Shown here: piece by piece, positions 1-35,308 of the stretch
How the letters are laid out: each line of letters starts with the position of its first letter
Numbering within the stretch: the first letter of the stretch is position 1
Source: a virus
Virus record (IMG/VR): IMGVR_UViG_3300024940_000006
Location: 1 to 35,308 of that record
Direction: 5' to 3' (one strand)
DNA: 35,308 nt
Made by a program: the position numbers and the translations under genes
The notes under the pieces: model-generated
Told to the model about the DNA's origin: nothing
Seen by the model: only the letters and a program-made list of their open reading frames with translations
Databases searched by the model: none

Positions 1-544
1 CAACTTGTGCAAAAGTTAAACCTGTCACACCAATTGTGACTGTTCCATTATTAGTTAATTGCCAATTGGTATCCGCATTAACAGTACCCTCTTCAACCGG
101 AATAATCGCTCCGCCGTTAAACTCAGCGCCATCATCAGCATCCAGCGCACGAGTTGCCGGTACTGCTGCGCCGTTCCAGATATAGATACCGCGATCAGCC
201 AGCGTTGCATTATCTTTTTCTAAAAAGCGGTCACCTGCCACCATCGCTACACCATCGATGTTTGCGCCTGGTGCTGCCAGATTGATTGCAGCAGTTGATG
301 CTACGCGGACGCTGGCTTTGTAGTCTCCGCCTTTGACTAAATTGGTGATGGCTTGTAAAAGCTGGGTATTGTCTACTTCGCTTGGGGTTAACCCCGCTGC
401 TATCACGACTTCAATAATTTCATCATAAACGCGGTTCATGTCTTCAGCCCGGTCAATCGAGCGGGGGATCCCTAATAACGGGTCACCATTGGTAAACTTG
501 CCGCTGTATAAATTAACTTCCGGTACGGATACTGGATATTTCAT
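1..544 (-). CDS. Phage tail fibre protein, N-terminal part (runs off the window)
   Basis: The frame is open from an ATG at 542-544 to the window edge, giving about 181 residues of the N-terminus. It begins MKYPVSVPEVNLYSGKF and continues with a segment containing GDRFLEKDNATLADRGIYIW, a pattern common in the shaft or collar part of phage tail fibres. It directly follows the gp48-like gene, where Mu carries its fibre gene S. An AAGGAG-like ribosome-binding site lies just upstream (aaggagttttt). The receptor-binding C-terminus is outside the window, so host specificity cannot be judged, nor whether an invertible segment is present as in Mu. No template-like variable repeat is seen in the part that is present. 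Confidence 0.8.
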   Translation of the reverse strand, partial: MKYPVSVPEVNLYSGKFTNGDPLLGIPRSIDRAEDMNRVYDEIIEVVIAAGLTPSEVDNTQLLQAITNLVKGGDYKASVRVASTAAINLAAPGANIDGVAMVAGDRFLEKDNATLADRGIYIWNGAAVPATRALDADDGAEFNGGAIIPVEEGTVNADTNWQLTNNGTVTIGVTGLTFAQV

Positions 545-558
545 AAAAACTCCTTAAA

Positions 559-1134
559 CTACAAATAAATAAATCGCACTAACGTGTCAGATTGCGCCTT
601 TGATCGCATGATGCATTCGAGTAACTCATTGCCCCATTCGCGGTAACCAAACCCAAACTCATCCCCATATTGCCGCGTCGTAATCGTGTTGTTGGTGGTA
701 GTGACATCCCACACAAAATTCCACTGCCAATCTGCATACTCCAAGCCGTATCCGCCTGCATATTCACGCATGCGGTTTTCTGTAATCGTGATGGTGTAGC
801 CAATGGTGGCAGCAATTTCAATGGCTTTTTGTTTGGTAAACGTGCCGCCTTCATTGATTTTTGCTATCAGCAAGGAAAGCCGCTGGCTACGGCTTAACGT
901 CGCTGTACTTAAACAATCGCAGGGCAAACCATAGTTGCGCTCCCAGTCTTCCAATAACTCTCCGGAATTAGGATAGATAGCTTGCAACACCACTTTTGCA
1001 CGCTCAAAGGCGGCATCAAGTGCCAAGCCATCGGCTTCAAGTTCGCTGGATAAATTTTTACCGGCAACATCATAAGAAACCGGTGGCAATAAGCGCTTGA
1101 GTAATTCTGCGTGTGGGCTTTGGATAATCATCAT
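559..1134 (-). CDS. Mu gp48-like baseplate/tail protein (YmfQ/DUF2313 family)
   Basis: The 191-residue product matches YmfQ/DUF2313 proteins in its opening (SPHAELLKRLLPP), in the central YPNSGELLEDWERNYGLP block typical of the family, and in length. The family acts in baseplate completion and sits between the J-like protein (gp47) and the tail fibre in Mu-type phages, as it does here. The start is ATGATG directly after the gp47 stop, so the genes are probably translationally coupled. The C-terminal half (NRMREYAGGYG to YGDEFGFGYREWG) is rich in aromatic residues and is the part that usually varies. Confidence 0.88.
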   Translation of the reverse strand: MMIIQSPHAELLKRLLPPVSYDVAGKNLSSELEADGLALDAAFERAKVVLQAIYPNSGELLEDWERNYGLPCDCLSTATLSRSQRLSLLIAKINEGGTFTKQKAIEIAATIGYTITITENRMREYAGGYGLEYADWQWNFVWDVTTTNNTITTRQYGDEFGFGYREWGNELLECIMRSKAQSDTLVRFIYL

Positions 1135-2202
1135 TTATGGCATCAAGGTCACAGTAACGGCACCTTTGCGGCACCACTCAACCACAACTGCATTTACGGT
1201 AGGCACTACGTTAGCAGCAGGCAGGGTAACGGCTCGATCTGTCACCACAGCCAGGTCACTAATCAGCGCTTCAACCTCACTTTTAATATAAGGTTGGCCA
1301 ATGCCTAAATTGGCATAGTAGCCATCAAGCGCCTGGTTGATGGAGGCGGTAACTTCTGCCAAAGTGCCAGCGCTGACCTTAACCTGTATCGTATGGTCTT
1401 GCACTAGTAAAGTAGGCGCCAGTACGCTGAGTGTATTCACACCGCACGGACGTTGCGCATCAATGTTCGCGGTGACGGCATTGATTAAATCTAAACTTGG
1501 CAATCCGCTGGCGCTGCTGATAAACACATCAGTCGTGCCTAATCCGCGACGCAGTGGGAATACCTTGGCATTATCACAGCCAGCCACTTCCAGCGCCCAG
1601 CGCTTGTAATCTGCATCATTGCCGCTGGATGGCGGGTCGCGTAATACAGCCAGTAATCGTGTCAAGAGGCTAGACGGCGTTTCGGCATCGGTGCCAGCTA
1701 AAAATGCAGTGCTGCTTGCATTGCTGCTTACCCCGGCAGGCGCAGCCGTTAAAGTCAGTACAGTATTTAACGCAATGTTGTAAGCAACACCTACAGCTGC
1801 TGCCCGGGCAGGCACAACTGCATTGCCGGTACCATCTATCACGCCGGCGGAAGTCGTTAAAAATATCAGGCCATCCGCAGTTTTTAACTCAGCACCAAGC
1901 GGGATGTTGCTGTCAGCGACTCCAGTAAAGTTGACACTGCCAGTGGCTAGTGTACCAGGCTTGTAATTTACTTTACGCAGATTGGCGTGTACCTCCATGA
2001 TGTCCGTATCGGCGGTATCGGGGAATATCTGCCGCACGATCCACTTTTGATGCTCATACAGCCCCTCAATAGCAGCAGAGTTTGCGCTGGCGCGGACATT
2101 AAAATCGCTATCATCACCTACACTGGCCCCAGGCTGTAAGTTTTGAATATCACGCAGAATATCCGTTTTTATTTCAGGTTGCGTTTTAGTGGTAAAGCCC
2201 AT
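1135..2202 (-). CDS. Mu gp47-like baseplate protein J
   Basis: This 355-residue protein belongs to the baseplate_J family, a wedge component of contractile tails. Visible family features are an N-terminal helical part (NLQPGASVGDDSDFNVRA) and a central conserved block ending in ETPSSLLTRLLAVLRDPPSSG. Further on come the GNDADYKRWALEVAGCDNAKV and PLRRGLGTTDVFI blocks, then a C-terminal segment with paired conserved prolines. It lies between gp46 (2 bp upstream) and gp48, the Mu order. No truncation is seen. Confidence 0.93.
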   Translation of the reverse strand: MGFTTKTQPEIKTDILRDIQNLQPGASVGDDSDFNVRASANSAAIEGLYEHQKWIVRQIFPDTADTDIMEVHANLRKVNYKPGTLATGSVNFTGVADSNIPLGAELKTADGLIFLTTSAGVIDGTGNAVVPARAAAVGVAYNIALNTVLTLTAAPAGVSSNASSTAFLAGTDAETPSSLLTRLLAVLRDPPSSGNDADYKRWALEVAGCDNAKVFPLRRGLGTTDVFISSASGLPSLDLINAVTANIDAQRPCGVNTLSVLAPTLLVQDHTIQVKVSAGTLAEVTASINQALDGYYANLGIGQPYIKSEVEALISDLAVVTDRAVTLPAANVVPTVNAVVVEWCRKGAVTVTLMP

Positions 2203-2204
2203 GT

Positions 2205-2594
2205 TTAAGCTACTTTCACAAATAAATTAAATTGACGTTTTACCAAGGCGCTATCGGTTACTTCAATCAGCAGATTCAGTCTGCCATCATGTGCCTGCTG
2301 CGTAAAAACCTCGATTTTTGAGGCGCGACCATCATCCAAAATAGGTTTTAATGCCTGCTCGGCATATTGTTTGGCCAGTATTCTTACGCGCTGCAGGTCT
2401 TTTTCTCGCTGCAACTCATGCAATCTGCTGCCTAATAACGGGTTTTGCCAGTAACTTCCCAGCGGCGTCATGATGCGCATATACACCGCATTGGCCAGAC
2501 CATCAGCAGGATCCTGCGTATTGGCAGGGTAGGAAAAATCGTAATCACCGGTGATTGGATTTAGCCAGGTATCAGTCATGATAAGATTAGCCAT
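2205..2594 (-). CDS. Mu gp46-like baseplate wedge protein (GPW/gp25 family)
   Basis: The 129-residue product carries the GPW_gp25 core: a DYDFSYPANTQDPADGLANAVYMRI stretch (residues about 17-41), then LGSYWQNPLLGSRLHELQREK. This lysozyme-like fold without catalytic residues initiates sheath assembly on the baseplate. Its start codon overlaps the stop of the gp45-like gene, so the two are coupled. Length and position are as in Mu W/gp46. Confidence 0.92.
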   Translation of the reverse strand: MANLIMTDTWLNPITGDYDFSYPANTQDPADGLANAVYMRIMTPLGSYWQNPLLGSRLHELQREKDLQRVRILAKQYAEQALKPILDDGRASKIEVFTQQAHDGRLNLLIEVTDSALVKRQFNLFVKVA

Positions 2595-3145
2595 TACATC
2601 ACCTGATTTGGCACATTAACTGTGCCGCCTTGAGGGTCGTTATGCGTATGGTTGTTATAGGTGTTGCGCATACCACTCATGGTCTTGCCTGATGTATCGC
2701 AGCGATCTTTAATCTCGCCGGTAACCTCTAGCTCTGTTTCCATTCGCACCTTGGGAGTATTGGTGATGGTTACTTGCTTGCCTGCGCCATCAACAACAAT
2801 ACCATTGCGGGTGATATGCACTTTTTGCCCTTGGTCGTCATACAGTGCAGATTCACCCGGGGCGAGGTTTTTCAGTCGGTAACTCCCATGCTCCGTAGCA
2901 ATTAAAATGCCATGTGCGGTGCTGCCTCCAACGGGTAATACCACCAGCATGGCGCCAGGTGGAGGGCTGCTGGTAAGCCCGTAGTGCTGAAAATACTCAG
3001 TAGCTTGTAGTTGCTCACCATTTAAACCATCACCCTGCACCAGCATGACCGCAGGTGCTGTATTCACATGGCGGACCACACCACGAAAAGCCAGGCGAAT
3101 TGAGCCTAATGCGCGCCGGATTCGTTTGTCGATTTGCGCGATCAT
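2594..3145 (-). CDS. Mu gp45-like baseplate spike protein (phage_base_V)
   Basis: The product is 183 residues. The N-terminal OB-like region (RRALGSIRLAFRGVVRHVNTAP, then VQGDGLNGEQLQATEYFQHYGLTSSPPPGAM) is typical of Mu gp45, the trimeric central spike that pierces the outer membrane. The C-terminus becomes beta-helical, with a repetitive run (VHITRNGIVVDGAGKQVTI) and a final HTHNDPQGGTVNVP tip. HxH motifs at such tips bind iron in Mu gp45 and related spikes. The gene overlaps gp44 by 4 bp. Confidence 0.9.
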   Translation of the reverse strand: MIAQIDKRIRRALGSIRLAFRGVVRHVNTAPAVMLVQGDGLNGEQLQATEYFQHYGLTSSPPPGAMLVVLPVGGSTAHGILIATEHGSYRLKNLAPGESALYDDQGQKVHITRNGIVVDGAGKQVTITNTPKVRMETELEVTGEIKDRCDTSGKTMSGMRNTYNNHTHNDPQGGTVNVPNQVM

Positions 3146-4245
3146 TTGGTCACATCCACAATTTCAGCCGGCAAGCTATTCTTTCCACGGCGATGTCTGC
3201 GTTTATGCGGATGTGCATCCAGCACCCAAACGCCATCTTCTTTAAGTTTTAATTCAGTCGTGGCGCTATCATCGCGCCCACCGGTAAAAGTGCGGCGCAT
3301 TAAAAAGTAGATTCCGTTAATGCCATGCGGCTCACTTTGCACCTGTACGCGCTGTCCAGGCGTCCAGAGCAAGCCATTTTTTGTAATGCGGTGGCCTTTT
3401 ACTTTAATGGTTAAATCAAAGGCGCTTAAACGACCATCTGCCAATAATTTACGCGCACGGTCTTGGGCCACAGCCAGATTATCTGACTCATGATCAATGA
3501 CGATTTGCGGGCGGTTAAAGGTGACCGCTTTATCCTCAACTATAGATTTAATGTTATGTTTCCCCACCTCAGTTTCCGTACCGTGCGCTTGGCCAAGCAC
3601 CGTAATCTGGCTAAACTGGTTGGCAACATTGCGGCTGCGATTGATACTCTCGCAGTTATTGCCTTTACCATCAAAGCGCATCATTAAAGTCGCCACCGGC
3701 GCTTTGGAATAGTCCGGCCCACCAACCACCAAGGTACCATCTGGTGTGAACCACGGAAACAAACCATTCGCCTCAGCCGCATTTTGTAAAGCATCCCAAG
3801 CTCTATCACCTGGCTCGATGTTGATTTTTTCACGGATACGGGTGCTATCTGCAAATATTTTCACATTATCAATCCCCAGCGGGCGCACCACTTTGGCAAT
3901 GATCTGCTCCAGGGTAATTTGACGCGCCACAAAAATAGGCGCAGCGCAATCTACCAGCACTGCGGCATAATCGCGGCCACTCAAAGTTAGCGTCTTTCCA
4001 TGCTTATCGATGCTGTCGCTTATTTCATCCACGCGCCCAGTCATTACCGTGTCATTGCCCACTTTGATAACAACCGTATCCCAGGGCTTAATAAAGCCCG
4101 GCAACTCCTTGGGACGCAGACCTAACGTTACATGCCAGGCATCAGCAGGGGTTTGCAGGTCGCTGTCAATCTCGTAACTTTCCCAGCGGTCATGGGTTTT
4201 GCCATTGATGCTTAACGACACCATTTCATTAGCTGGCATAGGCAT
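3142..4245 (-). CDS. Mu gp44-like baseplate hub protein P
   Basis: The 367-residue protein matches the Mu P (gp44) hub family, related to T4 gp27 and P2 gpD. It forms the ring between tail tube and spike. Typical features are the N-terminal NEMVSLSINGKTHDRWESYEI strand pair, the DTVMTGRVDEISDSIDKHGKTLTLSGRDYAA block at about 85-115, and SEPHGINGIYFLMRRTFTGG near the C-terminus. The start lies inside the end of gp43 (17-bp overlap). ATGCCTATGCCA offers two possible start codons. Confidence 0.92.
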   Translation of the reverse strand: MPMPANEMVSLSINGKTHDRWESYEIDSDLQTPADAWHVTLGLRPKELPGFIKPWDTVVIKVGNDTVMTGRVDEISDSIDKHGKTLTLSGRDYAAVLVDCAAPIFVARQITLEQIIAKVVRPLGIDNVKIFADSTRIREKINIEPGDRAWDALQNAAEANGLFPWFTPDGTLVVGGPDYSKAPVATLMMRFDGKGNNCESINRSRNVANQFSQITVLGQAHGTETEVGKHNIKSIVEDKAVTFNRPQIVIDHESDNLAVAQDRARKLLADGRLSAFDLTIKVKGHRITKNGLLWTPGQRVQVQSEPHGINGIYFLMRRTFTGGRDDSATTELKLKEDGVWVLDAHPHKRRHRRGKNSLPAEIVDVTK

Positions 4246-5437
4246 TCAGCACCACCCCCTTGTTAATCAGGTTAGGGGAGCGTAAGCCAAGATTAAGTCT
4301 GGCCAACTCAGGTGCGCGCGTATGGTCCGCATACCAAAAGTGAGCCTGCAGGCGATAATTCACCAAGCCTTCTACTGTTTTTTTAACAAGCGGAGGGCGA
4401 GCATTAATCACAACTTTTGCAGCATCCTGCACACCTAGCGCCACATTCTTGAGTGATTCAACAATCGGACGGCTGCTTTCAATACCGTAGATAACGCGAG
4501 TCTGATCCATCACGGACTCAAGTGAGGTGCGGCAATCAGCTGCTAACAGCTCAATTCCAGCCAATGACAAACTTGGAGTGTCTATTTCACTCAGCAGCAC
4601 CAGGCGCGCTGCATCTGCTTTACCCAGCGCTTGTGAAAGTTGAATGTGATTGTTGACTACAGCTAAATCACGCACGGGTGAGCGTGCAGTATTGGCTGTC
4701 TGCGGCGGATAAGTGATCGGATCGGATAGGTCGGTAAATGTAGCTTTCCACTGCGCACTTAAGTTGGTAACATCAAAGCCGCGCAAATCAACAATGCCAT
4801 TCACAACAGCTGAAACATCCGCAGCCCATGCCGTAGGGAAATTAACAGCATCCAATCCACTAGAAATAACACCGGCAACTTTACCTTCTAGCTGGTGCAA
4901 GGCGATGGTCATATTGTTGCGCAACTGCTCAATTCTGCTAAAAATTCCAGTCGCGTTCACAGCAGCAACCTCTTTACTCAGCGCGTTGGTGGCAGCTTCA
5001 CTTGCAACGCTGATGCTCGCGCCAATCGATTCACAAGTTTGCGCAGGCAATGTCTTCTCAAATAAACCTGCCGCTGGCGTGTGCTGCTTGAATTGCACAC
5101 TGATACGGCATTGGTCTATATTCTCGGCATCGTGATCAATCTTGTAACTGACCACCTGCGCCTGAATAGTGCCAAATATCGGATGCACCAATTCACCTGC
5201 GCCAAAAACATCAAAAGCGGCAGTTAATGCAGAAAGCTGGCTTTCATATTCATCGCCAAACAAAATGATTTCAAGGGAAAGCGCCCGCGCATCATTGCCA
5301 AGGTCCTCAATATCTGCCCCATGCACAAATGGGTAGGCGTGCTCACTCAATGCACGCTGCACGTCCAAAGGAGAAGAGATTACATCAAATGTAATCCCGC
5401 GAAATGAAGCATCAAGTAAGGTGTCTCGCCAAGCCAT
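4229..5437 (-). CDS. Mu gp43-like tail/DNA-circularisation protein N
   Basis: This 402-residue protein fits the DNA circularisation protein N family. It starts MAWRDTLLDASFRGITFDV, with the conserved HAYPFVHGADIEDLG and FGDEYESQL blocks following. In Mu it is a baseplate/tail protein next to the hub. The gene begins a transcription unit: it follows a strong terminator after the tape-measure gene, and the 16-bp dyad at 5474-5489 lies exactly 36 bp before its ATG. No Shine-Dalgarno core is present (the 15 bases through the ATG read TAAGATGCGCTTATG), so translation may be leaderless. Confidence 0.88.
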   Translation of the reverse strand: MAWRDTLLDASFRGITFDVISSPLDVQRALSEHAYPFVHGADIEDLGNDARALSLEIILFGDEYESQLSALTAAFDVFGAGELVHPIFGTIQAQVVSYKIDHDAENIDQCRISVQFKQHTPAAGLFEKTLPAQTCESIGASISVASEAATNALSKEVAAVNATGIFSRIEQLRNNMTIALHQLEGKVAGVISSGLDAVNFPTAWAADVSAVVNGIVDLRGFDVTNLSAQWKATFTDLSDPITYPPQTANTARSPVRDLAVVNNHIQLSQALGKADAARLVLLSEIDTPSLSLAGIELLAADCRTSLESVMDQTRVIYGIESSRPIVESLKNVALGVQDAAKVVINARPPLVKKTVEGLVNYRLQAHFWYADHTRAPELARLNLGLRSPNLINKGVVLNAYAS

Positions 5438-5489
5438 AAGCGCATCTTACGCGCGCGCGAGAAATGGGAAAAAGCGGAACTGCTTCCGC
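5425..5489 (-). promoter_or_regulatory. Putative late promoter upstream of gp43 (dyad + CG tract + TAAGAT)
   Basis: On the minus strand the dyad GCGGAA-GCAG-TTCCGC (5489-5474) is followed by 14 bases, CGCGCGCGCG, TAAGAT and then six bases to ATG. The hexamer TAAGAT occupies -12 to -7 from the ATG and has the A and T most conserved in -10 boxes. The dyad-to-ATG gap is 36 bp, identical to the lysozyme and I genes. Mu has a Mor/C-family-activated late promoter (P_P) near this place. The promoter assignment is inference. Confidence 0.55.
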
Positions 5490-5494
5490 TTTTT
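5469..5494 (-). terminator. Rho-independent terminator after tape-measure gene (contains late dyad)
   Basis: There is a perfect 11-bp inverted repeat, aaaaagcggaa - ctgc - ttccgcttttt on the plus strand. It lies 2 bases beyond the tape-measure stop codon and its A/T arms give a T run in either direction. The GC core is the same GCGGAA-N4-TTCCGC dyad found upstream of the lysozyme and I genes, so this site may be both a terminator and an activator site. Confidence 0.8.
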
Positions 5495-5496
5495 GA

Positions 5497-7311
5497 TTAG
5501 TGGCGGTTTGCCTGGCGGGCGTTTTTTTCGTTAACTGCGGCGGTGATGTTGCCGTTTTTAACTTCTACCGTTACTTTTACTTGCTGAATGCCAAGCTCAG
5601 CATCTTTCTTCTTACGCCACTCTTTTTGTGCAGCATCAGGATCCATGCCAAATAACTTATTGAGCATAGCGCCTAGGCTCATGAGCGATGAAACCCGTTG
5701 CTTATCATGACTTTTATCATCAACCCAATTAGTAATGCCCAACATAGCAGCCAATGGTGCAGCACCAATAGCCAATGATGAAAGCAACCCGCCTGATGCT
5801 AGCCCTTTAGCAGCTGCACCGGCACTACCGGTTTTTGTAAGCACCTTGCCAGCCGCTTCTTTCCCGCCACCTTTTAAAACAGTAGAAACACCACCTGCAG
5901 CAGCTAGTGCTGCCAAAGCAGTCGTGGCGCTATACGCAGCAGCAGCCAAGTTTGGAAATTTATCAGCAAGGCTTGCAGCACCATTCATCATGCTGGTGAT
6001 TGCACCATCACCTGACTGCTCAGCAGCATAGGCAGCGCGGTCTGTAGCATTAGCTATTCTATCTTTAGCTGCAAAGGCGGTTTTATCCATCACCGAGAAG
6101 TTTTTATCAATTTGAGTGCCATCATCATTTTTCACCGCATTGCGCACCTCATCGAGCTTGCCTTTTTGCTGTCTGGCAGCAAGCAATGCCGCCATTGCTT
6201 GACGATCCTGAACCGTTAGGCCAATGCCTTTCTGTTCATATAAATCCATCATCGCGCTAATCGTTTGCTTTTGCGCATCCCCGCTTTGTGTGCTCGCTTT
6301 TTTCTTCAAAGCCTGATATGCAGGGTCTTTTTCAGCTACTTTATCAACCAGTGCCATAAAAGTATCAAGCGTTCCAACCCCTTTGCTTCTACCCAAAGCA
6401 AGACTACCCGTTAAATCAATTCCCTGTTTTTGAAAATCCTTTTGTGTATCTGCAGAGTTCACCTTGTTAAGCAAGTTAACCAGGTTATTACCAGCCTGAT
6501 CAGCATTGCCAGCCGTGATACGACTTACTTGATTATAAGCAAGCAAATCCTGTGCGCCGGCCATGCCTTTCATGCCATTTGCGGCATAACTAGCCATTTG
6601 CTCCGGTAGGTAACGCGCCATGTCTTTAATTTCAAAGCCGCCCAAGTTGCCAGCAGAAATCGCCTGGCTTAAAAACTGCTTAACCTCGGCATCGCTCATG
6701 CCCATATTCTGCTTGGCCGCCATTGCAATTTTAGCCAAGTCATTAATATCAGCACCTGTGCCTATGCTAGCCTTGTTTAACGTCGCCAATAAATCCATGC
6801 TGCTTTTAACGCCAGCCTGGCCATCACCCATTGCACCAGAGCCAATCAAGTCACTCAGCGTTGCTGCCAATTCATCCTGGTTGCCACGTCCATTTGCGGC
6901 CGCTTGCGCATCACGTATTGCTTTGTTTAACTCCACTTGCCCAGCAACACGACCAGTGACATCACGGTCACTGTACGCAATGTTAGATACACTTGCCAAC
7001 TTATCCGCATAAGCCATTGGCTTATCAAGCGCACGCTTCACCACATAGCCGCCAGCTACAATCGAGGCACCAATCTGCGCTGTTTTGTTCAGCATATCCA
7101 TTGTGGATTTTGTGGCAGATTTAAGCGCATTCATGCTCTTGATCATGCGCTCAATGCCTGTAGGCTTAATATTGTTAGCGGCCTTCGCTACGCCATCCAA
7201 ATGCCCCTTTAAACCTTTAGATTCATTTTGCAGGCTCTTAAGCGCCGCTTTCATGCCAGCACTCATGCGGTCTTGCAATTTAAGCCTTAGCTCTAATTCC
7301 ATTTCACTCAT
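5497..7311 (-). CDS. Mu gp42-like tail tape-measure protein
   Basis: The 604-residue product follows the tail-assembly chaperone frameshift gene and precedes gp43. It is rich in Ala/Gly and helical, with an N-terminal coiled-coil-like segment (LRLKLQDRMSAGMKAALKSLQNE). It contains the tape-measure core seen in Mu-like phages (YADKLASVSNIAYSD; SQAISAGNLGGFEIKDMARYLPEQM). A hydrophobic stretch near residues 460-530 (AAYSATTALAALAAAGG; LSSLAIGAAPLAAMLG) could insert in the inner membrane on DNA injection. It sets tail length. The ATG overlaps the stop of the frameshifted chaperone (ATGA). Confidence 0.9.
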   Translation of the reverse strand: MSEMELELRLKLQDRMSAGMKAALKSLQNESKGLKGHLDGVAKAANNIKPTGIERMIKSMNALKSATKSTMDMLNKTAQIGASIVAGGYVVKRALDKPMAYADKLASVSNIAYSDRDVTGRVAGQVELNKAIRDAQAAANGRGNQDELAATLSDLIGSGAMGDGQAGVKSSMDLLATLNKASIGTGADINDLAKIAMAAKQNMGMSDAEVKQFLSQAISAGNLGGFEIKDMARYLPEQMASYAANGMKGMAGAQDLLAYNQVSRITAGNADQAGNNLVNLLNKVNSADTQKDFQKQGIDLTGSLALGRSKGVGTLDTFMALVDKVAEKDPAYQALKKKASTQSGDAQKQTISAMMDLYEQKGIGLTVQDRQAMAALLAARQQKGKLDEVRNAVKNDDGTQIDKNFSVMDKTAFAAKDRIANATDRAAYAAEQSGDGAITSMMNGAASLADKFPNLAAAAYSATTALAALAAAGGVSTVLKGGGKEAAGKVLTKTGSAGAAAKGLASGGLLSSLAIGAAPLAAMLGITNWVDDKSHDKQRVSSLMSLGAMLNKLFGMDPDAAQKEWRKKKDAELGIQQVKVTVEVKNGNITAAVNEKNARQANRH

Positions 7312-7849
7312 GATGACTCCTTCACTGGCTTACGTTTGCGGGTATTGATATGGCGAGCCGTGGTAACTTCTTGGCCAGCACTGTTGATTTTGGTTGTTTC
7401 TGCTGTAGGATTTTGCTTATTCTTAACCCCAAGCAATAGGCTAATAATACTTTCAGCATGGGCTTCAGTCATGTCTTGCACATTCCTGAATCCATGCTGA
7501 GTTAATACAATTTCAATATTAGTGAGCGGCTTGATTAACTCTTCAAGCCCTTGCGCTTTTTTTCAAGCTCATCCTGGGCAGCCAAGAGCGGCTCGATATC
7601 AACCTCATCCAGCTCCATCAGCAAATCAGCATTAATCTTATCTGCTGGCAGCGTGCCAAGGCTAACCAACTGCTCGGCCGCCTTGTACATACGCATTGTG
7701 ACATATGAGCTTAAATTCTCGCCTGCAGCATTTGCCTTATCAATCGCATTGACTGCGCTACGAATAGTAGCGTCACGCATTTCAAACTCTGTATGTGTAA
7801 CGCCATCAACCTCAATACCAACGGTTAAATTCCCTTTTACTGTAGCCAT
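7308..7849 (-). CDS. Tail-assembly chaperone, -1 frameshift fusion (G-T type)
   Basis: If ribosomes slip -1 on A AAA AAG at 7562-7556, the frame stays open for 82 more codons. The joined sequence is about 180 residues (…DELEKK-AQGLEELIKPLTN…), ending …KRKPVKESS at a TGA (7308-7310) that overlaps the ATG of the tape-measure gene. The region 7312-7534 has no well-placed independent gene, only an internal ATG. A conserved frameshift at this place is established for dsDNA tailed phages. Mu itself is reported to use -2, whereas here the open frame requires -1. Confidence 0.82.
7535..7849 (-). CDS. Mu gp41-like tail-assembly chaperone, unshifted product
   Basis: This 104-residue protein (MATVKGNLTVGIEVDGVTHTEF at the start) is the zero-frame product of the tail-assembly chaperone gene, equivalent to lambda G. 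It immediately follows the tail-tube gene, sharing its junction. Near the 3' end the mRNA contains A AAA AAG (7562-7556) and a stop at 7535-7537, only 18 nt after the heptamer. Such proteins coat the tape measure during tail assembly and are absent from mature virions. Confidence 0.88.
   Translation of the reverse strand: MATVKGNLTVGIEVDGVTHTEFEMRDATIRSAVNAIDKANAAGENLSSYVTMRMYKAAEQLVSLGTLPADKINADLLMELDEVDIEPLLAAQDELEKKRKGLKS
7556..7562 (-). other. Slippery heptamer A AAA AAG for -1 frameshifting
   Basis: In the chaperone reading frame the codons are GAA AAA AAG, giving the X XXY YYZ heptamer A AAA AAG, the same heptamer as in E. coli dnaX. It is positioned just before the zero-frame stop and leads into the long open -1 frame that ends at the tape-measure start. 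No stimulatory hairpin was looked for quantitatively. Confidence 0.8.
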
Positions 7850-8223
7850 TACTCAGCCACCTTACGCAAGGCACCCATTGAAATATTGCGCTTTGCTTCG
7901 CCATCCACGGTATAAGCTTCACCTACATCCAATGTAAAGCAGTCGAGGTAGCTGGTGCCTTTGCCTCCTGCAGTGAGTGGATACTGGCGCAGCTTTGCCC
8001 CCTGAATGGCCGCCCAGTCTAAATCACCTGTGAGCGGGATTACCGCTGTGACTTTTAAATCATACTCGGCAATGCCTTTGGCAAAGCCCTTGGCACGGCC
8101 GGTACGATTCATGGTTTTAACCAGCTTGCGGCCAGTTTTTTCGGTCACGTCAAAGCTTTCAATCTCGACCTCTTGGCCATCCACCTCAAGCACAATCGCG
8201 CCTAAATATTCTTCTAATGCCAT
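7849..8223 (-). CDS. Mu gp40-like tail tube protein
   Basis: The 124-residue product resembles the Mu M/gp40 tail tube family: MALEEYLGAIVLEVDGQEVEIESFDV, then a TGRKLVKTMNRTGRAKGFAKG block, and FTLDVGEAYTVDGE near the end. Its subunits stack to form the inner tube inside the sheath. It lies directly after the sheath gene and overlaps the start of the chaperone gene, the usual order sheath-tube-chaperone-tape measure. Confidence 0.9.
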   Translation of the reverse strand: MALEEYLGAIVLEVDGQEVEIESFDVTEKTGRKLVKTMNRTGRAKGFAKGIAEYDLKVTAVIPLTGDLDWAAIQGAKLRQYPLTAGGKGTSYLDCFTLDVGEAYTVDGEAKRNISMGALRKVAE

Positions 8224-8267
8224 CTTAATTCTCCATGTTTACAGATAGTGTAAATGTGACAATTTGC

Positions 8268-9689
8268 TTATAAAAGCAAATCAATACGCGCAGCAATCAC
8301 ATGCAAGCCATTCACAACATCGGCTGGGATGCGAATATTTAGGCGGTTAGGGTCTTGCAGATCACGCTCAACAATCACACCATCCTTGTTTTCTGTCACC
8401 TTCTCGATGATCTCCAATTCTTCCAGCTTGTAGAGCACATCCATCACTTCGTCTTTCACCTTGCGCTCAGTTCGGATTGATAACTTCTCGCGTGGGAAAC
8501 GCAGGCTCAAACGCTCAACAACTGCCTTACGCACATAGTCCAGCGTGCGAATGGTCGTGATGTCCAGCTGGCTGATATCGGGAATGCCCTGCGGATCTAA
8601 AGTGTAGGTAGAGATGGCGCGCACGATCTGCACTTTATTGCCAGGACCAACCTCGGTTGGCGTCACCCCGTTATAAAGCGCGTTTTCCTGCTCTGTACGG
8701 CTTAAGCGGCTAGCCAACGGGGGCGCTATCATTCCTGTGAGTGGCAACCCGTTAAGTGGGCGAGCAGGATCCTCTTCTGAGGCGATTAACGCAGCGAACC
8801 GTGCGGAAGCTTCATAAGCAGATTCATACGCATTGGGAACAAGCAAACTATAAACGCGCCCAGCATTAACACCGCTTGCCAGCGTTGTTGATGCTGCCAG
8901 AGTGCCGGTATGGCCATAAGTGGCAATACAGCCGCGCTTTTCTAATGGGCCTGATACATTATCCAGGTGTGTACGTAGCGCCGTTAAATTGGTGGCGTCA
9001 TTGTATGCGCTGGCAATGATATTATGACCGGCAGCAAACACAACGGCCAATGCTGTCGCCAGCACGGGGTCTGTTGCGCCATTGGCCATTGCCACTACAG
9101 TAGAGGTCAAGCCTGCAGCCGTGATGGTGGTAGACAACTTGATACCGTTGCCTAGCGTGCCTTTATTTTTTGCAGTTAATGTCACCACCCCGGCTAAAAC
9201 CGCAGCTGTCACCGGCAAGTCTGGCTGTTTAGCAATCTGCGCATTCAATGCTGACGCAACCACAGCGGCAGTATCACCGCTGGCAATCGCAACCTGTACG
9301 CTCTGGTCACTAATGTTGAGCGTCAATACGCCTACGCCGGTGGCCGTACCGGCAATGGTATCAGTACCGGTTGCAAACACGCCTGCACCGGCATCATCCA
9401 GCGCAATCACCGTAAGGGCCAAATATGGGTTAGTTTGCAACGCTGCGCGCACCATCAGGTGGCCAATAGATCCGCGGCCAAAATAAATAGCCGCCTCATC
9501 ATCACTAAAAATATCCAGTGGGGTCAGTGCAGGCAATGTACCGGCCGCAGTTTTTTGCGCAGCGATTAACACTTTTTGCAGGTTGCCAGGCAACGTGCGC
9601 ACGGCAAGCTTGAAATTAAACTCGGCATATTTGCCAGGCTTGCGGATCGAACTACCAATATTATCAAATGCAATGTTAGCGCTAGCCAT
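8268..9689 (-). CDS. Mu gp39-like tail sheath protein L
   Basis: This 473-residue protein is the contractile sheath subunit. The N-terminus (MASANIAFDNIGSSIRKPGKYAEFNF) and the C-terminal conserved half match the Mu L family: SRLSRTEQENALYNGVTPTEVG, then QIVRAISTYTLDPQGIPD, then RTLDYVRKAVVERL. The middle (about 120-200) is an Ala/Thr/Val-rich inserted domain, likely exposed on the sheath surface and variable among relatives. Its ATG overlaps the stop of the small upstream gene. Confidence 0.93.
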   Translation of the reverse strand: MASANIAFDNIGSSIRKPGKYAEFNFKLAVRTLPGNLQKVLIAAQKTAAGTLPALTPLDIFSDDEAAIYFGRGSIGHLMVRAALQTNPYLALTVIALDDAGAGVFATGTDTIAGTATGVGVLTLNISDQSVQVAIASGDTAAVVASALNAQIAKQPDLPVTAAVLAGVVTLTAKNKGTLGNGIKLSTTITAAGLTSTVVAMANGATDPVLATALAVVFAAGHNIIASAYNDATNLTALRTHLDNVSGPLEKRGCIATYGHTGTLAASTTLASGVNAGRVYSLLVPNAYESAYEASARFAALIASEEDPARPLNGLPLTGMIAPPLASRLSRTEQENALYNGVTPTEVGPGNKVQIVRAISTYTLDPQGIPDISQLDITTIRTLDYVRKAVVERLSLRFPREKLSIRTERKVKDEVMDVLYKLEELEIIEKVTENKDGVIVERDLQDPNRLNIRIPADVVNGLHVIAARIDLLL

Positions 9690-9865
9690 TATGCGTCACC
9701 TTTCTTTTTATCTTGTTTTACTACCTCAACCAAATCACCATCGCTGATACGGCGCGCGTAATAAGCAGAATCATCTGGCACCTCAACTACATTGGCATCA
9801 TCAATGTAGGTCATAGGCTTGCCTTCCATCGGCACTTTTAAACCTGTAGCGGCTTTTACTTTCAT
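9689..9865 (-). CDS. Mu gp38-like small protein (DUF2635)
   Basis: This 58-residue gene starts at an ATG (9863-9865) with a tAGGAGTaatt ribosome-binding site and stops in overlap with the sheath ATG. The product begins MKVKAATGLKVPMEGKP and ends in a Lys-rich tail. Its pattern (conserved GLKVPxEGxP, VPDDSAYYARRISDGDLV) matches the short DUF2635 proteins encoded just before the sheath in Mu-like phages. The molecular role is unknown; position suggests tail morphogenesis. Confidence 0.85.
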   Translation of the reverse strand: MKVKAATGLKVPMEGKPMTYIDDANVVEVPDDSAYYARRISDGDLVEVVKQDKKKGDA

Positions 9866-9874
9866 GAATTACTC

Positions 9875-10432
9875 CTAAATAGTTATTTCAAGCGTGTCTG
9901 AGGCATCGGCAATATCATCGCCGGGCTTAATAAAGTAGTTAATACCAAACCTGAGCAAATCAACCTCTGTCGCTTTTGGTGCGGCATCCACATAGGCAGT
10001 TGTCCATTCCTGGCTAAATACGCTCAATGCCTGACCGCGTATTTTTGTGTTGTACAGGGTACGGGTTGCGCCTGGCTGAAGCCGCTCGATTGCCAAACCA
10101 AAGTCATTGTTCATGAGCAGCGTGCGTACATCCTGCAACATCTGATAAGTGCCAACTTCTCCGATGGCGCCTTGGCGTGTTGATTTTTCATTACGCACAT
10201 TACGCGCGGCTACAATCACTGCAAAGGTTGCAGGCACCTTGAATTTTTCAGCACCTAACTTCACCGGCTTAGCACTACCTGCAAACACCACCCATACGGC
10301 TGGGAATTTACGGACCACTTCATTCAAATCATCGTCCAGCTCACCGCCATAACTCTCAACCCCCGTTAAGTACGCCATGCCAGTCGCATTTTTTAACGTA
10401 TCAATGATGGCGTTTTCAATTTCAGCAATCAT
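9875..10432 (-). CDS. Mu gp37-like protein (DUF1834)
   Basis: The 185-residue product fits the DUF1834/Mu gp37 family in length and position. It has an N-terminal helix (MIAEIENAIIDTLKNATG) and a central strand-rich core (FPAVWVVFAGSAKPVKLG; TFAVIVAARNVRNEKS). These proteins are thought to act at the tail terminus or neck, by analogy with lambda gpU/Z-type genes at this place. It precedes the small gp38 gene and follows gp36 closely. Confidence 0.85.
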   Translation of the reverse strand: MIAEIENAIIDTLKNATGMAYLTGVESYGGELDDDLNEVVRKFPAVWVVFAGSAKPVKLGAEKFKVPATFAVIVAARNVRNEKSTRQGAIGEVGTYQMLQDVRTLLMNNDFGLAIERLQPGATRTLYNTKIRGQALSVFSQEWTTAYVDAAPKATEVDLLRFGINYFIKPGDDIADASDTLEITI

Positions 10433-10437
10433 GGGGT

Positions 10438-10863
10438 TTAATAATCGTTTAACGTAGCTTTACTAAATACGCGATCATTGGTGCTGATCAGCACCGCTCC
10501 AGCTGGCGTTTGCGTTTGGTTTAAACCATCCAGCCCCAGTGAGATTTTCCCATCGGCTACTTTCTCAAAGAACTTAATCGCATCCTTGTAACGATTACGC
10601 ACCTCTTCAGTTTCGGTAACCTCGCCACCACATAGCCGGAATCGTGCAATATCGCAGGCAAAGTCACGCACAATGATTGGCGTGCTGGTTAAAGGTAACG
10701 CATAACGTGCAGCCAAATAAGCATTAATCTCAACTGCAGCAGCATCCAGCCCCTGCGCCAATACCGCCGCATCAATCGCACCAGTGTTGCCGCGGTCAGT
10801 GAGCGCGATAACCTCACGCTCGCCAAAGCGGTCAACCATATTTTGGAGCAAAGCATAAGTCAT
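10438..10863 (-). CDS. Mu gp36-like head-tail connector protein (DUF1320)
   Basis: This 141-residue protein matches DUF1320: N-terminal LLQNMVDRFGEREVIALTDRG, LDAAAVEINAYLAARYALPL, and the DIARFRLCGG…VRNRYKDAIKFFEKVADGKISLGL helix pair. The same fold as HK97 gp6-type adaptors is inferred for this family, making it a head-completion protein. It lies between gp35-like and gp37-like genes with gaps of 2 and 5 bp. Confidence 0.88.
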   Translation of the reverse strand: MTYALLQNMVDRFGEREVIALTDRGNTGAIDAAVLAQGLDAAAVEINAYLAARYALPLTSTPIIVRDFACDIARFRLCGGEVTETEEVRNRYKDAIKFFEKVADGKISLGLDGLNQTQTPAGAVLISTNDRVFSKATLNDY

Positions 10864-10865
10864 GT

Positions 10866-11243
10866 TTATTGTGCTGCTTGTGGATCAGCTGTCGCGGTGG
10901 CGGATACCGCAGAGGCATCAGGCTTAATAAGCGCTGCTGCAGCATCACGCTCAGCGGCGCTTACTGGCCAGCCTGTAATTGCAGCAATTGCTTCTGTTTT
11001 TGCCTTGCCTGAACTGGTAAATAGCTCTTTGTTCCCAGCATCAAGGCTTTCAATTGCAGCTTTAATGGCTGCCAATTTTTCTTCACCTTCAGGCACGTTA
11101 TTTTGTGCTGGGGTAACGCTTTCAACAATAGCATCCAGCTCAAGCAACTGAGCTGCATGACTGTCATCAAGCTCAATCGTGTCACCAACCTCAAAGCCCT
11201 TTCCATTGAACTGAATCGGGGATTTTGCCGTGTATTTTTTCAT
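10866..11243 (-). CDS. Mu gp35-like protein (HI1506-related)
   Basis: The product is about 125 residues from the ATG at 11243 (MKKYTAKSPIQFNGKGFEVGD); a GTG at 11255 would add four residues. The N-terminal strand-rich part (QFNGKGFEVGDTIELDDSHAAQLLELDAIV) resembles Mu gp35/HI1506 proteins. The C-terminal part (about 60-115) is Ala-rich and contains a small helical module (KELFTSSGKAKTEAIAAITGWPVSAAERDAA). Function is not established; a minor head or neck role fits the location between capsid and gp36. Confidence 0.7.
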   Translation of the reverse strand: MKKYTAKSPIQFNGKGFEVGDTIELDDSHAAQLLELDAIVESVTPAQNNVPEGEEKLAAIKAAIESLDAGNKELFTSSGKAKTEAIAAITGWPVSAAERDAAAALIKPDASAVSATATADPQAAQ

Positions 11244-11285
11244 GTGTACGCTCACTTAATTATGTAGGGATCTAACTGCTCACTA

Positions 11286-11311
11286 AAATTGCCACCGTGT
11301 AGCGGCAATTT
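11286..11311 (-). terminator. Hairpin terminator after major capsid gene
   Basis: An 8-bp perfect inverted repeat aaattgcc/ggcaattt encloses 10 nt and is followed on the minus strand by a short T run (ttttag). It sits 20 bases past the capsid stop codon. It probably attenuates rather than fully ends transcription, since the tail genes continue on the same strand. Confidence 0.55.
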
Positions 11312-11331
11312 CGATCAGCATTCAGTTCCTG

Positions 11332-12273
11332 TTAAGCAACTGCTGCTGAGATCAGGTATCCGGCCAACGCGCCAGCAATCACTGGGCTTAACTCATCCGT
11401 CACCGGGTAAACCCATGATTTCTGATTGCGATCCTGGTATGGCAACTCAACTGCTGGGTTATTACGCAGGCGGTATGTGTAGCCGTAGCTTGGCAACCCC
11501 ATGTCTTGTAATGAGCCGATTTCAGTATAAGCAACCACAACATTCTTACCCCAAATGTCGCTGAATGTGCCTGCGTCATCGGCATATACAGCATCGCCAA
11601 CCACCACTTTTTTCACATCCCACAGGCTCGCCAGCAACTCCACCGTTACTACATCGCGACCGGTGTACTTAATGCGGTCAATAATCGCCGGGTGGGTTTT
11701 CAAGGCCGCGAATACAGCCGCTGAAATCAGCACGGTATTGGCACGTTTACCCACTTTAGAGCGTACAACTTCAATGGCCGTAGCAATATCTTTTGACGGG
11801 TTCGATGTGCCGGTGTAGTCAGACCACTGACTGGTGCCGGCCAAAGTCACCTTGTTGCTTGCCGCATAGTTAGCCGCATTGGTTGCCAGATCTGCCTGTG
11901 CTTTTTCATTGCGTAATGCAATGATGTTCTGCGTTTTCATCACAGCAACCTTGCCGTAATCAATGCCAGGCACTTGGTTGGCTTCTTGCATAATTTCAAA
12001 CGGAACCAAGCCCTCAAGTGAGTGTTGTTCTAGCGCATAGTTACCTGCTGCATGTCCAAATTGCACACGGCTGGTTTTTGCCCCTGGTGCGCGGCCGGTG
12101 TTGTAAAGCTGGAAGTCTTCTTTACCGAAGCTAATGATCTTGCCGCCGCGTTGATCAACAGGCACAACAGGAAACAGAGCATTGCCGACAAGCTCTGCAT
12201 TTTGGTAACCTTGGGCTACGGTGGATAAAATCGGGTCGATAACACGAGCCTGACTAGCGGTCATTTGTGGCAT
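11332..12273 (-). CDS. Major capsid protein (Mu T position)
   Basis: The 313-residue protein lies after the decoration-protein gene and the protease/scaffold gene, where Mu encodes its major head subunit T. It begins MPQMTASQARVIDPILSTVAQGYQNAELVG and contains QRGGKIISFGKEDFQLYNTGRAPGAK. The following TNAANYAASNKVTLAG and DIATAIEVVRSKVGKRANTV regions are typical of HK97-fold capsids of this group (P-domain/spine helix). The ribosome-binding site is moderate. The sequence seems closer to a general prophage capsid group than to Mu T itself, so only the role is claimed. Confidence 0.88.
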   Translation of the reverse strand: MPQMTASQARVIDPILSTVAQGYQNAELVGNALFPVVPVDQRGGKIISFGKEDFQLYNTGRAPGAKTSRVQFGHAAGNYALEQHSLEGLVPFEIMQEANQVPGIDYGKVAVMKTQNIIALRNEKAQADLATNAANYAASNKVTLAGTSQWSDYTGTSNPSKDIATAIEVVRSKVGKRANTVLISAAVFAALKTHPAIIDRIKYTGRDVVTVELLASLWDVKKVVVGDAVYADDAGTFSDIWGKNVVVAYTEIGSLQDMGLPSYGYTYRLRNNPAVELPYQDRNQKSWVYPVTDELSPVIAGALAGYLISAAVA

Positions 12274-12311
12274 AGTAAATTCCTTAAAATATTAATTAAG
12301 CTAAAAATTGG

Positions 12312-12656
12312 TTAGTTGGCGAACAGGATCACTTCAACAAAGTTACCCGCACCGGCTGCAGACTCACCCGGTGCCAAGCGGCCCAAAGTCACGCCTGCGG
12401 CCTTGGTCACAGCCCGACCTGATGCATCTGCCTCAATCAACGCGCCTGCGGCAATCGCTGCACCAGCCTCAACCACAGCCGTACCTTGATTTACCACCGG
12501 GAAACGTTCACCAATCGCAGCCGCAGAATCTGCGACACCAATCGAATTACCAGCTGCACCTGTTTGTGCACCGGCTACGGTTGCAAAGCGGTTAGCGGTA
12601 ATGGCAGTAGTTGCCACTACGCTTAACACCAAAAGACTTTTACTTTGTTTAGACAT
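12312..12656 (-). CDS. Capsid decoration/cement protein (DUF2190 family)
   Basis: This 114-residue Ala/Gly-rich protein begins MSKQSKSLLVLSVVATTAITANRFATVAGAQTG and has repeated short beta segments (GTAVVEAGAAIAAGALIEADASGRAV; VTLGRLAPGESAAGAGNFVEVILF). These are features of DUF2190 capsid cement proteins, which sit on the outside of capsids. The hydrophobic start could be mistaken for a signal peptide, but the family and the location right before the capsid gene argue against export. Confidence 0.85.
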   Translation of the reverse strand: MSKQSKSLLVLSVVATTAITANRFATVAGAQTGAAGNSIGVADSAAAIGERFPVVNQGTAVVEAGAAIAAGALIEADASGRAVTKAAGVTLGRLAPGESAAGAGNFVEVILFAN

Positions 12657-12702
12657 ATCAATTCCTTAATAAAAAATGGTTATATCGCCTCGGCAGAGCG
12701 CG

Positions 12703-13194
12703 CTATTTATTCACTTTGGCAAGTGCCTCTTCATAACTCACCTTGTTGGTTTCTGCGTACTGCATGACCTTTTGGTGTAGCTCAAGGTTTTCGGCATCGA
12801 CAGAAAAGCCTACCGGAGCTGAAAAACTAACCGCACCTGCTGCATCCCCACCTTTATTGGCAGCAGCCTCACCAAAATTCACCAGCACAGGCGCAGCTTC
12901 AAGCTGCGCCTTATAAATATCCAGCGGCGTTTTTGTGGCCTTGGCTTCACCTTCACCAAACTCAACTGCTTCCGAACTCGTACTCAGGCTATCCAGCAAG
13001 GCGACTGTCGCATCCTTATTCGCCGGCAAAAGCTTGCCTGACTGAATCAAGCCTTCGGCAAAGCTCACATTAGCTGCCTTGATATTGGCAAGTGCCAGTG
13101 TTCTTTCACGCTCGGCAAAGCTAGCGTTTTCAGCCTTTAAAGTTGCGTTCTCCGCCTCTAGCGTAGCCAGGCGTGCTTTATCTTGTTCAGACAT
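12703..13194 (-). CDS. Nested scaffold protein Z, in-frame internal start in gene I
   Basis: Inside gene I an ATG at 13192-13194 is preceded by AAGGAG with 5-nt spacing, a near-perfect ribosome-binding site and much stronger than the one for gene I itself. Starting here gives 163 residues (MSEQDKARLATLEAENATL…) that contain only the coiled-coil scaffold part. Mu makes a separate scaffold Z from the 3' part of gene I, and this arrangement is the same. The scaffold would fill the procapsid and then be cleaved by I. Confidence 0.82.
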   Translation of the reverse strand: MSEQDKARLATLEAENATLKAENASFAERERTLALANIKAANVSFAEGLIQSGKLLPANKDATVALLDSLSTSSEAVEFGEGEAKATKTPLDIYKAQLEAAPVLVNFGEAAANKGGDAAGAVSFSAPVGFSVDAENLELHQKVMQYAETNKVSYEEALAKVNK

Positions 13195-13839
13195 TGTGTC
13201 TCCTTGGTCTTTTTCATTGAATTGATTGATTGAATTGGAAGACTTCGTGCGGTCTTCAATGATTTCTTCCTGGGCGGCGATCTCAATACTTGAAAGCTCC
13301 CAGTCCGGCAGCACCTTGTCAGCCGTTTCCGCGCCACTTGTGCCAATGATCCATTCACGTAAACGGCGGAATAGCTTGGCAATGGTCATGTCGTCGTATC
13401 CTGAAAACTCAACCACGCCTTGCTCACCATCTGCAAAGCTTGCAGATTTCAAGCCTTTAACTGCTGGCGGCTGCGCGCCTAAAAATCCAACATGGCGCAA
13501 GTAATAAACGCCTGGCACAGGGTTGCTTGGAGAGTCAGGGGTATAGAATGAAGCAGATACTTTCTTGAACTTGCCGGAATTCACTAAATCCGAAAAATCA
13601 GCATCCACTTGATCAGGCTCTGCAGTGAGCGCGCCATCAGAAAACGAGAGCGATTTCACCCAGCCATAAGCCGGGTTGTTTAACGCAGGGTGACCAATGA
13701 CCAGCGGCGCTTCATGCTTGGCTGGGTCATAGGCTGCAATCGTTGCCTGCAAGTCAGTTTCAGAAAATGCCAAAGATGCACCGTTGTTGGCAACGTGTTT
13801 ACCTGGCTTGAATATTTGGATTGGCTTGTTTGTGTTCAT
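12703..13839 (-). CDS. Mu gene I-like head maturation protease with scaffold domain
   Basis: The 378-residue product matches the Mu I protease family: N-terminal MNTNKPIQIFKPGKHVANNG, AAYDPAKHEAPLVIGHPALNNPAYGWVKSL (about 34-63), and the Y-x-R-H-V-G-F-L-G-A-Q-P block at about 132-143, all typical. The C-terminal third is a charged helical scaffold with a coiled coil (RLATLEAENATLKAENASFAERE). The gene opens a transcription unit after a 200-bp gap. The late dyad is 36 bp upstream of the ATG, with CAAAAT at -12 to -7 and no Shine-Dalgarno core. Confidence 0.9.
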   Translation of the reverse strand: MNTNKPIQIFKPGKHVANNGASLAFSETDLQATIAAYDPAKHEAPLVIGHPALNNPAYGWVKSLSFSDGALTAEPDQVDADFSDLVNSGKFKKVSASFYTPDSPSNPVPGVYYLRHVGFLGAQPPAVKGLKSASFADGEQGVVEFSGYDDMTIAKLFRRLREWIIGTSGAETADKVLPDWELSSIEIAAQEEIIEDRTKSSNSINQFNEKDQGDTMSEQDKARLATLEAENATLKAENASFAERERTLALANIKAANVSFAEGLIQSGKLLPANKDATVALLDSLSTSSEAVEFGEGEAKATKTPLDIYKAQLEAAPVLVNFGEAAANKGGDAAGAVSFSAPVGFSVDAENLELHQKVMQYAETNKVSYEEALAKVNK

Positions 13840-13891
13840 GTTGCCATTTTGGCAATTGCAACATGATGAAGTAAGGCGGAAGCGGTTCCGC
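13827..13891 (-). promoter_or_regulatory. Putative late promoter upstream of gene I (dyad at 13876-13891)
   Basis: The dyad GCGGAA-N4-TTCCGC spans 13876-13891, and 36 bp separate it from the ATG of gene I at 13839. On the minus strand the hexamer at -12 to -7 from the ATG is CAAAAT. Unlike the lysozyme and gp43 sites, there is no CG tract or TAAG here, which isolates the dyad and its distance as the common elements. Mu has late promoter P_I at the same place. Confidence 0.55.
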
Positions 13892-13995
13892 TAGGTGGTA
13901 TACACTACTAAAATTAGATTAGCACTTAATGGCGGACAAGGTCAATGACTCAAATAAAAGCACAAGCAAACAATAAAACAACATTCTAGTGATAT

Positions 13996-14020
13996 AGTAA
14001 CGACTGTTACTGTCGTTACT
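13996..14020. promoter_or_regulatory. 9-bp inverted repeat upstream of counter-oriented Cys-rich gene
   Basis: AGTAACGAC and GTCGTTACT form a perfect 9-bp inverted repeat around TGTTACT, 20 bp before the ATG at 14041. A possible -10 (TATAGT, 13993-13998) overlaps its left arm. It could be an operator or an mRNA hairpin; there is no T run, so a terminator is unlikely. Confidence 0.45.
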
Positions 14021-14040
14021 TACTCATTTGTAGAAAGATG

Positions 14041-14286
14041 ACCATGAAAACTGAATTATCAATCAGCGAGCAAAATAGCAAAAACGCCTCTGTTGCTAAA
14101 ATGTCACCTGCTGAAAAAGCAGCCAAAACGCCAAGCTCTAAAGCCTTTGCTATTGCAGCTTACTGCTACCATGAATGCCATGCAGAAACAGAAACAAACT
14201 CACACACGACTAAACGAAATATTAAAAACTGCCCAGCAACAAATTGCCCACTTTGGCCACATCGTGGCTGGCAAAAAATAGGCTAA
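14041..14286 (+). CDS. Small Cys-rich putative metal-binding phage protein, opposite orientation
   Basis: This is the only plus-strand gene in the structural region. The product is 81 residues from ATG 14041 (an in-frame ATG at 14038 adds one codon pair). The N-terminal half is Lys/Ala/Ser-rich. The C-terminal half has a cysteine/histidine cluster: YCYHECHAE, then KNCPATNCPLWPHRGW. Short phage proteins ending in C-P-x3-C-P-L-W-P-x-R are a recurring type, and the cysteines suggest zinc binding, but I know no proven function. It has its own inverted repeat upstream and faces gene G, so it is probably transcribed separately, possibly in the lysogen. An overlapping +2 frame also stays open but lacks the Cys pattern. 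Confidence 0.6.
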   Translation, partial: TMKTELSISEQNSKNASVAKMSPAEKAAKTPSSKAFAIAAYCYHECHAETETNSHTTKRNIKNCPATNCPLWPHRGWQKIG

Positions 14287-14424
14287 ATTGAATACCCCTT
14301 AAAAGTGCAGTCACAACCCACAAAATTCAACTCAATGTAACGCCCATTTACCCCCGTTAATCGAGCGTGAAAAACTTGCAACGCATTGTGTGCTATACCA
14401 TCCTATAGGCTCGATTGTTTTAAC

Positions 14425-14437
14425 GCGCCACAGGCGC
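14425..14437. terminator. Short GC hairpin between convergent genes
   Basis: GCGCC-ACA-GGCGC lies between the plus-strand Cys-rich gene and the end of the minus-strand G gene. The stem is only 5 bp and the flanking T run is poor, so it is at best a weak bidirectional terminator. The rest of 14287-14443 shows no gene. Confidence 0.35.
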
Positions 14438-14443
14438 TTAAAA

Positions 14444-14947
14444 TCAATATATCAAACTGCGCAGATACTGGCTGGTTTTATTCAGTATTTCATTTTCACC
14501 ACTTTGCGTGATGCTTAGAAACGGCCTTGCTGGAATATTCGAGCCTGGATGATTCACTGATTTTACGACGCGACCACCAAAGGCCAAAGCTTTTTTATTG
14601 CGTGGCTTGATAATATGTGGGCTTGTTTTACCACCAAACTGATGAATTGCTGCATATTTTTTATTAGTGCCAACAACAGCGCTGCTGCTTGTACTGCTTG
14701 GGGTAATAGAGCTAGCCAATTGCCCGCTATTCTGCAGTAGCTTGGCACTAGATCCACCACGTTTTTCACTTGGCGTATATTTAAAACCCTGCCACTTGGG
14801 GCGTCCTTGCTGCGCGAAGTTCTCTTCCACTTCATCCATCATGATGCCGGCAATGGCGGCCATCAATGGCGAAGCATTGCGCGCGCCTTTAATGATGCGC
14901 GCAAACTGGGCAGTTAGCCTGGTGTCATCAATCTTGACTTCTATCAT
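14444..14947 (-). CDS. Mu gpG-like virion morphogenesis protein
   Basis: The product is about 167 residues from the ATG at 14947 (MIEVKIDDTRLTAQFARI); a GTG at 14959 is an alternative start adding MSQT. It belongs to the phage virion morphogenesis (Mu G, P2 S-like) family. Typical blocks are NFAQQGRPKWQGFKYTPSEKRGG, LLQNSGQLASSITPSS, KYAAIHQFGGKTSPHI and PARPFLSI. The family acts in head-tail joining or tail completion. It lies downstream of F, as in Mu. Confidence 0.88.
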   Translation of the reverse strand: MIEVKIDDTRLTAQFARIIKGARNASPLMAAIAGIMMDEVEENFAQQGRPKWQGFKYTPSEKRGGSSAKLLQNSGQLASSITPSSTSSSAVVGTNKKYAAIHQFGGKTSPHIIKPRNKKALAFGGRVVKSVNHPGSNIPARPFLSITQSGENEILNKTSQYLRSLIY

Positions 14948-15026
14948 GGTTTGGCTCACTATACTTAACAGGCAGATGCGACACGGTGATATTCTCCCGG
15001 CCGTAACACAGCATCAAGCTGGAGTG

Positions 15027-16298
15027 CTATGTGGGGTTTCCGCCTTTGGCGGGTTGGGAGGCCCCACCATCTGCCTTCTCTTTTTTCAAAATGCGCTGAA
15101 TCTCACGTGAGCGTTTGGCTTCATCTGCACTTAACCTTCTCAGGCTTGTCACAAATAAAGCTTTCCCACTGACTGTGGCTTTCACTACGGTCACGTAGCC
15201 TTTTTCCTGCAATACGTAAATTAGCGATGTTGGAGAGTCCTGCACGCGAGTGCCTTGCTCAATCACATCTTGAATGATGGCATATTCAAAAGCAGCAACC
15301 TCTGGATGCTCTCTCAATTGTTTTTGCATGGTTTCTGAAGACAGCGCTGCGACTGTTGTTTTTGCGCCAATCTTACTGGCATCATCTTCAGAAAGTATCG
15401 CCATAGGGAAATTGCCGTCAGGTTTCTTATAAAACTCCGCAAAGCTTTTACCGGTGACCTGCTCTCGAATAAAGGCTTTTTGCACAGTTGGTGCCGCAGC
15501 ATCAAGTTTCTGTACGGAGACTTGATTCAAGCTGGCGCTGGCAGACTTTCCGATGTGATAGCTCCAACCGGCATCCGGCTTGAATAGCTTGCCACTCACA
15601 GGGTCACGATAGCCAGTTACCTTGACTGTCTCGGTACTTTTACGCGGTGAAACCGGCACCTGTACATCTTCCATACGGCCATAGCCATTAGATAGATACG
15701 TGCCACTGGCGCGAAGATCCTCTTTATTACGTGCTCTTACCCGGCAGCGACAATTAAAACCGTTGGGTGGATAAAAACTATCCCAAAACGGGTCGTCATA
15801 TCTAAACACCTTGCCATCGAGTGCGCGGTGGCTTGGGCGCGTTCTGCCATCCAGAACCGCCACGTACTCCCAAAGCGGGCGATCCTGCACATTCTCCATC
15901 ATGCTTTGATAACGCCCGGCCATATAGGCCGTTTGCATGTTGGTTTGATAGATTGTTTTTAATCGATAAGGGGTTAAGCCTTTACCCAGCACCTCGCCTG
16001 TGGCTTTATCAACTTGCGCATCTTTACCCCACCAACCCTTGCGTTGCAGCACAGGCTTCAGCTGCTTCTCAAAGTCAGCAAGCGTACCGCCAGTCTTGAG
16101 CATGTCGTCAACCGCAGCGCGAATATCCTGCAGCACGTCAATTTTAGTTACGCCGGCAACAGTAAAAGCGCGCGCATGGGCTTGTTGCCATTGTTCACGC
16201 CAATCCCATGTAATCTTGTAGCCCTTGCTCTCGAAATAGGCCACGGCCTTTTCAGGCGGCAGCCCGATAGCATAGGCAAGGTTAACCGCTTCAGGCAT
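15027..16298 (-). CDS. Mu gpF-like head morphogenesis protein
   Basis: This 423-residue protein contains the SPP1 gp7/Mu F domain. Visible pieces are TPYRLKTIYQTNMQTAYMAGRY (about 130-152), WEYVAVLDGRTRPSHRALDG, and the diagnostic FYPPNGFNCRCRVRA with its paired cysteines. It is a minor head protein needed for assembly and probably ejected or bound at the portal. The C-terminus (about 280-420) carries an additional region with DDASKIGAKTTVAAL and LIYVLQEKGYVTVVKATV. It overlaps the end of the portal gene by 8 bp. Confidence 0.9.
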   Translation of the reverse strand: MPEAVNLAYAIGLPPEKAVAYFESKGYKITWDWREQWQQAHARAFTVAGVTKIDVLQDIRAAVDDMLKTGGTLADFEKQLKPVLQRKGWWGKDAQVDKATGEVLGKGLTPYRLKTIYQTNMQTAYMAGRYQSMMENVQDRPLWEYVAVLDGRTRPSHRALDGKVFRYDDPFWDSFYPPNGFNCRCRVRARNKEDLRASGTYLSNGYGRMEDVQVPVSPRKSTETVKVTGYRDPVSGKLFKPDAGWSYHIGKSASASLNQVSVQKLDAAAPTVQKAFIREQVTGKSFAEFYKKPDGNFPMAILSEDDASKIGAKTTVAALSSETMQKQLREHPEVAAFEYAIIQDVIEQGTRVQDSPTSLIYVLQEKGYVTVVKATVSGKALFVTSLRRLSADEAKRSREIQRILKKEKADGGASQPAKGGNPT

Positions 16299-17799
16299 TC
16301 AATCTACCCCAAGCTTCACTTACAAAATACGCGCGAGCTAATAATTCTTCTAGTTTAGCGCTATCCATATCCGGATATTTGCTTAACAAACTATCCAGCA
16401 CCTGGGCAGGTTCATGATGTTCAATCGCATCAAGCAATGGCCTCACCAGCGTATGCATAGCATTGTCTATCGCATCACCATTCAAGGCATTAATTGCATC
16501 ATCCAGCGCCTGTTGATCAGGGAATAAGTCACCCTCCGCAAAATCTGCCTGAGGCTTCAAAAGTACATTATTTTTAGTGGTACTAGCAGCGCCAGCTGGC
16601 GTAGTTCCACTTATGCCTGTGGTAAATGTACTTTTTACATTGTCCTGTGTGTTTTCTTCCCAGCCTTCACCATACGTTTCATTGATGTACTCAAGCGTAG
16701 GCTTAAATCCCATTGCATGAATCTTGCTATCGCGCTCGGCCCTGGTGTGCAGATCTTCCTCTTCCTCCACTTCACGGTACACGCGCGGCGGTTTTGCGCC
16801 CGGCATATTAAACTCAATCAGCCATTTAACGATGGTCTGGTTAAGCGTATCACTCAGCAGATCCGCATCGGCTTTCACCAGCTCCAGGCGCACTTCATTG
16901 TGCGTTCCGCTTTGATTGCCGCCAAGGCCGCTGCTCTTGCCGCTGGTGGTCATTGTTTCACCAAGTACGGCCACACTGATCTGCTCATCCATATAGCGCG
17001 CCATGCGCTCGAAGAAATCAGCCCCGCCTGAGCGCGCAGCTTCCAACAAATCCAGCGCCATGTTTTGTGGAATCGCAATCGCTGCATCCTGCGCCATGCT
17101 TGATAGCTGGTTGATAAAGTCTGTCTGCTCCTCCTGCGGCGTGCCTTCAGGGTACTTTCCCACCAGGGTTGGGCTGCCGAATTTATCCGCAAACGTGAGC
17201 CAAAATGTAATATCCTGGCGCTTGAAGAATACTGGCCAGAACAGGCGGGAGCCTAATCCCAAACCGTAAGGGTTGCCATCTTTACCACCAAAGCTATGCA
17301 CCATAAATTTACGCTCAGGCATCAACTCACCCTGCAGCATATCCTGCTGCGTAATCAGTCTTAAGCGGTAATCAATATCAAAGTTAAAGCGGCGCTGGTT
17401 GCGTGGCAGCACTTTATCAATATAAACATTGGTGCCATCGGTAGCCCACATGATCTCGCTCACGGCATAGCCTTTTAAAATCGCATCCAGCAGGTCAAGG
17501 CATATCTTGTCAAAGTTGATCGCTTTTAATTGTGCCTCAACAAAGTCGGCGGCCTTTTTATCCGCAGGCAGATCAGAAGCAGGCTCTACACACCAATCAC
17601 GGGCAATCACGGCCATCTTGCGTTTTTGCAATACTGCAAAGGCATGGCAATCGCGCTCGATATCATCATAGATTTTTAAGCCCTTGCCATTGCCGCGTGT
17701 GGCTAAAGTATCATCCTGATTCGCCAGCAAGCCCATAAATACCGGCTGCAAAATATCACGGGCAACGTGAGCGACTTCATTCTTGAGTTCTTTTTTCAT
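16291..17799 (-). CDS. Mu gp29-like portal protein (DUF935)
   Basis: The 502-residue product matches the DUF935 portal family. Typical blocks are DIERDCHAFAVLQKRKMAVIARDWCVEPAS at about 46-75, EIMWATDGTNVYIDKVLPRNQRRF, and TFWLTFADKFGSPTLVGKYPEGTP. It forms the dodecameric ring through which DNA is packaged and ejected. It lies between the terminase and F, as in Mu. An in-frame ATG and an Arg/Lys-rich start (MKKELKNEV) are well placed. Confidence 0.92.
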   Translation of the reverse strand: MKKELKNEVAHVARDILQPVFMGLLANQDDTLATRGNGKGLKIYDDIERDCHAFAVLQKRKMAVIARDWCVEPASDLPADKKAADFVEAQLKAINFDKICLDLLDAILKGYAVSEIMWATDGTNVYIDKVLPRNQRRFNFDIDYRLRLITQQDMLQGELMPERKFMVHSFGGKDGNPYGLGLGSRLFWPVFFKRQDITFWLTFADKFGSPTLVGKYPEGTPQEEQTDFINQLSSMAQDAAIAIPQNMALDLLEAARSGGADFFERMARYMDEQISVAVLGETMTTSGKSSGLGGNQSGTHNEVRLELVKADADLLSDTLNQTIVKWLIEFNMPGAKPPRVYREVEEEEDLHTRAERDSKIHAMGFKPTLEYINETYGEGWEENTQDNVKSTFTTGISGTTPAGAASTTKNNVLLKPQADFAEGDLFPDQQALDDAINALNGDAIDNAMHTLVRPLLDAIEHHEPAQVLDSLLSKYPDMDSAKLEELLARAYFVSEAWGRLNA

Positions 17800-17824
17800 G
17801 GGTCAATCCAGACGATATATATAA

Positions 17825-19453
17825 TCAGGCGTTGTAATCATTCAAACGGGTACCGGCTCGTTTAGTCCCCGTGCTTTGTATCTTCATTGGCTGGCCTAGC
17901 GACAGTGCCGCCGCCCAAAGCATGTGCAGTGCGTCCGGGCCATCATCATGGTCAGCCTTGGGAAAGTGGCGCAGCTGATCCAGCAATGTTTTATGGTCGG
18001 GCGAAATCTTAATCAAGCCGTTTTGCATGTGCGGCTGCAATGTTTCAATGCGTAGCAGCTTGTCGCTGATCGGCTGTACGGCACGTGCCGGTACCGGCAC
18101 ACCCAATGCTGCGCTACGTTTTATCAGCTCGGTGCGTAAAAACTCCTGAAACTGCACCGTTTCCACACTCCAAACTACACAGTGATAAGTGCGCTGCAGC
18201 TCGATAACATCGCTGATGATTTTATCCGGCAGGCGCTTTTTAATATCTGCACGTACTACGTATAAAATACCGGTACTGCGCTGGAACCCGCCTACCAATA
18301 ATGCGCTAGGGTCACGGCTTGCGCCGTTTTTACCGAGAGACGGATCCACCGCGCCAAAGTAAATCAGGTCGCGTGGCAAATCAGTATAAAGCGCCTTGTT
18401 AATGCACTCGGAAAATGGCGCATCATCACCACTCACTGGGTCATTCTGCTGCTCACTGTCAAAGGCGGCACGGCCATCACGTGCGCGCTTCACCATCAAT
18501 TGATACAAGGGCTGACCTTGCGGCCAGCACACTACGGCGCCGCTATTCATTGCGGCCGTGTTTTGCTGGTAAAAGCGCTTGGCGCGGTCCTCACCCTCAT
18601 GCAGCAGGGTTTCTTCCCATCTATCCCACAGCGTCATATTGTCTGGCCAGCGGATAATTGCACGGAATGTTTTAGCTCGCCATAGCGGATTTTTAAGCAG
18701 GCGCGCCAGCAGCGAGTCATAATGCAGCACCGTGCCAATCACGACTACATCCATGCTGTCATCAGCTGGTCCTAAGCTTAATACCGTTTTTTTAAGCCAG
18801 CTCTCCAGCTTGTCGCGCTGATCAGGGTTGCGTACATTCTCGTCATTCTCAAGGTCGTCGCCAATGGCTAAATCCGGGCGATAAGCGCCATGCCGCAAAC
18901 CACGCATACGCTTGCCGGAGCCAAATACTTGCACTTTGGCATCGTTGGCCGTGATGATGGTGCCTACCTGCCACAGCCTGCCTTGGCCTGTGGCTTGCGG
19001 GTAATCCATTGCCAGCCGTGGGTTAAACTCCAGCTCGGCTTTAATCGCCTCCAGCATAATGGCTGCCTGGTCGAAGGCATCCATTATGATTACAGGGTAT
19101 TTTTTACGGCTGGTGACAATACACCAGATCGTGAATATCTGCGTCACGATAGTGGATTTTGCGTTACCGCGCGGCGCGGCGATGGCATCATGATCACCAG
19201 TATCGTTATCTACAATTTCAACCAGGCGTTGATATAAATAATCGTGAAGCTCGGCATTGGCATGTTTGATGTAATGCGGAAAATAGGTCCGCGCAAATAC
19301 CTCAAGGCTATCTTTGGATTTTGCTACACGCTTAGCCATCGCTTTGCCATCGCTGGCAAAGCCATCTACCTCAGCCTCAATGCGGCTACGCAGGCTTGCA
19401 ATAAGGCCTGCGTACTGTTTGCTGAAATCACGCGCTGTGAGCTGGTTAGCCAT
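17825..19453 (-). CDS. Mu gp28-like terminase large subunit
   Basis: The 542-residue packaging motor has an ATPase Walker A-like AAPRGNAKST at 92-101 and a Walker B-like LAIGDDLEN near 210. A C-terminal nuclease follows, with FGAVDPSLGK, WSVETVQFQEF and DHDDGPDALHM carrying the acidic metal ligands. It packages by the headful mechanism from inserted Mu-like DNA. The gene follows the small subunit by 5 bp. Confidence 0.94.
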   Translation of the reverse strand: MANQLTARDFSKQYAGLIASLRSRIEAEVDGFASDGKAMAKRVAKSKDSLEVFARTYFPHYIKHANAELHDYLYQRLVEIVDNDTGDHDAIAAPRGNAKSTIVTQIFTIWCIVTSRKKYPVIIMDAFDQAAIMLEAIKAELEFNPRLAMDYPQATGQGRLWQVGTIITANDAKVQVFGSGKRMRGLRHGAYRPDLAIGDDLENDENVRNPDQRDKLESWLKKTVLSLGPADDSMDVVVIGTVLHYDSLLARLLKNPLWRAKTFRAIIRWPDNMTLWDRWEETLLHEGEDRAKRFYQQNTAAMNSGAVVCWPQGQPLYQLMVKRARDGRAAFDSEQQNDPVSGDDAPFSECINKALYTDLPRDLIYFGAVDPSLGKNGASRDPSALLVGGFQRSTGILYVVRADIKKRLPDKIISDVIELQRTYHCVVWSVETVQFQEFLRTELIKRSAALGVPVPARAVQPISDKLLRIETLQPHMQNGLIKISPDHKTLLDQLRHFPKADHDDGPDALHMLWAAALSLGQPMKIQSTGTKRAGTRLNDYNA

Positions 19454-19458
19454 GCTGA

Positions 19459-19959
19459 TTATCCATACTTGGCTCGCAGCTCAGGCTCAAACTGTTCAAG
19501 CGCCTTGAGTAGCACGTTGCCAGCTTCCTGGTGATGCTCCGCCACAAAATTGGCAAACTCGCTGATCACTTCCAGCGCAATACTTAAGCGCGCCAGCTTA
19601 GGCGCTCCGCGTGCAGCACCTACCATTGTTTTATGGTAGGCGTCAGATAAGCGGCTTAAGGCTTCAGCTTTGCTTAATGCAGGAATATCTGCCTGCGTAC
19701 TCAAGTCAGTCACAATCGAGTTATACAGCGTCACAAACGTACTAAGCATGGCTTGTGTCACGGCCTCGGCACCACCGCCTGCCATGTGGCTAGCGGCTCG
19801 GGCTTTATCCCAGTCATCGCCACTTGCCAGCGCATCACGCTTCCATCGGCTGGCCGTGCCAAAGGCTACGCCTACCTTTTCTGCTGCTGCATCAAGACTT
19901 AATGCCTGATGCACATAAGCTGCGCGCAGATCATTACGATGCTCAACTCCGTACGCCAT
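19459..19959 (-). CDS. Mu gp27-like terminase small subunit (DUF1804)
   Basis: This 166-residue protein has an N-terminal helix-turn-helix (RAAYVHQALSLDAAAEKVGVAFGTASRWKRDA) followed by DDWDKARAASHMAGGG, a DUF1804 pattern. The C-terminal half is helical and probably oligomerises. Located just before the large terminase, it most likely recognises the pac site near the phage left end. Confidence 0.87.
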   Translation of the reverse strand: MAYGVEHRNDLRAAYVHQALSLDAAAEKVGVAFGTASRWKRDALASGDDWDKARAASHMAGGGAEAVTQAMLSTFVTLYNSIVTDLSTQADIPALSKAEALSRLSDAYHKTMVGAARGAPKLARLSIALEVISEFANFVAEHHQEAGNVLLKALEQFEPELRAKYG

Positions 19960-19961
19960 TA

Positions 19962-20195
19962 TTAACCACCAAAAAACGCGTTTAACTTAGCCTTGGCTAA
20001 TTCAAAACCTATTGCCACAATCCCGCCGGTGATTGCGCCAGTCGTAGCGGCCTTAATTTCCACCTTGCGTAGGCGATCTTCCATCCCGGTGAGCTGCTTG
20101 GTAATTTCAATATGGCGCTGGTCTTGGTTTGAGATCACCAAGTCGAGCTTGCCTTTAATCTCGCCTAGCAGCAGCAGGTTTTCATCTTGTGGCAT
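19962..20195 (-). CDS. Small protein with coiled coil and membrane segment (Mu gp26 position)
   Basis: The product has 77 residues: a helical N-terminal part with coiled-coil character (LLLLGEIKGKLDLVISNQDQRHIEITKQLTGMEDRLRKVE), then a hydrophobic TGAITGGIVAIGFELA segment and a short Lys-rich tail. Similar small proteins occur between the lysis genes and the terminase in Mu-like phages. The hydrophobic segment would also fit a hemolysin XhlA-like or accessory holin role. I cannot assign it to a family with certainty. Confidence 0.6.
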   Translation of the reverse strand: MPQDENLLLLGEIKGKLDLVISNQDQRHIEITKQLTGMEDRLRKVEIKAATTGAITGGIVAIGFELAKAKLNAFFGG

Positions 20196-20421
20196 ATTGT
20201 TTTTTCCTATCTTCTTGGTATTGTTGGCATTTCACACATCGCATAATCCCCGGTAGCGCTTGCCGTCTTGCCTCCGGTATCTCTTCTCCACATTCCAGGC
20301 AATCCAGCGCAGTTTGCGCGCCAGGAGCGGTTTTTAGCTCTGCAAATCGTCGCTGCTGCGTTTTAATGGCACGCTCTCTGGCAATCATTTCAAGCTCTTG
20401 AGCACGGTCAAACTGATCCAT
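20182..20421 (-). CDS. C4 zinc-finger protein, TraR/DksA family
   Basis: The 79-residue product starts at ATG 20421, which overlaps the Rz stop (TGATG). It has a helical N-terminus (MDQFDRAQELEMIARERAIKTQQRRF) and a CxxC…CxxC zinc finger (C41, C44, C62, C65; CLECGEEIPEARR…RCVKC). Such short TraR-type proteins bind RNA polymerase through the secondary channel and are common in Mu- and P2-like phages. It overlaps the next gene by 14 bp. A TTG one codon earlier is possible but unlikely. Confidence 0.88.
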   Translation of the reverse strand: MDQFDRAQELEMIARERAIKTQQRRFAELKTAPGAQTALDCLECGEEIPEARRQALPGIMRCVKCQQYQEDRKKQYATR

Positions 20422-20963
20422 CAATCAATCTTTCTATCAGCGATTAGAATCGCCTGACATGCACTCAGCTGCTCGGTTACTTGGTCGGCGAGGCGGGCTT
20501 GTCCGATAAGAAATTCAGCAGATTGTTGAGAAAGTTCGGCTGTTGTTTCTGCATTACTGCCGCTGGTACTGGCGCCAGCCTGGCTGGTTCCACCTGCACA
20601 ATCTGTGGGGTGCATTTTGGTTGGGATGCGCAAGCGCAGAGCGCCAGCGCGCAAATCAGCAATAACAGCATTGGCTTTAATTTCATTTTTACGAGTCTCC
20701 TGATTGAATTTAAGCGTTAACTCTGCCATGTCCTTAACGCGCTTTTGCTCTTGGTCACGCTTTTCGTTTTGCAGTTTCAGCAGCCTTTCACCCAGTGCAG
20801 CCACCTTTGCATTTTCTGCAATAGCATTGCGGCCACGCTCAACATCCACGCCAAAGCTGTATGCCTTGAACAGCATGCCGACGAGAATAGCCAGCAATAA
20901 AACAGGCATTAGCCATTTAGGTAGCGCTGGAAATACCAAGGTTTTAAACCAGTCAGTGATCAT
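20421..20963 (-). CDS. Rz-like inner-membrane spanin subunit
   Basis: The 180-residue protein has an N-terminal anchor (WLMPVLLLAILVGMLFKAYSFG, about 17-38) and then a long periplasmic coiled coil (KVAALGERLLKLQNEKRDQEQKRVKDMAEL). This is the layout of i-spanin Rz. A lipoprotein gene is embedded in another frame, as expected for Rz/Rz1 pairs. It follows the holin-like gene with a 4-bp overlap. It would fuse inner and outer membranes at the last step of lysis. Confidence 0.86.
   Translation of the reverse strand: MITDWFKTLVFPALPKWLMPVLLLAILVGMLFKAYSFGVDVERGRNAIAENAKVAALGERLLKLQNEKRDQEQKRVKDMAELTLKFNQETRKNEIKANAVIADLRAGALRLRIPTKMHPTDCAGGTSQAGASTSGSNAETTAELSQQSAEFLIGQARLADQVTEQLSACQAILIADRKID
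20477..20686 (-). CDS. Rz1-like outer-membrane spanin lipoprotein, nested in Rz
   Basis: A 69-residue frame lies wholly within the Rz gene in a different frame. It encodes MKLKPMLLLLICALALCAC followed by ASQPKCTPQ. The best lipobox is L-C-A-C with acylation at Cys19; Cys17 is an alternative. The mature part is short and Pro-rich (VEPARLAPVPAAV), typical of Rz1. Size, lipobox and nesting together make the call strong. Confidence 0.87.
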   Translation of the reverse strand: MKLKPMLLLLICALALCACASQPKCTPQIVQVEPARLAPVPAAVMQKQQPNFLNNLLNFLSDKPASPTK

Positions 20964-21154
20964 TTGAGCGTCAGCCTTTCTGCGCTAACAATACGTAGCA
21001 CAGCATTACCAACAGAGAGCAGCATCATGCCGTAGGCGTACACATTGCCAGGCACCAGCGGCTGCAACACCTGAGCGCTGGCCTCAAGCGCCGCCAGCGC
21101 GGCTATTGCCGCGTTAAACCACAGAGTTTTTGATTTGTACCAGCATTTAGTCAT
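20960..21154 (-). CDS. Putative holin
   Basis: The product is 64 residues from ATG 21154, which has GGAG five bases upstream and overlaps the lysozyme stop (ATGA). An upstream in-frame start is less well supported. The sequence MTKCWYKSKTLWFNAAIAALAALEASAQVLQPLVPG is followed by NVYAYGMMLLSVGNAVLRIVSAERLTLK, with two hydrophobic segments. This resembles small phage membrane proteins annotated as holins, with the KSKTLWFN start. Location between lysozyme and spanins supports a holin role. Confidence 0.7.
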   Translation of the reverse strand: MTKCWYKSKTLWFNAAIAALAALEASAQVLQPLVPGNVYAYGMMLLSVGNAVLRIVSAERLTLK

Positions 21155-21630
21155 AAAGGCTCCATGAACAGCGCACACTCAGCGAGTCGGCGGGTTAAAA
21201 GCCCCGGCAGCGCTACTTTTTTGCCATTGACTGTGGCAAATTTCCACTTTGCAAACTCAGCAGCGGCGCCATCAAAATCACCAGCTTGTATTTTTTTACG
21301 TAAGGCAGAGCTGTCAAAATTGCCCATGCCCAAGTTGTAACAAAAGCTCACGCAGGCATCGAACTGATTTTGATTGATAGGGGCTTTAAGGCGAGAAGGT
21401 GCCAACACGCCATTGAGGTATATTTCATAAACACGCAAATCGGCAGATAGCAGCAGATTCGCCTGGGCAGCATCCAGCGTACCAAAACGCTCGGAAGGTT
21501 TAACCACATGCCCATAACCAATGGTCGGCTTGCCTGCCGGGCATAAATAAACCTTAGGCGCAAAGCCCTCATGTTTTTTAATGAGGTCACGCCCACGCTG
21601 GCTGGTAGTGAATTGATTGGTGGTAGTCAT
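21151..21630 (-). CDS. Phage lysozyme (GH24 endolysin)
   Basis: The product is 159 residues from ATG 21630 (MTTTNQFTTSQRG); a GTG two codons earlier is also in frame. The catalytic triad of the family is visible as E21-x8-C30-x5-T36 in KKHEGFAPKVYLCPAGKPTIGYGH, with Cys in place of the T4 Asp, as in some other phage lysozymes. Further family blocks are NQFDACVSFCYNLG and LPGLLTRRLAECALF. No signal or SAR helix is seen, so it needs the holin for export. The late dyad (21667-21682) is exactly 36 bp upstream. There is no Shine-Dalgarno core. Confidence 0.92.
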   Translation of the reverse strand: MTTTNQFTTSQRGRDLIKKHEGFAPKVYLCPAGKPTIGYGHVVKPSERFGTLDAAQANLLLSADLRVYEIYLNGVLAPSRLKAPINQNQFDACVSFCYNLGMGNFDSSALRKKIQAGDFDGAAAEFAKWKFATVNGKKVALPGLLTRRLAECALFMEPL

Positions 21631-21682
21631 GCGCACAGCTTACGCGCGCGCGAGGGGTGGGGTAATGCGGAAGCAGTTCCGC
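21618..21682 (-). promoter_or_regulatory. Putative late promoter upstream of lysozyme (dyad at 21667-21682)
   Basis: On the minus strand GCGGAA-CTGC-TTCCGC is followed by 16 bases, CGCGCGCG, TAAGCT and six bases to ATG. The dyad-to-TAAG gap (24 bp) and TAAG-to-ATG gap (8 bp) are the same as at gp43, although the CG tract is 2 bp shorter, with the spacer 2 bp longer to compensate. TAAGCT at -12 to -7 has the A and T expected of a -10 element. Mu has its lysis promoter P_lys at this place. Confidence 0.57.
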
Positions 21683-21700
21683 CCCTGAAGCGGGGCGGAA
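21677..21700 (-). terminator. Strong hairpin sharing an arm with the late dyad
   Basis: TTCCGCCCC-N6-GGGGCGGAA is a perfect 9-bp stem downstream of the lipoprotein gene. Its plus-strand left arm contains the TTCCGC that is also the right arm of the 21667-21682 dyad, so in RNA the two hairpins exclude each other. It may end the accessory transcript before the lysis unit. The minus strand lacks a clean T run, so rho-independent termination is uncertain. Confidence 0.5.
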
Positions 21701-21714
21701 TTTGGGGCGTTATT

Positions 21715-21720
21715 ATTATA
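21715..21720 (-). promoter_or_regulatory. Perfect TATAAT on the minus strand without a -35
   Basis: TATAAT occurs 85 bp before the lysozyme ATG. The hexamer 17 bp upstream (TTTTAT) is a poor -35, so this would be a weak or activator-dependent promoter, or chance in AT-rich DNA. Transcripts from here would carry both hairpins at 21667-21700 in their leader. Confidence 0.3.
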
Positions 21721-21748
21721 AAGTTACATTATTTAGAATAAAAAACCA

Positions 21749-22183
21749 TCAAAATTTACTCCAAACATTATTTATTCTAGCTTCATCATATTTATAGCTG
21801 ATTGACTGTCTGCATTCATATTTAAAGTCAGGCTCGCTTGAATCTTTTGGCGCATCTATCCCATCAATTAAATTTAATATTCTCGCCGTCTCGTTCCTCA
21901 ACTGCATATAACAAGGCTCTGTATTTGTCTGCTTTTCCTCTGGCCATGCCTTTAGCACTTTTTGCAATTTAGTCACTTGCATCAAAGCATTTTGTGATTC
22001 ACTGCGCATAAAGTTGCTTTGCCAACCAAAAACCACATCGAGTGAAACTTCTTTTAAATTTTCATTTGTAATAAATAACGGTGTTATATTTTCTGCATTT
22101 TCCTCCGGAATTGATTGAATTTCCTGATCACCACACCCAATTAAGGCTAGCGCTACTACACCTACTAAAATAAATTTATTCAC
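21749..22183 (-). CDS. Hypothetical lipoprotein (accessory gene)
   Basis: The 144-residue product has a lipoprotein signal MNKFILVGVVALALIGC with lipobox LIGC (acylation at Cys17). The mature part is acidic and helical (MQLRNETARILNLIDGIDA; two further Cys in EPCYM and YECRQ could pair). I recognise no family. It is AT-richer than the phage structural genes and has a strong AGGGGG ribosome-binding site. Together with the next gene it forms a two-gene unit between mor and lysis, the kind of place where lysogenic-conversion genes sit. A superinfection-exclusion or envelope role is only a guess. Confidence 0.75.
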   Translation of the reverse strand: MNKFILVGVVALALIGCGDQEIQSIPEENAENITPLFITNENLKEVSLDVVFGWQSNFMRSESQNALMQVTKLQKVLKAWPEEKQTNTEPCYMQLRNETARILNLIDGIDAPKDSSEPDFKYECRQSISYKYDEARINNVWSKF

Positions 22184-22194
22184 ATTTACCCCCT

Positions 22195-22656
22195 TTAGTA
22201 TCTGCGTCTTGTATAAGAAATAATACGATCATTTTTCACGTTTATAATATAAAAAGTACCTCGATAAGTCTCAACTAATCCACTAGTTGTCATAGTGTCT
22301 GTAATAAATTCAGGCTCTTCATTGCACTGTTCAAATCGTGAGAATTTCATCCCTACTCGAAGTGCCCTAAAGTCTTTTCCACATTTTCTTTTCTGTGCGG
22401 CAGATTCTTCTCTATCTACTTGCTCAACAGTTTTCTGCTCTCCTGGCGCACAAGGTCTTTCCTCAGAGTGCCATGAACCATTTTCATCTGTCCATTCTTT
22501 AGCACATGGGATTTTATGCTCCATCGTTTTACATGGGACTTCGATAAACTCTAAGCCATGCGCCCCTTTACTCATTACTTCACAATGCTCTTGGTCTGCA
22601 TAGCCATACGAGGTGAAGATTAATGCCACTGTACTTATTAAAATCAACCTTTTCAT
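22195..22656 (-). CDS. Hypothetical secreted Cys-rich protein, C-terminal SmpA/BamE-like pattern
   Basis: The 153-residue product has a signal peptide (MKRLILISTVALIFTSYGYA, cleavage likely after Ala20). The mature N-terminal half has several Cys (EHCEV, VPCKTM, IPCAKEW, RPCAPG, KRKCGK), suggesting disulfides in the periplasm. The C-terminal part (LRVGMKFSRFEQCNEEPEFITD…YRGTFYIINVKNDRIISYTRR) resembles the strand-helix pattern of SmpA/OmlA-type (BamE-like) domains. It has an AAAGGGGG ribosome-binding site and lies 11 bp from the lipoprotein gene. Function is not known. Confidence 0.72.
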   Translation of the reverse strand: MKRLILISTVALIFTSYGYADQEHCEVMSKGAHGLEFIEVPCKTMEHKIPCAKEWTDENGSWHSEERPCAPGEQKTVEQVDREESAAQKRKCGKDFRALRVGMKFSRFEQCNEEPEFITDTMTTSGLVETYRGTFYIINVKNDRIISYTRRRY

Positions 22657-22685
22657 ATCTGCCCCCTTTAAAATACAACGTGATA

Positions 22686-23093
22686 TTAAAACAGATTTTC
22701 CTGCACCTCGTCACAATCCATATTTTTTTGCAGCTCGCGGATCCACCGCACGGTCACATCCCATTCACGCGCTAGCTGGCTTTGTGATTTATCGCTACGC
22801 CGTATTTTTTCATTACGCACCGCGCGCAGCGCATCTTCACACTTGGGGATCTCCAGCGCCTCACCGCCATAGGCTTTAGTAAGTTTGATAAAGCTTTCAG
22901 CGCCAATAATCTTGCACAGCACATGCTCTGGTTTGAATTCTGCCGGCACCCACATGCTGGTGCCTTTATAGTGATCAACCAGTTTCAACGTGTCAGCCAG
23001 GCCGATGATATTTGCAAGGTCTTGCACAATGAAGGGCAGTATTTTCTCATCAATATTGATGGTGAGAATGTCAGCTGTTTTGATTTTAACCAT
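22686..23093 (-). CDS. mor: Mor-family transcription activator
   Basis: The best start is the ATG at 23093 (MVKIKTADILTINI, AAAGG upstream, 8-bp overlap with gemA), giving 135 residues. An N-terminal dimerisation part (LPFIVQDLANIIGLADTLKLVDHYKG) is followed by the Mor/C block (KIIGAESFIKLTKAYGGEALEIPKC). A C-terminal helix-turn-helix ends the protein (RNEKIRRSDKSQSQLAREWDVTVRWIRELQ). Mor and C activate the Mu middle and late promoters by binding dyads near -35. Only one family member is seen here, so it is the natural candidate to bind the GCGGAA-N4-TTCCGC dyads upstream of lysozyme, I and gp43. Confidence 0.92.
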   Translation of the reverse strand: MVKIKTADILTINIDEKILPFIVQDLANIIGLADTLKLVDHYKGTSMWVPAEFKPEHVLCKIIGAESFIKLTKAYGGEALEIPKCEDALRAVRNEKIRRSDKSQSQLAREWDVTVRWIRELQKNMDCDEVQENLF

Positions 23094-23493
23094 TGCTTGC
23101 CTTTGGTTTAGCTTGTTGCTTTTTAACCAGCGCTGCAATAATGCCGCGCATCTCGGCCGGCTTGCACCATTGCAACTTTTCACGTTTGTACATTTGCTTG
23201 GCAATGCCATCTGCATAAGGCCAGCTCAGTTGCATATCAGCCAGCAACGCGCCAATCTTGCTGATCAACGCCTGCTTGGCCTTGGCGACATCTGGCGCGG
23301 TTTGCGTATTCTTCCATCCACGCGCTTTCATGTGGTTGAGCACAGCAACGCGGCCTGCATAATCCAGCTCACGGCTACTGGTGACACGTGCCACGGTAAA
23401 CAACATGGAGCGATAGGTTTCATCATCCATACCCAGCGCTTTTTTAGCGATGTGGATCATCGCCAATTCAGAGTTTCTGATATCAGGCTTCAC
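23086..23493 (-). CDS. gemA: GemA-like regulatory protein (DUF1018, Mu gp16)
   Basis: The 135-residue product starts at a GTG (23493) with AAAGG six bases upstream, overlapping the RT stop. Family blocks are IHIAKKALGMDDETYRSML (about 13-31), ARVTSSRELDYAGRVAVLNHMKARGW, and LQWCKPAEMRGIIAALVKKQ. In Mu, GemA modulates host gene expression and DNA topology. It is normally next to mor, and here the DGR has been inserted directly before it. Confidence 0.9.
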   Translation of the reverse strand: MKPDIRNSELAMIHIAKKALGMDDETYRSMLFTVARVTSSRELDYAGRVAVLNHMKARGWKNTQTAPDVAKAKQALISKIGALLADMQLSWPYADGIAKQMYKREKLQWCKPAEMRGIIAALVKKQQAKPKASNG

Positions 23494-24853
23494 ATTTAGC
23501 CTTTCTGTATATCTTTGTTAAATCCTTGTTAACGCAGTAACCTTTGCCACGCATAACATTAGCAATAGTTGCGCGGTCTTGATGGCTACTGGATGCTTGT
23601 CCAATTAGTCCAAAGTAGCTATTTGCTACTTCAAATAACTTATCTTTCTTTGTAGCGTTAATTCGGCTTACTGCCTCATTAACAGTGCGTTTGCGTGTAT
23701 ATCTATTCCAAGGTTTAATCACTTGGCCTACAAAATCCACCCCACGATCAACAGGCTGCAGGATTGTTTTCTTTGGATTTAGCCTGGCATTTAATTTATC
23801 TTGCAAGAAAGCATTAATTTCAATCAATGCAGCATTAAGCCATTGTGGTGATTCATGCAGCAGAATGAAGTCATCTACGTAGCGCACATAATGCTTTGCA
23901 CCTATCTTGTGTTTGATAAATTGGTCTAGATCATTCAGATAGACGTTGGCAAAAAACTGTGAGCTAAGATTGCCAATTGGCAAGCCTAAATGGCTTGGTT
24001 GTTCGGCTAAACGCTTATGTTCTGGCACTAAATTCAGCTTGGTTGCTTCACCACGTAACTCATAGTTTTTGCGTGGATCGTGAAACAAGATTAAATCGGC
24101 TAGTGACAACCACCAAGGCTCATGTATCTTCTTTGCAAGCTGCTTGTGTAATACGTTCTTATCGATGGCCACAAAGAAGTTGGCTAGGTCACCCTTTAGA
24201 TAAAACGTTGGCTTGCTCCAGTTTTGAGTAGCGCTGCGTATCTTTTTTTCTAGCCTTTTTACGGCATACAGCGTGCCACGTTCGGGTATGCATGCGCAGC
24301 TGTCTGCGATAAATGATGCATAAAACCTAGGTGAAACGTGGTTATAAAATAGATGGTGGACGATGCGATCTCTAAAATCTGCAGCCCACACTTCACGTGG
24401 CTTTGGCCTCGTGATAACAAAGCAAATGCTTTTACCTGGCAAATATGTGCCAGATTTTATGTCTGTATATAAATCAAACAAATTGCGCTCTAGATTCAGT
24501 TCAAAAGCTAGAGCGCTCTCTGAGTTTCGTTTGTGTTTTCTGCAATCAAAGTACGCTTGGACTAATTCTGCAAACGTAAAGTTGTCGTTATGATCTGCGG
24601 ACAGCGCGAGCGCGGAGCTCGCTAGACTTGTTATTGTTGTTCTGGTTTCCATTATTGAAGTTCTGATACCAAGCCCAGCCTGCTGTATTTTGCTATCTAC
24701 GTCATCTTGTCGAAGGGCTGTATTTAAATCAGCACCGATCAACGAGGCAACTGCGTTAGACCTAACCTGATTCCTATCAGTGGTATCTACGATGCGCATG
24801 GCGGTGACCTTTTGAGTCAGCGGCAAAACCAGATTATTAAATCGTTCAGTCAT
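23483..24853 (-). CDS. DGR reverse transcriptase
   Basis: The product has 456 residues. RT motifs are visible: motif A GDLANFF (Asp222), LPIGNLSSQFFANVYLNDLD (291-310; the LPIGN-x2-SQ block is typical of DGR RTs), catalytic YVDD at 325-328, LNPKKT at 359, then a C-terminal thumb-like region (VNSYFGLIGQ… in part). The ATG at 24853 has AAGG seven bases upstream and follows avd by 13 bp. The template repeat encodes residues about 57-87 of the frame, so the RT core begins right after it (NFTFAELVQAYFDCRKHKR). There is no later ATG before the core except one inside the template repeat. The stop overlaps the gemA start. It copies template RNA with errors at adenines to diversify the target genes. 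Confidence 0.94.
   Translation of the reverse strand: MTERFNNLVLPLTQKVTAMRIVDTTDRNQVRSNAVASLIGADLNTALRQDDVDSKIQQAGLGIRTSIMETRTTITSLASSALALSADHNDNFTFAELVQAYFDCRKHKRNSESALAFELNLERNLFDLYTDIKSGTYLPGKSICFVITRPKPREVWAADFRDRIVHHLFYNHVSPRFYASFIADSCACIPERGTLYAVKRLEKKIRSATQNWSKPTFYLKGDLANFFVAIDKNVLHKQLAKKIHEPWWLSLADLILFHDPRKNYELRGEATKLNLVPEHKRLAEQPSHLGLPIGNLSSQFFANVYLNDLDQFIKHKIGAKHYVRYVDDFILLHESPQWLNAALIEINAFLQDKLNARLNPKKTILQPVDRGVDFVGQVIKPWNRYTRKRTVNEAVSRINATKKDKLFEVANSYFGLIGQASSSHQDRATIANVMRGKGYCVNKDLTKIYRKAKCEA
24594..24683 (-). repeat. DGR template repeat (TR), 90 bp
   Basis: Read on the minus strand in the target frame it encodes AGWAWYQNFNNGNQ and then a run of Asn, followed by KSSELRARAVRR; the Asn codons (AAC/AAT) are the mutable sites. 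The 34 bases at the low-coordinate end are identical to both variable repeats. It lies inside the RT reading frame, where it is read in another frame. In the target frame it is flanked by stop codons, so it is not itself a target gene. Confidence 0.95.
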
Positions 24854-24866
24854 AGGGCCTTAACCT

Positions 24867-25217
24867 TTATGAAACAGACGATGCGGAGCGGCGCCAACCA
24901 TTGGCTTGCTTGCCAATACTACCTGTCAACTCAATGGCCTTAGCATATTGGCCTGTTGAGATTAAACGCTTGTCGCGTGAAAGTCTTAATAGCAATTCGC
25001 ATACTTGAAGTCGCTCTATAAGCGAGATTAAATATCCTGACTTTTCACGTGAGACGTTAGCCCTAAATATCAAAGTGACAATCTCAACGCATTCATCACG
25101 TAGTTTTCCGCCTATGCTTTGTTTAAAATCACGTGGCATATTCTTGGCAAGGTCAGTGATGACATCGAGTAAATCGTATGCCACTTTGTAAATAGGTAAG
25201 GTAGTGTGATTGGCCAT
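24867..25217 (-). CDS. avd: Avd, DGR accessory variability determinant
   Basis: This 116-residue helical protein is of the four-helix-bundle (S23-like) type. It has LPIYKVAYDLLDVITDLAKNMPRDFKQSIGGKLRDECVEIVTLIFRAN, then SLIERLQVCELLLRLSRDKRLIS, and a basic C-terminus (GKQANGWRRSASS). Avd forms a pentameric basic barrel that binds the RT and template RNA and is needed for retrohoming. It lies between target 1 (13 bp) and the RT (13 bp), the classic DGR position. No clear ribosome-binding site is seen, so coupling to the upstream gene is likely. Confidence 0.92.
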   Translation of the reverse strand: MANHTTLPIYKVAYDLLDVITDLAKNMPRDFKQSIGGKLRDECVEIVTLIFRANVSREKSGYLISLIERLQVCELLLRLSRDKRLISTGQYAKAIELTGSIGKQANGWRRSASSVS

Positions 25218-25230
25218 AAAAATAAATAAA

Positions 25231-25701
25231 TTACTGAATTACTGATAATCTGCGGACAGCGCGAGCGCGGAGCTCGCTAGACTTGTTAGTGTAGTGCTGG
25301 GCCCCATTACCGAAGCCCTGAGACCAAGCCCAGCCTGCATTGTTAGCATGTGTTTCAGATGACCAATAAGCCTCTTCTTTAAACTCATCTTTCATAAATT
25401 TATAGAGCATGGCTTGCTCACATCTGTCTGGCAGATGCCCGCCAATACTTTCTGCCCAAGCGACTTGATCACTCCAGCTTGCGCGCTCACTTTCACCTGG
25501 CAACAAAATAGTATGCTCAGCTTTAAGGCCATCAGCACTAATCATGCAGCCAACCCACTTTTCGCCATCGTTAAGATCAGGCATTGATACTGAAATTGGG
25601 AATGCATTCTCAATTAACTTGCCTGATTCATACCGTGCAATCATGCTTTGCAGTTTGTTTTGCTGGCTTTTAATTTCTTCTAATGTGATTGTTTGTGACA
25701 T
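25231..25701 (-). CDS. DGR target protein 1 with C-type-lectin-like variable domain
   Basis: The product has 156 residues. An N-terminal helix (TITLEEIKSQQNKLQSMIARYESGK) is followed by a DUF1566/FGE-sulfatase-like C-lectin fold (EHTILLPGESERASWSDQVAWAESIGGHLPDRCEQAML … EEAYWSSE). The C-terminal variable repeat encodes residues 122-151 (AGWAWSQGFGNGAQHYTNKSSELRARAVRR). Compared with the template, residues 127, 129, 131, 134, 136, 137 and 138 have been changed. The final SSELRARAVRRL strand is intact. No signal peptide, lipobox or membrane helix is present. It is unlike tail fibres in size; the ligand is unknown. Confidence 0.92.
   Translation of the reverse strand: MSQTITLEEIKSQQNKLQSMIARYESGKLIENAFPISVSMPDLNDGEKWVGCMISADGLKAEHTILLPGESERASWSDQVAWAESIGGHLPDRCEQAMLYKFMKDEFKEEAYWSSETHANNAGWAWSQGFGNGAQHYTNKSSELRARAVRRLSVIQ
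25249..25338 (-). repeat. DGR variable repeat VR1, 90 bp
   Basis: It is the same length as the template repeat. By direct base comparison it has 11 substitutions, every one at a template adenine (coding strand), and none at C, G or T. The last 34 bp are identical (initiation-of-mutagenic-homing type end). The stop codon of target 1 lies just beyond. Confidence 0.95.
25261..25277. other. Hairpin GCGAGC-N5-GCTCGC in the conserved end of VR1 (also in VR2 and TR)
   Basis: A perfect 6-bp inverted repeat with a 5-nt loop lies inside the conserved 34-bp end (also at 25761-25777 and 24606-24622). Hairpins close to the variable repeat are known to assist target recognition in some DGRs. Here it is inside the repeat and not after it. 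Because it is also in the template, it cannot by itself distinguish template from target. Confidence 0.5.
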
Positions 25702-25720
25702 TTAAATAACTCCAAAATAA

Positions 25721-26089
25721 CTAAATAATTGAATGACTAAATAGGAACTCTGCGGACAGCGCGAGCGCGGAGCTCGCTAGACTCGAGATAGTGTTGTACT
25801 GGTAGCCATTAGTGAAGCCCTGAGACCAAGCCCAGCCTGCTTCTCTTTCATGCGTAGTATTTGACCAGTACCAATCTTTCTTGAATTGGCCTCTGCTTTT
25901 ATCAAACATTAAAACCTGTTCTACACGGTTTGGCAGGTCTCCGCCAAGTTGTTTTGCCCAGTCCATAGCGTCTTGCCAATTGCCATCATCTTTATCGCCT
26001 GGCAGTAAAATTGAGTGCTCACCAGTACCGTCTGGATTGATAATCGCGCCTAAATACACTTCACCTTCTTTTAACTCTGGTTGCTGCAT
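25721..26089 (-). CDS. DGR target protein 2, frameshifted inside its variable repeat
   Basis: The product is 122 residues from ATG 26089 (MQQPELKEGEVYLG), seven bases after AGGAG; an ATG two codons earlier is too close to that site. It has the same fold as target 1 (EHSILLPGDKDDGNWQDAMDWAKQLGGDLPNRVEQVLMF … DWYWSNTTHEREAGWAWSQGF) without the N-terminal helix. In the variable repeat 2 extra nucleotides after the mutable codons change the frame. The normal …SSELRARAVRR end is replaced by SSLASSALALSAEFLFSHSII. Without the 2 nt the gene would end …RRVPI at a TAG (25737-25739). The present protein probably misfolds or lacks the last strand. Confidence 0.88.
   Translation of the reverse strand: MQQPELKEGEVYLGAIINPDGTGEHSILLPGDKDDGNWQDAMDWAKQLGGDLPNRVEQVLMFDKSRGQFKKDWYWSNTTHEREAGWAWSQGFTNGYQYNTISSLASSALALSAEFLFSHSII
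25749..25840 (-). repeat. DGR variable repeat VR2, 92 bp (2-nt insertion)
   Basis: It has nine clear substitutions relative to the template, all at template adenines. Where the template has aacaag before the conserved tctagcgag, VR2 has atctcgag, 2 nt longer. The 34-bp conserved end is identical to the template and VR1. Confidence 0.93.
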
Positions 26090-26133
26090 CTTCATTCTCC
26101 TTTTAAATAATCACGGGCGTTAAAACCATCCCC

Positions 26134-26159
26134 TATAGCCCATTTGTTAACGGGCTATA
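26134..26159 (-). terminator. Hairpin between HU gene and DGR cassette
   Basis: TATAGCCC-N10-GGGCTATA forms a perfect 8-bp stem after the HU stop codon. The following minus-strand sequence has only a short T run. It may separate DGR expression from the early transcript; the 38 bp left before target 2 show no convincing promoter. Confidence 0.5.
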
Positions 26160-26175
26160 AGTGAGAGTTTTGGCC

Positions 26176-26457
26176 TTAAGCCACTGCATCCTTCAATGCT
26201 TTTAAAGCGCTGAAATGCGGCACTTTCTTTTCAGGAATGGCCAAGGCTTCGCCTGTTGCTGGGTTGCGCCCCGTGCGTGCTGCGCGTGTTTTAACACTCA
26301 ATTTGCCAACACCTGGCAAAGTCACTTCCCCACCTTTTTCCAGCTCAGCCTGTGCAATTTCACCAGCTTTATCCAGCACAAACTTGATTGCAACTTTTGA
26401 AACACCTGTGTTGTCATTGCTTTCAGCAATGGCATTAATTAATTCTGCTTGGTTCAT
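26176..26457 (-). CDS. HU-family DNA-binding protein
   Basis: The 93-residue product has the HU/IHF fold: MNQAELINAIAESNDNTGVSKVAIKFVLDKAGEIAQAELEKGGEVTLPGVGKLSVK, then the beta-arm motif RTGRNPATGEALAIP with its tip proline, and a C-terminal helix. HU bends DNA and in Mu assists the transpososome; Mu relies on host HU, whereas this phage carries its own. The ribosome-binding site is AGGAG. It is 115 bp from gam. Confidence 0.93.
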   Translation of the reverse strand: MNQAELINAIAESNDNTGVSKVAIKFVLDKAGEIAQAELEKGGEVTLPGVGKLSVKTRAARTGRNPATGEALAIPEKKVPHFSALKALKDAVA

Positions 26458-26572
26458 TTAATTCTCCTAAAGTTAAGTTAAGTAATTCAGCCGCGCCTAC
26501 ACTATGCAAATCTGGGAGGGCGTATATCGCGGCTTGCCGGTGTTACAACCCACCGCCGGCTGGGGCTTCGGG
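26458..26572. other. Intergenic GC-rich segment between gam and HU gene
   Basis: No gene is supported here. It contains an imperfect inverted repeat (GCCGGTG…CACCGcCGGC, about 26536-26562) that could end transcription after gam. A plus-strand frame through it continues antisense into gam and is not believed. The segment looks more GC-rich than its neighbours. Confidence 0.4.
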
Positions 26573-27097
26573 CTACATATTTCCTGCGTCTTGCTCAAAT
26601 GGCGTGATTACAAACTGCTCAACGCCTGTCACCAACGTAATACCGGCTACGCCACGAACTTCATCCGGCTCATTCAGGATGGCATCCTTGTTCACCTCTT
26701 CTTTGGTGCGCACAAAGCGGCCAAGGCCCAAGCGTTTCAACATTTCAATCACGGTATCGGCTTTGCTGATGCGTACACTTGGCGGGTTTTGGCGCCATGC
26801 CACCTCTCCGGTGATCAGGTTGGCTGATTTCACTTTGCCACCATTGGTGAGGTCATCACGGTTGGCTTCGCACCATGCTTGAACGCCTTCCTGCAGTAGT
26901 TCGATGCTCTCTTTAATCGGTTCCAGTGTTACCTGGTATTCCTGCGTGATTGCGGCAATCTTGTCATTCATCTCAGCCTGCTCACGGGTGAACTTGCGCA
27001 TCAAATCGCCAACCTTGCGGATATCCGCCGCTGCATCGTCCTTGGTCTGCGGCACATAAACCTGTGCTTTGGATTTCAGTTTTGTGGGTTTTGCCAT
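26573..27097 (-). CDS. gam: Mu Gam-like host-nuclease inhibitor
   Basis: The product is 174 residues from ATG 27097 (MAKPTKLKSKAQVYVPQTKDDAAADI, AAGGAA upstream); a longer frame upstream overlaps another gene and is rejected. Family blocks are IRKVGDLMRKFTREQAEMNDKIAAI (a long helix), LLQEGVQAWCEANRDDLT, and GEVAWRQNPPSVRI. Gam dimers encircle double-strand ends and block RecBCD; it is related to Ku. Confidence 0.92.
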   Translation of the reverse strand: MAKPTKLKSKAQVYVPQTKDDAAADIRKVGDLMRKFTREQAEMNDKIAAITQEYQVTLEPIKESIELLQEGVQAWCEANRDDLTNGGKVKSANLITGEVAWRQNPPSVRISKADTVIEMLKRLGLGRFVRTKEEVNKDAILNEPDEVRGVAGITLVTGVEQFVITPFEQDAGNM

Positions 27098-27113
27098 GTA
27101 TTTTCCTTTTCTG

Positions 27114-27434
27114 TTATGTGCGTAAATGAAGCTGGCCAACCAGATCAGCCAGCGGGATTTTTGATAAATGGCTTGCCTTGCGCAGCTCGTGCAAAGCGCG
27201 GCCTTTGTGAAATTCAATGGTGCTTTTAAGCTCTTGTTCGCTGCTGGCAATGTAATAACCAGTGCTTGGGTGGCCGCAAATCGCAGTAGCATCTTCTTCA
27301 ATGGACTGGCTGATCAGCTTGCGCAGCTCTCGGCTTGATATTGCCAGCGTACGGGCGAGGTCTTCTCCGGCAATGCCTTTTCCTACGCCAATATGGTTGC
27401 TTAAGACTAGTAGTAAGTCGTGCTTAGTCGCCAT
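27114..27434 (-). CDS. Winged-helix-type small regulatory protein
   Basis: The 106-residue product has an N-terminal winged-helix pattern (HDLLLVLSNHIGVGKGIAGEDLARTLAISSRELRKLISQSIEEDATAICGHPSTGYYIAS). A helical C-terminus follows (STIEFHKGRALHELRKASHLSKI). It probably binds DNA. Similar small proteins occur near gam in Mu-like phages. It lies 16 bp upstream of gam. The specific role is unknown. Confidence 0.7.
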   Translation of the reverse strand: MATKHDLLLVLSNHIGVGKGIAGEDLARTLAISSRELRKLISQSIEEDATAICGHPSTGYYIASSEQELKSTIEFHKGRALHELRKASHLSKIPLADLVGQLHLRT

Positions 27435-27436
27435 TT

Positions 27437-27982
27437 TTAAGCCTTTCCTGTGAGTTTTTTAAGCGTGTTGCGTACCGCATCCGGCATTTCACTACGGGCT
27501 TTCTTTACCGGCTTTTGTATCATATTGCCGACACCGGCAATATGATCAGCAGCAGTGTGAACAGCACCGTACTTGCGGCCTTGCTCGCTTTTGCGTTCTT
27601 GTGCAGCTGCCGCCCGGTTACCAAACCCTGCGATAATTTCATACAGGTAACCGTGGCTTTTGAGTGGAAGGCTGAGCTTATCGCGGCTTGCCAGCATGGT
27701 TTCAATCGCGCTACGCCAGTATTCCTGCGGAGCAGGGTAGATGGTGCCACCGCGTGTGATCTGCCCGGCCTTGATGTCAACAATCAGCTCATCCAGAATG
27801 CGTACCAGGGCAGACATTTTTAGCGCCTGCTTAGCCGGTTTGAATAAGCCAACGTAGGGCAGCAGCACATCCCCTAGCGGGGTCAGGCTGAATGCGCGGG
27901 CAATGGCCTGGCGTGCAGCTATATCACTGACTGCTGCCTGCAACGGGAACTCAGCCGCACAACATGGGCAGACTAGGCGCAT
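27437..27982 (-). CDS. Hypothetical protein with N-terminal CPCC motif
   Basis: The product is 181 residues from ATG 27982, in TGATG overlap with the upstream gene; a TTG one codon earlier is unlikely. It starts MRLVCPCCAAEFPL, a short knuckle-like Cys motif. A helical region (ARQAIARAFSLTPLGDVLLPYVGLFKPAKQALKMSALVRILDE) and YPAPQEYWRSAIETML follow. Proteins of this make-up occur in the early regions of Mu-like phages. The function is not recognised; nucleic-acid binding is plausible. Confidence 0.65.
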   Translation of the reverse strand: MRLVCPCCAAEFPLQAAVSDIAARQAIARAFSLTPLGDVLLPYVGLFKPAKQALKMSALVRILDELIVDIKAGQITRGGTIYPAPQEYWRSAIETMLASRDKLSLPLKSHGYLYEIIAGFGNRAAAAQERKSEQGRKYGAVHTAADHIAGVGNMIQKPVKKARSEMPDAVRNTLKKLTGKA

Positions 27983-28776
27983 CAAGCAACCTCGCTTAAA
28001 TTAAGGTCATCTACATAATCAATCAGCTCGCGTGTCTGAGCTGCATCCAGCTCGATAGGCATGTACTGCACACCCATGATAAGCAGGCAGCCGTCACTGG
28101 TATATGCAACTCTAAAGGTTGATTTTGTAAAGGTGGATGGAGCAATATCAATCACCGGCGCTTTAACAAATGCAGGCACGTGATCATGTGTACTTTCAGC
28201 TGACTGAAAAGCACTTTCAGTTTTAGCCGGTTCTTGGGTCGTGACGTCTTTGTGTTTTAAAGCGCCATAAAAATCATTGACCTTTAATCCGGCAGCAATG
28301 CTGTATGTTTTTTTACCGGCAGCATCACTATTAATAACGACATGACCGCGATCAAGATAACCAACGATATTGCCTTTGCCAATTTTTGTATTGTTTAATC
28401 CAGCCTGCATTTCCAGCATTGTGCAGGCTGGGTGCTGCTCGATATACTCAAGCATCAATAGCGCATTTGGTTTAATGTCTGTATTCATAATTTCATCCTC
28501 TTTTTTGCGTTCAATATTCGCAACTTCAATCGGCGCTGCTACAGATGTTTGCAGCTTGGGCTTCAATGTCGGTAACTCAATAGAGCGCCTGGTAGGGCAG
28601 GCCTGCTTACCTTCCGCAGTAATGCGGTATCCCATGCCTATATCTTCAATCAATCCTTTTTTAAGTAATGAGCCACTCGCATAGCCACTGGGGAATCTAT
28701 CCATCAGTTCAGATGTCTCCATTTCTCCAGCGCGCAGCGCCTGTAATGTTTTAATTTCTGATGGAGAAAGTTTCAT
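27982..28776 (-). CDS. Hypothetical protein with two winged-helix-like segments
   Basis: The 264-residue protein has a winged helix at 1-55 (SPSEIKTLQALRAGEMETSELMDRFPSG … LIEDIGMGYRITAEGKQA). A second similar unit lies at about 98-160 (MNTDIKPNALLMLEYIEQHPACTMLEMQAGLNN). The C-terminal strand region is TFRVAYTSDGCLLIMGVQYMPIELDAAQTRELIDYVDDL. It probably contacts DNA as an early regulator. The start overlaps the stop of a 44-residue gene (ATGA). An internal ATG at MNTDIKP preceded by GAGGATGAAATT could give a shorter form. Confidence 0.62.
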   Translation of the reverse strand: MKLSPSEIKTLQALRAGEMETSELMDRFPSGYASGSLLKKGLIEDIGMGYRITAEGKQACPTRRSIELPTLKPKLQTSVAAPIEVANIERKKEDEIMNTDIKPNALLMLEYIEQHPACTMLEMQAGLNNTKIGKGNIVGYLDRGHVVINSDAAGKKTYSIAAGLKVNDFYGALKHKDVTTQEPAKTESAFQSAESTHDHVPAFVKAPVIDIAPSTFTKSTFRVAYTSDGCLLIMGVQYMPIELDAAQTRELIDYVDDLNLSEVA

Positions 28777-28907
28777 TTTTTAAGGCTCTCCCAGTTATTC
28801 ACCACACGGATGCAGCGCTCGATCTCCTGCTGTTTGCGCCATTCCTGACATAATTCGCACATGCAGTTTTCTTTACGCTGCATGTATGGCCAGCTGTAAC
28901 TTTTCAT
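28773..28907 (-). CDS. Small Cys-containing hypothetical protein (44 aa)
   Basis: ATG at 28907, TGA overlapping the next ATG. The product begins MKSYSWPYMQRKENCMCELC and continues QEWRKQQEIERCIRVVNNWESLKK. The C-M-C-x2-C group may bind metal. Four-base overlaps on both sides show that it belongs to the early operon. There is no known function. Confidence 0.6.
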   Translation of the reverse strand: MKSYSWPYMQRKENCMCELCQEWRKQQEIERCIRVVNNWESLKK

Positions 28908-29077
28908 CTCACACCCCGGCTAATGCAGTGCACGCTTAAAGTAAAAGCTGAATCAATGCCAAGCAGCTGCAACACGATGCATCCTGCGCTCCAGCTGTTT
29001 CTTGCCACGGTTTCAACAATGCGCACTTGGGTTTCATTGCCTTTTGGTGTGCGAATTTTTACCTCGTATCTATTCAT
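28904..29077 (-). CDS. Small hypothetical protein (57 aa)
   Basis: The best start is ATG 29077 with GGGAG upstream and 8-bp overlap with the preceding gene. The product is MNRYEVKIRTPKGNETQVR… with a short strand-rich fold and ends in SVHCISRGVR. Similar small proteins (KIRTPKG…VxIV) occur in phage early regions. A longer upstream start would overlap the regulator gene and is rejected. Confidence 0.6.
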   Translation of the reverse strand: MNRYEVKIRTPKGNETQVRIVETVARNSWSAGCIVLQLLGIDSAFTLSVHCISRGVR

Positions 29078-29381
29078 TTTTAGCTCCCTGATTGTTAGGG
29101 CAGGCTTGGCATGCCCTCCATAAACGCATAGCGCGTGGGCTACTTGTTGGCGCATTTTCAGAGCAATGGCGTTTACACTCTGTGATTGGGATTGATTCGC
29201 CCAGATGCGGGCAGTCAACACGGCTGTAAGTGTCCATTACCAGCGCTTCTATCTTGTCGGTGCTGGCTGGGTATTTGCCCCTCATTACCAAGCTAATTGC
29301 TGTACGCGATACACCAAGCTCATCTGCAACGGCTTGATTACTGCTTTTTTCAACAGCATCTGTTAATAGTTTTAGCCACAT
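29070..29381 (-). CDS. Cro/LacI-type HTH protein with Cys-rich tail
   Basis: The 103-residue product has an N-terminal helix-turn-helix (SSNQAVADELGVSRTAISLVMRGKYPAST). A Cys-rich region (DCPHLGESIPITECKRHC … WRACQACPNNQG) could hold a metal centre. It is likely a DNA-binding regulator acting in early transcription. Overlaps of 10 bp upstream and 8 bp downstream place it in the operon. Confidence 0.7.
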   Translation of the reverse strand: MWLKLLTDAVEKSSNQAVADELGVSRTAISLVMRGKYPASTDKIEALVMDTYSRVDCPHLGESIPITECKRHCSENAPTSSPRAMRLWRACQACPNNQGAKNE

Positions 29382-29959
29382 AGCGCATGCTCCAATTCTG
29401 CATTTGGGTCATACACGGTATGTGCAGCTACACGCCACACAGGGGCTTGCGGTCCGGTATCACGCTCAGGCAGTAGCCAGTAGCGCTTGTGGCCGTTGCT
29501 GGTGATAGCGCTGCCTTTTTCGCGCTTGCCCATCTCGGTAATGTAGCCAGCTTTTTGCAAGGCGCGCACATACTTGCCGATGTTGCTGATGATGTCTTTT
29601 TCGCCACCTTGCGCCACCAACATGGCCAGCTCTGGTATTGAGAATTTGCTACGAATGCGCATGGCGCGCCATACCCTGATGCGCAGGCTGTTTTTATTGA
29701 CCTTGGGCGCTACGTGTTTACCATTAGGGCCGCTCTTGATCTGCTTGCCTTCAACCATTGCAATGCGTCCGGCTTCAGTAATGGTGTGGCAGCCTTGCTC
29801 GCACTTTTCCAGCAAGCCGTGTTTGCGCAGCTTTAGGCAGGCGCGATCTACCTGTGTTGCAGTTAAGCCAGTGCTATGCACAAGGTCTGCCTCACGTACG
29901 CAATCAACGTGATATGCGTCTGCGATAGCCGTTAAAATGGTATTGGATGTCCAGATCAT
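29372..29959 (-). CDS. Putative regulator with two winged-helix domains
   Basis: The 195-residue product has a first winged helix at about 1-70 (TAIADAYHVDCVREADLVHSTGLTATQVDRACLKLRKHGLLEKCEQGCHTITEAGR). A second lies at about 92-160 (RIRVWRAMRIRSKFSIPELAMLVA … YVRALQKAGYITEMGKREKG). Both are of the type found in small DNA-binding regulators. There is no catalytic motif. It lies between the B operon part and the Cro-like gene. The role is unknown. Confidence 0.65.
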   Translation of the reverse strand: MIWTSNTILTAIADAYHVDCVREADLVHSTGLTATQVDRACLKLRKHGLLEKCEQGCHTITEAGRIAMVEGKQIKSGPNGKHVAPKVNKNSLRIRVWRAMRIRSKFSIPELAMLVAQGGEKDIISNIGKYVRALQKAGYITEMGKREKGSAITSNGHKRYWLLPERDTGPQAPVWRVAAHTVYDPNAELEHALCG

Positions 29960-30301
29960 TTAACGTGGCTCCAAAAATGAGATTATGTTTCTTGCCGCAG
30001 AACCTCTCTCTCTAATCAACTCAGTACTTGCTTTTGCTGCCCGTAATGTTCTAAATGTTCCTGGCTTAACAAAATCAGGGATTTTTTCTCTTAAAATATA
30101 TAAAAGCTCACATGCAAAATTGATTAAATCAAGGGCGTTTTCATCATTGATATTAATTTCATTAACTAAACGTGGAGCATGCTTATCAACATCACAGATG
30201 AATTTAATAGAACCACGATTCAGTTCAATAAAATTAATATCTCCTTTTAGACATGGATGTAGAGGCTCACCTTCAACCATAAAAAAATGAGTGCGTGCCA
30301 T
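29960..30301 (-). CDS. Hypothetical protein, AT-rich (accessory)
   Basis: The 113-residue product begins MARTHFFMVEGEPLHPCLKGDINFIELNRGSI and has a helical C-terminal half (ALDLINFACELLYILREKIPDF). I recognise no family. Its DNA is clearly AT-richer than flanking B and the winged-helix gene, suggesting recent gain. It fits between B and the next gene with gaps of 2 bp and 0 bp, so it is transcribed with them. Confidence 0.6.
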   Translation of the reverse strand: MARTHFFMVEGEPLHPCLKGDINFIELNRGSIKFICDVDKHAPRLVNEININDENALDLINFACELLYILREKIPDFVKPGTFRTLRAAKASTELIRERGSAARNIISFLEPR

Positions 30302-30303
30302 GA

Positions 30304-31044
30304 TTAACGCACCCCAGCTTTAACCAAACGTGGGCGGCGTGATTGCCAGTCATGGGTCAAGCTTTGGCCTGCCATATCAGCAAGCGCTACCTGCGTGGCA
30401 CCATTGCGTTTTGCAGTATTCTCAACTGTGGCAATTGCATTCATAATGTCGCGCATGCGGCCACCACTAGCGCGGTGAATTTCCGTTACCAGGTCATCGG
30501 CTATATCGACTTCTGCCAGCTGCTTGCAGGTGAGTAAAACATCATTCACGCTGGCTGGCTGAAATTCCACCACACGGGCAATACGGCTGCTGATCTGTCT
30601 GTGGCGTGCAATACGCGCCTGCACCTGATCCATCCCTACTAAAATCACCAGCACTTCTGTCAAGTCGCTCAAATCGCGCACGGCTTCAAGCACTGCGGCA
30701 TTGTTTTCAAGGCAGTGCTCAACCTCATCCACCACAATCGGTATCTGGTTGCCACCGATATAACCGGCGATGCGTGCAAATACATCGGCAGGCCTGCCGC
30801 GCGTATCCAGTTTCAGGTTTTCTGCCAGCTCTCGTTTAAACCAGGCAGGGGTCCAGCCCTCTTTAGCGCGCACATAAGCGGCGCCGCTCTGAATTGCCCA
30901 GTGATCAACTGTGGTGCTTTTACCAAAGCCAGCCTCAGCGGTAACCAGCATCAGGCTGGCTTCGGCTGCACCGCGATTTTCAACCGCAGTGATGCCGGTT
31001 CTAAAGTGCTCGTAATTTTCTGTTTTTACAAATTGTTTTTTCAT
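30304..31044 (-). CDS. Mu B-like transposition target-capture ATPase
   Basis: The 246-residue AAA+ ATPase has Walker A TAEAGFGKST (35-44), Walker B IPIVVDE (101-107), and sensor-like LVILVGMDQ. MuB coats target DNA as a filament, delivers it to MuA and confers target immunity. It is shorter than Mu B (312 aa) and seems to lack the N-terminal HTH, like the B/C-type ATPases of B3-like phages. It is 70 bp downstream of A. Confidence 0.92.
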   Translation of the reverse strand: MKKQFVKTENYEHFRTGITAVENRGAAEASLMLVTAEAGFGKSTTVDHWAIQSGAAYVRAKEGWTPAWFKRELAENLKLDTRGRPADVFARIAGYIGGNQIPIVVDEVEHCLENNAAVLEAVRDLSDLTEVLVILVGMDQVQARIARHRQISSRIARVVEFQPASVNDVLLTCKQLAEVDIADDLVTEIHRASGGRMRDIMNAIATVENTAKRNGATQVALADMAGQSLTHDWQSRRPRLVKAGVR

Positions 31045-31095
31045 GTAAACTCTCTCTTGCTGTTGTTAAGGTGCTTTTCAAACACCTGTGGTAAA

Positions 31096-31122
31096 GGTCA
31101 TGCGGTAGCGTCAACTACCGTA
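31096..31122 (-). terminator. Hairpin over the stop codon of transposase A
   Basis: ATGCGGTAG-N6-CTACCGTAT (plus strand, about 31100-31123) gives a 9-bp stem with one mismatch that is a G-U pair in RNA, and the A stop codon is in the stem. There is no T run. It may adjust A/B expression and not end transcription. Confidence 0.35.
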
Positions 31123-33181
31123 TGGCCGCTTCTCTATCTCCGAATAAATCCTCATATTCGGCAGTTAATCTGTAGCAATTCAGCCAGGCTTCATCCTGCA
31201 CAGTCATCTCGGTATCATTGGATAAAAGCCACCTGTACTTGGCTGCGTCTGTTTCAAACATTGGCCGTTTCACCGGCATGGCAATCACGTTTTCTGGCAG
31301 CATTCCGAGTGATTGCACGATAGGGGTTGCCGCCATCACCGGCAGCTCAATTGGCGCTTCATAAACCAATTGCTGCGGTGGATTAAGTTCCTGCTCGGCT
31401 TCATCAATCTTGGCTTGTGCGCGCTGTATACGGCCTTTAGCACGCTTCTCAGCGGCCTGATCAACAAATGATTGCGGGAAGTAGCTGCGTTTATTCGCTT
31501 CAAACATCGCTACAGTAACTAGCTGTCCAGCTTGGTTACGCACCCAAACACGGCTTGCATCGTGAATGTCATAACCTACGCGCATGGTTTCACCGTGATA
31601 GGCTTCAAGGTCATGGCTAAAGTAGGTGTTGGTAAATAAGGTAATCTCGCCACGGCGTGTTACTGCCTCTTTATATGGCCTGAATAGATCATCAGCTTCA
31701 TGCTGCTCTACCATTACAGGGTTAAAGCCTTCTTTTACTGCGGCGGCCCATGCTTCATTCGGTGATTGGTGGCGTTTCTTACCAGTTAATTCGTCATAAA
31801 CCTTAGGTAATGCGCGGTGAGGGCGGTTGTTGTAGTCATCAATTTGCGCCTGGCACCACTCAATAAAAACCAGCCAGGGCATGAGCTTTTTAGATGCGCC
31901 TGCAGCTTTAATATCAGCGCGGGTTACCTTGAATGCGGCCTGCTTGGCTTGTCTATCCATATCGGTGCCCATATAAGTAGCCAGTTCTTTTGCGCCACGC
32001 ACCCAAATGCTTTGATGTGAGCGCTCTTCAATACCTCGCGCCTGCGAGTTATAAGGCAAGCTATGCGTTAGCGTGATGGATAACCGTGCCATAAAGCCTG
32101 TAGCTTCATTGCTCATAGCTGCATTTTTAAAGCCTGAGCCATTATCAACATAGAAAATAGCAGGAATGCCACCATTAAGACTGGCGTGGCGTAGCGCATC
32201 TACCACGCCCCATGTAGACTCAGCCAAACCAGCAGACCACCCAACACATTTGCGTGTGGCAATATCTAAAACGCTGGTGATTTCTGGTCTAAATGCTTTG
32301 CCATGCGCAGGGTGTGCAACTTCAGCATCAAAGGCATGACCATCTGCTGTATAAGCATCACAGGGCCACATTTGACTGGTATCGCGTCTCACAAACGGCT
32401 TAATGTTCTTGATTTCACGGCTACCCATGCGGCCTTTTTGCGCTTCAACATTGCTTATTTTCTTGATGAAACGGCTAGCAGATGAATAGCTTGGGCACTC
32501 AATAGCAGCTGGCAGGTGCTTTGGTAATTGTTCAATGCAGTATGCCAAGCTTGGTTTTTGTGGCTGGCCGTACAGGCTCATTAGGTAGGGCGCCCAAGCC
32601 GGTACCTGAATTTTGTCGCAGGATTTAGGGGCTAAAGTTGCAACGCCACCTTCAGCATCATTTAGCCATCTGTAAATTGAGCGGCGGCTTAAAGTGCGTT
32701 TTCCAGCCTTACCTGAGCGAGCATTGGCTAATGGCGCCAACTGCTGCAGGTGATCAGGAAGGGTGCTAGTGGCAGCCATTTCAACCAATTTAATAATGGC
32801 ACGGTCAGTGCCGCCAATAGCTGCGAGGCGTTTCACTTCATGGCATATTGCGGCGCGCGCTTCTGCCGTCTGCCTTTGCCAGTCTTTTAAATCGTTGGCA
32901 CTTTGTTTGGTAGCAACCGTTAACTCGGTTGATTGTGGCTTGTCAGTTAACGGCTGCTTAACTGCCTGTATCTCGTTATGAAGTTTATTGGATTTAATTA
33001 ACTCTATAATGGCTTTTGGCGGTTGGTATTCGGTTTTAACCCCACCCTTGCCACCTTTGGCAGGCACTTCACGTTTCTGCCATCCATCTTTCTCTGCTCT
33101 TAATTTAATACCAGGCTTACTGGATGGCATTCCACTCAGCTTCATCGCGACCAATTCGGCGCATGAGTAATATTGCTTCAC
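31115..33181 (-). CDS. Mu A-like DDE transposase
   Basis: The 688-residue product starts at a GTG (33181) overlapping the previous stop (GTGA). Its N-terminal Mu-type winged DNA-binding domain (YYSCAELVAMKLSGMPSSKPGIK … GWQKREVPAKGGKGGVKTEYQPP, 4-55) matches the one in the repressor. A bipartite end-binding region follows (120-240). The rve catalytic core has acidic residues at D280 (TADGHAF), D346 (YVDNGSG) and E385/E386 (ARGIEERSHQ). The C-terminus (about 560-688) is the region that contacts B in Mu. It catalyses replicative transposition from the phage ends. Confidence 0.95.
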   Translation of the reverse strand: MKQYYSCAELVAMKLSGMPSSKPGIKLRAEKDGWQKREVPAKGGKGGVKTEYQPPKAIIELIKSNKLHNEIQAVKQPLTDKPQSTELTVATKQSANDLKDWQRQTAEARAAICHEVKRLAAIGGTDRAIIKLVEMAATSTLPDHLQQLAPLANARSGKAGKRTLSRRSIYRWLNDAEGGVATLAPKSCDKIQVPAWAPYLMSLYGQPQKPSLAYCIEQLPKHLPAAIECPSYSSASRFIKKISNVEAQKGRMGSREIKNIKPFVRRDTSQMWPCDAYTADGHAFDAEVAHPAHGKAFRPEITSVLDIATRKCVGWSAGLAESTWGVVDALRHASLNGGIPAIFYVDNGSGFKNAAMSNEATGFMARLSITLTHSLPYNSQARGIEERSHQSIWVRGAKELATYMGTDMDRQAKQAAFKVTRADIKAAGASKKLMPWLVFIEWCQAQIDDYNNRPHRALPKVYDELTGKKRHQSPNEAWAAAVKEGFNPVMVEQHEADDLFRPYKEAVTRRGEITLFTNTYFSHDLEAYHGETMRVGYDIHDASRVWVRNQAGQLVTVAMFEANKRSYFPQSFVDQAAEKRAKGRIQRAQAKIDEAEQELNPPQQLVYEAPIELPVMAATPIVQSLGMLPENVIAMPVKRPMFETDAAKYRWLLSNDTEMTVQDEAWLNCYRLTAEYEDLFGDREAAIR

Positions 33182-33609
33182 TCTGCTTCTCCCAGTAGTT
33201 TTTTCAATTGCTTGATTTTGTTGGAGGCTTCATCACGCTGGCGCTCCAGCTTTCCAAGCTCGCTGTTTAAAGCGTCTTTGCCAATTGCAAGCTTTGCCCC
33301 CAATTTACGAGCCATCATGTTGGCTAAAGTATGCGTTCCTGTAGCCATATCAAACGCAATGGCACGTTCAAAACTTGGGTGGTGCTCATCACGGCTCTCG
33401 CTGCAATAAGCATCCAGCATGTTCTTGGTGACTTCTTGACCAAGCAACTTGCTCATTTCTGCGGCGATGATGTAGCGGTCATGATCGCGCAACGCTTCTG
33501 CCATCACATGCGCCACCTCTACCCTGCAGCACAGCGCACCCGCAACTGGAGCAACCGGCTGCGGAATCAAAAACAAGTCTCCAGTTCTGTCATCGCGCAA
33601 TTTCCGCAT
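33178..33609 (-). CDS. Hypothetical early protein upstream of transposase A
   Basis: The product is 143 residues from ATG 33609, in TGATG overlap with the ner-like gene; a GTG one codon earlier is possible. It starts MRKLRDDRTGDLFLIPQP. It has a helical middle (EVAHVMAEALRDHDRYIIAAEMSKLLGQEVTKNMLDAYCSESRDEHHPSFERAIAFDMATGTH) and a C-terminal coiled coil (LNSELGKLERQRDEASNKIKQLKKLLGE). Proteins of this form are common between ner and A in Mu-like prophages; I know no proven function. Confidence 0.7.
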   Translation of the reverse strand: MRKLRDDRTGDLFLIPQPVAPVAGALCCRVEVAHVMAEALRDHDRYIIAAEMSKLLGQEVTKNMLDAYCSESRDEHHPSFERAIAFDMATGTHTLANMMARKLGAKLAIGKDALNSELGKLERQRDEASNKIKQLKKLLGEAE

Positions 33610-34007
33610 CACGCTGCCACCTTGTCTAACGCATTTACATTGCGTGAATTTTCAGCGGTGGTATGATTGGCTTTAATTTTTAATGCTGCTGATAAACGTG
33701 ATGGATGGCGACCAAGCCCACGCTCTCCTCGACCGCTTTTAGGAGAGCCATCCAGGTGATAACGGCTTGGCCAGATGGTTTGTGGTGTAAGCCCTAAATG
33801 CTCTGCAATAATTCGCTCGTATTTTGGGTAAGGTTTATATAATGCCTGACCAATCACTTGTGGGCAGTAACCATGTTGTCGGCTGATGCGCTGCAGGCTA
33901 GTGCCAGATTTATGCACCGCAGCAACAACATCAGCAGAATGCCAGTCTTGGACTTTTTCTTTGGCTGGTTTTTTTAGCATGTTTAATACTTTGTAAAAAT
34001 TGAACAT
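33609..34007 (-). CDS. ner: Ner/Nlp-like negative regulator of early transcription
   Basis: The product is 132 residues from ATG 34007; an ATG at 33980 (MLKKPAKEKVQDWHSAD) is the more likely start because a candidate promoter -10 (TATAAC, about 34018) lies just ahead of the first ATG. The Ner fold is clear: DWHSADVVAAVHKSGTSLQRISRQHGYCPQVIGQALYKPYPKYERIIAEHLGLTPQTIWPSRY. A tail of about 45 residues is basic. Ner represses early and repressor promoters and favours lytic growth. It is transcribed divergently from the repressor. Confidence 0.88.
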   Translation of the reverse strand: MFNFYKVLNMLKKPAKEKVQDWHSADVVAAVHKSGTSLQRISRQHGYCPQVIGQALYKPYPKYERIIAEHLGLTPQTIWPSRYHLDGSPKSGRGERGLGRHPSRLSAALKIKANHTTAENSRNVNALDKVAA

Positions 34008-34045
34008 GTGACAATGTTATAAGAAACTTTATTACTTTGCAACAG

Positions 34046-34145
34046 TTTACAACTTAAATTATCAATTATTTTCACTTTAAAAGTGTTTTCATATATAAAT
34101 CATAAGGATAAATGACTTTACAACTTACATTTACTTTACAACTTA
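34046..34145. promoter_or_regulatory. Operator candidates: three TTTACAACTTA repeats
   Basis: The 11-bp direct repeat occurs at 34046-34056, 34117-34127 and 34135-34145, between ner and the repressor gene. A partial copy (CTTTGCAAC) lies at about 34036. Two copies flank or follow the repressor promoter candidate and one is near the ner promoter side. This layout is like Mu O1-O3, which are bound by the repressor and by the transposase N-terminal domain, and would suit the shared domain in this phage. Confidence 0.65.
34071..34099 (+). promoter_or_regulatory. Sigma-70-like promoter candidate for the repressor gene
   Basis: TTCACT (34071-34076) and TATAAA (34094-34099) are separated by 17 bp, with a start point expected near 34106. 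The 13-bp palindrome CACTTTAAAAGTG (34073-34085) overlaps the -35. The leader of about 50 nt would contain two TTTACAACTTA repeats and the left arm of the inverted repeat at 34145-34178. Confidence 0.5.
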
Positions 34146-34178
34146 GGTTTACTACTCATGATTAAAAGTAGTAAACCT
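34145..34178. promoter_or_regulatory. Perfect 12-bp inverted repeat enclosing the repressor start codon
   Basis: AGGTTTACTACT (34145-34156) and AGTAGTAAACCT (34167-34178) are exact reverse complements, separated by 10 nt that contain the ATG (34158-34160). In mRNA it would place the start codon in a hairpin loop; in DNA it would be a dyad for a dimeric protein. The left arm overlaps the last base of a TTTACAACTTA repeat. Confidence 0.75.
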
Positions 34179-34985
34179 GACTTAGAGTGGTTTTCTGCCG
34201 CAGAATTAGCCGAATTTGGTAAAAACTGGGTTGGTGGACTACCTACCTCATCTGTAGGATGTAAGGGTAGAGCCGTAAGTAAGGGGTGGGAATCAAGGCA
34301 AGTTCAGGGTAAGGGTGGCCCTAATGGAATTTTAACTGAATACAAGCCGCCACAAGAGATATTGGAGGCCATTCATCGCTATATTGCCAATGATAAAAAA
34401 GACATCCATGCATCACCAGATAGTGATGCTATTGAATATGGACCAGCTCCTGCCATTAAACCTCTGGTAAGTGGCAGCGGTAAGCACGGCGGGGCAACAG
34501 CTGATGATGCCTCGTTAAATCTGCGTAGGCGGGTTAGTCAAAAACAGTATCCAGATACTATATATATAGAGCAACTAAAAGACGTGCGAGCAGCTGCAGG
34601 AAATGGGCAAGTTACACCAACAGATCAAGTGAGTGTAATGGTTGCAATCAATGCCATTAACTGGCGAAATCGCGTGGGGGCAAATGCGGATAAGGTTAAA
34701 ATTATCACTGTTTATGGTGATAGCATGGAAGGTACTCTATCCCACGGCGACCAGGTGTTTGTAGATACGGCATGCAATAAGTTCATCGATGACGCTATAT
34801 ATGTAATCATGCAGGATGATCTATTGCGCATAAAGCGCGTTAAACTAAAGCTGGATGGGTCAATACTCGTTAAAAGTGACAATGAAAATGGTTTTGGTAT
34901 TGAAGAGTACACGGCAGACCAGGCTGCAGCTTTTAAAGTGATTGGTAAAGTTCTACCATTTAAGTTCGGTCAGTTTAAAATGTAA
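34158..34985 (+). CDS. Phage repressor: Mu-type DNA-binding domain fused to S24 autoprotease
   Basis: The 275-residue protein has an N-terminal domain (11-65: WFSAAELAEFGKNWVGGLP … GWESRQVQGKGGPNGILTEYKPP) that is the same type as the N-terminus of transposase A. After a linker comes a LexA/S24 domain: cleavage site Ala147-Gly148 (RAAAGNGQ), catalytic Ser189 (VYGDSMEG) and Lys226 (LLRIKRV). The Ser-Lys distance of 37 is as in LexA. It should hold the prophage silent and cleave itself with RecA help upon DNA damage. It is the only early-region gene on the plus strand, divergent from ner. Mu's own c repressor has no S24 domain. Confidence 0.92.
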   Translation: MIKSSKPDLEWFSAAELAEFGKNWVGGLPTSSVGCKGRAVSKGWESRQVQGKGGPNGILTEYKPPQEILEAIHRYIANDKKDIHASPDSDAIEYGPAPAIKPLVSGSGKHGGATADDASLNLRRRVSQKQYPDTIYIEQLKDVRAAAGNGQVTPTDQVSVMVAINAINWRNRVGANADKVKIITVYGDSMEGTLSHGDQVFVDTACNKFIDDAIYVIMQDDLLRIKRVKLKLDGSILVKSDNENGFGIEEYTADQAAAFKVIGKVLPFKFGQFKM

Positions 34986-35003
34986 TGAATATTTATCTAT
35001 TCT

Positions 35004-35152
35004 GTGCCAAATCTTGCGCAAATTTTATTTAAAATTTACTAATTACTTCTATTTTGTGCCAAATCTAATTTTTTTCTATATTTTTACGAAAGCCTTATTT
35101 CCTGCGGCTTTTCGACTTTTTTTGTGATCTCTTCATAGTGCCAAATCAATCA
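35004..35152. other. Phage left end: three GTGCCAAATC transposase-site candidates and terminal CA
   Basis: Copies of GTGCCAAATC lie at 35138-35147, 35056-35065 and 35004-35013. All are in the same orientation, at distances from the proposed end (35152) that give a wide outer gap (82 bp) and a narrower inner one (52 bp), as for Mu L1, L2, L3. Read from the phage 5' side the end is TGATTGATTTGGCAC, beginning with TG as in Mu. The terminus itself is inferred, because the other end and the target duplication are outside. Confidence 0.7.
35087..35123 (+). terminator. Rho-independent terminator after the repressor
   Basis: CGAAAGCC…GGCTTTTCG forms an 8-9 bp stem with one bulge, followed by seven T (35117-35123). 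It lies between the second and the outer transposase-site candidates, 100 bp past the repressor stop, and stops the repressor transcript before host DNA. Confidence 0.72.
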
Positions 35153-35190
35153 CTCCCCCACAGTAAGCGGCAGTAATACTGTAAAAGAAA

Positions 35191-35214
35191 AAGGCCAACA
35201 TCGCTGTCAGCCTT
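35191..35214 (-). terminator. Rho-independent terminator of the tRNA gene (host)
   Basis: On the minus strand AAGGCTGAC-N6-GTTGGCCTT forms a 9-bp stem with two G-U pairs followed by a T-rich run, 9 bases after the tRNA CCA. It belongs to the host and is separated from the phage end by about 38 bp, so the phage inserted just outside the tRNA transcription unit. Confidence 0.75.
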
Positions 35215-35222
35215 ATCTATAC

Positions 35223-35301
<79 letters not shown>

Positions 35302-35308
35302 GAAACTG

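Follow-up and report, generated by a model that had tools for sequence, protein, structure and literature searches.

The stretch of DNA analysed here, hereafter the window, consists of 35,308 nucleotides of a single IMG/VR virus record (IMGVR_UViG_3300024940_000006) without bacterial flanks, and is Mu-like by its gene families, with MuA, MuB, Gam, GemA and Mor encoded in early-to-middle order. On its minus strand, as are all features described below, it carries a diversity-generating retroelement (DGR). The cassette comprises a reverse transcriptase (RT) ORF (23483..24853; phrog_1423, E 1e-116; RVT_1) with the motifs LPIGNLSSQ and YVDD, the gene for the 116-aa accessory variability determinant Avd (24867..25217; PF22296 (bAvd), E 2e-14; phrog_3206, E 4e-33), a template repeat (TR) of 91 bp (24593..24683) which overlaps the 5' part of the RT frame, and two target genes, target 2 (25231..25701; 156 aa, of C-type lectin fold and Lcl_C/DUF1566-like according to Pfam, AlphaFold2 and Foldseek) and target 1 (25721..26095; a lectin-like ORF of 124 aa; phrog_4245, E 8e-4). 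Comparison with the TR located a variable repeat (VR) in each of them, VR2 with 91 bp (25248..25338) in target 2 and VR1 with 92 bp (25749..25840) in target 1. A preliminary description of the window had claimed an RT with YVDD and LPIGN-x2-SQ, Avd, a TR and two tandem targets with C-terminal VRs, and every one of these parts was found; the TR measured 91 bp instead of the claimed 90 bp, and its overlap with the RT frame had been missed. The cassette is a genuine and complete DGR with RT, Avd, TR and two lectin-fold targets. That it works by mutagenic retrohoming is carried over, by analogy, from known DGR biology.

The upstream neighbour of the cassette encodes an HU-like DNA-binding protein (26176..26457; PF00216), and downstream follow a GemA-like gene (23086..23493; PF06252), whose ORF shares 11 nt with the RT stop, and a gene for a Mor-like middle-gene activator (22686..23216; PF08765). 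The claimed location between the HU gene and gemA in early-gene orientation was confirmed; HU, GemA and Mor are all encoded on the minus strand. Judged by gene order only, and without expression data, the coding layout of the cassette is compatible with a single transcript; the earlier proposal that it reads into gemA and mor with the early/middle transcript fits this layout, including the 11-nt overlap, with the timing of expression being an inference. A promoter scan yielded no promoter-like site on the minus strand and fewer hits than in shuffled sequences, and the GC profile did not change abruptly at the ends of the cassette. Between the HU gene and target 1 lies a stem-loop with a 13-bp stem (26132..26161), which is kept in the related loci L003, L007 and L008. 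A terminator before target 1 was present only in the four closest Mu-like relatives, and it is possible that the hairpin ends or attenuates the early transcript in that subgroup. A terminator conserved at this place throughout the clade was considered and rejected (10/114 loci versus 43/570 random windows).

The start of the RT is uncertain. The ORF beginning at 24853 overlaps both the TR and a structured RNA, and an alternative in-frame ATG at 24652, inside the TR, would give a protein of 389 aa. Among 133 RT frames of the clade described below, 36 have an in-frame stop within the TR and 99 an in-frame ATG inside it, and in 11 loci upstream starts are the sole option. We did not adopt an N-terminal RT extension as a conserved protein domain by default, given the in-frame TR stops in 36/133 loci and the in-frame ATG inside the TR in 99/133, but such an extension is still possible in view of the 11 loci with upstream starts only. 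The structured RNA itself (24681..24883) matches the Rfam family RT-15 (RF03018) with 135.1 bits, above the gathering threshold of 82 of the covariance model (E 9e-33), and occupies the stretch between avd and the TR, just 5' of the latter; it was found at the equivalent position in each clade member scanned (15/15). The Rfam entry describes RF03018 as an RNA gene only, whereas here its place is immediately upstream of a DGR TR, and it can serve as a quick genomic marker for the clade.

In a phylogenetic tree, the RT of the window falls among DGR RTs in a clade with support of 98/91; group II intron or retron RTs were not included as outgroup. LPIGNLSSQ was invariant in 12 RTs. The clade set comprised 139 loci with 297 VRs. 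Divergence of the VRs from their templates is strongly directed to adenines. In the window, all 11 mismatches between TR and VR2 over 91 bp are at template adenines, of which the TR has 27 (binomial p 1.6e-6), and clade-wide this applies to 94.8% of 4006 TR/VR mismatches (297 VRs, 139 loci) with adenine making up 30.4% of the TR. The same signature is seen between related phages: 619/650 VR differences between homologous targets of related loci are at TR adenine positions, every difference of VR2 from 95%-identical relatives sits at a template adenine, and the 15 differences between VR2 of the window and that of L007/L008 do so without exception (15/15), with the target 2 proteins of the window and L008 differing almost only within the VR. 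Because of these adenine-specific mismatches and of the VR differences between related phages, we read the DGR as active, an inference from sequence towards which we lean as part of the best overall reading. The preliminary description was to be regarded as refuted if the RT did not group with DGR RTs or if the VRs never varied in related prophages; neither is the case, as the RT does group with them and the VRs differ among related viruses.

The two targets of the window are not equally intact. Target 2 meets the expectation for a DGR target, with the VR at the C-terminus of a protein of C-type lectin fold. The AlphaFold2 model predicts this fold with a pLDDT of 91, and its top PDB match in Foldseek was 8q4e, the C-terminal domain of Legionella Lcl. 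The match of target 2 to Pfam PF07603 (E 9e-7) remained under the curated cut-off of the family, and when the target profile was searched against PDB sequences, only a weak match to Lcl emerged. In target 1, VR1 has a 2-nt insertion relative to the TR, so that the final ~20 residues are out of frame and the ELRARAVRR strand is lost. Thus, the claim of a VR within a C-lectin-like domain held for target 2, while the frameshift in target 1 had been overlooked. Since target 1 is frameshifted in both the window and L003, it may be dispensable there. Clade targets have a median length of 200 aa and mostly occur as tandem pairs; some loci have a third target close to the CI repressor. On the basis of sequence, and with the fold predicted by modelling, the targets are small free-standing lectin-fold proteins with no obvious secretion signal: of 296 N-termini screened with crude hydropathy rules, without a trained predictor, 16 were TM-like, 14 weakly signal-like and none had a lipobox. 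These data bear on the idea that the cassette is a lysogenic-conversion module providing the host cell with a variable surface or secreted adhesin. Bacterial DUF1566/Lcl_C proteins do include surface adhesins, and the best structural match is a domain of the Legionella adhesin Lcl, but the absence of lipoboxes, the few signal-like N-termini and the lack of a hydrophobic N-terminus in either target of the window make this explanation very unlikely.

Host-range change is the function usually ascribed to phage DGRs, because most of their targets are tail proteins (PMC8144416, PMC10743442). In the window, 22.9 kb separate the fibre ORF (2-544), which is truncated by the end of the record, from the RT, and not about 24 kb as previously stated. 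In the 27 virus records of the clade with a detectable tail marker, the distance between marker and cassette was 7-47 kb (median 29 kb), and in 24/27 the marker was on the opposite strand, the three same-strand cases being Mu-like. Control phage DGRs, including that of the Mu-like BalMu-1, were mostly located directly behind tail genes. The BPP-1-type arrangement, i.e. a tail-fibre or receptor-binding target in the tail module, is not met in the window. It could still be argued that the targets belong to the virion, as receptor-binding or other proteins which are encoded out of place, attach to the tail at assembly and switch tropism as in BPP-1. In favour of this, no other role is as common among phage DGRs (PMC8144416; PMC10743442), and the lectin fold is in the same family as surface binders. 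Against it stand the remote and mostly opposite-strand tail markers, the control DGRs, and the small size of the targets, in which no phage-attachment domain was recognised. We regard it as unlikely and dismissed a tail-fibre role as leading view because of where the cassette lies in all 27 virus records that have a tail marker. The earlier suggestion of a role other than classical fibre switching is supported by this clade-wide comparison and not by one locus alone.

The surroundings of the clade cassettes are those of early and lysogeny genes. An integrase is found downstream in 77/139 loci and a CI/S24 repressor upstream in 47/139, and in Mu-like carriers the cassette lies between MuB and Mor or the late genes. 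Mapping of the Mu label on the RT tree required five changes, at least three of which are forced by starred branches; from this tree and gene order we infer that Mu-like phages gained the clade cassette repeatedly, each time among early genes. In 72,556 plasmid records, no match to the RT clade with at least 60% identity was found. This branch of phage DGRs, placed with early and lysogeny genes, is widespread and has been poorly described. A further possibility is that the targets tune the lysis-lysogeny circuit of the phage itself; they could, for instance, retune immunity by acting as variable antirepressors or by binding the repressor. In its favour, wherever a locus has a remote target together with a recognised repressor (13/13 loci), the two share a strand and the target begins 0.5-2.3 kb behind the repressor; moreover, the cassette stands ahead of gemA and mor in Mu-like phages. 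However, no DNA-binding or antirepressor domain was seen in the targets, binding of the phage's own conserved repressor gives little need for continual diversification, and 60/95 loci with enough upstream sequence have two targets and no remote one. This explanation is likewise unlikely.

The reading that we prefer, with moderate confidence, is an active DGR which diversifies binders acting within the cell and produced early or during lysogeny. Since the cassettes of this clade are placed among the early or lysogeny genes of temperate phages, the binders are most likely intracellular and early or lysogenic; timing, cytosolic location and partner are inferred, without transcript, proteomic or binding data. 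According to this model, an RNA carrying the TR, and probably also the RT-15 structure, would be copied by RT and Avd with errors arising at template adenines, and the cDNA would replace the VRs, i.e. the 3' ends of the two nearby target genes. The variable binders so produced would encounter a changing protein partner within the cell, either at an early stage of infection or during lysogeny. In our judgement, they would most likely be directed at rival phages, giving superinfection exclusion, or at the defences of the host, as counter-defence. As no defence-system model of PADLOC matched the targets, this choice of partner class is a guess; for the RT, the only PADLOC matches were to general RT and DRT models. 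As separate observations, early timing rests on gene order alone, and proteins encoded away from tail genes may still enter virions. A bolder reading, no more than possible, is antibody-like intracellular recognition, in which randomised cytosolic lectin-fold binders, present as populations in the lysogens, would recognise invading phages or host defence proteins and the prophage would confer diversified superinfection immunity. If the preferred reading is true, a large, monophyletic set of temperate-phage DGRs with small, probably intracellular targets that are linked to repressor, recombination and early genes would mean that targeted hypermutation has a second use in phages.

The DGR of Bordetella phage BPP-1 is organised as mtd-avd-TR-brt and shows adenine-specific divergence at the C-terminus of a lectin-fold target. 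The cassette of the window has the same parts in the same order (target with VR, Avd, TR, RT), but differs by its two small targets, an RT on a separate branch and the RT-15 RNA. In the record of a BPP-1-like phage, long ORFs of the late block are followed by the RT and then by a lysozyme-family gene, whereas the cassette of the window is in the early block. The Mu-like Bacillus phage BalMu-1 likewise carries a DGR RT; unlike that of the window, it is in the classical tail position, behind XkdT/baseplate genes and before holin and amidase. Closer is Burkholderia phage Magia (PMC7883833), which has the RT clade, Avd, small tandem lectin targets and early-region placement in common with the window, but a lambda-like repressor-integrase layout with a tyrosine integrase in place of the Mu-like one. 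Its describers named genes 47 and 57 as targets, remarked on the short target genes and suggested host-range change among other roles (PMC7883833); our TR/VR search additionally found gene 46. The Pseudomonas phages Cruim01, LPPA56, Haboob and phPA-G and the Shewanella phage vB_Sb_QDWS also have the RT clade of the window and adenine-biased TR/VR pairs, with the cassette away from the tail genes, either flanked by repressor and integrase or next to methylase and recombination genes. They differ from the window in not being Mu-like, and the targets of the Pseudomonas-type phages are longer (about 200 aa). With Magia, Cruim01, LPPA56, Haboob and QDWS as isolated members of the clade, the idea of a second purpose is testable now.

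The cassette occupies positions 26095 to 23483 of the minus strand, in the order target 1, target 2, avd, template repeat (TR) and reverse transcriptase (RT) gene, followed by gemA and mor. The RT, whose gene ends at 23483, matched PHROG 1423 (E 1e-116) and Pfam RVT_1 and carries the motifs LPIGNLSSQ and YVDD, and the accessory variability determinant (Avd), encoded between target 2 and the TR, matched PF22296 and PHROG 3206. Comparison of the TR (24593-24683, 91 bp) with the variable repeat of target 2 (VR2, 25248-25338, 91 bp) revealed 11 mismatches, 11/11 at template adenines (p 1.6e-6); the substitutions in that of target 1 (VR1, 25749-25840, 92 bp) were likewise adenine-directed. The preliminary description had proposed a complete diversity-generating retroelement (DGR) with an RT containing YVDD and LPIGN motifs, Avd, a TR and two targets. 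This held, all parts being shown by family matches and TR/VR comparison, with the TR measuring 91 bp rather than 90.

Two features had been missed in that description. First, VR1 contains a +2-nt insertion that shifts the reading frame of target 1 immediately before its final conserved strand, which corresponds to ELRARAVRR of target 2. Target 1 is in frame in the related loci L007 and L008, and carries a different frameshift (+1, in the VR at L003:8220-8311) in L003, a 95%-identical relative. These different frameshifts might be by-products of mutagenic homing. Since only 7/297 variable repeats (VRs) of the RT clade described below are frameshifted, we regard such frameshifts as rare accidents; in principle, they could be overwritten by another round of homing. 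Second, the TR and the 5' portion of the long RT frame overlap. Among 133 loci having a TR plus sufficient upstream sequence, the TR contains an in-frame stop in 36 and an in-frame ATG in 99, and the RT start may therefore lie inside the TR, at 24652 in the window; counter to this, in-frame RT starts were found only upstream of the TR in 11 loci.

Scans with the RT and an RT alignment, together with phage records, yielded a clade of 139 loci whose RTs are at least 57% identical to that of the window. A tree that also contained seven named controls and less closely related DGR RTs has a branch, supported at 98/91, with the clade on one side. Because this tree included no non-DGR RT, the place of the clade among DGRs rests on tree, motif and TR/VR evidence combined. 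The named hosts are nearly all Beta- and Gammaproteobacteria. Two clade DGRs come from MAGs that fall outside these groups, one Verrucomicrobiaceae and one Xanthobacteraceae (L027 and L035), which could reflect either binning errors or true host jumps. We also observed that OK094664.1 (Shewanella phage vB_Sb_QDWS) and OP650936.1 ('Hujiaoplasma phage zrk29-1'), with a Shewanella and a Tenericute as stated hosts, have equal length (47902) and identical match scores; they are probably one genome of doubtful host assignment.

All 297 VRs of the clade lie on the RT strand, and the 95 loci whose upstream sequence spans 9 kb or more contain two (60 loci), three (32), four (2) or none (1). Adenine-specific divergence is shown by sequence throughout the clade, as 94.8% of 4006 VR mismatches fall on TR adenines, against an adenine share of 30.4% in the TR. 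Turnover in related viruses is shown as well: when homologous targets were compared among loci whose RT DNA is at least 90% identical, 619/650 VR differences were on TR adenines, the pairs not being independent. Across the 101 bp of the VR alignment, target 2 of the window differs from that of L007/L008 at 15 positions, each a TR adenine; the rest of the gene differs at 12 of 370 positions, and the protein there is almost unchanged.

Between avd and the TR, the Rfam RT-15 RNA (RF03018) was matched at 24883-24681 (-) with 135 bits (E 9e-33). In a scan of 20 loci, RT-15 was found in 15/15 clade members and 1/5 more distant loci, which makes it a marker of this DGR branch, and in the loci that also yielded a TR, RT-15 stops where that repeat begins. 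We infer that RT-15 is likely the 5' structured portion of the DGR template RNA. No paper linking the two was found in the literature searched, which did not cover two relevant papers.

The placement of the cassette is evident from whole records of 44 clade viruses, searched for tail families PF13550 and PF04865, tyrosine integrase and Mu transposase. In the 27 with a tail marker, its distance to the RT is 7-47 kb (median 29 kb), or at least 5.7 kb if the records are treated as circular, and the marker lies on the opposite strand in 24/27, the three same-strand cases (L003, L115, L121) being Mu-like. In the window, the fibre gene, previously placed about 24 kb from the cassette, starts 22.9 kb from the RT and is incomplete, running off the record at position 1. 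Of the 139 clade loci, 77 have an integrase cluster downstream, and in 47 a CI-like S24 repressor gene lies upstream in the same orientation; C5 methylase, YqaJ, ERF, ParB and DUF2303 genes are recurrent neighbours. In the 13 loci having both a member of this repressor cluster and a remote target, the latter begins 0.5-2.3 kb past the repressor; the region after the CI repressor is where lambda carries rexAB. We found no paper stating early-region placement as a rule for this clade in the literature searched, two relevant papers again not being covered.

In the Mu-like carriers (window, L003, L007, L008, L061, L115, L121, L149), the cassette comes after MuB (or MuA). Where the contig is long enough on the other side, a Mor gene mostly lies beyond it. 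The exact position of the cassette varies: behind HU, behind Gam, or ahead of Gam. The Mu label requires five changes on the RT tree, three of them forced by well-supported branches, which makes it probable that Mu-like phages acquired the cassette repeatedly, ending in the early block each time. Part of the changes could be losses instead of gains. The 3' end of the RT gene and the GemA ORF share 11 nt, which, judged from sequence alone, is consistent with a shared transcript. A 13-bp hairpin at 26132-26161 (-), between HU and target 1, is kept with small base changes in L003, L007 and L008, the closest Mu-like relatives; in these four viruses it lies 36-42 nt ahead of target 1, and it was not found clade-wide. 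It may be a terminator or attenuator, and counts against simple read-through. Elsewhere in the window, the interval from mor to the lysozyme gene holds two small ORFs (21749-22183 and 22195-22656, -) whose N-termini resemble those of secreted proteins or lipoproteins (e.g. MNKFILVGVVALALIGCGD) and which have few or no family matches; they are candidate lysogenic-conversion or envelope proteins. Nested ORFs at 20421-20963 and 20477-20686 (-) resemble an Rz/Rz1 spanin pair, in which the inner ORF encodes a lipoprotein-like signal.

Target 2, modelled in AlphaFold2 from 15 sequences (pLDDT 90.9), is predicted to have a helix at its N-terminus and a C-type lectin domain, with the Legionella Lcl C-terminal domain as best PDB match (8q4e, E 3.7e-5); a Pseudomonas-type target gave the same top match with a weaker model (pLDDT 76). 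Clade targets are 121-272 aa long (middle 90%). Using hydropathy rules, not a trained predictor, 16/296 were transmembrane-like, 14/296 weakly signal-like and none had a lipobox; a PADLOC run on the targets gave no match. In DGRs, TR RNA undergoes error-prone reverse transcription by the RT with Avd, and the cDNA then replaces the VR. By this established biology, the TR RNA would here be copied with errors and the resulting cDNA substituted for the VRs of the targets. We infer that the targets may be made early or in lysogeny, and that the proteins would be cytosolic and bind a variable partner, either a rival phage or a host defence.

DGRs, DUF1566 targets and multi-target DGRs, frequent in Pseudomonas and Burkholderia, were already known (PMC6642488), and a 2023 study (PMC10053308) proposed DGR-based immunity including cytosolic VR proteins, with superinfection exclusion suggested by analogy. 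The announcement of Burkholderia phage Magia (PMC7883833) reports a DGR with short targets and names two, genes 47 and 57; our TR/VR search located a third, gene 46 (L013:12163-12627), annotated as hypothetical. According to Roux et al. 2021 (PMC8144416), the viral targets of their clades 1, 4 and 6 are mostly tail proteins. In Bacteroides phage F2 (partial record), a putative outer capsid protein and hypotheticals precede avd, and a plasmid DGR control sits after a SUMF1-family gene. Unlike those of the clade, the control DGRs of a BPP-1-like phage, the Mu-like BalMu-1, ACA1, VHML and Bise come immediately after genes for tail or baseplate proteins or long late genes.

Follow-up and report, generated by a model that had tools for sequence, protein, structure and literature searches.

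RT-15 RNA and template repeat inside the reverse transcriptase reading frame of a widespread clade of phage DGRs

In phage DGRs of the clade that carries the RT-15 structured RNA (Rfam RF03018), this RNA and the template repeat (TR) behind it lie at the 5' end of the reverse transcriptase (RT) reading frame, an arrangement that is real and clade-wide. A single segment probably serves there both as template RNA and as 5' RT coding sequence, with translation beginning at an ATG within RT-15. The DGR mechanism is understood mainly from BPP-1, where template RNA and RT message occupy distinct stretches. A widespread clade whose template RNA doubles as RT coding sequence, with its structured RNA on the opposite side of the TR, would provide a testable contrast with BPP-1 and poses the questions of how cDNA is primed without a 3' spacer and whether translation and copying compete.

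In the arrangement that we propose, avd, RT-15 RNA, TR and RT follow one another, and one transcript segment would have two roles, template RNA and 5' RT coding sequence. Ribosomes would most likely initiate at an RT-15 ATG (24853, in hairpin P1, or 24799) and pass through RT-15 and the TR, so that the RT would carry a disordered tail, about 90 (or 74) residues long and of unimportant sequence, ahead of the enzyme proper, which begins at residue 93. Relatives that have lost the RT-15 frame would begin translation at an ATG within the TR. We infer both that the frame is actually translated and which start codon is used. Translation and copying of a given RNA would presumably exclude each other in time, and the ATG-bearing hairpin could modulate this; that translation and template copying are coupled is a hypothesis.

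Locus anatomy and the RNA 5' of the template repeat

The window (the whole 35,308-nucleotide stretch analysed, a phage record) carries on its minus strand, in this order, target 2, target 1, avd and RT. The RT open reading frame (23483-24853, minus strand; 456 aa; PF00078, 9.6e-15) is unbroken from the ATG at 24853 to the stop at 23483-23485. The enzyme is a DGR-type RT for which BPP-1 bRT is the best match both by sequence and by fold (8ub7 for the RT model). It is folded from about residue 93, where the match to 8ub7 (3.3e-38) also begins, and contains an IGNLSSQ motif that is invariant among relatives. The accessory gene avd (24867-25217, minus strand) matches PF22296 (bAvd) over the cut-off (2.3e-14) and NF033474 with 52.6 bits, under the cut-off of 80.

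The TR (24588-24683, minus strand), whose bounds were set by adenine-tolerant alignment to both VRs, is identified by adenine-specific mismatches: VR1 (25243-25338) differs from it at 12 TR adenines and 1 position elsewhere, and VR2 (25742-25841) at 11 positions, all adenines, together with inserted bases. As read from these alignments, the variation at VR adenines is the trace of a predicted mutagenic retrohoming activity. Both target genes were delimited by TR/VR alignment. Target 1 (25231-25701, minus strand) holds VR1 and is Lcl_C-like, a possible C-type-lectin-like variable domain, scoring 29.6 bits, below the Pfam cut-off of 34.9; target 2 (25721-26095, minus strand) holds VR2. As an earlier sequence-only reading had proposed, the RT frame from ATG 24853 runs through the TR in a frame other than that of the targets, target codon position 3 corresponding to RT codon position 2. 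The TR supplies RT residues 57-89. The TR ends 7 nt ahead of the RT core, and in the window no in-frame ATG, GTG or TTG lies between the two (core at residue 92), again as that reading had stated; it had passed over two further in-frame ATGs, one at 24799 and one, 24652, within the TR.

Also overlooked was the nature of residues 1-57, which correspond to the RT-15 structured RNA (24681-24883, minus strand; cmscan 135.1 bits against a gathering score of 82, E 2.3e-31), which covers the final codons of avd and reaches as far as the beginning of the TR. The full model is matched above the gathering score in the window and in all relatives, and in every relative examined except one (L093) the RNA stands in direct line with TR and RT. 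Two-sided changes occur in 30 of the 46 consensus pairs (43 sequences), indicating that the stretch is under RNA selection. The Rfam entry describes RF03018 as an sRNA gene, whereas in the window it sits 5' of a DGR TR and, among relatives, mostly in the RT frame. A reading of residues 1-57 as a new N-terminal protein domain was considered and rejected: they have no Pfam match, are encoded by RT-15 itself, show no codon periodicity and are predicted to be disordered, and relatives differ in the frame of the RT-15 5' motif, all three being represented. The first ~90 RT residues should not be read as a protein domain.

An unpaired, near-invariant RT-15 motif, AAUCUGG (24829-24835, minus strand), can form 5 bp with the conserved TR 3'-end CAGAU (24588-24600, minus strand). 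Such a pairing might bring the TR 3' end to RT-15.

Frame and sequence constraint across relatives

Relatives were collected from two IMG/VR scans, one GTDB genome scan and one phage-record search, giving, with the window, 81 non-redundant loci whose upstream sequence was long enough; nearly all have TRs with almost only adenine mismatches. TR and RT core share one frame in 79 of the 81. The distance from TR end to core is 18, 21, 24, 27, 30, 33 or 39 nt, always a multiple of three, through about 15 inferred length changes. In 55 loci, including the window, the frame is also open from a start codon in RT-15, and 24 have a closed frame, interrupted either in RT-15 or near the TR start. The claim that the TR is translated as part of the RT thus stands as far as the shared frame and its exclusively in-frame indels go, and has to be narrowed in that not every locus has a start ahead of the TR. 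Stops or frameshifts before or inside the TR, named beforehand as evidence against the overlap, do occur in these 24 relatives; each of them has a start codon in frame within the TR (in 23 an ATG, the only one there), so that the 3' part of the TR is still translatable.

Among the open-frame loci, stops within RT-15 are found in the RT frame of 2 loci and in the other two frames of 55 and 53, counts that are not independent across loci, since conserved RNA letters fix many of the stops in those two frames. Closed-frame loci have RT-frame stops across RT-15 in 21 of 24 cases. Where the frame is open, the 17 inferred changes in RT-15 length are mostly multiples of three. The loci are related by descent, so all such counts overstate significance; the open or closed state has changed about five times on the RT tree. 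An open frame alone is moreover little proof of translation, since L106, a phage locus of BPP-1 type, likewise has an RT frame without stops across its TR, and its RT is annotated as starting only behind the TR; what exceeds chance here comes from the relatives. Stop avoidance within the TR, assessed by synonymous resampling of the target frame, gave 0 stops against 5.8 expected under a null that fits badly (30 seen against 50 expected in the third frame), and is not relied on. On this frame comparison, translation probably includes at least the 3' part of the TR, as an RT leader, throughout the clade.

The RT start is placed after the TR in two exceptions. In L084 the TR lies in a different frame and an ATG stands 12 nt before the core. 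In L093 about 1 kb separates the TR from the RT core (at 3001), the interval holding a putative C5 DNA methyltransferase-like gene (read from translation) behind which the RT ATG lies. The L093 RT has no TR-encoded leader and a conserved core, which suggests that the leader is dispensable.

Frame conservation is not accompanied by conservation of residues. Substitutions in RT-15 are spread evenly over the RT codon positions (0.16/0.16/0.18), against 0.14/0.10/0.43 in the core (independent pairs). In TR plus spacer RT position 2 changes fastest; in the target frame this is the third, silent position. The spacer alone is flat. In the RT model, residues 1-109 fall below pLDDT 50 and the first helix begins at 94; the leader is predicted to be disordered. 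Flat periodicity in RT-15 and spacer together with the low-pLDDT residues indicates that the frame is maintained and its amino acids are not, as would be expected if the leader is translated and has no function of its own. The supposition that the overlap constrains the template in two frames finds no support at the amino-acid level, TR substitutions following the silent position of the target and RT-15 and spacer being without RT-frame periodicity; only avoidance of stops and frameshifts is left. A BPP-1-like spacer hidden in the start of the RT coding sequence was also sought and rejected, there being no strong depression of the synonymous rate. The rate in codons 102-111 (0.28 against 0.40 overall) is the lowest of 34 bins and too weak to claim.

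Start codons and alternative readings

Three in-frame ATGs come into consideration in the window. The most likely RT start by comparison of relatives is the ATG at 24851-24853 (minus strand), in the 3' arm of RT-15 hairpin P1, whose equivalent is in frame in 43 of 55 open-frame and 0 of 24 closed-frame loci. An alternative, likewise from relatives, is the ATG of the CCATGCG motif in RT-15 (24797-24799, minus strand; in frame in 45/55 and 1/24, respectively), and the ATG at 24650-24652 (minus strand), inside the TR, is of the type remaining in closed-frame relatives. The ribosome-binding site of ATG 24853, described earlier as good, proved moderate: its anti-Shine-Dalgarno duplex has -3.4 kcal/mol against a background mean of -1.6, and ATG 24799 scores the same. 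TR ATGs of closed-frame loci have no Shine-Dalgarno site (mean -0.3 kcal/mol). Translational coupling through an upstream ORF in these loci was considered and dropped: in L047 and L057, though not in L055, the TR ATG is closely preceded by the end of an RT-frame ORF. Public annotations place the RT start at the CCATGCG ATG (Burkholderia phage Magia), inside the TR (Pseudomonas phage Cruim01), after the TR (Haboob) or inside the RT core (QDWS and LPPA56), an inconsistency that the arrangement explains.

The Cruim01 annotation agrees with a reading in which the RT starts only inside the TR in all members (ATG 24652 or its equivalent), RT-15 being untranslated and its open frame a by-product of conserved RNA. 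RT-15 is indeed conserved as RNA without codon periodicity, and closed-frame members need a TR start if their start codon is canonical. We nevertheless hold this reading to be quite unlikely, because 7 open-frame loci have an in-frame start in RT-15 only and no TR start codon at all, the length of RT-15 in open-frame loci varies mostly in steps of three, presence of the P1 ATG goes with an open frame, and the TR ATGs of closed-frame loci lack Shine-Dalgarno sites. A start after the TR at a non-canonical codon, making the whole overlap an accident of annotation, we judge very unlikely. Homology to BPP-1 bRT does begin at residue 93, an ATG follows soon after the TR in L018 as in L084, and the L093 RT is set far from its TR; against this, the gap between TR and core has stayed in frame through all of its length changes with its residues unconserved, about 72 of the 81 loci have no ATG, GTG or TTG after the TR, and no consistent alternative codon is seen.

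Translation from the RT-15 ATG, the reading that we prefer, is compatible with a regulatory switch in which the folded RNA acts as template and the unfolded RNA is translated. As such a switch would have it, the covarying hairpin P1 holds ATG 24853 in its 3' arm, and AAGG stands beside the ATG in loop and stem. However, closed-frame relatives retain the hairpin without the ATG while their VRs are still diversified, indicating that the hairpin is not there only for translation, and the 336-nt region of the window folds no better than shuffled sequences (z +1.2), so that a switch appears doubtful to us.

Comparison with known systems

The DGR of BPP-1 (brt, avd, TR and Sp; RF03022, Phage_DGR) resembles that of the window in its RT family, avd and adenine-specific TR/VR changes; both have the order target-avd-TR-RT, and bRT is the closest solved structure. 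They differ in the placement of the RNA. In BPP-1-type phages the structured RNA stands on the 3' side of the TR, and in L106 the annotated RT comes after it; in the window the RNA stands on the 5' side and the TR is followed directly by RT coding sequence. No structured spacer RNA of BPP-1 type was found between TR and RT start in the window. L106 has its TR at 2684-2817, RF03022 at 2822-2954 and the RT ATG at 2962. Its RT frame is open for about 700 nt upstream, through the TR (2262-2962), with the annotated RT beginning after the spacer. The BPP-1 3' spacer folds, recruits bRT-Avd and primes cDNA (PMC12875486). Tentatively, the clade may have a permuted template RNA in which RT-15 does this job (RT-Avd recruitment and cDNA priming) from the 5' side, freeing the 3' side of the TR for RT coding; the RT start would then lie inside the scaffold, and folding and RT synthesis would be mutually exclusive. 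We regard this as possible rather than likely.

The DGRs of Bacillus phage BalMu-1 and Vibrio phage VHML are like the window in having a related RT and a TR upstream of it, and unlike it in that their RT frame contains stops between TR and RT. The RT-14 RNA (RF02921) lies 3' of the TR and is above threshold in BalMu-1 only, not in VHML.

Overlap of a TR with the RT ORF is, as such, known since 2012: structural group 3 of DiGReF comprises TRs that overlap the end of the RT ORF (BMC Genomics 2012, PMC3521204), and the window belongs there, its TR overlapping the end of the annotated RT ORF. As far as consulted here, DiGReF classifies annotated ORFs and does not treat translation of the overlap or structured RNA (PMC3521204). 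In the openly readable literature we found no description of translation through the TR or RT-15 in DGRs, nor of frame conservation or of starts inside the TR.

Several smaller features of the locus were recorded. A scan of the window for promoters and terminators returned about chance numbers. An inverted repeat, GCGAGC-TCCGC-GCTCGC, lies within the 3' end of the TR (24606-24622, minus strand) and of both VRs; the BPP-1 hairpin sits downstream of the VR instead (PMC3240598). VR2 of the window has gained 2 nt relative to the TR in an AAC-rich stretch, which puts target 2 out of frame by 2 nt. The near-identical locus L001 (3014-3112) shows a premature stop together with an insertion close to that position, while the target of L007 keeps the frame. 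Dead targets may arise when copying slips on the AAC repeats.

What the first reader, a model, noticed from the sequence alone, without database searches (positions are those of the whole stretch)
25249..25840. All 20 clear template-to-VR substitutions fall on template adenines
By base-by-base comparison on the coding strand, VR1 has 11 substitutions and VR2 has 9 relative to the template. All are at A; the many C, G and T positions are unchanged and the 34-bp end is identical in all three repeats. Resulting changes are mostly Asn codons to Ser, Gly, Ala, His, Tyr, Thr. This is the fingerprint of DGR adenine mutagenesis and shows that both targets have been rewritten from this template. VR1 and VR2 share some outcomes (TCT, GGC at the first two variable codons), which hints at a common earlier event or at conversion between the two.
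Basis: seen in the sequence. Interest (0 to 1): 0.7.

Follow-up and report, generated by a model that had tools for sequence, protein, structure and literature searches.

The report
Phage diversity-generating retroelement with frame-shifted target

Summary
Against a 90-nt template (27 A), VR1 has 11 and VR2 has 10 substitutions, all at A (P about 3e-7 and 1.5e-6). The system is a complete diversity-generating retroelement (DGR: two C-type-lectin targets, Avd, TR, RT) in the early region of a Mu-like phage. Two other phages carry the identical TR with four further, different VRs; one of their two VR2s is also frame-shifted (+1). In 226 related VRs, A changes at about 40%, other bases at about 1%; 8 VRs carry frame-breaking indels, 31-fold more per base than the same genes' N-terminal parts (P 2e-5). 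Conversion between VR1 and VR2 is not supported. Unexpectedly, an AT-rich 8-nt repeat (about ATTYAGTM, 3-4 units) follows the VRs, is absent after TR, and is almost perfectly VR-specific (99 of 105 strict matches). Only 13 of 225 VRs have a GC hairpin there, the required element in BPP-1. The core finding is ordinary DGR biology; the indels and the repeat are worth testing.

The parts
24590..24683 (-). template repeat (TR), 94 nt; 90-nt core with 27 adenines
   Evidence: only full-length template; identical in two other distinct phages
25245..25338 (-). variable repeat VR1: 11 substitutions, all at template A
25749..25840 (-). variable repeat VR2: 10 substitutions at template A plus a net 2-nt insertion (about 25782-25792)
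25231..25701 (-). target gene 1 (156 aa), C-type lectin fold with N-terminal helix, VR1 at its C-terminal end
   Evidence: Pfam Lcl_C below cut-off, 49 of 52 homologues match Lcl_C; AlphaFold pLDDT 93; Lcl 8q4e Z 13.5 (rmsd 4.0, 114 aligned), Bd2740 8oks Z 13.2 (rmsd 2.3, 101 aligned)
25721..26095 (-). target gene 2 (124 aa as read), VR2 at its C-terminal end, frame-shifted by the VR2 insertion
   Evidence: intact in L103 (ends ELRARAVRRVPI)
24867..25217 (-). avd, accessory variability determinant (116 aa)
   Evidence: PF22296 bAvd E 2.3e-14; phrog_3206 E 4e-33
24681..24883 (-). structured RNA RF03018 (RT-15), leader directly upstream of TR
   Evidence: 135 bits, gathering 82; same place in 13 other family loci scanned
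23483..24853 (-). DGR reverse transcriptase ORF; YVDD and LGLPIGNLSSQ motifs; frame open through TR (true start codon unknown)
   Evidence: RVT_1, phrog_1423 E 1e-116
25221..25247 (-). 8-nt-period AT-rich array directly downstream of VR1
25716..25742 (-). 8-nt-period AT-rich array directly downstream of VR2

Best explanation
This is a diversity-generating retroelement of a Mu-like phage. An RNA made of the RT-15 leader plus TR is copied by the RT with Avd into cDNA with random bases opposite template adenines; the cDNA replaces the 3' ends of two adjacent C-type-lectin genes, starting from the shared GC-rich end. Shown by sequence: all parts, the A-only substitutions, an invariant template with ever-different targets, the predicted fold of target 1. 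Inferred: that the RT sometimes also slips in the A-rich stretch, giving indels; when not a multiple of three these switch the target off (VR2 here), and a later round of homing from the intact template could restore the frame. Also inferred, and weaker: the 8-nt AT-rich array after each VR is a target-site element that tells VR from TR, in the place of the GC hairpin of BPP-1. The confidence given is for the DGR core; I put about 0.65 on the VR2 frameshift being real and about 0.5 on a target-site role of the array.
For: A-only changes, P 3e-7 and 1.5e-6. TR 94/94 identical in two other phages with four further, different VRs. 226 unique VRs, 113 loci: A changed 1794/4495 and 1360/3344; C, G, T 0.5-1.6%. 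RT, Avd, RT-15 RNA present. C-type lectin fold. Indels: 8 frame-breaking in 16.6 kb of VR core against 1 in 64.6 kb of N-terminal parts, 31-fold, P 2.3e-5; gaps concentrate in the A-rich part, 24 in 10.5 kb against 4 in 6.6 kb, P 0.005; two are in records named as cultured strains (L151, L161). Array: lag-8 self-match 0.494 after VR, 0.237 after TR, 0.277 shuffled; 99 of 105 strict hits lie within 45 nt after a called VR, the other six follow VR-like ends or lie at contig starts, none on the other strand of 1.07 Mb.
Against: No activity is shown, only its traces. The VR2 insertion rests on one assembly; no reads could be seen. VRs vary within populations and share a 35-nt end, so assembly errors are a real possibility for the metagenomic cases. 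Frameshifts near a C-terminus may be tolerated better than in the N-terminal control. Loci are related, so counts are not fully independent. No experiment ties the array to homing.
Confidence: 0.93

Rival explanations
1. The VR2 2-nt insertion is an assembly or sequencing error in a hypervariable, repeated stretch, and the real target is intact.
For: Single assembly; VR1, VR2 and TR share 35 identical nt; VRs are mixed in natural populations; L103's VR2 is intact.
Against: A second phage with the same TR has a different indel in VR2 (+1); frame-breaking indels are 31 times denser in VR cores than upstream and occur in records named as cultured strains (L151, L161).
Confidence: 0.3
2. VR1 and VR2 share outcomes because one was converted from the other, or both came from one cDNA.
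For: The first three jointly changed positions agree (TCT, GGC).
Against: 3 of 7 agree, 2.8 expected; within-locus agreement is no clear excess over between-locus agreement (45 of 500 shuffles); the window's VR2 agrees more with another phage's VR1 (5 of 7).
Confidence: 0.05
3. The 8-nt array after VRs is a transcription or translation signal of the operon, not part of homing.
For: It lies around and after stop codons and just before the next start codon at VR1 and VR2; AT-rich stretches can help translation.
Against: It follows VRs of remote third targets as well and occurs almost nowhere else in 1.07 Mb; it is absent after TR; it is locked in phase to the VR end.
Confidence: 0.25
4. Ordinary divergence of three paralogous repeats, without a DGR.
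For: None beyond the general possibility.
Against: A-only pattern and intact RT, Avd and RNA.
Confidence: 0.01

Closest known systems
Bordetella phage BPP-1 DGR (Rauchvirus; L168 fetched here)
   Same: VR, avd, TR, RT order; adenine mutagenesis; VR at the 3' end of its target gene (PMC3240598)
   Different: BPP-1-like L168 has a GC hairpin 4 nt after VR and the RF03022 RNA downstream of TR; the window family has RF03018 upstream of TR, TR running into the RT frame, an AT-rich array after VR, usually no hairpin, and two targets that here lie outside the tail module
Burkholderia phage Magia and Pseudomonas phage Cruim01 DGRs
   Same: same family: two targets, avd, RT-15 (annotated in Cruim01), TR, RT; one Magia target annotated as lectin fold, potential DGR target; array-like sequence after VR
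   Different: Magia carries a tyrosine integrase, so it is not a transposable phage; RT 63-68% identical; Cruim01 has a GC hairpin after the array at one VR
DiGReF group 3 DGRs and multi-VR DGRs (PMC3521204)
   Same: TR overlapping the end of the RT ORF, and two or more VRs, are described classes
   Different: the passages read describe no array after VR and no frame-breaking VR indels

Membership tests
diversity-generating retroelement (DGR) | template-variable repeat pair with changes confined to template adenines | tested here: met
   (plus a 2-nt insertion in VR2)
diversity-generating retroelement (DGR) | reverse transcriptase of DGR type with the SQ motif | tested here: met
   LGLPIGNLSSQ and YVDD in the ORF; phrog_1423 and RVT_1; SQ motif in 105 of 108 family loci
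diversity-generating retroelement (DGR) | accessory protein Avd or equivalent | tested here: met
   PF22296 and phrog_3206
diversity-generating retroelement (DGR) | target protein with C-type-lectin (or other known) variable domain at the C-terminus | tested here: met
   for target 1; target 2 by similarity of its VR and phrog_4245
diversity-generating retroelement (DGR) | active mutagenic retrohoming | not testable with these tools
   only indirect: identical TR, six different VRs in three phages
BPP-1-type target site | GC-rich hairpin with 4-nt GRNA loop 4-34 nt after VR | tested here: not met
   none after VR1 or VR2; 13 of 225 family VRs have any GC-rich perfect hairpin in 60 nt
BPP-1-type DGR RNA (RF03022) | structured RNA of this family downstream of TR | tested here: not met
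   no match at E up to 0.1 in 23400-26200; RF03018 found upstream of TR instead; L168 control positive

The most novel reading that the evidence does not exclude
A large family of phage DGRs marks its targets with an 8-nt AT-rich direct-repeat array instead of (or before) a GC hairpin, and its retrohoming makes frame-breaking indels that switch targets off until the next rewriting from the intact template restores the frame, so that the DGR acts as a reversible on/off switch as well as a diversifier.
Probability: 0.3. Interest if true: 0.7.

Novelty: new variant of a known kind. Interest (0 to 1): 0.47.

Why it matters
How a DGR tells its target from its template is a central question; BPP-1 uses a hairpin that this family mostly lacks. 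A repeat that sits after the targets and almost nowhere else is a directly testable candidate and also a simple tag for finding targets. Frame-breaking indels in targets would show a second product of homing and a way to silence and revive a gene without losing it. The finding as first stated (A-only changes) is ordinary for DGRs.

Tried and rejected
VR1-VR2 conversion: tested against expectation and between-locus pairs, not supported. BPP-1-type hairpin after VR: searched with perfect stems of 6 or more, absent here; a 6-bp stem (GCGAGC/GCTCGC) lies inside the shared 3' end of TR and VRs, but a hairpin there is found in only 19 of 225 VRs, so I gave it no role. Full-length RT from the ATG at 24853: the frame is open through TR in 121 of 125 loci, but the same stretch is a structured RNA, so the true RT start is left open. 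Other VRs in the window: none. Further carriers of the same TR in viral contigs: only three records, two of them with identical VRs. Literature: Wu 2018, Handa 2018, 2021 and 2025, and the paper I recall as the source of RT-15 are not in the library; indels within AAC repeats, in multiples of three, are cited from Wu 2018 by PMC12875486, so in-frame indels are not new. Searches for a described repeat after VR found none, which is weak evidence.

Full report
What was checked. The window is a 35,308-base virus record; searching it with the template finds three copies only: TR 24590-24683(-), VR1 25245-25338(-) and VR2 25749-25840(-). Aligned to the 90-nt template core (27 A, 24 C, 23 G, 16 T), VR1 has 11 substitutions and VR2 has 10, every one at an A; the chance of this under random placement is 3.1e-7 and 1.5e-6.

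What was missed. VR2 is two bases longer than the template within the variable core: TR AATAACAAGTC, VR2 ACTATCTCGAGTC (window about 25782-25792; exact placement is ambiguous). Target gene 2 is therefore read in another frame from there on: its protein ends SSLASSALALSAEFLFSHSII, where the undisturbed frame would give SSELRARAVRRVPI. In a close relative (L103) the same gene is intact and ends ELRARAVRRVPI; in another (L104/L009) VR2 has a different indel, net +1, and stops early (...TMQV).

Surroundings. On the minus strand the order is target 2, target 1, avd, RT-15 RNA, TR, RT. Avd matches PF22296 and phrog_3206; the RT matches RVT_1 and phrog_1423 and has YVDD and LGLPIGNLSSQ. The phage is Mu-like: transposase with Mu C-terminal domain, an AAA ATPase in the place of MuB, Gam, HU, Mor, S24 repressor, terminase, portal, head and contractile tail genes. 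The DGR lies between the HU/Gam genes and Mor, away from the tail genes; the record ends near the baseplate genes, so a tail-fibre target beyond its end cannot be excluded. Target 1 is predicted with pLDDT 93 as an N-terminal helix plus a C-type lectin fold, closest to Legionella Lcl (Z 13.5, rmsd 4.0) and Bdellovibrio Bd2740 (Z 13.2, rmsd 2.3); VR1 covers the last strands. What the targets bind is unknown; that they are non-virion proteins is only suggested by gene place.

Relatives. Avd relatives gave 80 viral loci and 51 loci from bacterial genomes, mostly Betaproteobacteria; adding two named phage records, 226 unique VRs in 113 loci could be aligned to their own TR. Template A is changed in 39.9% (viral set) and 40.7% (genome set) of cases; C, G and T in 0.5-1.6%. 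Three records carry a TR identical to the window's over 94 of 94 bases; two of them have the same VRs, so they count as two phages. All six VRs of the window and these two phages differ. This is direct evidence for repeated rewriting from an unchanged template.

Shared outcomes of VR1 and VR2. Three of seven jointly changed positions agree, 2.8 expected from base and context. Over all loci, agreement within a locus is 0.437; pairing VR1 with VR2 of other loci gives 0.405 +/- 0.023, and 45 of 500 shuffles reach the observed value. No conversion need be invoked; bias in outcome and selection at given codons suffice.

Indels. Eight of 226 VRs have frame-breaking indels in the variable core (window VR2 +2, L009 VR2 +1, L047 -1, L050 +1, L054 +1, L121 +4, L151 +1, L161 -1); nine more have changes by three bases. 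In the N-terminal parts of the same genes one frameshift was seen (L080) in 64.6 kb, against 8 in 16.6 kb of core: 31-fold, P 2.3e-5. Gaps concentrate in the A-rich part of the copied repeat rather than its GC-rich end (24 in 10.5 kb against 4 in 6.6 kb, P 0.005). L151 and L161 come from records named as strains, not as metagenome assemblies. Indels by three in AAC repeats, explained by slippage, have been described (Wu 2018 as cited in PMC12875486). That slippage also yields frame-breaking indels, and that these can be undone by the next homing, is my inference. Assembly error remains the main rival for the window's own case.

An element after the VRs. Directly after the point where VR and TR similarity ends, the family shows an AT-rich sequence with an 8-nt period, about ATTYAGTM in three to four units, in fixed phase to the VR end. 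Self-match at lag 8 is 0.494 after VRs, 0.237 after TRs and 0.277 in shuffles. A strict three-unit pattern hits 105 times in 1.07 Mb; 99 hits lie within 45 nt after a called VR, the other six follow VR-like ends or lie at contig starts, and none is on the other strand. In the window four of five hits with up to two mismatches lie after VR1 and VR2, 0.78 expected. A GC-rich hairpin, shown in BPP-1 to be required for target recognition (PMC3240598), occurs within 60 nt in only 13 of 225 VRs; where it does, as in some Pseudomonas phages, it follows the array at about +30. I propose, without experimental proof, that the array is a target-site element. The papers I could search do not mention it, but key DGR papers are not held.

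RNA. Rfam RF03018 (RT-15) covers 24681-24883(-), from the end of avd to the first bases of TR, and lies in the same place in 13 other family loci scanned; the BPP-1-like phage has RF03022 after TR instead. So RT-15 is very probably the leader of this family's DGR RNA. Whether that is already stated in the literature I could not check.

Verdict. The finding is real, and ordinary as a DGR signature. Its interest rises through the frame-shifted target and the VR-specific array, both of which can be tested directly.

Noticed in passing
window 25221-25247 and 25716-25742 (-): 8-nt-period AT-rich array directly after each VR, absent after TR, conserved across the family and almost perfectly VR-specific.
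   Followed up: yes
window 24681-24883 (-): Rfam RF03018 (RT-15) fits the avd-TR spacer exactly and does so across the family: RT-15 looks like the 5' leader of this DGR's RNA, whereas the BPP-1-like phage has RF03022 after TR.
   Followed up: partly
window 24590-24853 (-): The RT reading frame stays open through TR and most of RT-15 (121 of 125 loci through TR), so part of the template may be translated in another frame as the RT N-terminus.
   Followed up: partly
L055 about 4967, L058 about 4965, L114 about 3965, L157 about 892: Array hits that follow VR-like ends not called by my TR-VR search: likely further targets, so the array can be used to find VRs.
   Followed up: no
L154, L133, L144, L143, L062, L080, L037 and others: Several loci have three or four VRs, some several kb upstream, also followed by the array.
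   Followed up: partly
226 VRs of the family: Outcome bias at template A: G most, then T, then C (904, 581, 309 in the viral set; 676, 438, 246 in the genome set).
   Followed up: no
window 22143-22197 and 22616-22670: Two 55-nt direct repeats, 71% alike, at the starts of two neighbouring small ORFs upstream of the endolysin, perhaps related signal peptides.
   Followed up: no

What the first reader, a model, noticed from the sequence alone, without database searches (positions are those of the whole stretch)
25721..25840. Target 2 is switched off by a 2-nt insertion inside its variable repeat, and the DGR could repair it
VR2 is 92 bp against 90 bp in template and VR1. The extra 2 nt lie exactly among the mutable adenines (template aacaag, VR2 atctcgag). 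They shift the frame, so the conserved SSELRARAVRR end becomes SSLASSALALSAEFLF…. In the original frame a stop follows at once (…RRVPI, TAG 25737-25739), as in target 1, which shows the shift is secondary. The error probably arose during mutagenic reverse transcription. Because retrohoming overwrites the whole repeat, the next event would restore the frame, giving a reversible on/off state besides sequence diversity.
Basis: partly seen in the sequence, partly recalled or inferred. Interest (0 to 1): 0.78.

Follow-up and report, generated by a model that had tools for sequence, protein, structure and literature searches.

The report
Frameshifted variable repeat in phage DGR
A phage gene that is repeatedly rewritten by an error-prone copying machine carries a 2-base slip that garbles its last residues; sister phages with the same template carry an intact copy or a different slip, so this looks like an occasional, probably repairable copying accident rather than a built-in switch.

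Summary
VR2 (25749-25840, minus strand) is 92 nt against 90 nt in the template repeat and VR1. Every other difference from the template is at an adenine. The extra 2 nt put the conserved SSELRARAVRR end out of frame; that end and its stop are still legible in the old frame. The DGR parts look intact.

Relatives show the shifted frame is derived. Three phage lineages share a letter-identical template; their VR2 is 90 nt (in frame), 91 nt (+1, truncated) and 92 nt (+2, the window). In 382 distinct VRs of this RT clade, 16 have indels in the adenine core and 9 of these shift the frame (2.4%). Frameshifts are about 19 times denser there than just upstream of the VR, and some are in cultured isolates. 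This fits errors of mutagenic reverse transcription, not assembly noise or gene decay.

Repair by the next homing event is well grounded (published BPP-1 reporter assays restore targets with missing sequence) but was not observed here. An adaptive on/off switch is not supported: frameshifts are rare, and the 2-of-3 excess in this lineage is weak evidence. Loss of function of target 2 is likely but not shown.

The parts
25721..26095 (-). Target 2 ORF as it stands (124 aa), Lcl_C / C-type-lectin fold, C-terminus frameshifted
   Evidence: ortholog in frame is 118 aa
25749..25840 (-). VR2, 92 nt (+2 nt against TR)
25782..25794 (-). Stretch holding the 2-nt insertion (placement ambiguous), explicable as a 2-nt tandem slip plus A substitutions
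25737..25754 (-). Original-frame end RRVPI and TAG stop, now out of frame
25761..25777 (-). Inverted repeat GCGAGC-TCCGC-GCTCGC in the IMH side of VR2, identical in TR and VR1
   Evidence: stem in all three; energy not exceptional against shuffles
25231..25701 (-). Target 1 (156 aa), in frame, ends SSELRARAVRRLSVIQ
25249..25338 (-). VR1, 90 nt, 11 substitutions, all at template A
24867..25217 (-). Avd accessory protein
   Evidence: bAvd PF22296 E 2e-14; phrog_3206 'Avd protein of DGR' E 4e-33
24594..24683 (-). Template repeat (TR), 90 nt homologous core, lying inside the 5' part of the longest RT ORF
23483..24853 (-). Reverse transcriptase (longest ORF 456 aa; RT homology begins about 24580), GLPIGNLSSQ and YVDD motifs
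   Evidence: RVT_1 E 1e-14; phrog_1423 reverse transcriptase E 1e-116

Best explanation
This is a two-target diversity-generating retroelement (DGR) with all its parts, in a Mu-like phage, caught with one target in a frameshifted state. While copying the adenine-rich template RNA, the error-prone RT slipped by 2 nt (for example re-copying CA or AC in CAACAATAACAAG) as well as misreading adenines, and the resulting cDNA replaced VR2. The protein keeps its first ~103 residues but loses the invariant RARAVRR end, so it is most likely inactive. Because the template is unchanged and the IMH side of VR2 is intact, a later homing event that copies without slipping would overwrite the insertion and restore the frame. 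Shown: the sequence facts, the derived state, an independent second frameshift in a sister phage, and the concentration of indels in the adenine core. Inferred: slippage as the molecular step, loss of function, and repair. I regard the off state as a transient by-product, not an evolved switch.
For: TR/VR comparison: 0 non-A substitutions in VR1 and VR2. Three lineages with identical TR have VR2 of 90, 91 and 92 nt. Only the 90-nt form gives the RARAVRR end; R109, A110, A112, V113 and R114 are invariant in 36 aligned target proteins. 5' part of target 2 under purifying selection: dN/dS 0.31, 0.14, 0.16 between lineages, Fisher p 0.02, 0.0002, 0.0002. Survey: 382 distinct VRs of the clade, 16 core indels, 9 frameshifting; frameshift density in the core about 19 times that of the 150 nt upstream, p 0.0002. 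Frameshifts also in isolate genomes (L111, L148, L181). Published: the BPP-1 DGR regenerates a truncated aph3'Ia gene on phage, prophage and plasmid (PMC3240598) and repairs a reporter lacking 18 nt; template slippage is proposed there, with in-frame indels in AAC repeats credited to Wu et al. 2018 (PMC12875486).
Against: No raw reads, so error in this record is not excluded. Slippage is not specifically proven: 69% of random 2-nt insertions would also be explicable by a tandem slip plus A substitutions. No frame-restored descendant was seen. The structure prediction of the shifted protein keeps the same fold (pLDDT 91, last residues about 55), although such predictions are insensitive to this. 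L006 needs one extra non-A change besides its +1.
Confidence: 0.78

Rival explanations
1. DGR-driven phase variation: the off state of target 2 is selected or tuned, so the DGR serves as a reversible on/off switch as well as a diversifier.
For: Two of three independent lineages with the same TR have VR2 out of frame by different amounts while VR1 is in frame in all; the rest of the clade has 7 of 379, so another shifted lineage had probability about 0.04 given the window's own. The 5' part of target 2 stays under purifying selection.
Against: Small sample and post hoc; overall rate only 2.4%; 0 of 46 in the BPP-1 clade; no dedicated slippery feature in the TR distinguishes this lineage; ordinary error plus weak or intermittent selection on target 2 gives the same picture.
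Confidence: 0.1
2. Target 2 is dispensable and on its way to becoming a pseudogene; the frameshift is ordinary decay.
For: Two of three lineages are frameshifted; dN/dS is highest between the two shifted lineages (0.31).
Against: No other lesion in either shifted copy; purifying selection on the 5' part; RRVPI-TAG kept in all three; two independent indels both fall in the adenine core; the VRs are otherwise clean.
Confidence: 0.07
3. Assembly or sequencing artefact in a hypervariable repeat.
For: The record is a viral contig of unknown assembly quality; TR, VR1 and VR2 share long identical stretches that can break short-read assemblies (record L012 with identical RT begins inside the RT gene).
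Against: The inserted context is absent from TR and VR1 and is not a homopolymer; nine clade members show frameshifts, several in isolate genomes; frameshifts are rare in adjacent non-VR target sequence.
Confidence: 0.04
4. The shifted frame is the functional form in this lineage.
For: AlphaFold still fills the last strand with the shifted tail.
Against: The other lineages read two other frames at the same place; RARAVRR is invariant or nearly so in 36 relatives.
Confidence: 0.01

Closest known systems
BPP-1 diversity-generating retroelement (avd-TR-brt-mtd)
   Same: RT + Avd + TR, C-terminal VR in a C-type-lectin-fold protein, A-only substitutions, inverted repeat near the IMH; experimentally able to restore truncated targets (PMC3240598, PMC12875486)
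   Different: Two targets, TR overlapping the longest RT ORF, inverted repeat inside the shared TR/VR stretch, different RT clade, one VR frameshifted
In-frame indels in AAC repeats of DGR VRs (Wu et al. 2018, as cited in PMC12875486)
   Same: Length change within the adenine core; slippage model
   Different: Here the change is not a multiple of three and destroys the reading frame
DGRs with inactivated RT genes (DiGReF, PMC3521204)
   Same: Recently broken component beside clean A-only VR/TR pairs
   Different: Here the target, not the RT, is broken, and the break lies where the DGR itself can overwrite it
Slipped-strand phase variation
   Same: A small length change toggles a reading frame
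   Different: No tandem repeat tract; the change comes from an RNA-templated rewrite and can be erased by the same route; no evidence of adaptive toggling

Membership tests
Diversity-generating retroelement | RT gene of the DGR type near the repeats | tested here: met
   RVT_1 and phrog_1423, (I/V/L)GxxxSQ motif as IGNLSSQ
Diversity-generating retroelement | TR-VR pair with substitutions confined to template adenines | tested here: met
   All 11 substitutions in VR1 and all 10-12 in VR2 are at template A
Diversity-generating retroelement | Accessory Avd protein | tested here: met
   bAvd, phrog_3206
Diversity-generating retroelement | VR at the 3' end of a gene for a C-type-lectin-fold protein | tested here: met
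   AlphaFold models; Foldseek best hit Lcl C-terminal domain 8q4e and many C-type lectins
Diversity-generating retroelement | Hairpin/cruciform element at the IMH | tested here: inconclusive
   6-bp inverted repeat with 5-nt loop in TR, VR1 and VR2; energy not beyond shuffles; position differs from BPP-1
Diversity-generating retroelement | RT-dependent mutagenic homing | not testable with these tools
   Needs an experiment
Phase variation | Reversible switching of expression at high frequency | not testable with these tools
   Only snapshots are available; three frames in three lineages
Phase variation | Frameshifted states frequent in relatives | tested here: inconclusive
   2 of 3 in this lineage, 7 of 379 elsewhere in the clade

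The most novel reading that the evidence does not exclude
DGRs act as reversible null switches: slippage during mutagenic reverse transcription turns individual targets of a multi-target cassette off at a useful rate, the unchanged template guarantees a way back to the on state, and in this phage lineage the off state of target 2 is favoured.
Probability: 0.1. Interest if true: 0.72.

Novelty: new member of a known kind. Interest (0 to 1): 0.42.

Why it matters
It puts a number on a cost of DGR mutagenesis that is easy to overlook: about 2% of natural VRs in this clade (9 of 382; 95% interval 1.1-4.4%) are out of frame. DiGReF requires every non-A base to match without gaps, so such VRs can be missed or cut short. 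It also gives a natural case in which the template can act as a stored copy that undoes a null mutation, testable by amplicon sequencing of a single locus.

Tried and rejected
Functional alternative frame: rejected, the lineages differ in frame. Mosaic of TR and VR1: rejected, the inserted context is unique. Slip signature as proof of slippage: tried, not discriminating (69% of random 2-nt insertions also fit). Excess of multiples of three among core indels: 7 of 16, not distinguishable from one third. Frameshifts confined to multi-target cassettes: 9 of 9, but 308 of the 323 VRs of the first set are in such cassettes, so uninformative. Structure prediction as a test of inactivation: uninformative. 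Search for more members of the exact lineage: only 3 viral records with the IMH string, none in 399 genomes of one order; the record with identical RT (L012) begins inside the RT gene. Indels at alignment edges (5' flank, or the TR/VR boundary near CGCAGA) were excluded by eye as boundary differences. A first frame check by motif gave many unclear cases and was replaced by one based on the asparagine-rich TR frame. Wu et al. 2018 and Macadangdang et al. 2025 were not held.

Full report
What is there. The window is an IMG/VR virus record of 35,308 bases with Mu-like transposase and TniB-like ATPase genes and phage tail genes. On the minus strand, in the order of transcription, lie target 2 (25721-26095), target 1 (25231-25701), Avd (24867-25217), the template repeat (24594-24683) and the RT (23483-24853). 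Avd and RT are recognised by Pfam and PHROGs. Both targets match the Lcl C-terminal domain below Pfam's cut-off. Models of target 2 have a C-type-lectin fold, with the Legionella Lcl domain as best solved match. This is a complete two-target DGR.

The observation. TR and VR1 are 90 nt, VR2 is 92 nt. VR1 differs from TR at 11 positions, all adenines in TR. VR2 differs by 10-12 adenine substitutions (depending on where the gap is placed), no other substitution, and 2 extra nt within about 25782-25794. The ORF therefore reads ...SSLASSALALSAEFLFSHSII*, while ESSELRARAVRRVPI-TAG (stop at 25737-25739) survives in the old frame.

Relatives. Three phage lineages carry a letter-identical TR. In 3300004165/3300024948 (L004, L005; same VR2 and target 2) VR2 is 90 nt and target 2 ends SKSSELRARAVRRVPI. 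In 3300026272 (L006, L011, L021) VR2 is 91 nt and target 2 ends prematurely (...YYTMQV*). In the window it is 92 nt. VR1 is in frame in all three. So the shifted frame is not a conserved functional form, and two different indels arose in the same stretch. Across 36 aligned target proteins the RARAVRR end is among the most conserved parts (R109, A110, A112, V113 and R114 invariant). The part of target 2 before VR2 is under purifying selection (dN/dS 0.14-0.31), so target 2 is used in these lineages, and neither frameshifted copy shows further damage.

How common is it? RT-clade loci were collected from viral contigs and from GTDB genomes. TR/VR pairs were found and realigned with free substitution at template adenines. 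Of 382 distinct VRs, 16 have an indel inside the adenine core: nine shift the frame (window +2, L021 +1, L105 -23, L108 +4, L095 +1, L111 +1, L120 -1, L148 -1, L181 -1) and seven are plus or minus 3 (L113, L118, L151, L166, L304, L294, L331). None of these internal indels lies in the roughly 30-nt constant IMH side (chance about 0.0005 or less for 16 of 16); indels at the very edges of the alignments were set aside by eye. The reading frames were checked from the ORFs; in the frameshifted copies whose frames were printed the RARAVRR-type end is usually still legible in another frame. As a control, at most one of about 310 targets is interrupted in the 150 nt upstream of the VR (seven further flags there come from gaps at the 5' alignment edge); per base, frameshifts are about 19 times denser in the core (p 0.0002). 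Three of the frameshifted loci are isolate genomes: a Janthinobacterium (L111), a Pseudomonas (L148) and a Paraburkholderia (L181). Outside the clade, none of 46 VRs in BPP-1-type DGRs is frameshifted (one has an in-frame loss of 3), and one of 9 hankyphage-type VRs appears to be (L266 +1). The frameshifts are therefore tied to the DGR process and are not well explained by generic sequencing error or gene decay.

Mechanism. The simplest account is register slippage of the RT on the adenine-rich template. VR2 can be derived from TR by repeating 2 nt at any of several places in CAACAATAACAAG, with adenine substitutions only. This fits but does not prove slippage, since 69% of random 2-nt insertions would fit as well. 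A recent study of the reconstituted BPP-1 DGR also proposes template slippage and cites in-frame indels in AAC repeats (PMC12875486).

Repair. Homing is copy-and-replace (PMC3240598). The insertion lies directly next to the constant IMH side, which is identical in TR, VR1 and VR2 and includes a GCGAGC/GCTCGC inverted repeat, so most homing events should overwrite it. In BPP-1 this has been demonstrated with targets lacking sequence: a truncated aph3'Ia gene was regenerated on phage, prophage and plasmid (PMC3240598), and a reporter lacking 18 nt was restored (PMC12875486). For this phage repair is an inference.

Is it a switch? The evidence favours a by-product. The rate is 2.4% (95% interval 1.1-4.4%). 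The lineage of the window is above this (2 of 3); given the window's own frameshift, finding another among two further lineages has probability about 0.04. That is suggestive at most. Whether the shifted protein is really inactive is also untested: AlphaFold gives the same fold with a poorly supported tail, which says little because such models lean on the alignment.

Known and new. Known: DGRs, their copy-and-replace repair ability, and in-frame indels in AAC runs. What I did not find in the papers searched is a count of frame-destroying VR indels in natural genomes or a case of orthologous VRs in three frames under one template. Most subscription papers, including Wu et al. 2018, were not available, so priority is uncertain. 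DiGReF demands an exact ungapped match at all non-A bases (PMC3521204), so such VRs can escape that survey method.

Noticed in passing
L073:2542-2648: A DGR-made nonsense state: an AAG codon of the TR reads TAG in this VR and truncates the target at ...FQNDGH, with no indel.
   Followed up: partly
L105:4852-4934: VR with a clean 23-nt deletion spanning most of the adenine core, otherwise A-only changes; looks like a template jump of the RT.
   Followed up: partly
window 24590-24853: The TR lies inside the 5' part of the longest RT ORF and there reads SLASSALALSAD, the same frame as the shifted end of target 2; the true RT start is uncertain (RT homology begins about 24580).
   Followed up: no
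L012 (IMGVR_UViG_2634166253_000001): Record with an RT 100% identical to the window over the 322 residues present; the contig begins inside the RT gene, so its VRs cannot be read.
   Followed up: partly
L008:7504-8604 and L019:2015-3080: RT genes that look interrupted (a stop in L008, two separate match segments in L019) beside TR/VR pairs that look freshly mutated.
   Followed up: no
L266:47-167: Hankyphage-type DGR with a +1 insertion in the adenine core of its VR.
   Followed up: no
L316, L297, L309 (several VRs each): VRs carry one extra base at the very 3' edge (CAGC-AGATTC against CAGCGAGATTC or CAGGCTGATTC), probably the boundary that marks VR against TR rather than an indel.
   Followed up: no
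L045:2683-2788: In-frame VR whose target frame is open for only 126 nt upstream; possibly a truncated target.
   Followed up: no
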